The translations under genes and the position numbers were made by a program. This document shows positions 1 to 27,374 of a DNA stretch of 27,374 nucleotides, piece by piece. The DNA comes from a virus. Every line of letters starts with the position of its first letter. The stretch's first letter is position 1. The DNA lies in the IMG/VR virus record IMGVR_UViG_3300028837_000843, positions 1 through 27,374 of that record. One strand, written 5' to 3'. The notes below the pieces were generated by a model, which was not told where the DNA came from, made no database searches, and was given only the letters and a program-made list of their open reading frames with translations.

Positions 1-100
1 GATAGCCACACGGATAACCACATATCGAACAATCATGCATAGGCCATTTCGTAATATTCAACTTTACAGCCTGTTTTTTAAAATCATCACCACTTCGCAT
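1..100 (-). CDS. Cysteine-rich small protein, 5' part only
   Basis: The first 33 codons of a gene that runs off the left edge. It starts at ATG (98-100) behind a strong GGAGG seven bases upstream. The visible protein begins MRSGDDFKKQ and reaches a cluster DCSICGYPCGY, a CxxCxxxC-type arrangement that suggests a bound zinc. I recognise the general style of a small phage or cassette protein with this cluster but know no function for it. It is the last gene in the row of small minus-strand genes and is separated from the gene at 186-380 by the palindromic element at 137-174. Confidence 0.6.
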   Translation of the reverse strand, partial: MRSGDDFKKQAVKLNITKWPMHDCSICGYPCGY

Positions 101-136
101 AATATTTCCTCCTATAATCTCAAAAGGTTTAATTTC

Positions 137-174
137 CTGCAACGTCCGATAAATGTTTGACCGTTGTCTTTACC
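137..174. repeat. attC-like palindromic element, copy A
   Basis: It starts 12 bases beyond the stop of the gene at 186-380. On the plus strand it begins CAACGTCCGATAAATG (140-155), matching the shared pattern CAACGTnnGAYAAAYG of copies B and C. Its ends pair as CAAC/GTTG, with GTC/GAC inside and one unpaired base between the two stems. There is no T-run, so it is a poor intrinsic terminator. Confidence 0.45.
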
Positions 175-185
175 AATGGCAAACT

Positions 186-380
186 TTATTTGTTGTAAAA
201 TGATTTTTTGATGTATTTAATAACTCCTAATAAAGAGAATATAGCAAGCACGAAACAAAATAAGGCGCAACAACTGCAAATAATTAAAGCACCAATTGAA
301 ATTGGATTACCATTCTGCACACCGGGAAGATTAACAAGTGCGCACACTATACAAACTAAACCCATTAGAAATTGAAACAT
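186..380 (-). CDS. Small two-helix membrane protein
   Basis: A 64-aa protein with two hydrophobic segments, roughly residues 3-18 and 28-54, separated by a short polar loop (GVQNGNP), and a lysine-rich C-terminus (IKYIKKSFYNK) that should stay in the cytoplasm. The start ATG has AAGGGG six bases upstream. No family is recognised. It stands alone between palindromic elements A and B, like the single gene of an integron cassette. A holin-like role is conceivable from size and topology, but nothing specific supports it. Confidence 0.6.
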   Translation of the reverse strand: MFQFLMGLVCIVCALVNLPGVQNGNPISIGALIICSCCALFCFVLAIFSLLGVIKYIKKSFYNK

Positions 381-432
381 ATTAAACCCCTTTCTTTAAA
401 AATTAAAAAATAGACTTATTAAATATTTCTTA

Positions 433-461
433 CAACGTTTGACAAATGTGAGTCGTTGCGC
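433..461. repeat. attC-like palindromic element, copy B
   Basis: It begins CAACGTTTGACAAATG (433-448) on the plus strand and ends TCGTTGCGC, next to the stop codon of the gene at 461-688. CAACG at the left can pair with CGTTG at the right. It is the shortest of the three copies. Confidence 0.45.
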
Positions 462-688
462 TATACCTGCGAGTAACTCCCGCAAACTGGACAGCGACCT
501 TCGCTGTCAAAAGATTCCAGACATTTATCAACAGCTTCTACTAAAAGCAATGATTCACTTTGTTTGTTGGTGGAAGTCAATTTTTCTTCCACCAGTTTAT
601 GAAAATTAATACAATCGATACTTTCTCTGTGATGAACAGCGTTACAGATATGTACACCTATACATTCATGACATTCGGGAATTTTCAT
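461..688 (-). CDS. Small cysteine-rich protein, likely zinc binding
   Basis: A 75-aa protein with an N-terminal Cys/His cluster (CHECIGVHIC, then HH and C within residues 6-30) and a C-terminal CPVCG knuckle near residue 67. Several Cys pairs suggest one or two structural zinc sites. It is not assignable to a named family. It ends in TAG, which shows that TAG serves as a normal stop in this region. It sits alone between palindromic elements B and C. Confidence 0.55.
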   Translation of the reverse strand: MKIPECHECIGVHICNAVHHRESIDCINFHKLVEEKLTSTNKQSESLLLVEAVDKCLESFDSEGRCPVCGSYSQV

Positions 689-717
689 TTATAATCTCCA
701 GAGAAAAATTTATTTAC

Positions 718-772
718 ACCAACGTATGACAAACGGCAGTTCGTTTTAATGACTGCCTTTGTCTGTTAGATG
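718..772. repeat. attC-like palindromic element, copy C (best formed)
   Basis: On the plus strand it begins CAACGTATGACAAACG (720-735) and ends GTTAGAT (765-771), a perfect match to the attC core GTTRRRY. The arms GACAAA-c-GGCAGT and ACTGCCTTTGTC form a 12-bp stem with one unpaired C, around an 11-nt loop. A nearly palindromic stem with an extrahelical base is characteristic of integron attC sites. There is no T-run. It lies about 20 bases past the stop of the gene at 791-934. Confidence 0.55.
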
Positions 773-790
773 ATGCAAAACACGGTTTCA

Positions 791-934
791 TCATTTTTCT
801 TTTTTCGCCCAATCTTTTAAAATCCTGTTGATTTGAGCACCATATTTACGGTCTTCTTTTTTTGCAATTTTTTTTACTTTTTTATATATCTCAGTATCAA
901 TGCGTATTTTTATTACCTCTGTTTTTTTAGCCAT
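791..934 (-). CDS. Ribbon-helix-helix (CopG/Arc-like) DNA-binding protein
   Basis: A 47-aa protein starting MAKKTEVIKIRIDTEIYKKV. It shows a short beta strand (VIKIRID), a first helix (TEIYKKVKKIAKKED) and a second helix (GAQINRILKDWAKK), the usual ribbon-helix-helix layout that binds operators as a dimer. A longer frame reaches 973, but the internal ATG at 934 has GGA nine bases upstream and starts right before the strand, so it is preferred. It overlaps the end of the upstream gene by 8 bases. It is probably an autoregulator or small transcription factor; the target is unknown. Confidence 0.6.
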   Translation of the reverse strand: MAKKTEVIKIRIDTEIYKKVKKIAKKEDRKYGAQINRILKDWAKKEK

Positions 935-1151
935 TATTATCTGTCCAGCTCGGTTTTTTTCCTGCGAGTCCATCGTTTACACCATCAGCAATTTTACCGC
1001 CTCGCTGTTTCATTTTCTCAATTATTTTATTATCCCCGAAATTCTCTCCGTGATAATGCCGTCTCAGTCCATAATGATAACCCTGATAATATTCAGAGCT
1101 GCTGAGTATTTTGGATTGATTCATATAAAATTCAAATTGTTTGTGTTCCAT
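927..1151 (-). CDS. Unknown small phage protein
   Basis: A 74-aa, Tyr/His-rich hydrophilic protein (YYQGYHYGLRRHYHG near residues 21-35) with no recognised domain. Its start overlaps the TAA of the upstream gene (TAATG), and its end overlaps the ribbon-helix-helix gene, so it is an operon member. The YYxGY pattern recalls GYYRGYNENKNGY in the protein encoded at 1384-1734, so the two may be distant relatives. Confidence 0.5.
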   Translation of the reverse strand: MEHKQFEFYMNQSKILSSSEYYQGYHYGLRRHYHGENFGDNKIIEKMKQRGGKIADGVNDGLAGKKPSWTDNNG

Positions 1152-1372
1152 TAATAACTATCCTGATGGCGTGCACACAGATATGAACCAGCTCCACATA
1201 TCCATATTTTTGTAGGTTTCCCACAAACCATACATTTGCCCATTTTTTCTTCTTTTGCGTCTGGTTTACAAACCTCACCATCAATAATTTTTGCTCCTAA
1301 TTTCATAACATCAAAACCCATAGATTTAATGAGTGCAGGTGTTGTGTTTGGGTGAATTGTAGCATTTTCCAT
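1151..1372 (-). CDS. Small zinc-ribbon-like protein
   Basis: A 73-aa protein with a C-terminal metal-binding pattern: CMVCG near residues 47-51, then C near 59 and CARH near 66-69. The N-terminal half has no recognised fold. The start ATG has AGGAG upstream, formed partly by the TAG of the preceding gene (TAGGAG). Translation is coupled to the next gene through TAATG. Function unknown. Confidence 0.5.
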   Translation of the reverse strand: MENATIHPNTTPALIKSMGFDVMKLGAKIIDGEVCKPDAKEEKMGKCMVCGKPTKIWICGAGSYLCARHQDSY

Positions 1373-1383
1373 AATTTATACTC

Positions 1384-1734
1384 CTATTTTAAATGTGAAA
1401 AATTTTCGTTATTATTAATTGCAGAATCAATATAGCCATTTTTATTTTCGTTATAACCCCTGTAATAACCGAGGTTATAATTTTTATTTTCTGTTTTTTC
1501 AGCATACGGCAAATCTGAACAATTGTCTAATTTTCCCTGCCAGCAACCCTGAATATATTCTCTCGTTGTGGTTAGTAGGCCGGCTGCAAAATCTCTTTTT
1601 GCTATGCCGAACCTACGACCCAGTTTTTCTTTTTTTGCATCAAACTCTTTCAACATTTCAACTCTACGATCCTCTGAAATAGGATTCAATTTTTTTTCCT
1701 GCTTCTCTGTAATTTTGTATGTTTTGTAGTTCAT
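1384..1734 (-). CDS. Unknown early phage protein
   Basis: A 116-aa hydrophilic protein. The first 50 residues are highly charged and probably helical. The middle has RDFAAGLLTTTREYIQGCW, and the tail is rich in Asn/Tyr/Gly. No motif known to me. It has a good ribosome binding site (AAAGGA seven bases upstream) inside the tiny ORF that precedes it. It ends in TAG. Confidence 0.55.
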   Translation of the reverse strand: MNYKTYKITEKQEKKLNPISEDRRVEMLKEFDAKKEKLGRRFGIAKRDFAAGLLTTTREYIQGCWQGKLDNCSDLPYAEKTENKNYNLGYYRGYNENKNGYIDSAINNNENFSHLK

Positions 1735-1779
1735 TTAGTTTTCCTTTGTTGGGCTATTTGTATTGATTGAGAGTTTCAT
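1735..1779 (-). CDS. 14-codon mini-ORF with a very strong ribosome binding site
   Basis: ATG preceded by TAGGAGGAAACG, encoding MKLSINTNSPTKEN and ending TAA directly against the ATG of the next gene. The binding site is among the strongest here, yet the product is tiny. It could be a leader that couples translation of the downstream gene, or the remaining ends of a gene shortened by deletion. The sequence alone does not decide. Confidence 0.35.
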   Translation of the reverse strand: MKLSINTNSPTKEN

Positions 1780-1825
1780 CGTTTCCTCCTATTATGGTTA
1801 TTAGATTTCTTTTATTTAATCCTCT

Positions 1826-2032
1826 CTATATAATAAAACCATCAACATACTGCCAAGGAAAATATACATTGGCGATTTGTTTGTTAATGTACCCAGTAAG
1901 CGAATTAATATTTAACTGGTCATACTTTCTACAACTATCGGATAACCAATTAAATAGCTGTAGTGAGGTTAAACTTCTACAATTCTGGATATCATAAATA
2001 GGATGATTGTGAAAATATATTGCTTTTCTCAC
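1826..2032 (-). other. Doubtful ORF or gene remnant between 1780 and 2098
   Basis: A 68-codon frame opens at GTG with no convincing ribosome binding site and matches nothing I know. An overlapping frame starts at an ATG near 2072 (MVQTTQYIVAYSRCEK...) and stops after 26 codons, inside the beginning of the first frame. Together they may be one gene with a frameshift, or chance frames. This 300-base stretch otherwise shows no RNA or repeat. Confidence 0.2.
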
Positions 2033-2098
2033 ATCGGCTATATGCCACTATATATTGTGTTGTTTGCACCATAATTTCTTAAAATATAATATGCTTAA

Positions 2099-2551
2099 TT
2101 AGGTGAAAATATTATACAACTCCAACGGTGTTAAACGATAATTAATAAGCCAAAGACGTTTTGCAATGATTTCTGAACACCACCATTTTTTGATATTTTC
2201 CAGATGGATTCTAAGTCCAATCCAGAAAAAAGCACCACAATAATCATATTCAAGCCCTTCCATTTCTAAGCACTCTTTATAAATCTGCCTTACTTTTTCC
2301 TGATAATATGTCGGGAGTGTTACGAATATCCACCGCTTAGGATGTGAATATCTAATATTTTTAAAATGTACTCCATAAGGTTTTCTGCCTCTCCCCCGGC
2401 TGGAAAAACTCTGTCCGTTATGAATATGTTTTGGAAATACTTTTTCTACATGAATTAGTCGCCCAATACGCCATGCCGTAGCTAAATCCAATGGATTGTA
2501 CCATTGAAATTTTTTAAAAGCTAATTGTAATTTAGTGTCATCTCTTTTCAT
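2099..2551 (-). CDS. Papain-like (NlpC/P60, YiiX-type) amidase or hydrolase
   Basis: A 150-aa cytosolic protein. Residues 31-40 contain IHVEKVF with the likely catalytic His34. Residues 46-75 (GQSFSSRGRG...YGVHFK) form the strand region. Residues 102-110 contain YDYCGAFFW, the usual (K/L)xYDYxG element. WWCSEIIA carries the likely nucleophile Cys125, and TPLELYNI ends the domain. This order (H...YDxxG...CSE...P.DL) is typical of permuted NlpC/P60-like enzymes such as YiiX, which cleave amide bonds in peptides or lipid-linked substrates. The substrate is unknown. It lies between accessory genes, away from the tail module, so an anti-host or lysis-related job is more likely than a virion role. 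Confidence 0.6.
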   Translation of the reverse strand: MKRDDTKLQLAFKKFQWYNPLDLATAWRIGRLIHVEKVFPKHIHNGQSFSSRGRGRKPYGVHFKNIRYSHPKRWIFVTLPTYYQEKVRQIYKECLEMEGLEYDYCGAFFWIGLRIHLENIKKWWCSEIIAKRLWLINYRLTPLELYNIFT

Positions 2552-2566
2552 ATCCCTTATTCCGGT

Positions 2567-2764
2567 TTATACTTTGTTATTCGTTATCTCTCCCAATTTT
2601 TTAGTCAACTCAACATATTTTTTCTCTACTTTTTCACACAACCCTTTCCACGCCTCCAAATCTATTTCCAAAACCGCTATCTTATGCTTTAATTGTTCAT
2701 TTTCCTCTAGTAAAGGTTTTATCTTTTGTATCGCTGTATATTCTATTTGGAGTTGACGATTCAT
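2567..2764 (-). CDS. Small coiled-coil protein
   Basis: A 65-aa, strongly helical, charged protein with heptad-like leucines from residue 15 to 58 (LLEENEQLKHKIAVLEIDLEAW...), so probably a dimeric coiled coil. The start has AAAGG upstream. It lies between the amidase gene and the broken DUF5131 gene. No function can be given. Confidence 0.5.
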   Translation of the reverse strand: MNRQLQIEYTAIQKIKPLLEENEQLKHKIAVLEIDLEAWKGLCEKVEKKYVELTKKLGEITNNKV

Positions 2765-2781
2765 AAATGCCTTTCTATTGT

Positions 2782-3175
2782 TTAATCCTCATAAGCTTTA
2801 TATATATCTTGACTATAATTTTTTAATTGACCGCCTTGTAAATACTTTTTAATATTGTTTTTGTAGTGGATATTATCATGTTTGATTGAATCTATCCATT
2901 TTTTTTTGGGAACTATCGGCTTTGGGGAGGTATCAGCTCCTACTATAACTAATTCTATTTCAGATTCATTTAATGCCAAATTTATATTTCCCATCAATGG
3001 TTCGATAGAAAGGAACTTTTTGTTTCCATAATCATGTATGTTTATTCCAATCTGGTATCCATTTAAAACGGGTGTTCATACGCTTTGCATAACAATATGA
3101 ACAATTTCTTTTGCATCCAATGACCGGATTCCATGTATAACCCAACCCCGGCCAGTCTATTTTTGTTCTGTTCAT
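2782..3175 (-). pseudogene. DUF5131 (phage Gp37/Gp68-like) protein, internally deleted
   Basis: The ATG at 3175 has AGG upstream and gives MNRTKIDWPGLGYTWNPVIG followed by CKRNCSYCYAKRMNTRFKWIP, the signature N-terminus of the DUF5131 family. Cys21, Cys25 and Cys28 form a radical-SAM-like CxxxCxxC. That frame stops at 3032. A second frame continues as IGINIHDYGNKKFLSIEPLMGN and runs to 2782, matching the family's later FxSxEPL...VIVG segment. The family's usual stretch of roughly 100 residues between these blocks is missing and the frame changes at the join near 3045, so this is a deletion with a frameshift. The C-terminal 71 codons stay open, but no complete product is possible. Confidence 0.7.
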
Positions 3176-3189
3176 TTTACATACCTGGT

Positions 3190-3340
3190 TTATCCAACTT
3201 ACAAAAAGTTAGAAAGGATTCCTTTCAGTTCCTTTAAGTGAATTTCGCGCTTCCCAGAGGCCAGTTTCGTAACTCAGCACAGGCCAAGTCACCAGAGCCG
3301 GTCTCTCCACGCGCTTAGACGGCAAACCCTGCCGCATAAT
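3190..3340 (-). ncRNA. Probable TnpB guide (omega) RNA scaffold
   Basis: TnpB nucleases use a guide RNA whose scaffold overlaps the 3' end of tnpB and the element's right end. Here the last ~45 codons after the RuvC-III motif are tail sequence, followed by a 6-bp hairpin (GAAAGG/CCTTTC, 3212-3226) and a 5-bp hairpin (AACTT/AAGTT, 3196-3210) at the element end. The limits are estimates. The natural guide would be the phage DNA just below 3196. Confidence 0.4.
3197..3212. repeat. IS607 right-end inverted repeat
   Basis: On the plus strand, reading from outside inward: ACTTACAAAAAGTTAG. It matches the left-end copy (ACTTATAAATAGTTAT on the minus strand) at 13 of 16 positions. The core AACTT...AAGTT is itself palindromic. 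It overlaps the tnpB stop codon. Confidence 0.55.
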
Positions 3341-4378
3341 ATTTTGTGCTGCATTCAAATCCCTGTCAATTTCCTCCCCGCATTCGCATTTGAAAACTCG
3401 GTCGCTAAGGTTCATGTCATTGACAACACCACAACCAAAGCACGTCTTCGTACTTGGAAACCATCTGTCAACAACGTGAACTTTTTGACATTTGTATTCA
3501 AGTTGCCTTCGAGCTTCTCGAAACGAAACATCAACAATAGCCTTTGCCAACTTGTGGTTTTTCACCATGCCAGATACGTTCAAATCTTCAAGACAAACAT
3601 CTGTGTAATTGTTAGCGACATGCCTCGAAAACTTGTGAATAGCGTCACCACGGTAATCGCCAATCCTGACATGCAATCGCTGAAGTTTCAGTCTCGCTTT
3701 ACGAAAGCGATTAGAACCTTTAACCTTTCTTGCAAGAGATTTGTTTAGCAACCTCAAACGAGATGAAAAATTACCAGTCACTCTCGGGTTTTCAAAGACA
3801 GTTCCATCCGACAATGTAGCGAATTTCGATACGCCGAAATCAACTCCGACGGCTTTAATGGTTTGGTTTTCACCATTATTGTCGTCGTCACTCATCTCAA
3901 CATTAATCGAAACAAACCACCAATCAGCTTTGCGAGATACAACAGCAGAAATAATCTTACCGTCATATCTCAGCGGTTCTGTCATTTTAACCCAACCGAG
4001 CTTCGGAATTTTCACCTTGTTATTGTCTACCAATAACACAGTTCCCGAAATGTAAAACGAGTCTCGTACACCTTTCTTTTTGAATCTTGGATAGCCTTTC
4101 TTAGTCTTGAAAAACCTCTTGAATGCGCTATCAAGGTTTCTGAAAGCTTGTTCTGGACTCCACTTAGTAACTTCGTATACAAATGGAAACTCGTCACGTT
4201 TGACAGAATTGAACTGTTTCTTCACAGAAAAAGCTGTTGGCTTTTCGCCAGCCTCGTACAGAGCTTTCCATTTAGCAAGGCCCCAGTTAAAAGCGAGACG
4301 AGAGCACCCTGATGCTTTTGCAAAATATGTGGCTTGCACATTATTTGGAGACAATCTGATTTTATGACTTCTTTGCAC
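3209..4378 (-). CDS. tnpB: TnpB, RNA-guided RuvC nuclease of the IS607 element
   Basis: About 389 aa from a GTG start at 4378, chosen because GGAAG lies five bases upstream and it gives the usual short overlap with tnpA; a frame-opening ATG at 4426 lies deep inside tnpA. The N-terminal domain (HKIRLSPNN...) is followed by the split RuvC core. Motif I is VGVDFGVSKFATLSDG (Asp180), motif II is VCLEDLNVSG (Glu264), and motif III is EIDRDLNAAQNI (Asp338). Between II and III is a zinc finger with Cys313, Cys316, Cys331 and Cys333. All catalytic residues are present, so the nuclease should be active. TnpB cuts DNA matching its omega RNA and helps the element persist at its site. Confidence 0.9.
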   Translation of the reverse strand: MQRSHKIRLSPNNVQATYFAKASGCSRLAFNWGLAKWKALYEAGEKPTAFSVKKQFNSVKRDEFPFVYEVTKWSPEQAFRNLDSAFKRFFKTKKGYPRFKKKGVRDSFYISGTVLLVDNNKVKIPKLGWVKMTEPLRYDGKIISAVVSRKADWWFVSINVEMSDDDNNGENQTIKAVGVDFGVSKFATLSDGTVFENPRVTGNFSSRLRLLNKSLARKVKGSNRFRKARLKLQRLHVRIGDYRGDAIHKFSRHVANNYTDVCLEDLNVSGMVKNHKLAKAIVDVSFREARRQLEYKCQKVHVVDRWFPSTKTCFGCGVVNDMNLSDRVFKCECGEEIDRDLNAAQNIMRQGLPSKRVERPALVTWPVLSYETGLWEARNSLKGTERNPF

Positions 4379-4967
4379 GTTTTCTTCCACCCCTTCTGCC
4401 GTAAAGTCTCGCAGAATACGATGCAATTAGAGCAACAATATCCTCAGAGAACTCTTGCTCAAATTCTTTTGATTCCTTCTCTTGAAGAATGTTCACATTT
4501 ACTCCAAGGCTCTCGCAAAAAGATTTGAATGTATCAAATCCATATCTGCTAATTCTATCCTTATATTCAACTGTGACACATGCTACATCATTATCGGGAA
4601 GGCGTTTCAATAATTTTTTGAATTGTTTTCTTTTTTCGTTAAGACCACTTCCAATATCCTTATATAATTCAACTGACATTCCTGTCTGATTTGCGTACTC
4701 AAGAAGTCTTCCAACTTGTCTTTCAAGATTTTCTGTTTGTTTTTGCGTAGAGCACCTTGCATAAACAAGCATCACATTTCTAACAACAGCCCCAGACAAT
4801 CTTTCCACTTCGGAAAGCGGAACACGCCTTTGATTCCCTGTAGTCCTTACAGTTTGAATCTTTCCAGATAAATCCCACGACCTAATTGTCTGAGTTGTTA
4901 TACCCAGCCTTTTTGCTACCTCCGACAATCGAAGTAGCGTAATCGTAGTGTTTTTGAAACTCTTCAA
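4362..4967 (-). CDS. tnpA: TnpA, IS607-type serine recombinase
   Basis: 201 aa from a TTG start at 4967, chosen because AAGGAG lies exactly seven bases upstream; a longer frame to 5033 has no such site. Residues ~12-58 are a MerR-like helix-turn-helix (LRLSEVAKRLGITTQTIRSW). The resolvase domain follows: YARCST with nucleophile Ser73, ENLERQ, DIGSGLNEKR, EYKDRISRYGFDTF, and the family-typical ending SEDIVALIASYSARLYGRRGG. The catalytic set looks complete. It moves the element by serine recombination and overlaps tnpB by 17 bases. Confidence 0.9.
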   Translation of the reverse strand: MKSFKNTTITLLRLSEVAKRLGITTQTIRSWDLSGKIQTVRTTGNQRRVPLSEVERLSGAVVRNVMLVYARCSTQKQTENLERQVGRLLEYANQTGMSVELYKDIGSGLNEKRKQFKKLLKRLPDNDVACVTVEYKDRISRYGFDTFKSFCESLGVNVNILQEKESKEFEQEFSEDIVALIASYSARLYGRRGGRKRAKKS

Positions 4968-5058
4968 TCGACATCTCCTTTTCAAGAGGAGGTTCAATAG
5001 GAAATACGTCGCCGTTTTCCAATTCAAATTCATTTTTACTGATTCTTAATATACGCAT
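4882..5058 (-). CDS. Small leader ORF inside the IS607 element
   Basis: 58 aa starting MRILRISKNEFELENGDVFP, from an ATG with GAGG five bases upstream. It contains PPLEKEMSIEEFQKHYDYA. It overlaps the 5' end of tnpA in another frame, and the tnpA ribosome binding site lies inside it, so translation of the two is probably coupled. The left-end repeat at 5086-5101 lies upstream of it, which makes it part of the element rather than a phage gene. I have a vague impression of similar small proteins beside IS607 transposases, but no function is known to me. Confidence 0.55.
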   Translation of the reverse strand: MRILRISKNEFELENGDVFPIEPPLEKEMSIEEFQKHYDYATSIVGGSKKAGYNNSDN

Positions 5059-5085
5059 TATTACCTCAAAATGCAAGAAGTTTTT

Positions 5086-5101
5086 ATAACTATTTATAAG
5101 T
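5086..5101. repeat. IS607 left-end inverted repeat
   Basis: On the minus strand, outside to inside: ACTTATAAATAGTTAT, 13/16 identical to the right-end copy. It also lies between two plus-strand direct copies of AAGTTTTTA (5078-5086 and 5098-5106), spaced 20 bp, about two helical turns, as expected for paired binding sites. It could double as a tnpA operator. Confidence 0.55.
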
Positions 5102-5134
5102 TTTTAGGAAACTGCTTTAACCTCTTTAATCTAT

Positions 5135-5200
5135 TTATTTGCGCTTGTATTTTCCCCTAATAATGATTTCACCAGTATACCGGTTTTTTATTGGTTTCAT
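5135..5200 (-). CDS. 21-codon ORF, probably a truncated gene
   Basis: ATG with AGGAT upstream gives MKPIKNRYTGEIIIRGKYKR and then K and TAA. The opening resembles the start of phage pentapeptide-repeat proteins, which continue with A(D/N)LxxAxL repeats; these are absent. It lies just outside the left end of the IS607 element. The preceding 5201-5283 holds only short frames; one ends in an ATGA overlap with this start (...LKQIQEFIRKKELGL), possibly the tail of another lost gene. Confidence 0.3.
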   Translation of the reverse strand: MKPIKNRYTGEIIIRGKYKRK

Positions 5201-5283
5201 AATCCTAATTCCTTTTTTCTTATAAATTCTTGAATTTGTTTTAAATTATTATTCTTACCACAACTTGACAATATTCCATAGTT

Positions 5284-5505
5284 TTAATATTTCCCATCTA
5301 ATCCCAACTCCTTTTTCATTTTATCATTGTAGTGTTTGGCTGTTTCAGGAGAGACGATGGGTTCTTCCTCTTTAGGATATACTTTCTCCCATAACTCCAA
5401 TAGAATATCCAGAATCGCATCCCGAAACTCTTTTTCTGAGGTAAAACGCTGGACAAAATCAATTATAGCAACATCTATTCTGTCTTTAAATTCCTGTAAA
5501 GTCAT
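5284..5505 (-). CDS. Unknown small acidic protein
   Basis: A 73-aa, mainly helical, acidic protein (MTLQEFKDRIDVAIIDFVQR ... PKEEEPIVSPETAKHYNDKM). The start ATG has GGGG six bases upstream, and it follows the replication gene by about 40 bases in the same operon. No family is recognised. Confidence 0.55.
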   Translation of the reverse strand: MTLQEFKDRIDVAIIDFVQRFTSEKEFRDAILDILLELWEKVYPKEEEPIVSPETAKHYNDKMKKELGLDGKY

Positions 5506-5548
5506 AATTAACCCCTTCTATTTTTTTATGTTTCTTTATTTATTGTAT

Positions 5549-6274
5549 TTATAATATCTCTTCCAAAATATCACTTAAAAGCTTTGGCTCTGTTTTTATA
5601 GTCATTATCTCCAGCGGCTTCTTTTCCTTCTTTCTTCCGTAAATCTCTTGTTCAATCCAATCCAGAACATACGTTTTATTATATTCTTCTTCTGGAGAGG
5701 CTATAAATATCCACCCATCCCGAAGCCCCGCCTGAATAACCTCTATTAATGTTGATGTTTTCCCCTGATCTTTTAAGTATTCCAGATAATGCACAGCCCT
5801 AAAGATAATACGGTCTATCTCATAAGCCGTGAATTTCCTCTTGTATTTTAATTTTAAGATATACGCCTTTGGTATGCTATAATTTTGATATGTGAAATAT
5901 TTATTATTCATATAACCCTTACAACCCTTATAACCCTTATTTTCTAAGTGATACTTTCTTATTAATTGGATAGCGGAAAATTGCGCTTTAACTTTAATAT
6001 TTAATTCTTCACCATATTGGAATGTAATAAAGCTTGGAATAAACCATTTCTCTCCATCATTAAATTCAACTATTCTATTATTAAATTTATTAAGAATGTC
6101 ACTTGGTACAAATTTTACACCTAATTTTAATTTAACAGCATCAAAGTCTACTTCCCATATTCCTGCATGGTCACAGTCATCTAAAATATACAACCATAAA
6201 AGTTTATATTTAAACGGTAATTCTCTAAAAAATTTCTTTTTCCACTTTAGAGTATCCGTAAAACGTTTTGCCAT
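5549..6274 (-). CDS. Phage replication initiator / replisome-organiser-like protein
   Basis: 241 aa. The N-terminal ~100 residues begin with WKKKFFRELPFKYKLLWLYILDDCDHAGIWEVDF, a signature of phage replication proteins with an N-terminal winged helix that binds the origin. Residues 113-121 are the repeat KGYKGCKGY encoded by three 9-bp direct repeats. The C-terminal half is basic then acidic and may contact a helicase or loader; no Walker motif is visible. No separate helicase gene is seen in the window. Its Shine-Dalgarno (GGAG, nine bases before ATG) lies inside a predicted hairpin at 6284-6328, and a short leader ORF overlaps its start, so translation is probably controlled. Confidence 0.6.
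   Translation of the reverse strand: MAKRFTDTLKWKKKFFRELPFKYKLLWLYILDDCDHAGIWEVDFDAVKLKLGVKFVPSDILNKFNNRIVEFNDGEKWFIPSFITFQYGEELNIKVKAQFSAIQLIRKYHLENKGYKGCKGYMNNKYFTYQNYSIPKAYILKLKYKRKFTAYEIDRIIFRAVHYLEYLKDQGKTSTLIEVIQAGLRDGWIFIASPEEEYNKTYVLDWIEQEIYGRKKEKKPLEIMTIKTEPKLLSDILEEIL
5912..5938. repeat. Three tandem 9-bp repeats in the initiator gene (iteron-like)
   Basis: On the minus strand: AAGGGTTAT, AAGGGTTGT, AAGGGTTAT, head to tail, flanked by very AT-rich DNA. Many phage origins (lambda oriO inside the O gene is the model) lie within the initiator gene as iterons. The 9-bp period also gives an in-frame amino-acid repeat, so a simple coding repeat is the alternative. Confidence 0.4.
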
Positions 6275-6380
6275 TAGGGGATTCTCCTATGCGCTTAAAA
6301 AGAAGGCAAGAACAAGCGGGCATAGGAGTATGAACACCTGTCCTATTTAATGGGTAGACCAACCTTCTGTTATTTTTCAT
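6225..6380 (-). CDS. Possible 51-codon leader ORF overlapping the initiator gene
   Basis: ATG at 6380 with AGGA about ten bases upstream opens MKNNRRLVYPLNRTGVHTPM... and reads through the hairpin that hides the initiator's ribosome binding site, stopping 48 bases inside that gene. No homology is recognised. Ribosomes on it would melt the hairpin. The stretch 6275-6463 contains nothing else recognisable. Confidence 0.3.
   Translation of the reverse strand: MKNNRRLVYPLNRTGVHTPMPACSCLLFKRIGESPNGKTFYGYSKVEKEIF
6284..6328 (-). promoter_or_regulatory. Hairpin sequestering the initiator gene's ribosome binding site
   Basis: On the minus strand the arms CTCCTATG-CC-CGCTT and AAGCG-CATAGGAG form a 13-bp stem with a 2-base bulge and a 17-base loop. 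The AGGAG at the 3' edge is the Shine-Dalgarno of the gene starting at 6274 and pairs with CTCCT. This should repress translation until the stem is opened by ribosomes, a protein or an RNA. Confidence 0.5.
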
Positions 6381-6463
6381 GTGAATTTATTCCTATACCC
6401 TTACATACAGTATAACTCTTTTTCATCTAAGATACAAGCTATTTCTGAAATTATTTTCTCTGC

Positions 6464-6697
6464 TTATTGTTGTGTGCTGGATTTGTTTTCTTGGTTAACC
6501 GAAGAGGTGCAATCCCACCATGCTGAAAACACTCGCAAACCTTGAACATCAGCAGGAGTTACACCGCACATAACAAATCCATCAACACCACGATTATGTT
6601 TAAAGACTTTACCAATTAACTCGGCTTCAAAATCAGTTTCGGGTTCTATGAAGAATCCAATTTTGTCAACTGAACCAAACTCAAATTTAACTTTCAT
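6464..6697 (-). CDS. Unknown small early protein
   Basis: 77 aa, MKVKFEFGSVDKIGFFIEPE..., with alternating hydrophobic residues suggesting a small beta-rich fold and a polar tail (NQENKSSTQQ). The ATG has GAGG seven bases upstream, immediately after the stop of the NinG remnant. No family is recognised. Confidence 0.5.
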   Translation of the reverse strand: MKVKFEFGSVDKIGFFIEPETDFEAELIGKVFKHNRGVDGFVMCGVTPADVQGLRVFSAWWDCTSSVNQENKSSTQQ

Positions 6698-6708
6698 TTT
6701 GCACCTCT

Positions 6709-6915
6709 TTACAATTTAAGAGAAAACAAATCTTGCAACCAACTATAGATTGGCTTTCCACGTTTTTGAAAATGTCCACAAGTCATATTCTTCCAAAAAT
6801 CTACCCCTCCACAGGTACAACATTGAACATGCCCCCCATATTGAGCATCACGTAAACGAATATAAATAGAAAACCAGACATCGGCAGTTGATTTTACAAA
6901 GGATTTTTTAAGCAA
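6709..6915 (-). pseudogene. NinG-like recombination protein, C-terminally truncated
   Basis: From a TTG with AAAGGA nine bases upstream: MLKKSFVKSTADVWFSIYIR, then LRDAQYGGHVQCCTCGGVDFW and CGHFQKRGKP. This matches the NinG (Rap) order (R.D...C.(S/T)CG...W...GH). NinG should continue with the conserved RF.E.N...QC..CN half of the zinc/HNH-like site. Instead the frame ends 13 codons later (IYSWLQDLFSLKL) and the next gene begins at once. The N-terminal zinc motif of lambda NinG is also missing. It was probably shortened by deletion and is unlikely to resolve Holliday junctions. Confidence 0.55.
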
Positions 6916-7000
6916 AGTCGAGAATCCTTTCCCGGTGCATGTGATTCTGTAAGCACCCGCATCTTACATTTCTGTATTTGTTTTGACGATATAATTGCAT
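6908..7000 (-). CDS. Possible 30-codon ORF between ninB-like and ninG-like genes
   Basis: ATG directly after the TAA of the NinB-like gene; encodes MQLYRQNKYRNVRCGCLQNH followed by a short charged end. There is no clear ribosome binding site, so it would rely on re-initiation. A second frame here reads NCIKCNYIVKTNTEM before a stop, so the stretch may be the worn N-terminal zinc knuckle of the NinG gene. Confidence 0.2.
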   Translation of the reverse strand: MQLYRQNKYRNVRCGCLQNHMHRERILDFA

Positions 7001-7405
7001 TTAATACAATTCACTTTCGTTGGGTTTAGGAACAAAAAGATGTAGGAACTCAGAAGCCCATTGGCGTATCTTTGACATTTTTTCTTCCCATTCTATTGTT
7101 TTCCATTCTTCTAAACGTGTACTTCTGATATACTTTTCACCCTTTTCATCTTCATACAAAAAGAACTTTACTTGTAATATGCCGAACATTTTATCATCAG
7201 TATATCCACAATGCTTTGCTATAATAGGAACCACGACACCTCTAAAATATTTATTTTCTTTATCTGTTTTTTTACTGTATTTTCTACGTACTATTACCTC
7301 AATAGATTTTCCCTCTAAAGTAGAAATATGAATGATAAATTTTTCTCTATCGATAAGATTGAGCTTACCCTCTGTTACAGTGCCATTGAATACAGGTGTT
7401 ATCAT
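7001..7405 (-). CDS. NinB-like recombination protein
   Basis: 134 aa. The layout fits phage NinB/Orf-type single-strand-binding recombination proteins: an N-terminal beta region (TEGKLNLIDREKFIIHISTL), basic strands (VIVRRKYSKKTDKENKYFRG), a helical YTDDKMFGILQVKFF segment, and the family-like ending EWKTIEWEEKMSKIRQWASE followed by FLHLFVPKPNE. Lambda Orf/NinB helps load recombinase onto SSB-coated DNA. It sits in the expected place beside ninG and overlaps the upstream gene by ATGA. The assignment rests on pattern and context only. Confidence 0.5.
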   Translation of the reverse strand: MITPVFNGTVTEGKLNLIDREKFIIHISTLEGKSIEVIVRRKYSKKTDKENKYFRGVVVPIIAKHCGYTDDKMFGILQVKFFLYEDEKGEKYIRSTRLEEWKTIEWEEKMSKIRQWASEFLHLFVPKPNESELY

Positions 7406-7713
7406 AATTTGGAATAGGTTTTATTCAGGTGTTCATTTAATTTTGTAAATCTTTTATCAAGCTCTTCTTTTACTATTTCTCTTATTCGATCTTCTGTAAG
7501 TTTCTTTTTGGGAATTTTGAAATTTGTGTATTCTCCATTTTCTGTTATTTCTATTTCTACTTTGTCTCCTATTTTCCAATTTTTATTAGTATCATCTTCA
7601 AATCCACCTATCCATTTATCACCATGTTCTTTAGTCTTTATAGAAAAAGACATAGCATCACCACGTTTTGTTTTAATTTTTTTCTTATAAGTTTTCGTTA
7701 TCGTTACTAACAT
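7402..7713 (-). CDS. OB-fold-like protein, putative single-strand DNA binding
   Basis: 103 aa. The ATG at 7713 has GGGAGG six bases upstream. Residues ~21-68 (MSFSIKTKEHGDKWIGGFED, then WKIGDKVEIEITENGEYTNF and KIP) have the strand order, aromatic positions and GDxVEIEI turn of short OB folds found in phage replication proteins. The C-terminal ~35 residues are a charged helix (EDRIREIVKEELDKRFTKLN). Its place between the nuclease and the NinB-like gene fits a role in recombination or replication. Confidence 0.5.
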   Translation of the reverse strand: MLVTITKTYKKKIKTKRGDAMSFSIKTKEHGDKWIGGFEDDTNKNWKIGDKVEIEITENGEYTNFKIPKKKLTEDRIREIVKEELDKRFTKLNEHLNKTYSKL

Positions 7714-8551
7714 TTACATCCTCCCTTAAAGTTATAAGTGAAGGAAATTCCAACATTCTTGGATGTGCATTTTTATTATAGCGCTCCCAAATTGCAGCTA
7801 CATTCTTATATGCTGAATAATAATCGTCAAGCTCTCTCATATGAAGCAATTTAGTATTAAGTCCTTCTATACCTTTTTTTGTTTTTAAGGCATTTGTATA
7901 TATAAGAAGTCCGCCTTGCATTTCTTTTTCATTAACTTCATGCTTTGCACACATTTTTATGTAAGTTGCTAATTGTAAAAAATGCTCGTTCTGTGTTTGT
8001 TTTGAACTTTTTAAATCTACAACATAATAACCACCTTCCAATGCCAATGGGTCTTTCCCCGCCACATTATAAAAACCTTCTTTTATTTTAAATAGAAAAT
8101 CAATAGTACCGGCTTCATTCTCTTCGATATCATATACATTTTTATCCCATGCAACTATCTCAGGTTTAACTTCATCTAACCATGCTTTGAATTTAGCAAC
8201 TTGCCACATTTCATCTTGATCTTGGAGTACAAAAACTTCTTTTCCCGTCTCAATTTGCATATCATTTATTTCTTCTTGGGTATAAGTAGGTCTATTATAA
8301 GGATTGAAAACTACAGTTCCTTGCTTTGCTAAAACACTTGCTGCATAATGGATTCTTGTACCTTTCTGTCCAGCTTCATTCATTCTTAAATCTGCTTCCC
8401 TATTTCCAACATCACCACGCCACCTTGCTAAAAATGGCTTCGGCATTGATTGTAATTTTGTAGTAACAGAAGGTATGTATATTACTTCGTCATTATCTAA
8501 TTCAACTTTGTACCAATGCTCATCAAACCACTCAATTAATTTGACCTGCAT
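7685..8551 (-). CDS. PD-(D/E)XK nuclease (RecB/Cas4-like phage exonuclease)
   Basis: 288 aa from ATG 8551, preferred because GGAG lies seven bases upstream; the frame extends to 8575 without support. Core motifs: GTRIHYAA with His68, AGTIDFLF with Asp151, YYVVDLKSSK with Asp179 and Lys181, then HFLQLATYIKM with Gln193. This is the alpha-beta core of the PD-(D/E)XK superfamily as seen in RecB nuclease domains. With the OB-fold and NinB-like genes it probably forms the phage recombination/replication set, trimming double-strand ends. No single-strand annealing protein (RecT/Beta) is recognised nearby. Confidence 0.75.
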   Translation of the reverse strand: MQVKLIEWFDEHWYKVELDNDEVIYIPSVTTKLQSMPKPFLARWRGDVGNREADLRMNEAGQKGTRIHYAASVLAKQGTVVFNPYNRPTYTQEEINDMQIETGKEVFVLQDQDEMWQVAKFKAWLDEVKPEIVAWDKNVYDIEENEAGTIDFLFKIKEGFYNVAGKDPLALEGGYYVVDLKSSKQTQNEHFLQLATYIKMCAKHEVNEKEMQGGLLIYTNALKTKKGIEGLNTKLLHMRELDDYYSAYKNVAAIWERYNKNAHPRMLEFPSLITLREDVNVSNDNENL

Positions 8552-8741
8552 TTTCTTTCTCCTTTTCTTCAACAAGATTTAAAATAAATGTATCGCTGTA
8601 TTTTTCTCTAACATATTCCGGTTCAACTTCATCAATATACGTATCAAAAATAGCTTTATTCTCTGGAATGAGAACATCGCTTTCTTCCCACCATGTTACC
8701 CATACGGACTTATCATCAATTTCTATTTTAGTTATTGGCAT
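8532..8741 (-). CDS. Unknown small acidic protein
   Basis: 69 aa, strongly acidic, starting MPITKIEIDDKSVWVTWWEE. Its start overlaps the upstream gene by 14 bases, and its end overlaps the nuclease gene by 20 bases, so all three are translationally coupled. Such small acidic partners next to phage nucleases are common, but no function is recognised. Confidence 0.5.
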   Translation of the reverse strand: MPITKIEIDDKSVWVTWWEESDVLIPENKAIFDTYIDEVEPEYVREKYSDTFILNLVEEKEKENAGQIN

Positions 8742-8934
8742 TTTTAATTTCTTCTATTTCGTATCTTTGCATAACTCTTAAATTAGAAGTATCCCATTTC
8801 CCATTGATAAGTTTTTGATGTGCCAGAACTCCATTTTCCTTAGTATAACGATATACTTTTCTATTCGTTTTGTTAATGGGAATTATAGCCTCAAATACCC
8901 TGCTGTTTTTTAGCTTTTTTCCTATTAAGTCCAT
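8728..8934 (-). CDS. Unknown small basic protein
   Basis: 68 aa with several basic patches (GKKLKNSRVFEAIIPINKTN, RKVYRYTKENG), possibly nucleic-acid binding but without a known motif. AAGGA sits at the end of the upstream gene, and the start overlaps its stop (TAATG). Confidence 0.5.
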   Translation of the reverse strand: MDLIGKKLKNSRVFEAIIPINKTNRKVYRYTKENGVLAHQKLINGKWDTSNLRVMQRYEIEEIKNANN

Positions 8935-9125
8935 TATTTCGTTTCCTTTTCTGTTTTGCGCCTTTCTTCCCCTTCTTCTTTACGCTTATCCTTTGCAATT
9001 TTCTCCAAACATGCGACCTCAATATATTGCCCTCTAGTCAATTCCGGTTTCATCTTTTTTCTGTAATATTCTATTTCGTCAATTAACTCTTCATCCATTG
9101 TAATTGATGTTATTTTGCCGCCCAT
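8934..9125 (-). CDS. Ribbon-helix-helix regulator, first gene of the early operon
   Basis: 63 aa. ITSITMDEELIDEIEYYRKK followed by MKPELTRGQYIEVACLEKI gives one strand and two helices, the ribbon-helix-helix arrangement, then a very charged tail (KRKEEGEERRKTEKETK). The ATG has GGAGG six bases upstream. As the first gene after the promoter-like sequence it is a reasonable candidate for the operon's own repressor. It resembles the gene at 791-934 only in fold. Confidence 0.6.
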   Translation of the reverse strand: MGGKITSITMDEELIDEIEYYRKKMKPELTRGQYIEVACLEKIAKDKRKEEGEERRKTEKETK

Positions 9126-9165
9126 TTAATACCTCCATAAATTAATATTTATATCTCTAAGATTA

Positions 9166-9194
9166 AATATACTATAAAATTTAAGATAATGCAA
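9166..9194 (-). promoter_or_regulatory. Candidate promoter for the early operon
   Basis: On the minus strand, TTGCAT (9194-9189) and TATATT (9171-9166) are 17 bases apart in AT-rich DNA, about 40 bases before the ATG at 9125. The -35 matches the sigma-70 consensus only in TTG. TATAGT overlapping the -10 region is an alternative -10 hexamer. Confidence 0.4.
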
Positions 9195-9223
9195 GTTTTA
9201 TTTTATTTTTTTTCAAATAAAAA

Positions 9224-9249
9224 AGGCCGCCTTATTTTTAAGGCAGCCT
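9224..9249 (-). terminator. Intrinsic terminator of the late (tail) operon
   Basis: An 11-bp stem with one mismatch (AGGCTGCCTTA / TAAGGCGGCCT on the minus strand), a 4-base loop, then TTTTTTATTTG. It begins 28 bases after the stop at 9277 and ends late transcription before the early promoter. Confidence 0.75.
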
Positions 9250-9276
9250 ATATAATAGAAATATATCCTTTATATA

Positions 9277-9693
9277 TTATGGCTTAAAAACGTATATACC
9301 TTTATGGTGGGTTATTTTTGTATCAATGTGGGTATGTCGCGGTGTGTTTTTTTCCATACGCCGGATGAAGGGGAATAGTCTCTGGTTCTGGATAATTTCA
9401 GCTTGAACTGCTGAGGGTTTTATTCCATCGATAATGAAGTCAATTGCATTCCCTAATTTATGTTGTGAGTTTTTTGCACCTGTCAAGCTATGCCGTAAGC
9501 GGAATCCACGTTCGTGAAATTTGCCTCCGAATATATAATCGTTAATATATACTTGTGTATTGAAGAACTCTCTCAATTGATCTGCTGTAAGGAGAATCTC
9601 ATTATTCATTATTAACAGGCTTTCTTCTCCTAATAGATCGTATACTGCTTCAGAGACAAATTCCTGTGCTACGAAATAGTATGATTTATACAT
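9277..9693 (-). CDS. M15-type D,D-/L,D-peptidase (endolysin or tail-tip lysin)
   Basis: 138 aa. Zinc-ligand pattern of family M15: SQHKLGNAIDF (His78, Asp85) and RHTHIDTK (His122). RGFRLRHSL before it is also usual. Such proteins cut peptide cross-links of peptidoglycan. It is the last gene of the tail operon, overlapping the fibre gene by 8 bases and followed by a terminator, a common place for an endolysin. No holin or signal peptide is seen beside it, so it could equally be a tail-linked lysin. Confidence 0.7.
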   Translation of the reverse strand: MYKSYYFVAQEFVSEAVYDLLGEESLLIMNNEILLTADQLREFFNTQVYINDYIFGGKFHERGFRLRHSLTGAKNSQHKLGNAIDFIIDGIKPSAVQAEIIQNQRLFPFIRRMEKNTPRHTHIDTKITHHKGIYVFKP

Positions 9694-11512
9694 CTTTTTT
9701 TTCTTCTTGCTCTTTATCTTCTGTAGATTCCTTGATTTGTTTAAAAAGATTATAACATTTATCTAATTTTTTAATTTCTTCTTTACAATGAGATATTTCA
9801 ATTTTATTTATTGATATATCGTTTTTATTTATTGATATATCGTTTTTATGATGTTGAATACAATGTATAGCAAACGCAGCCACACGACCACCACTTATTG
9901 ATTTTTTATTATGACTTGCAAGAAAATCTGGCATTTCCTCTGCTATACCCGTAAATCGCATTTGTTGATTTTTATAGTGTTTTTCTGCATTATGGAAATA
10001 TGATTTTATGTGTATATTATCAATTTGATTATAGAGCCATTCGGATTTTTTAGTAGAAAGCGTTTTTATATTTGTTTTATACTTTCTCGACGAACTGTCA
10101 TTCCAAGCCCCGCCGGAACATTCATCACCGTCAAGAGATTGAAAGTGATAATTATTAGTAGCGCCTCCCGCTACGCCACGCACGCCAACATTAGTTGTCC
10201 CCCCATCACCTGTAGCTTCACCAGCGACACCATAATTAATTGTAGCATCTGATAGTGTTTTTCCCTTAATACCTATATAAATAGCAGATTGAGCATCTGG
10301 AGCTTCAACCCATAATTTTGCAGCAGCAACAGGAGCAGCCCCCACTCCCATATTTCCATTTATAAAGTAAAACCCCTTCCCTCCTGTACTATTCAAATCA
10401 GCATCATAGGTCATCCATGTGCCTGAATCATGTATCTTTGACGCTTGCAAATCCCCCAGCACCAGTCCGTTGGTGTCGGAGTCTATTTGGATTTCTATTT
10501 TTGAATTTAGTCTTGTTGTATTCATATCCATCTTTGTAACATTATTTATTTTAAAATAGACGGTTTTTGTGTTTGCAGCATTTAAAAAAGTCTTTCCTGT
10601 GGAATCCTGAAGTAAAGCATAGCTACCTGTTGCAGCTACATCATAATGAGAAAATCCTGCATAATCATTAACCCCCATATATCCTATTCTTGCTTTTCCA
10701 AGTGTAGCAACGGCGTCTTTGTTTGGTTTATAAAAGAAAACACCTGTTGCATCCCAGTATGTCGCAAACGCAGCGGAAGACCATGTAATTATATTTCCCG
10801 CCGCAACTAAAGCCTGTGGGTGTCTTATAATTAATCTATCCCCCAATTTATACATTAAAAAATTGCTTCCAGCATCAGAACTTCTCCAATTAGTAGCATC
10901 ATAATAAGCATCAAAACTCCAACCACAGCTATCATGTGATATTGCAGTCATTTGGAAAATAGGATAATCGTCCGTTGTTGTTGTGATTTGTATACTGGGT
11001 GATACCCCATCTATTGCAAAGTCAGCCGCACCTACCCCACCATGAGGGATTGTAGCTGTTCCAATACCAAGTTTATTAACTTGCAAAGTCCCATTAACCA
11101 GCATTGTATTAGCACCTGTAAGCTGTATTATATCCGTATCTCCGGCTATGCCTATATCGGAAGCTGTGATGAGGGAATTACCTGTGATACTTCCGGTTGT
11201 ACTTAATGCCTCGTTTCCAAAGTTGATTGCTCCGCCTGTATCTGTAATGCTTCCACTACCTAAAATCAATGTATCACCTACAGTTATCCCAGCCCATGCC
11301 GGAGTCGCTACTGTTCTTATATCCTGTATAGTATTAAGGGATCGAGCTCCTACTGCTCCGCTCACGAGGAGACTGCTATCGATGCTGAGAGGATCATAAA
11401 CCCGTTGTTGTGTAATGCTGTTATACTTCTCTCTCTTAATTAGTAAAGTATCTTTAGGCTCTACATCGTAGACGACAGGTCTCACCATCATTTCATCAAT
11501 TAGTATTGACAT
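9686..11512 (-). CDS. Tail fibre/spike with C-terminal S74 self-cleaving chaperone domain
   Basis: 608 aa. The N-terminal ~50 residues end in repeated small-residue strands. Residues ~55-470 are beta-rich with fibre-like turns (LGIGTATIPHGGVGAADFAI, MGVGAAPVAAAKLWVEA). At residue 473 comes SSSRKYKTNIKTL, the start of the Peptidase_S74 intramolecular chaperone. A serine (474) and a lysine five residues later (479) fit the catalytic dyad that releases the domain after trimer folding. The C-terminus is a coiled coil with the duplicated NDISINK. It probably binds the host receptor. It lies directly after the tip-attachment protein. Confidence 0.8.
   Translation of the reverse strand: MSILIDEMMVRPVVYDVEPKDTLLIKREKYNSITQQRVYDPLSIDSSLLVSGAVGARSLNTIQDIRTVATPAWAGITVGDTLILGSGSITDTGGAINFGNEALSTTGSITGNSLITASDIGIAGDTDIIQLTGANTMLVNGTLQVNKLGIGTATIPHGGVGAADFAIDGVSPSIQITTTTDDYPIFQMTAISHDSCGWSFDAYYDATNWRSSDAGSNFLMYKLGDRLIIRHPQALVAAGNIITWSSAAFATYWDATGVFFYKPNKDAVATLGKARIGYMGVNDYAGFSHYDVAATGSYALLQDSTGKTFLNAANTKTVYFKINNVTKMDMNTTRLNSKIEIQIDSDTNGLVLGDLQASKIHDSGTWMTYDADLNSTGGKGFYFINGNMGVGAAPVAAAKLWVEAPDAQSAIYIGIKGKTLSDATINYGVAGEATGDGGTTNVGVRGVAGGATNNYHFQSLDGDECSGGAWNDSSSRKYKTNIKTLSTKKSEWLYNQIDNIHIKSYFHNAEKHYKNQQMRFTGIAEEMPDFLASHNKKSISGGRVAAFAIHCIQHHKNDISINKNDISINKIEISHCKEEIKKLDKCYNLFKQIKESTEDKEQEEKKDV
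9806..9847. repeat. Two tandem 21-bp repeats in the fibre's C-terminal coil
   Basis: Exact head-to-tail copies of a 21-base unit beginning ATTTATTGATATATCG on the plus strand. They add exactly seven residues (NDISINK twice), one heptad, keeping both frame and coiled-coil register. Probably slippage. Confidence 0.8.
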
Positions 11513-11513
11513 A

Positions 11514-13229
11514 TTAAGACTCCGCTGGACATCCGGGTTCGTATACGTTTACGTTCATCAGACCGAGAGCATTCGCCTCAATTTCAGGCTGCCAAATTAT
11601 AGGATCAAGTACAATCCTTTTATGATTAGAAAGTATATAATCAGTTCCGTAAATTAATAAACCAAACATCTCTTGATTTGCTCCCCAAGATACTACGGAA
11701 TTTTTATCTTTTTGTATTGTTCTTTTTAGTTTGTTGGATACATTTGAGAATGCAGGAAAGGTTACATTTTCAAGACAATCTGGTGTTTCCACTGACGATC
11801 TACTCCCTCCTGATGAATCAAAATCATCATAATTTGAATCTGATATTATTTCTCTCATTTGTAAAAGATCGAATCCTATTCTATTATTATCAATCTCTTT
11901 AACATCAACTGCAATAATCCGAAAAGGAGCTAAAATATTATGTTCATCGCTACTTATTAAAATAACATTTCCAGCCTGTAAATATGAAAATTTAAGATCA
12001 GTAATAAGATGCGCAGTTGCGAACGGATAGCTCTCTTTTTTCATTATAGTTTGTAAACGCTCTGAAATATGAGAAGGCAATCCACCACGTCGTCTTATGA
12101 ATCCTGTAAGATCAATAACTTTATTTCTCGTGCTTCCGGTCATAGCTATGTTTGCTTCATTCTTTGCTATTAACATCCGTATAACTGCTCTTCCTGAAGG
12201 CATTTCAGGATTTCCATGATCCCATATATCCGTATATTTTATAGTGAAAGAATTGTAAGTATCTTCCCATGATTTTCTACGTAATGTAAACTCGATTCTA
12301 TCCGTATCAACTATTGTAGCGTCCGGATGATCAGCATCACTATCGAGTAAATATTTTATTATATATTTATCTTCATTATCTTTCATCAAATAACACTCTA
12401 CCCAATCTTGTATCTGCGTAATCAAATCATTCCCGGACATTACATCATTTATAATACAATTGATCCCATATCCTTTTAGATTATAATATTCAGAAGCTAT
12501 ATCAAAATTATCTTTATTAATTTCTGAAACATCAATCCCCAATCCCCATTGCTTATTGGTCAAAATGTTATAAATTACAGCGGCTGGATTGTCTCCGACA
12601 TCCACAGCACCTACGGTCACAACATTATAAGTCAGAGGAGTATCAAGTTTACGCCTAAGAAAATAAACATATTGTGGTATCCGGCTGCCGTCTTCTCCTT
12701 CATCCCACGGACAAATTGTCCAGTCTGGATTCGTATCGCCGATTTCTGGATGAGCACCTTTATTAATTTCAAACCAATTCCATACCATACCCGGAAGATT
12801 ATATCGATGATTAATCCCAGCATCAATAAGATATTGATCTGCTGTGCCTGAAGATAAAATTCCCGGTTCCCAAAAATCAGGTACAGCAAGATTCCTATTT
12901 CTGTACATCTTTTCATTCCTAAATATAAATGTCCGTCCAGAATCCCAATCCCAGACTTCACCCATACAAATTACATAAAAAAGATGACTTGCGTAAGTAC
13001 TTCCCTGATTTTCTGAATCCCAATAGATAAGATTTCCTCCCAAATAGACATAGCCAAAAATTACAGGAACTACTTTACCTTCTGATTGTAATGTAAGATT
13101 AGGAGCATCAGGTTTCGGCGGCTTATCCGGTGAATCTATATTTGCAGACATTACAGCCATTACAATGACACTTGCTGCAGCAAGGACAGCTTCTACAATT
13201 AGAACAGCAGCTACAAATCCTGTACTCAT
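11514..13229 (-). CDS. Tail tip attachment / host-specificity protein (lambda J / GTA gp15-like)
   Basis: 571 aa. It starts with a hydrophobic segment (residues ~4-28), then DKPPKPDAPNLTLQSEGKVV and PVIFGYVYLGGNLIYW, the usual opening of central tail-tip proteins that form the baseplate hub. The following beta domains (AVIYNILTNKQWGLGIDVSE; SWEDTYNSFTIKYTD) match the J-type layout. It is shorter than lambda J (over 1,100 aa), and the following fibre gene presumably supplies the distal part. Its position right after the NlpC/P60 gene is the standard order. Confidence 0.75.
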   Translation of the reverse strand: MSTGFVAAVLIVEAVLAAASVIVMAVMSANIDSPDKPPKPDAPNLTLQSEGKVVPVIFGYVYLGGNLIYWDSENQGSTYASHLFYVICMGEVWDWDSGRTFIFRNEKMYRNRNLAVPDFWEPGILSSGTADQYLIDAGINHRYNLPGMVWNWFEINKGAHPEIGDTNPDWTICPWDEGEDGSRIPQYVYFLRRKLDTPLTYNVVTVGAVDVGDNPAAVIYNILTNKQWGLGIDVSEINKDNFDIASEYYNLKGYGINCIINDVMSGNDLITQIQDWVECYLMKDNEDKYIIKYLLDSDADHPDATIVDTDRIEFTLRRKSWEDTYNSFTIKYTDIWDHGNPEMPSGRAVIRMLIAKNEANIAMTGSTRNKVIDLTGFIRRRGGLPSHISERLQTIMKKESYPFATAHLITDLKFSYLQAGNVILISSDEHNILAPFRIIAVDVKEIDNNRIGFDLLQMREIISDSNYDDFDSSGGSRSSVETPDCLENVTFPAFSNVSNKLKRTIQKDKNSVVSWGANQEMFGLLIYGTDYILSNHKRIVLDPIIWQPEIEANALGLMNVNVYEPGCPAES

Positions 13230-13666
13230 TTGTGAATCCTATATATGTTTGTTAAATTTTTTTTGAAATATTTCAGAGGTATAATACATACACCTCGACT
13301 ATTCATTGAATTTATTATAAGATCATTTCCCATATACACAGCAACATGATTTGTAACATCAGACTTAAGTGCAAATGTCAATATATCTCCAGCCATGAAT
13401 TTATCAGATACTTTTTTTAAATTACATCCCTCTTTTATAATATTGGCAATATGATCGAGAATTACTTCTTGTTTTGTAAAGTTGTGCCAGAATCTGGGGT
13501 GATAAGTATAATTGATTTCTTTTAATAATCCGATCTCTTTAAGACAGGCTGCAATGAATAAAGCGCAATCTGCTCCTTTACCTTTTGTCATTTCAAAATG
13601 AGCGTATGGAGTACCAAGCCAGCTTATCAGAGATTTACAAAAACGATACCATGTCTTTTTATCCAT
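13226..13666 (-). CDS. NlpC/P60 tail-tip peptidoglycan hydrolase
   Basis: 146 aa. GADCALFIAACLKEI carries the nucleophile Cys34, TNHVAVYMGND carries His107, and LIINSM supplies the third polar residue, probably Asn119: the NlpC/P60 triad order. GTA gp14 and lambda K relatives act at the tail tip, opening the cell wall during DNA entry. The start overlaps the DUF2163 stop and the end overlaps the hub gene start, so it is fully embedded in the tip operon. Confidence 0.8.
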   Translation of the reverse strand: MDKKTWYRFCKSLISWLGTPYAHFEMTKGKGADCALFIAACLKEIGLLKEINYTYHPRFWHNFTKQEVILDHIANIIKEGCNLKKVSDKFMAGDILTFALKSDVTNHVAVYMGNDLIINSMNSRGVCIIPLKYFKKNLTNIYRIHK

Positions 13667-14481
13667 TATTGTTTTACTCCCCAGATTATTGGATTAGCAC
13701 TACATGGTACATCAGGCATTCCTGTAAATTTATCAAGATTATTAAATTTATCCCGGCATTCAATAATTGTTTTATTACATCCCGGAGATATAATTATATT
13801 ATCTCCATCTGATAAATGTCTTATCGGAAAGTGTATTGTAATTTCATTATCAATATGCGAGGTAATAAATCGTATTTCTCCTTGTGATTCTGCTCTTCCA
13901 AATCTATAATAATTTTTTGGTTTCGTCCCAAAAAAAGCAGCACTTAACACAGTATTATCAATAGGATCAATCGTAACTGCAATTACGGCTCTCCACATTG
14001 TCCAGTCCAATCCGCATATATCATCATATAAAATATTATTGCATTGAGACTGAACAAATACTCTTGGTATCTTTCTGTTAAGGCCATAAGTAGATGAGAT
14101 GCATTCTGCAAGACAAAATTGTCCCTGTATTGAAAAAGAATTTATAATACCAAAAAAAACGGCGGCTGAATTTGTCAAGTCTGTAAAATAATATTTTTTA
14201 ATTTCAACCTGAACCGGAATAGTAGGAGTCGCCATGATATATTGAGCAAAGAAAGTTGTGATAGGTGCTTGGATATTACATTTCATAATACCACGAGATA
14301 AGTCTCTTGTAAATCCGCTCCTCTTCAAGGCTGGAACAGATATATAATTATCACCGTCTATTACAACATCTTCTGCGTATGAAGTAAATCTATAAGTTTG
14401 TACATTGGTTGTAAATATATAAATTTCAAGATTATCAGATTGTTGAACTTGTCTTTCCTGTAATTTGAATGCCGCATTCAT
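13666..14481 (-). CDS. DUF2163 / BR0599-family tail protein
   Basis: 271 aa. The N-terminal half (YRFTSYAEDVVIDGDNYISV...) is the DUF2163 beta domain. The C-terminal part carries the diagnostic pattern SPGCNKTIIECRDKFNN followed by KFTGMPDVPCSANP, matching the PGC..T...C..KF.N..N..G.P.iP ending of BR0599. These are baseplate-hub components next to the NlpC/P60 enzyme, as in gene transfer agents (gp13). Cys residues in CNNILYDDICG and in the pattern above may form the family's metal or disulphide site. Confidence 0.8.
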   Translation of the reverse strand: MNAAFKLQERQVQQSDNLEIYIFTTNVQTYRFTSYAEDVVIDGDNYISVPALKRSGFTRDLSRGIMKCNIQAPITTFFAQYIMATPTIPVQVEIKKYYFTDLTNSAAVFFGIINSFSIQGQFCLAECISSTYGLNRKIPRVFVQSQCNNILYDDICGLDWTMWRAVIAVTIDPIDNTVLSAAFFGTKPKNYYRFGRAESQGEIRFITSHIDNEITIHFPIRHLSDGDNIIISPGCNKTIIECRDKFNNLDKFTGMPDVPCSANPIIWGVKQ

Positions 14482-14483
14482 TA

Positions 14484-15137
14484 TTAAGATTCCTCTGCTT
14501 TTTTATGTCGACGTGCCGGCTCTTCTGTATATTCATCCGGCAATTCTTTAAAGTCAATCGTGCATGTACTGTATTGATCTGATTTAAAATCTATTTCCAA
14601 ATCGTCAATATCAAATCTTACCATAGCGAGTCTGCCAAAATACTTGATTTGATTCTGTGAAAATCCTCTATCCATTTTTGTCCACAGAGCCAGTCGATCT
14701 ACATTTCCAATTTCTATAACTGCATATACCATTCTCGAAATATAATCACCATAAATCATTTCAAAAAATATCCTGTCAAGTCCTGTGTCTACATCATGCA
14801 AAAATACATTTTCTATATCTATAAATTTATCATGACCTATTACATCAGAATCGAGCCTGAAACAATTTTTCCAAATCGGAAGCCAAAATTTTTTTAAACG
14901 ACCTTGCCTGTCTGTAAAGAAATCTAATATATAATGTTCATCCTCTTTTGACATATTTGTATATCCATAAGTCCAGCGTCTCCCCGGAATAGCCAGATCA
15001 TATAAATCAATTGAAGTCCCAGATGCTTGTATTATTTCTCTTGCCGGTTCAAAATTACTTTTAGGTGTATCAATCCAGTTTGGCTTCATCATAAATCGCT
15101 CAGTAACATCAAACAAATCTTCCCAACTATCAGCCAT
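14484..15137 (-). CDS. Distal tail protein, DUF2460-like position
   Basis: 217 aa. The central DFFTDRQGRLKKFWLPIW segment is typical of phage proteins preceding DUF2163. The rest is beta-rich, with a charged tail (EEPARRHKKAEES). It shares length, strand pattern and position with the upstream 207-aa protein, so the two may be diverged duplicates forming rings at the tail end. The family is judged by gene order more than by clear motifs. The start overlaps the previous stop. Confidence 0.5.
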   Translation of the reverse strand: MADSWEDLFDVTERFMMKPNWIDTPKSNFEPAREIIQASGTSIDLYDLAIPGRRWTYGYTNMSKEDEHYILDFFTDRQGRLKKFWLPIWKNCFRLDSDVIGHDKFIDIENVFLHDVDTGLDRIFFEMIYGDYISRMVYAVIEIGNVDRLALWTKMDRGFSQNQIKYFGRLAMVRFDIDDLEIDFKSDQYSTCTIDFKELPDEYTEEPARRHKKAEES

Positions 15138-15760
15138 TATTTATACTCCGTAAATTCAAGATTAATTTTAGTCATTCTGTCACTATATTCTGATCGTTCA
15201 TTTTTTGTTAAATAACAATAAAATAAAGGATATATTATGGTTGTCTCTCTTTGAAAGTCTCCGACAATTGCATCACTGATTATCAGGTATTGACCAACAA
15301 CATCAGAATAAAGAAGTATTTCAGAACCTTCTATCTTTCGTAAATCAATCGCAAGTAAATACTCAGTCCAATTTCTGAGATTATAATAATTCATAATATC
15401 ACTAATAACTTCAATTACGTTTACTCCAGCGAGACTGCCTTTTCCAAGAGGTCTGCATGGCTCTGAATAAATAGGTATAAAAAGATTGCTTGCATGTAAA
15501 TTCATCAAGTAATTCCATATCTTTTCAAAATCATCTTTAGTCGTAACAGTAAACTCATGTGATCTTATCGGATATTTTCTTAATGGTTTACGCTGTTCAC
15601 CTTTACGTCTCTTGACTGAAATTGGTGTCTTGAATCCATACGAAACTTTTACAGGGAATTTCCAGTTTGGCAGAAAATAAAAAAGTTCTCCGCCTTCCTC
15701 CCCTCCCTCATCCTTATAATGGGAATCTCCGTAATCATAATTGCTTCCATAGATTGCCAT
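15137..15760 (-). CDS. Distal tail protein (possible paralogue of the following gene)
   Basis: 207 aa. WKFPVKVSYGFKTPISVKRR begins a beta domain. FEKIWNYLMNLHASNLFIPI aligns by eye with HYILDFFTDRQGRLKKFWLP of the next protein (a helix followed by a strand with IP or LP), and both end in FxIxF-type strands. Probably a baseplate or distal-tail ring component upstream of DUF2163. No catalytic motif is seen. The N-terminus is rich in Gly and Glu. Confidence 0.5.
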   Translation of the reverse strand: MAIYGSNYDYGDSHYKDEGGEEGGELFYFLPNWKFPVKVSYGFKTPISVKRRKGEQRKPLRKYPIRSHEFTVTTKDDFEKIWNYLMNLHASNLFIPIYSEPCRPLGKGSLAGVNVIEVISDIMNYYNLRNWTEYLLAIDLRKIEGSEILLYSDVVGQYLIISDAIVGDFQRETTIIYPLFYCYLTKNERSEYSDRMTKINLEFTEYK

Positions 15761-15761
15761 A

Positions 15762-16247
15762 TTAATCCTTTATGAATCTTGAAATCGCATCCTGTATATG
15801 TCCGGTATACTTCTCACTCCATGTTGGCAGATCATCTTTTTTTATTGTCTGCTTTATTTCATTTATATCAAAATCCGGCACGATTGTTTTCATTAAACTT
15901 TTAAGAGCTGCATCCATAACTTTTTTACGTTTATCAAATTCAGGCTTCTCACCTAAGAGCAATCCTTTATATTCTCTTTCTCCAAGTTCATTTGTAAAGA
16001 GAATTGCGTTTCCTTTATCATCCTTATTACAATATTTCAGGATAAGTTCTTGTCTTTCAGTCTGCAATTTTTCCTGTTTTTCCATTAAGGGTTCTGCAAG
16101 TGGTTTCAGAACTTTCTTAATTTCAATGAAAGCAAAATTAAATTCAAATTTAGTTTTGCCAATTGATAATAAGGTCATTGTCGCTCCATAAAGATTCGAC
16201 AAATCCGTATTAGTGAACTCTTCCTTCTGTTCCTTTTTCTTAGACAT
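15762..16247 (-). CDS. Small helical tail-module protein (possibly DUF1617-like)
   Basis: 161 aa, charged and helical: GKTKFEFNFAFIEIKKVLKP followed by LAEPLMEKQEKLQTERQELI and KYCNKDDKGNAIL. This pattern of a hydrophobic helix, LxPL and a ...EL..KY..KD..GN turn recalls DUF1617 proteins that sit near tape measure genes. GGAG lies six bases before ATG. Its role in the tail is unknown. Confidence 0.4.
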   Translation of the reverse strand: MSKKKEQKEEFTNTDLSNLYGATMTLLSIGKTKFEFNFAFIEIKKVLKPLAEPLMEKQEKLQTERQELILKYCNKDDKGNAILFTNELGEREYKGLLLGEKPEFDKRKKVMDAALKSLMKTIVPDFDINEIKQTIKKDDLPTWSEKYTGHIQDAISRFIKD

Positions 16248-16267
16248 CTATTACTCCTTTGTAAAGG

Positions 16268-17515
16268 TTATAAAGATTCTTCTGTTAATTGAAATAATGT
16301 ATCGTCTTTTATACCATGTTTATTTAATAGATTTATAAGATGATTCATTAAAGTTTCCATTCGATATTTTTTGCGTATCATTTTTCCATTTTCGATTGTG
16401 CCTGTATAAGAAATCCATTCTTTTGTTTTGTGGTCATGAGGTGCAAGCTGTTGTTCGTTTCCATCTTCATCAATTGCGAATGGACTCATTACGGTATCGA
16501 CATCTTTAGCGTAGAATCCCGCTGTGTTCGCTCCCATTGTGGGACCGGTCGCCCCGTTATCTCCCAAAGTAATAACTTTAGTTCCGTTTGCTGTAGGTTC
16601 TGTCGCTGTTCCCAAGCACAAATTACCCAATAGTGTTAGTCTCATTTTTTCCGTTGGGGTAAATTCCGTATCTGCTGCAGCTGCTATATCGGAACTCCAA
16701 ATATGCGCCCCCCCGAACATAAGATATCGTTCTGCTTCATCATTTACATATTTTTTATATACCCCTGCCCCGAAATAAATATTATGTAAAAATTGCAATG
16801 CCTGTCCTGCTGCTTCTGCATTTCCACATATAAAAGCCCCTGTTCCTCCAATCTGTAATGCGGTAGAACCTGAATCCCACGCTTCTATAGATGCTTTATT
16901 TATAGCAGTATTACCCATGATGAAAAAGTGATTGTCGCCGCTATCCCATTTCAATGCAGTGCCTGTTGTTCTCTTTTGTAAATAAAAATCAAGATCAAGA
17001 TTATTCTGATTGATTACTACATTTGAGAAATTTATTCCGAGAAATTCTTTAAAAGTAACAACTCCATCTTTTATCCCAATATCATCACTTATATAAAATT
17101 TATACCAACTTCGTGCAACTTCCATTTTTGTTGCATATCCTACAGTCATAAATTTCCAAGAATCTCCTCCATCCCAGTTATATGCATTCTTACTAATATA
17201 GCTTTCTTGGCCTATCCCCCCAGCAATTGCAAGATTATCCTTAAGAGTGCTTGAATAAAATTCCACCACATCTTTTAATCCCCAGCCTGTATTCGGTGTT
17301 ACTCCTATACCTAAATTATAATTATCATCTGTATACACTATCTGCGTACAGTCTGGTGAGTATAAACTTTTATGCTTATGACCATTTACATCTTTAGTCA
17401 TTTTGCAACAGTCTTTCACCATAGTATCAATAATATCTTTCCAAGTCTGCTCTTCTCTTGCTCCCCACGGCTTTTTAGTTGTTACTGTATTAATTTGAAA
17501 ATCTTTATAATTCAT
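16268..17515 (-). CDS. Fibre-like tail protein, second receptor-binding candidate
   Basis: 415 aa, beta-rich, with Gly/Ala/Asn turns and fibre-style short repeats (LGIGVTPNTGWGLKD, LQIGGTGAFICGNAE, LCLGTATEPTANG). It has a C-terminal helical segment (MRKKYRMETL-type, then LINLLNKHGIKD). The style matches the S74 fibre at 9686-11512, but it lacks the SxxxxK chaperone. Its start overlaps the tape measure stop. Fibres rarely lie between the tape measure and the tip proteins, so it may be a side fibre or decoration. Confidence 0.55.
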   Translation of the reverse strand: MNYKDFQINTVTTKKPWGAREEQTWKDIIDTMVKDCCKMTKDVNGHKHKSLYSPDCTQIVYTDDNYNLGIGVTPNTGWGLKDVVEFYSSTLKDNLAIAGGIGQESYISKNAYNWDGGDSWKFMTVGYATKMEVARSWYKFYISDDIGIKDGVVTFKEFLGINFSNVVINQNNLDLDFYLQKRTTGTALKWDSGDNHFFIMGNTAINKASIEAWDSGSTALQIGGTGAFICGNAEAAGQALQFLHNIYFGAGVYKKYVNDEAERYLMFGGAHIWSSDIAAAADTEFTPTEKMRLTLLGNLCLGTATEPTANGTKVITLGDNGATGPTMGANTAGFYAKDVDTVMSPFAIDEDGNEQQLAPHDHKTKEWISYTGTIENGKMIRKKYRMETLMNHLINLLNKHGIKDDTLFQLTEESL

Positions 17516-20334
17516 TATAATCTCAATCCTTTCTTTATTTCATACGCATTCTCTGAAATAATATTCATTACCATAGCCTGTCCGGGCTTAGTATTCAAAG
17601 CATCTAACATCAGATTCGGATCAACTATATTATTTATTTGTAAACCAAGTTCTCTTGTCTCGGCAGTCTCTGCGGCCATACCTCCCTCTGCAAAGGCATA
17701 AGCTGGAGTATGTATTCCAAGACCTTTGCCGTATCCTGAAAAAAGTTCTTTCGGTATCATTCTTCTCCGTAAAGCTTCCATAATATCCTTGCCATAATAA
17801 TCTACAGCAGATGTTGGTTCTACATATTCTCCTTTTGTTAATCTCGTAGGTACTTTGTCTATTCCAGATTGACCTTCAACTTCTCCGCCTTTTGCAAGTC
17901 CATTGATAGTAGTTCCAATAATCGTTCCAATTTCAGTCCCAACTGCAATTGCTGTTATACTAGGTAAGATTCCATGAGGATCAATTGAATATGCTTTCGT
18001 TATAGCAAGAGCCCCGTTTATAATTGCTTCAGCCAGTGCTGCTGCCTGTGACAAAAGGAAAAATGCTTTTATCTGTTCTCCAGATGCTGCATACAGTGCT
18101 GTGAAAGAACTCTTTAAAGAACCAGCCGCTGCCGAAGCCATCTCCATTCTCTTTTGTTGCATCTCTCTTTCATAATCAACAAGCAGTTTATCTTTTTCCA
18201 TCTGCCATAAAACGTGTGCTTTTTTTAAAAGCTTTTCCTGCTCAATACGATTTTTTATTGACTCTACTATTATTTTTGCTTCATCGCTTTGTCGTTTTTG
18301 TAACTCTGCCAAATCTTTTGCATACTGAGAACTTTTATCAAGATCGACACGAGCCTCAATGTCTTCCGGTAGTTTATATGCTTTTTCTTCGACCTTAATT
18401 AAATCTTCTTCAGCTTTTATTTCTTCATAAGTTAATTTATTTAATTCAGTTTTAAGTCTTACTTTTAAAGCTAATATCTTTGTATTTACATCACGTATCT
18501 TGTTTTCATCTTTGAGTTGTAAAAGTAATTCCTTACGTTGATTAATTTCTACATAAATTGAAGCCTTTGCCATTTCTTTTTTCTTAGCATAATATTTCGC
18601 TATTGATATTCTATTTTGTTCATAATCTCTTTCGAGTTTTGCAAGTATACTTTTTACCTGTTCTTCAAAAAGAGCCATTGATTTGACGTAAATTTTTTGT
18701 TGCTTCTCTGCAGTTTTTGTATCAAGGACTAAGCCTTCAACTTTTTTAACTTTAGCTTCTGACAATAAAGTTCTAAGTGCTGTAATTTCATCTTTATAAA
18801 ATCCAATTTTCACTCTCATATTTTCAACACTTGTACTAACACCTTCCGCAGTCGTTGCTACAAATTTTTCAAAATCTTCTACATATATTTTACCAGTTGC
18901 AGTTGCTTCCTGTAAATTTGATGTACTTTCATTCCCAGCATCAGCAATAGCTTTTTGATAGCTTTCTATTTCTTCACCTAATGTCTTAATTTCTGTTTTT
19001 ATTTCAATATTAGTATCAGTAACATTTTTCTTATAACTATCAAGAATTTTCTCTGCTTCTTTTATTGATACAATTTCAGCTCCGAGAGCCCCAGCCGGAG
19101 CTTCAACTATACCTTTCTTCGCTTCCCTTATCGCTTGTTCCCATTTTTTTATCCATTCAGCCGATTTTTCTAAATCATTTTTAAATTTTTCTAATCGTAA
19201 TGAATCTGTAGCTTGCGGTACTCTAAGAATAACATTTGCAAGAGAAGAAAGAGCTATTGTAACTCCTTTTATCATTGCAATTACACCCGGAGAAAAAACT
19301 TTCACTAAAACAATTCCCAAATCAGTAATTACATTCCCAAGCATTTTAATCTGATTGACAGGAGATTCCATCATTATATCATAAGCATCCTGCATTGATC
19401 CACTTGCATCTTCCATGTCTCTCAATGTTTCGTTTAATACTTCAAAATTTTGAGATAGATTTATAACTGCTTGACCTGCACGAATATCTGGAATTAGTTG
19501 TCGCATTTGTTTTAAGTTAAGACCTTTTTCATGTATTTGTTTGAGAGTCGGTATCCAACCTTTCCAAGTAATACCAATTGCTTCCATCTTAGCTCTTGCT
19601 TCTTCAGTAGGAGCAACGAGAGCATTAATACCTGATCTCATGAAAGTTGTCGCACGATTTACCGGGATACCGGCTTTTGTCATTGTAGCAATTGATGCAG
19701 CAATATCGGTAAACGCAATATCAGCAGCTCTTGCAGTAGGAAGCACAGTACCAATCGATCCTGCTAATTCTGGAAAGGTTACAACTCCTTTCTTTACAGT
19801 CTGAAATAATGTATCATATACTTCATCAAGCTCTTCTATACTTTTACCGTAAGCATTGATTACAGCAAGTCCAGCTCTTACCGCAATCTTTGTATCAGTT
19901 ACCCCAGCGACTGCTGCCTTCGCTGAGAGTTCCATTACTCTTATAGAATCTTTTACAGCGACTCCAGCGGATATTATATCGTAAAGAGCTGCCGCAAGTT
20001 CTTCGGCAGATTGAGGTACTCTTCTTGTTACGTCAATTACAGCTTTTTCATATTCCTTAAATTGTTTTGTACCCATTCCGATTAAGGTATTTATTTCGTA
20101 CATCTTATGCGAGAAAGCAGCATAAGGAGCGATAAGCCTTCTTATAGCAATAGTCACTCCGGCAATTGCAGCAGTATAACCAAGCCAATAACGTTTTATA
20201 TTTTTGAATATTCCTTGATGTTTTTTCTGGAATTTATCAAGCTCATTGCCTGCAATACCCAAATCTTTTTTAAGGTCTTTTATTTGGCCTTCGAGGGATA
20301 TTATTAATTTTGCTATTTCTTTATCCGCTGCCAT
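17515..20334 (-). CDS. Tail tape measure protein (TP901/PhageMin_Tail type)
   Basis: 939 aa from ATG 20334, chosen because AAAGGA lies nine bases upstream; a TTG at 20343 would leave no spacing. A coiled N-terminus and a hydrophobic segment (~50-70) are followed by the TP901 domain: EINTLIGMGTKQFKEYEKAV, VPQSAEELAAALYDIISAG, GVVTFPELAGSIGTVLPTA and AASIATMTKAGIPVNRATT. Long coiled coils fill residues ~390-720. Near the C-terminus are hydrophobic helices (AFFLLSQAAALAEAIINGAL) and the usual LAKGG..G...DKVPTRLTKGEYV segment. At about 0.15 nm per residue the tail would be near 140 nm. It overlaps the gpGT end by 14 bases. Confidence 0.9.
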   Translation of the reverse strand: MAADKEIAKLIISLEGQIKDLKKDLGIAGNELDKFQKKHQGIFKNIKRYWLGYTAAIAGVTIAIRRLIAPYAAFSHKMYEINTLIGMGTKQFKEYEKAVIDVTRRVPQSAEELAAALYDIISAGVAVKDSIRVMELSAKAAVAGVTDTKIAVRAGLAVINAYGKSIEELDEVYDTLFQTVKKGVVTFPELAGSIGTVLPTARAADIAFTDIAASIATMTKAGIPVNRATTFMRSGINALVAPTEEARAKMEAIGITWKGWIPTLKQIHEKGLNLKQMRQLIPDIRAGQAVINLSQNFEVLNETLRDMEDASGSMQDAYDIMMESPVNQIKMLGNVITDLGIVLVKVFSPGVIAMIKGVTIALSSLANVILRVPQATDSLRLEKFKNDLEKSAEWIKKWEQAIREAKKGIVEAPAGALGAEIVSIKEAEKILDSYKKNVTDTNIEIKTEIKTLGEEIESYQKAIADAGNESTSNLQEATATGKIYVEDFEKFVATTAEGVSTSVENMRVKIGFYKDEITALRTLLSEAKVKKVEGLVLDTKTAEKQQKIYVKSMALFEEQVKSILAKLERDYEQNRISIAKYYAKKKEMAKASIYVEINQRKELLLQLKDENKIRDVNTKILALKVRLKTELNKLTYEEIKAEEDLIKVEEKAYKLPEDIEARVDLDKSSQYAKDLAELQKRQSDEAKIIVESIKNRIEQEKLLKKAHVLWQMEKDKLLVDYEREMQQKRMEMASAAAGSLKSSFTALYAASGEQIKAFFLLSQAAALAEAIINGALAITKAYSIDPHGILPSITAIAVGTEIGTIIGTTINGLAKGGEVEGQSGIDKVPTRLTKGEYVEPTSAVDYYGKDIMEALRRRMIPKELFSGYGKGLGIHTPAYAFAEGGMAAETAETRELGLQINNIVDPNLMLDALNTKPGQAMVMNIISENAYEIKKGLRL

Positions 20335-20964
20335 ATTTACCAATCCTTTTTATTTCATCAACATCTCTTTTGGTAATTCTTTTTTTCTTGTCAAGTTCAA
20401 TAAATTGTTTGAATGCTTCGGGCTTGGCATGAAAGCCAATACGTACAGCCTTTGCGAGTTCTTTAAGGCTGTTGTTATAATTCATAGCAGCAGCCTTATT
20501 GAAAGCAATAAGCTGATCGTATGTGTAAACGTAAATTATATCGTTGAGCTTGTGACATCTGGATATAAGAAATTCAACCGCCCCAATTAACCACTCATCA
20601 TTGTTGTCATGAGTTTTGTTATGGGGCTTAACGAGTTTTTTAAGTATTTCATATTCTGTTCAGCTATTGTTAATACAATAACTGTAACTTCGTCAAGCTG
20701 AAATTCTTTTACCTCTTTAATAGGAATGCCGAGAGTCTTACTAATTATTTCAGATAGTTCTGGAATTACGGCAGGTATTATTTGTAAACCCTGCTCTTTG
20801 TAATTCTTAGTAGTAATTCTTCTCTTTATTAATTCAATAGCAATCCTTTCGAGGCTTGGTACAAGCTCTTCGATCATTCCCAGAGTCCACGGTTTAATGG
20901 TATAACCGTAGACTTTTTTCTCTGGGAACAATACTCTTTCCTTTGTAGATTTTTTTTTAGTCAT
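20321..20964 (-). CDS. gpGT-like tail assembly chaperone made by -1 frameshift
   Basis: Slippage at codons 109-110 of the gene starting at 20964 (A AAA AAC, 20641-20635) moves ribosomes back one base into an open frame. It continues LVKPHNKTHDNNDEWLIGAV, then ...YDQLIAFNKAAAMNYNNSLK... and stops at 20321. The product would be about 214 aa: 110 from the G part and 104 from the T part. In lambda and most long-tailed phages the G and GT proteins coat the tape measure and recruit tail-tube subunits. The open frame has no start of its own and ends inside the tape measure start, exactly as expected. Confidence 0.8.
20580..20641 (-). promoter_or_regulatory. Programmed -1 frameshift signal
   Basis: Slippery heptamer A AAA AAC at 20641-20635 in the correct phase (TTA AAA AAC), a 7-base spacer, then a hairpin from 20627 to 20580. 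The stem is GCCCCA/TGGGGC, then TAAC/GTTA after a 2-base bulge, then ACTCAT/ATGAGT around a 10-base loop. Heptamer, spacing and structure all fit known signals. Confidence 0.85.
20587..20964 (-). CDS. gpG-like tail assembly chaperone (unshifted product)
   Basis: 125 aa, basic N-terminus (MTKKKSTKERVLFPEKKVYG), then a helical domain (MIEELVPSLERIAIELIKRR, IPIKEVKEFQLDEVTVIVLT). Size, helical character and location between the major tail protein and the tape measure identify the first tail chaperone. It ends 15 codons after the slippery site, the normal non-shifted product. There is only a weak ribosome binding site; the preceding stop lies four bases upstream of the ATG, so re-initiation is likely. 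Confidence 0.75.
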   Translation of the reverse strand: MTKKKSTKERVLFPEKKVYGYTIKPWTLGMIEELVPSLERIAIELIKRRITTKNYKEQGLQIIPAVIPELSEIISKTLGIPIKEVKEFQLDEVTVIVLTIAEQNMKYLKNSLSPITKLMTTMMSG

Positions 20965-20970
20965 GAGCTA

Positions 20971-21765
20971 TTAACTTTCTGGAGCAGTATCTCCGCTAAG
21001 TTCAATTACATCCATGTAAGGAGAATCAGGATGATCATCGGTATCTTCAAGAACTTCGATATTGAATTCAATATTATTCCATTCTTCTGAAATGAAATTA
21101 ATATCTCCACCAACTCTCAACTTAGCTCTCCATACGTCAATTTCATAATCGCATCCCTGAGAACAATCTCCGACAAATCTGATAAAGCCTTCAATCTCAA
21201 GATCAGTCATAGCTTCAATCTTTGGATACGATGCCTGCTGGTATATATAATCAGCAAGCAATGCTTGACCGTCTGCGATATTACCTGTACTTATTGTAAA
21301 GATACGGCCTATTACATAGTCAACTGAATAGTCTGTATCTTCAATATAGGTAGTCGCTCCATCCGAACTTGTAACAGTTACGGAATCAGCTTGTAATTTA
21401 CGGAATTCAAGTTTGACATACTTACTCATTCTTGCTGTAAGGGCTTCTCCGCCGGCATTACCGTCTCCCTGAGTTTCATAAACAATTTCGTCTCCATACA
21501 AGCCAATCAATAAATTATCAACATTGATTTCATCAAGCGTAAATTTCAGCGCCATATCTGCGCTTACATTTATGCTCAAATCTTTCAGCTTAATCCCTCT
21601 CATGCTGCTGTAATGATCAAGCGTTTCGACTGACGGCGTTGCTGAAAAAGTTGGATTATTACCCAAGTCTCTCTCGCCTGTCAAGTTACCATCTGAATCT
21701 CTACGGTCAAAATAAGTCTTACCCTTTCCGACCATATAGTTTAAAACACTTGGTGCTATTGTCAT
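20971..21765 (-). CDS. Major tail (tube) protein
   Basis: 264 aa with a GGAGG site six bases before ATG. The opening MTIAPSVLNYMVGKGKTYFD, the turn ERDLGNNPTFSATPSVETLD and the strand LKDLSINVSADMALKFTLDE are the usual start of siphovirus tube proteins. A middle insertion (VTVTSSDGATTYIEDTDYSV...) looks like an added surface domain. It ends in acidic strands. It precedes the chaperones and tape measure, the conserved order, and should be the most abundant tail protein. Confidence 0.8.
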   Translation of the reverse strand: MTIAPSVLNYMVGKGKTYFDRRDSDGNLTGERDLGNNPTFSATPSVETLDHYSSMRGIKLKDLSINVSADMALKFTLDEINVDNLLIGLYGDEIVYETQGDGNAGGEALTARMSKYVKLEFRKLQADSVTVTSSDGATTYIEDTDYSVDYVIGRIFTISTGNIADGQALLADYIYQQASYPKIEAMTDLEIEGFIRFVGDCSQGCDYEIDVWRAKLRVGGDINFISEEWNNIEFNIEVLEDTDDHPDSPYMDVIELSGDTAPES

Positions 21766-21783
21766 AGCAACCTCCTTTAATAG

Positions 21784-22236
21784 TTAATATTTATTAGTGA
21801 AAGGGTTTCCCCATTTAATATTATATGTAAATAGATACCTCTGGATTAATACTCCCAGATCGTCATCTGTAAAATCCTTAGTCGGTGGTTGCTTTTCTAT
21901 AAGTTGAACAAGCTTATGAAGAGCACCACTTTTCCAATCTGCTAAAATTGCCTTATGTAAAGTAGCTTCTATCAAATCGAGCTTTACGTCAACCGATTCT
22001 TTCCCTTTGCTTGCTTTTACCCATGTACCAAAAGTCATTAATGTTACATTCATTTCTAATCTATTTCTTGATTCCCAGCTTTCCGGTTCATCATATATAG
22101 CAACAAATGGAAACTGAGCCGTATCTCTATCGATAGGTTCAAACGGACATACTTGAACCTGCTTAATACATGATTGAGAACTAATCAGAATATCCAACGC
22201 ATTTTTAATCTGTGTTATAATAGGAACATCACTCAT
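21784..22236 (-). CDS. Tail terminator / tail completion protein
   Basis: 150 aa. ITQIKNALDILISSQSCIKQ, FPFVAIYDEPESWESR and LDLIEATLHKAILADWKSGA follow the pattern of lambda gpU/HK97 gp9-type terminators: a helix, a strand with PFVxI, and a long helix. The start overlaps the gp10-like stop by ATGA, and the major tail protein follows. It would cap the tail tube and join it to the head. Confidence 0.6.
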   Translation of the reverse strand: MSDVPIITQIKNALDILISSQSCIKQVQVCPFEPIDRDTAQFPFVAIYDEPESWESRNRLEMNVTLMTFGTWVKASKGKESVDVKLDLIEATLHKAILADWKSGALHKLVQLIEKQPPTKDFTDDDLGVLIQRYLFTYNIKWGNPFTNKY

Positions 22237-22913
22237 GCTGCAACCTTTACTTTCTTTAGTCCGTCCATATCTTTTTGAATTTTAGGTAGTAATACCTTCT
22301 TTAATAATTCATCAGGATGAATTCTTGTTCTGACTTTTACTTGCTTTTTCAGAATAAACAAGGTTACAATCTTTCCTCGCGCTTGACCTTTACGAGAACC
22401 TCTTCTAATTTTACCACCACCTTCAAATTGTCCAGCTTTTGCTCCCTTTTGAAATTTTTTCATACCTACTATTATTAAATTCTTTTTACCTGTCTTTGCT
22501 TTTGTTACCCATGTTTTTCCCCAGAGATGCTCATCATTTGGTTTACCTCTGGCTACTCCTCTGGGTGTCATTGCTTGTGGTGTAGGTATTGCTAAATATT
22601 TTTTCTTTGGTCTTAAAGTTGTTACCTTTCCTCTTCTACCTAAATGTATTCCTGCATAAATAGTGCCAACACTGACTCCAGCTTTTATATTACCAGCTAT
22701 TATCTTTGGACATATTGGCTTAGTAGATGCTTTTAACTTACCAGTTCTTGTTCTCAGTTTATTAGCAGAAGTTCCGCCTGTCATATATTTTGAACGTATT
22801 CTGCTTGTTAATAGCTTACTATTCTTATAAAGTACATCTTTAAATTGCTTTATAATCTGTTTAGTAATTATCCTAATATTTTTCTTGGCTTCTTTTACAT
22901 TCTTAATTGCCAT
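22233..22913 (-). CDS. HK97 gp10-like minor structural protein
   Basis: 226 aa from ATG 22913, chosen because GGAG lies six bases upstream; the frame extends to 22931 without a site. It is very basic: SKLLTSRIRSKYMTGGTSAN, KLRTRTGKLKASTKPIC, GVSVGTIYAGIHLGRRGKV. This RTGxLxxS...V.vgt.YA..h..G order is characteristic of HK97 gp10-type head-tail or tail-completion proteins. A Lys/Gly-rich region (~150-195) is longer than usual. It overlaps the small upstream gene by 11 bases. Confidence 0.7.
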   Translation of the reverse strand: MAIKNVKEAKKNIRIITKQIIKQFKDVLYKNSKLLTSRIRSKYMTGGTSANKLRTRTGKLKASTKPICPKIIAGNIKAGVSVGTIYAGIHLGRRGKVTTLRPKKKYLAIPTPQAMTPRGVARGKPNDEHLWGKTWVTKAKTGKKNLIIVGMKKFQKGAKAGQFEGGGKIRRGSRKGQARGKIVTLFILKKQVKVRTRIHPDELLKKVLLPKIQKDMDGLKKVKVAA

Positions 22914-23064
22914 AATCTTCTCCGTAAACATCCTCTATTGTCAATGCCTTATTATCCGGTATAGGTTCAGCAAGTTTTCCAGCCGCTCGCATTTCAATTG
23001 CCTCTTCCGATGTTACAATTTTTTTCGTCCCATCTGATAAAGCCACTTTTAATAATACACTCAT
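22903..23064 (-). CDS. 53-aa protein between connector and gp10-like genes
   Basis: A short gene: ATG 23064 overlaps the connector stop (ATGA), and it encodes MSVLLKVALSDGTKKIVTSE followed by EAIEMRAAGKLAEPIPDNKA and LTIEDVYGEDYGN. The fold looks like a small beta hairpin plus helix. The ribosome binding site of the next gene (GGAGAAG) lies in its last codons, which supports real translation. Phages often have a small head-completion or stopper gene at this position; identity is not established. Confidence 0.6.
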   Translation of the reverse strand: MSVLLKVALSDGTKKIVTSEEAIEMRAAGKLAEPIPDNKALTIEDVYGEDYGN

Positions 23065-23393
23065 AAAGCATATCTGCACTTTCTGTCAAGAGCTTTCTTC
23101 ACATCTGGAAGCCACTCATCAATTTCCATTTTATCTATCGATCCATTCGGATAACCATGAGAAGCAAGTCCCAAATCTTTACGGCGTCTGAATTCGTAGG
23201 TGATCTGTTTACAAAGACTTCTTTCGAGATTTACTGAAAAATCTGATACTTCTGTTATATCTTCATTATCAAGATATTCGATAGCTGCCGCAGTAATTGT
23301 TTTAATTAATTCCTCTATGGCTTCATCAAATACATCCGTATCTTCACTTTCAATATACAAAACTTTCTTTAATCTTGCGACTGTAATTGACAT
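23061..23393 (-). CDS. Head-tail connector protein (gp6-like)
   Basis: 110 aa, almost all helical: MSITVARLKKVLYIESEDTD, FDEAIEELIKTITAAAIEYL, LERSLCKQITYEFRRRKDLG and VKKALDRKCRYAL. This is the pattern of the gp6/gp15-type adaptor that docks under the portal. Capsid and portal genes are expected upstream, but instead the glycan-type genes precede it, joined by a TGATG overlap. It marks the start of the neck module. Confidence 0.75.
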   Translation of the reverse strand: MSITVARLKKVLYIESEDTDVFDEAIEELIKTITAAAIEYLDNEDITEVSDFSVNLERSLCKQITYEFRRRKDLGLASHGYPNGSIDKMEIDEWLPDVKKALDRKCRYAL

Positions 23394-24247
23394 CAGATAT
23401 TCTCCTTTATAATTTTCACAAGTTCTCTTGCCCTGTTATCGTATGTATGATTTTTTCTTACATGATTATAGCCTGCTTCTGCTATTCGATTTCTTCGTTT
23501 TGGATTTGCAAGCATTCGTCGTATAATCTTTTTACAATTTTCAAGACTACTATATGTTAAGAGATGTTCACCAAGTATAAATAATTTATTCAATTTGTCA
23601 GTCTCATTTGTAATAAGCAATGTTTTACATCCCAAAGTCTCAAATGTTCTGTAATTAATATCTCTACTATGGTTCTTATTAAAATGAATTTTATAAGAAC
23701 TTATTGCCTTAACCATATCATTACCTATCACAAAAATATCTTTCTTAAAATTGAAAGTTCTTGACAGATCATCAATCCATTTTTTTCTGTTTACATAATT
23801 ACCGCAGAATCCTATATCATATTTCTTAGGTACATTTACTGGACTGATAAGATCAGCCGGATAACAATTTGGAAACCATATTCCATTCTTAAAATGCTTT
23901 ACATAATAAGATGTTGAATTTAATACAATATCTATTTTATGATTTCTCGCCATGTTTTGATGTCTTTCTAAAACTATGTGACTATCAATGCTCCAGAACA
24001 ATTTTAATTTCTTTACATCTGACATATCCGGTAACCATGGATACTTAGAATAATTTTCAAGCAATAAAATTGCATCTGTATAGTCTGACATGACTTTAAA
24101 AGGGATTTGAAAGTTATCATATCCAGTTCCCCAGACGATAGGTTCTATTCCCTTAATACGTTCCAATGCTCTTTTCATACAAAGCGATTCCCGGAACTGC
24201 ACATTTCTGGGATGCTTACCTTTTGATTGTATTATTAATATTCTCAT
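23393..24247 (-). CDS. CgeB-like glycosyltransferase (GT-B fold, GT4-type)
   Basis: 284 aa from ATG 24247 (GGAAG seven bases upstream; a frame extension to 24346 lies inside the previous gene). MRILIIQSKGKHPRNVQFRE begins the first Rossmann half. KYDIGFCGNYVNRKKWIDDL and FVIGNDMVKAISSYKIHFNK begin the second. RDINYRTFETLGCKTLLITN and LLTYSSLENCKKIIRRMLAN are the C-terminal donor-binding region common to CgeB/spore-maturation-like transferases (RxFE...G). It transfers a sugar from a nucleotide donor; target unknown. Confidence 0.75.
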   Translation of the reverse strand: MRILIIQSKGKHPRNVQFRESLCMKRALERIKGIEPIVWGTGYDNFQIPFKVMSDYTDAILLLENYSKYPWLPDMSDVKKLKLFWSIDSHIVLERHQNMARNHKIDIVLNSTSYYVKHFKNGIWFPNCYPADLISPVNVPKKYDIGFCGNYVNRKKWIDDLSRTFNFKKDIFVIGNDMVKAISSYKIHFNKNHSRDINYRTFETLGCKTLLITNETDKLNKLFILGEHLLTYSSLENCKKIIRRMLANPKRRNRIAEAGYNHVRKNHTYDNRARELVKIIKENI

Positions 24248-24248
24248 T

Positions 24249-24785
24249 TTAATTCTTCCATACAGTCGTTTTCCAGCTTCTGGGTGGATCATCCTTGATA
24301 ACAGGAGACGTATAATGTATTGTGTACAGACTGTTGAGCAAGTCAATACCTTCTTTATATCTATCTCTATTGCTATTATCGAGAATTATTATTCCATTTC
24401 TTTTTATATGTCCGGGTATTTGTTTTATACAAAGTACCCTGTTTCTACCGTCAACTACAATACAATCAAACTTACCACCAATCTCATGTATCGCCTGTAT
24501 ATAAGGACAATCTTTGTTTTTTATTAAATCTCTTCTCATATACTTGCAATTCTTTTTTACCCCTTCTTTACAAATAATCTTAAAGAACTTTTTACTATGT
24601 TCGACACTAACGATTTCCTTTACAGTATCCTGCCACCATAAGGTAGAGAAGCCTGAGCCCCATTCAAATACTCTCCAGTATTTCTTATCCATGTCAAGTA
24701 ATAAATCCAGCACTCCCTTGTTAAGCCATGGAAGTGCATATTCATTTTTGTAAACTCTTGTTTCGCTCATTATAATTGATGACAT
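24249..24785 (-). CDS. Class I SAM-dependent methyltransferase
   Basis: 178 aa. RVFEWGSGFSTLWW is the glycine-rich SAM loop (motif I, residues 38-51). EIVSVEHSKKFFKI holds the acidic residue at the end of strand 2. KFDCIVVDGRNRV is the strand-4 motif, and GIIILDNSNRDRY follows. This is the Methyltransf_24/FkbM-like arrangement for small-molecule or sugar methylation. It starts within the stop of the preceding glycosyltransferase and ends just before the next one, so methylation of a glycan is the natural reading. Confidence 0.75.
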   Translation of the reverse strand: MSSIIMSETRVYKNEYALPWLNKGVLDLLLDMDKKYWRVFEWGSGFSTLWWQDTVKEIVSVEHSKKFFKIICKEGVKKNCKYMRRDLIKNKDCPYIQAIHEIGGKFDCIVVDGRNRVLCIKQIPGHIKRNGIIILDNSNRDRYKEGIDLLNSLYTIHYTSPVIKDDPPRSWKTTVWKN

Positions 24786-25576
24786 TATTTATACATCCAA
24801 TCAAAGTCGAAATCTATTTCTAAATATTCAGCTATCGCTTTTATCTTTTCTTTCTGTTTACTAACTGGTATCAAATGATGCGCTTCAATATGTTTTCCTT
24901 CCAATAGATGCTGTAAGTTTAAAGACGCATGCCGGGCAATCGATCTCTTCCCCGGAGTAAAGTTTCTATTAGAGTTTCTTATTTTACCATGATAGGTTTT
25001 AAGAAGAGCTCTTATTAGAGATTCGTCCGAGAATTTTTTAAATGGTTTGCTAATATCTTCCTTCTCGTCAATTTTTTTGTGTCCAATAAAAGATTTAGCG
25101 AATGCATTCCAATCTCTTTCATTAATTTTTAAAATATCTCTAAATAACACCCCCTCCCCCGTTAAATATCCAAGAGGAAATTTATCTTCGTGGGGTGTTC
25201 CTTTATAAACATCTGTTCCTATACATAAGAGTTCTTTTAGTTTTCTTTCCTGTAACTTATTATAATAATATTCTTTCTGTAAAGGAATAAGATCAACATC
25301 GTTGATCATACACGTCGCATAATTATATTTTGCTGCTTCGTAAAACCGAGCCAGCTTTGCAAGATTACAAGACGGTATTCCTTTTACAAGATCATAAGGA
25401 GAAAATTGATCGCAATACTGGGCTACCTTTATTCGTAAAGCTTTCCTTCCACCTACAAATGCAAGGATAAATGTAGCATCTGGAAAAAACTTTTTCCATG
25501 CTCTATAAGTCAAAGGTAATATACCCCAGTATGTTTCGTTACTGTCAAGACCTATTATTATTTTATTTAAGTTCAT
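24785..25576 (-). CDS. GT-A-like glycosyltransferase
   Basis: 263 aa. IIIGLDSNETYWGILPLTYR begins an N-terminal sugar-nucleotide domain. NLAKLARFYEAAKYNYATCM is followed by INDVDLIPL, whose DVD (residues 93-95) fits the metal-binding DxD of GT-A enzymes. PLGYLTGEGVLFRDIL and ARHASLNLQHLLEGKHIEAH follow. I do not recognise the exact family. It is coupled to its neighbours by ATGA overlaps on both sides. Confidence 0.6.
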   Translation of the reverse strand: MNLNKIIIGLDSNETYWGILPLTYRAWKKFFPDATFILAFVGGRKALRIKVAQYCDQFSPYDLVKGIPSCNLAKLARFYEAAKYNYATCMINDVDLIPLQKEYYYNKLQERKLKELLCIGTDVYKGTPHEDKFPLGYLTGEGVLFRDILKINERDWNAFAKSFIGHKKIDEKEDISKPFKKFSDESLIRALLKTYHGKIRNSNRNFTPGKRSIARHASLNLQHLLEGKHIEAHHLIPVSKQKEKIKAIAEYLEIDFDFDWMYK

Positions 25577-25860
25577 TTTGGATCATACTCTATATGAAAA
25601 TGAGTTCTATATTCTACTACATCAAAATCCTTACCGACTGCTCTTTGTATTTCTTTTTTAGTTATTGTTCCTTTTCTCTAATCCCAAGCATTTCCCATAT
25701 AATGCCGGGAATCCATTCGATGATCACCTTCACCTATGGATGTAATATATAAATCCTGTTTTCTCTTCATGTACAGTCTGCGTACTTTCTGGAAACCTAT
25801 TGAAGCTTCACAGTTTAATTTTCCATACGTTCCTATTTGATACCAGACTGTATTGCTCAT
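25573..25860 (-). pseudogene. M15-like D-Ala-D-Ala peptidase gene with an in-frame TAG
   Basis: A 96-codon frame overlaps the upstream stop and the downstream start, both by ATGA, but it is interrupted at codon 61 by TAG (25678-25680). Before it: TSIGEGDHRMDSRHYMGNAW D. After it, in frame: RKGTITKKEIQRAVGKDFDV VEYRTHFHIEYDPK. The two parts together make the familiar small phage M15-type fold (H..gS.HY.G.A.D.R ... HIHIEYDP). The metal-binding HFHIE lies after the stop, so the 60-aa product should be inactive. A single change from TTG or TGG explains it. Confidence 0.75.
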
Positions 25861-26387
25861 CTTTTCCTCCTCGATTTATTTGTATGTGGAAAAGGTTTTT
25901 TAGGTATAGGCTTATTTAAAAATTTACAAAGTTTTTCCCAGCCATCACCATTTTCAAAACACATCTCCAAAAGATTATTCTTATCCCTGAAATAATTTCT
26001 TATCCTGAAATTATTATTTGTATAGCGATCAATAAATTCTTTTATTGTCGGTTTTACTTTTTTATTTCGCCATTGCCAGAGATCGCTTTTTGCAACAGTC
26101 TCTGCATCTTTTCTTAATGTCAATATAAATTTACTACCCGGAAACCATTTATCACATTGTTCATAAACAAACATCCACGGGGCATCAGAAAAGGTATCAT
26201 ATTGTAAAGCACATTCTTTTATTTGATTATAATAATGAGGCCAGCTTGCTGGATTCTTATACCAGTTATCATTCAGAATAAACCACGGACGATCAAGAAC
26301 ATTATATCCCAGAATGCGCATAGCTGTACCAAAAGACTTCGTTCCGGTTTTAAACATTCCTATACAGAATACTTTATTTAATTCCAT
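25857..26387 (-). CDS. Sulfotransferase
   Basis: 176 aa. FCIGMFKTGTKSFGTAM (residues 7-23) is the 5'-phosphosulfate-binding loop, with the GxxKTGTxS signature of PAPS-dependent enzymes. KFILTLRKDAETVAKSDLW (~86-104) is the 3'-phosphate-binding segment with Arg92 and Ser101. W...YE..D..FP.S before it is usual. It should transfer sulfate from PAPS to a carbohydrate or similar acceptor. It is short for the family, but both PAPS elements are present. Its start lies inside the end of a decayed second sulfotransferase gene. Confidence 0.75.
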   Translation of the reverse strand: MELNKVFCIGMFKTGTKSFGTAMRILGYNVLDRPWFILNDNWYKNPASWPHYYNQIKECALQYDTFSDAPWMFVYEQCDKWFPGSKFILTLRKDAETVAKSDLWQWRNKKVKPTIKEFIDRYTNNNFRIRNYFRDKNNLLEMCFENGDGWEKLCKFLNKPIPKKPFPHTNKSRRKR

Positions 26388-26587
26388 TCTGAATACTCAC
26401 ATTTTAGTAAATCCCACAATTGTTTATTGTATGATTCGTAAAATCTTTTTAATCTTACTATTGATTTATTATCTATATAGTTCCCTTAAACCAGTTCTTA
26501 TCAAAAAAATGCACTTCCTTTATCGGCATATAAAGTCGTACCACAACGCTGAGTACCTGCAATTAGAAAGTTAGGTCTCGCTGTCAT
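26378..26587 (-). pseudogene. Second sulfotransferase gene, reduced to three fragments
   Basis: ATG 26587 with GAGG eight bases upstream gives MTARPNFLIAGTQRCGTTLY, a classic 5'-PSB loop. Then the frame changes to PIKEVHFFDKNWFKGTI (the family's K-E-x-H-F-F-D block), and changes again to YIDNKSIVRLKRFYESYNKQ LWDLLKCEYSEWN, the family's C-terminus (L..FY..yN..L..LL....W). About 210 bases remain where 270-300 codons are normal. Both internal blocks and the frame are lost, yet start, ribosome site and stop/start overlap with the next gene survive. Confidence 0.8.
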
Positions 26588-26609
26588 AATATCAGCCTCA
26601 TTTAAGCGC

Positions 26610-27227
26610 TTAAGAAGCCTGTTTCCAGCCTGTTTTCTTTGTCGATAGTAGTTTATTACGTTTTTTCAGTAAATAACTTAGAACAGGCTCTTTGACAATA
26701 TTCTTTTCTTCTTGAAAAATTACCTTTATATTCGCATTTGTAAACTTATCCATTTCAAGATAATCCTTATGAGAAAATCCAGCCAAGTAAGTATCACAAT
26801 CATATCTCTGACATATTTCTATAAGTCGATCAGTACCTTTTTTTTCAGTCGGAAAATCAAGACGCATTTTTCTGAGATCAATCTCAAGTAAAGTTAAAAG
26901 CTGATCAATCAATTCATAATTTATTTTCCATAGCTTTTTACTTTGTATACCAAATTTTAAATTAGATAATATATCCGAATATTTAGTCAAGCCTTTTTGT
27001 ATCTTGATCCAGTCTCTTTCTGGATCGATATATTCCTTGTCAACTATCTTTTCAATCTTATTATGAATACTCATTGTAAACCATTTATTATTCATATGGA
27101 ATCTATTTTGATAAAGATTCTTTTCAAACTGACAATAGATCATGCAAACAAAAATATCGCAGTCCTGTATCTTCTGAAAGAAAGGATACCACGGTATAAA
27201 ATTTGGTTGATGAATTGCACAAATCAT
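26610..27227 (-). CDS. WbqC-like family protein
   Basis: 205 aa from ATG 27227. This start has AGGA nine bases upstream and overlaps the TGA of the preceding frame (ATGA); an ATG at 27236 would have no spacing. The family signature is clear: AIHQPNFIPWYPFFQKIQDC, then QNRFHMNNKWFTMSI, and later GTDRLIEICQRYDCDTYLAG. WbqC-like proteins occur in O-antigen and glycan clusters, probably handling amino-sugar or acyl intermediates; their reaction is not firmly known. It leads the glycan-type block of this window. Confidence 0.8.
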   Translation of the reverse strand: MICAIHQPNFIPWYPFFQKIQDCDIFVCMIYCQFEKNLYQNRFHMNNKWFTMSIHNKIEKIVDKEYIDPERDWIKIQKGLTKYSDILSNLKFGIQSKKLWKINYELIDQLLTLLEIDLRKMRLDFPTEKKGTDRLIEICQRYDCDTYLAGFSHKDYLEMDKFTNANIKVIFQEEKNIVKEPVLSYLLKKRNKLLSTKKTGWKQAS

Positions 27228-27374
27228 TTGAACCATTCCTTTAATTTTTTTACAGTCCAGAGTCTACTATGTAAATACCATATTATACTTATTGAACGGC
27301 GGTACAAATTTCCTTGTCTTAAGTAAAGATGATGAAACAAGTATGCTCATTTCCTGTGCTTCATAATTTAAAAG
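27226..27374 (-). CDS. 3' end of an upstream gene, frame uncertain
   Basis: Two frames are open. One enters at the edge (LLNYEAQEMSILVSSSLLKT...) and stops with TAG at 27267. The other, from about 27342, reads LYLRQGNLYRRSISIIWYLH SRLWTVKKLKEWFK and ends with a TGA that overlaps the WbqC-like start by ATGA, like the other genes of the block. The second ending resembles the amphipathic tail of some glycosyltransferases. Either one gene has a frameshift here or only one of the two is real. Confidence 0.35.

Follow-up and report, generated by a model that had tools for sequence, protein, structure and literature searches.

A probable integron-type cassette array with mirror-polarity folded sites at the left end of a phage genome fragment

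The left end of the phage fragment described here is probably an integron-type cassette array that has no integrase and is built on folded sites of mirror polarity; its cassettes would move as circles through a recombinase acting in trans. The window, i.e. the whole stretch of DNA that was analysed, is an IMG/VR record of 27,374 bases without end repeats. Because it lacks such repeats and encodes tail genes (tape measure, tail assembly and an Ig-like major tail protein), it was taken as a tailed-phage fragment. The record stops at base 1, so that the array is truncated by the contig end, inside cassette 4.

Results

Folded sites at the left end of the window

The motif CAACGTNNGAYAAAYG occurs on the plus strand at positions 140, 433 and 720 with zero mismatches and spacings of exactly 293 and 287 bp. 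Even with 2 mismatches allowed, three matches were reached in only 2 of 100 dinucleotide shuffles. The three related elements described in an earlier sequence-only reading of the window, with these spacings and no T-run, are thus real. Since the genes of the region all lie on the minus strand, the elements are read there: each starts YAAC, finishes ACGTTG (the 3′ end reads ...TTTRTCNNACGTTG) and sits after the stop of one small gene and before the ribosome-binding site and ATG of the next. In this orientation sites C, B and A are 56, 144 and 64 nt long, all within 640 bp (Table 1).

The 16-mer on which the earlier reading had centred is a single arm of a longer folded site; the folding itself stood, with sites A and C both beating shuffles on their better strand (z of −4.0 and −3.8, respectively). 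Copies A and B had been called weak. Site B seems so because its arms are some 120 nt apart, the 5′ arm being at 566-585 within the ORF at 461-688; once this arm is included, the L stem is paired at 5 of 6 positions, and the idea that B is a short form without a hairpin was discarded. Site A is matched at E 1e-7 by a covariance model built without the window, and shares 83% identity over 89 nt with a site in a 208-kb phage record. Gene stops had been placed 0-20 bases from the elements; instead, the stop of 461-688 falls inside site B, and that of 186-380 lies within site A or at its edge.

Table 1. Sites, cassettes and small genes at the left end of the window (R1, covariance model trained without the window)
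Feature	Position	Strand	Description
Site C	717..772	−	R'' CATCTAAC (772-765), L stem, 3'-arm extrahelical base, R' GTTGGTG (723-717)
Site C, model match	716-773	−	R1: 39.7 bits, E 4.2e-9; fold z −3.8
Site B, long form	430..573	−	R'' CCACCAAC (573-566), 5' arm to ~551, coding loop, 3' arm, R' GTTGTAA (436-430)
Site B, support	430..573	−	own-R match 5/6; L stem 5/6; R1 7.6 bits
Site A	137..200	−	R'' TTTTACAAC (200-192), L stem, 3'-arm extrahelical base, R' GTTGCAG (143-137)
Site A, model match	136-200	−	R1: 34.6 bits, E 1e-7; fold z −4.0 on plus strand
Cassette 2, complete	436..722	−	287 nt, TT of site C to G of site B
Cassette 3, complete	143..435	−	293 nt, TT of site B to G of site A
Cassette 4, start only	1..142	−	ribosome-binding site and ATG at 100-98, frame open to base 1
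75-aa ORF, cassette 2	461..688	−	Cys-rich C-terminus; runs through 5' arm and loop of site B; no PHROG match
64-aa ORF, cassette 3	186..380	−	hydrophobic; no PHROG match
60-aa Arc-like (ribbon-helix-helix) ORF before site C	791..973	−	PHROG 582, E 1.6e-6

Two further features of the window lie outside the array. A complete-looking IS607-type element (3209-5033, minus strand) encodes a serine recombinase, TnpA, and an RNA-guided nuclease, TnpB; a TnpB relative is also present in another array-bearing record (L067:7345-8610). A glycosyltransferase gene (23393-24346, minus strand; Glyco_trans_1_2, E 2.7e-29) lies past the tail genes.

Cassette ends, stem pairing and junction

A unit that moves as a circle joined at G^TT should carry the two halves of a single R box at its own ends, one just after GTT at the start and the other just before AAC at the end; neighbouring flanks in an array would then derive from different units. 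Among 49 adjacent site pairs from 16 viral records and one MAG contig, own halves matched at 4.18 of 6 positions, as compared with 2.65 of 6 for side-by-side halves and 2.46 ± 0.18 for random pairing, which reached 4.18 in none of 10,000 trials. Both complete cassettes of the window have a 5′ end complementary to their own R'' flank and not to the neighbouring one: GTTGGTG of cassette 2 pairs with CACCAAC at 7 of 7 positions, and GTTGTAA of cassette 3 with TTACAAC, again at 7 of 7. Longer arms were also seen, in cassette 2 of 22 nt (702-723 and 566-587, 86% complementary) and in cassette 3 at 413-425 and 214-226. Such own-end complementarity is the signature that cassettes moved as circles joined at G^TT would be expected to leave. 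The left boundary of the unit holding the Arc-like ORF was not found, the CGTTR core being absent between 725 and 2126.

As a cross-check, AACs were picked by the own-end rule alone, ignoring the stem. A partner was found for 52 cores, as compared with 7 when flanks were shuffled, and an L stem of at least 5 pairs in 6 was present at 35 of the 52 rule-chosen sites (5/6 in both window cassettes) versus none of the 396 remaining AACs of the same stretches. Every pair of the L stem covaries, with A-T, T-A, C-G and G-C variants; the alignment used for covariation was selected for pairing in register, which inflates its paired fraction, and the rule-only test is the unselected one. Model R1, built from 31 sites with none from the window, recovers the held-out sites C (E 4.2e-9) and A; it misses site B because of the long loop, and it found no additional sites elsewhere in the 27,374 bases.

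In 8 of 11 comparisons, similarity between the sites of different records ends 3-5 nt past the G of GTT, and on the left it runs 0-37 nt beyond AAC. This break places the cassette junction most likely at ACG^TTR of the gene strand, which is also its position in ordinary cassettes. GTTAGAT on the plus strand, proposed earlier, is not supported as the working core: on the minus strand, related sites resemble each other as far as ACGTTR and diverge after it, which puts the junction at its usual place relative to the genes. The broader proposal, that the accessory end of a tailed phage holds single-gene cassettes split by attC-like folded sites, is supported by the own-end match, the L stem and the model. 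Each unit consists of one gene and one site whose two ends form one R box when circular, and the comparison of related sites (8 of 11) points to exchange at G^TT. No excised circle, and no close relative lacking a cassette, was seen.

Polarity of the extrahelical base

Canonical attC sites have, by definition, their extrahelical bases on the R''-L'' arm, where they set strand choice (Bouvier et al. 2009, PMC2727003). In the present family the extra base was on the 3′ arm in 34 sites and on the 5′ (canonical) arm in 6, with 3 and 6, respectively, in a reversed-sequence control; the polarity claim rests on this symmetric rescan and its control, the initial scan having favoured right-arm bulges. 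Sites beside the integron integrase IntI served as further controls. The base was on the 5′ arm in 7 of 7 such sites from Fibrobacterota, and those from IntI-bearing IMG/VR contigs divided into 33 with the base on the left arm, 5 without one and 0 with it on the right; spacers were nearly equal in both sets.

The sites share with attC the inverted repeat R''-L''...L'-R' with AAC and GTT ends, the hairpin fold and the unpaired spacers between R and L boxes, here asymmetric (1-2 and 4-5 nt). Of the R' core GTTRRRY, GTTR alone is conserved (GTTGGTG, GTTGTAA and GTTGCAG in the window), and the extrahelical base is not on the R''-L'' arm. Because this last, defining feature of attC fails, we call the sites a mirror variant that works like attC, not attC. 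One point runs counter to the reading of the array given here: moving the extrahelical bases in the VCR site shifted IntI cutting to R'' (PMC2727003), and by those mutants a mirrored base should do the same, but the comparison of related sites puts the junction at R'.

Distribution in viral records

A pattern scan of IMG/VR gave 20 loci, in at least 12 of which the same element precedes a small gene. Six (L002, L004, L005, L011, L012, L019) proved to be one coding repeat that mimics the motif (CATTTGTCCAACGTTGTAATAAATC) and were discarded as false positives; two more (L013, L014) apparently match by chance. A further scan of IMG/VR added 3 records. In 84,980 bacterial and archaeal genomes the strict motif had six matches, of which one was genuine; its contig is phage-like and had been binned with a Chitinivibrionales MAG. 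The elements lie in arrays, the largest of which, in a 253-kb record, packs about 16 sites into 7 kb.

Five of the 16 viral records encode a portal, tail sheath, baseplate or primase protein, and the window encodes tail proteins; the viral status of the remaining records is that given by IMG/VR. No gene family around the arrays was common to more than 3 of the 16, and a neighbouring gene common to the array-bearing records was sought and none found. A protein search of IMG/VR with three window genes (461-688, 7685-8575, 13666-14481) returned no close relatives of the window, and no related array was seen when the window end and two arrays were compared by blastn with phages or plasmids in GenBank. 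A suspected tRNA beside a site in one record (L073) was unconfirmed on checking.

Many sites greatly exceed the length that the 16-mer would suggest. Long-form sites (110-150 nt), like site B, have their 5′ arm 110-150 nt upstream. An ORF commonly spans the 5′ arm and loop of these sites and ends near the 3′ arm, a little short of the 3′ end of the site (L065, L071, L072, L076, L078, L079, and 461-688 of the window), so that the variable loop is coding; the C-termini of such ORFs often have CxxC pairs. Some cassette leaders in L032, L056 and L065 have a motif like CAGTCGCTCNNAAACGAATTATAGGAG ahead of the start codon, possibly an expression signal borne by the cassette.

Occurrence in Fibrobacterota

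Model R1 had 17 chromosomal matches, spread over 10 of the 168 Fibrobacterota genomes; the 395 Bacteroidota genomes, in which fewer candidates per genome were scored, gave none. The chromosomal sites follow single genes or small gene groups, with about 0.9-3 kb between neighbours. Among the genes at these sites (L235-L248) are those for YhcG (PDC-S02), a Schlafen-type helicase (PDC-S41), an OLD/GajA-like ATPase and an Mrr-type nuclease; metabolic genes are also found there. Their position after defence-like genes suggests that the chromosomal sites belong to dispersed host cassettes. The mirror site class is present in Fibrobacterota chromosomes, and circulates among unrelated phages, whose hosts are most likely Fibrobacterota.

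A protein with a 'Fibrobacter succinogenes major domain' (Fib_succ_major) is encoded in the array-bearing 208-kb IMG/VR record (L068:18722-19999), which fits a Fibrobacterota host for that phage.

Search for a recombinase

An integron integrase, which the sequence-only reading had proposed to look for, was not found over the TIGR02249 cut-off in the 16 viral records, mostly fragments, so that none of these qualifies as a complete integron, which has an intI gene and attI in cis. No tyrosine recombinase was matched in 15 of the 16; the exception, in G007, falls below every curated cut-off, is closest to XerC and is unique to that record, and was set aside. Among serine recombinases and Y1 (HUH) transposases, the sole match in the 16 records was the IS607 TnpA of the window, with no Y1. 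Since most of the records are fragments, a missing recombinase is no proof of absence.

The search was extended to loci with an integrase. In 33 IntI-bearing loci, model R1 had no match at E ≤ 1; a further 77 loci with IntI or IntI-like proteins gave two at chance level (E 0.4 and 0.66), hence none significant in 110. This result, like the mirrored base and the conservation of GTTR without RRY, has no counterpart in the sequence-only reading. A separate IntI-based scan of IMG/VR (L138-L217) returned 494 stretches with integron integrase relatives, several of them beside canonical attC arrays; some of the 494 may be integron contigs misfiled as viral.

Perhaps the most serious alternative is that the array is an ordinary CALIN (a cluster of attC sites without an integrase): canonical attC cassettes taken from a host integron, moved by the host IntI, with the mirrored base a minor quirk of one lineage. 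The shared plan of R box, L box, spacer and loop, the single gene per unit, the GTT junction and the known phage CALINs (PMC9892861) all speak for it. So does an association in Fibrobacterota, where mirror sites are present in 4 of the 13 genomes that have IntI and in 6 of the 155 others (p 0.004), the IntI of those four forming one clade. That clade was followed as a candidate for the enzyme, but the arrays beside it carry another type of site, which makes the clade a lead, not the answer. Also against an ordinary CALIN are the failure of model R1 at the IntI loci and the IntI-linked sites, whose base is on the canonical arm 33 times to 0. We regard this explanation as possible, though short of probable.

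Discussion

Three other explanations were weighed. The elements might be RNA structures between co-transcribed genes (terminators, or processing or stability elements), their covariation arising from folding of the mRNA. Covarying stems placed between genes of the same strand would suit RNA equally well. RNA folding, however, does not predict the match of a unit's own ends or the break at GTT; no Rfam family was matched, and no terminator-like site (GC-rich hairpin with T-run) was found at 1-2400 of the window or with a T-run among the elements. We consider an RNA role very unlikely, and the folded substrate is presumably DNA, not mRNA.

Still lower in our estimation are promoter-stem-loop modules that would offer only short homologies for homologous recombination between phages. 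Such a function would explain near-identical short elements amid unlike neighbours in unrelated phages, but homologous exchange gives no matched R halves at the ends of units, no sigma-70-type excess was seen at the elements, and the stems and loops of neighbours in the same array differ strongly. Scarcely credible is a series of small transposons with inverted ends (GTTGNNNG...CNNNCAAC) and hairpins merely between insertions: own-end complementarity is formally that of terminal inverted repeats, but the DNA between units also forms a conserved, covarying hairpin whose bulge has a fixed place, and no transposase is common to the records.

The sequence of steps envisaged for a mirror-polarity cassette array starts from cassettes that each comprise one small minus-strand gene and one folded site at its 3′ end. 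As a single strand, the site would fold into the R box, an unpaired spacer, a 6-bp L stem, one extrahelical base, an upper stem and a variable loop, and this hairpin would be active while the DNA is single-stranded, when the phage replicates or enters a cell. A trans-acting recombinase, probably supplied by the host, would exchange strands at G^TT and release the cassette as a circle, which would re-enter at another site and bring with it both halves of its own R box. Phages may thereby retain arrays as exchangeable sets of small genes, and the sites may still be recombined today. More tentatively, the arrays could belong to a distinct cassette-exchange system, in which an enzyme outside the known IntI lineages acts on mirror-polarity folded sites and moves small genes among unrelated phages, as well as larger genes, partly for anti-phage defence, in Fibrobacterota chromosomes; we offer this as one possibility.

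Strand choice in integrons is thought to be governed by the arm that bears the extrahelical base. A natural, recurrent class of sites with the base on the other arm makes it possible to test this rule against evolution, not just against designed mutants. The sites also link phages with a phylum whose copies follow single, partly defence-like genes, so that phage and host may share a pool of cassettes. The recombinase that acts on mirror sites is a concrete target for future work, and tools tuned to canonical attC may score mirror-type arrays poorly.

Comparison with known systems

In T4-type phages, promoter-stem-loop modules (PeSL) are repeated stem-loops between small genes that may promote the exchange of modules. 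The likeness to the present elements lies in this placement of repeated stem-loops between small phage genes; the elements of the window differ in showing no promoter excess, and we know of no own-end complementarity or AAC/GTT core in PeSL.

The chromosomal integrons of Fibrobacterota occur in the same phylum as the mirror sites, and four genomes hold both IntI and mirror sites; the IntI-adjacent attC sites there are canonical or of another type, with no match to model R1. Canonical attC sites such as VCR and attC aadA (PMC2727003) share with the mirror sites the R box, unpaired spacer, L stem of about 6 bp, extrahelical base, upper stem, variable loop and GTT junction. The mirror sites differ by their base, which is on the R'-L' arm, by unequal spacers (1-2 and 4-5 nt, as against nearly equal ones in canonical attC) and by an R' in which GTTR only is kept. 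Neither the mirror site class nor its link to Fibrobacterota was found in the literature searched.

Clusters of attC without an integrase (CALINs), defined by two or more neighbouring attC that the standard model recognises, have been reported in phages (Qi et al. 2023, PMC9892861), and phage CALINs as such are therefore already known. They resemble the present arrays in their single-gene cassettes, folded AAC...GTT sites, virulent or uncharacterised phages and lack of an integrase. The phage sites tested in that study were recombined by IntI1 on the bottom strand, and our scan of one of its phages, TJE1, found no mirror-type site. The present sites have the extra base on the opposite arm and do not keep the RRY of R'; the array works like an integron CALIN, but is built on a site class of mirror polarity.
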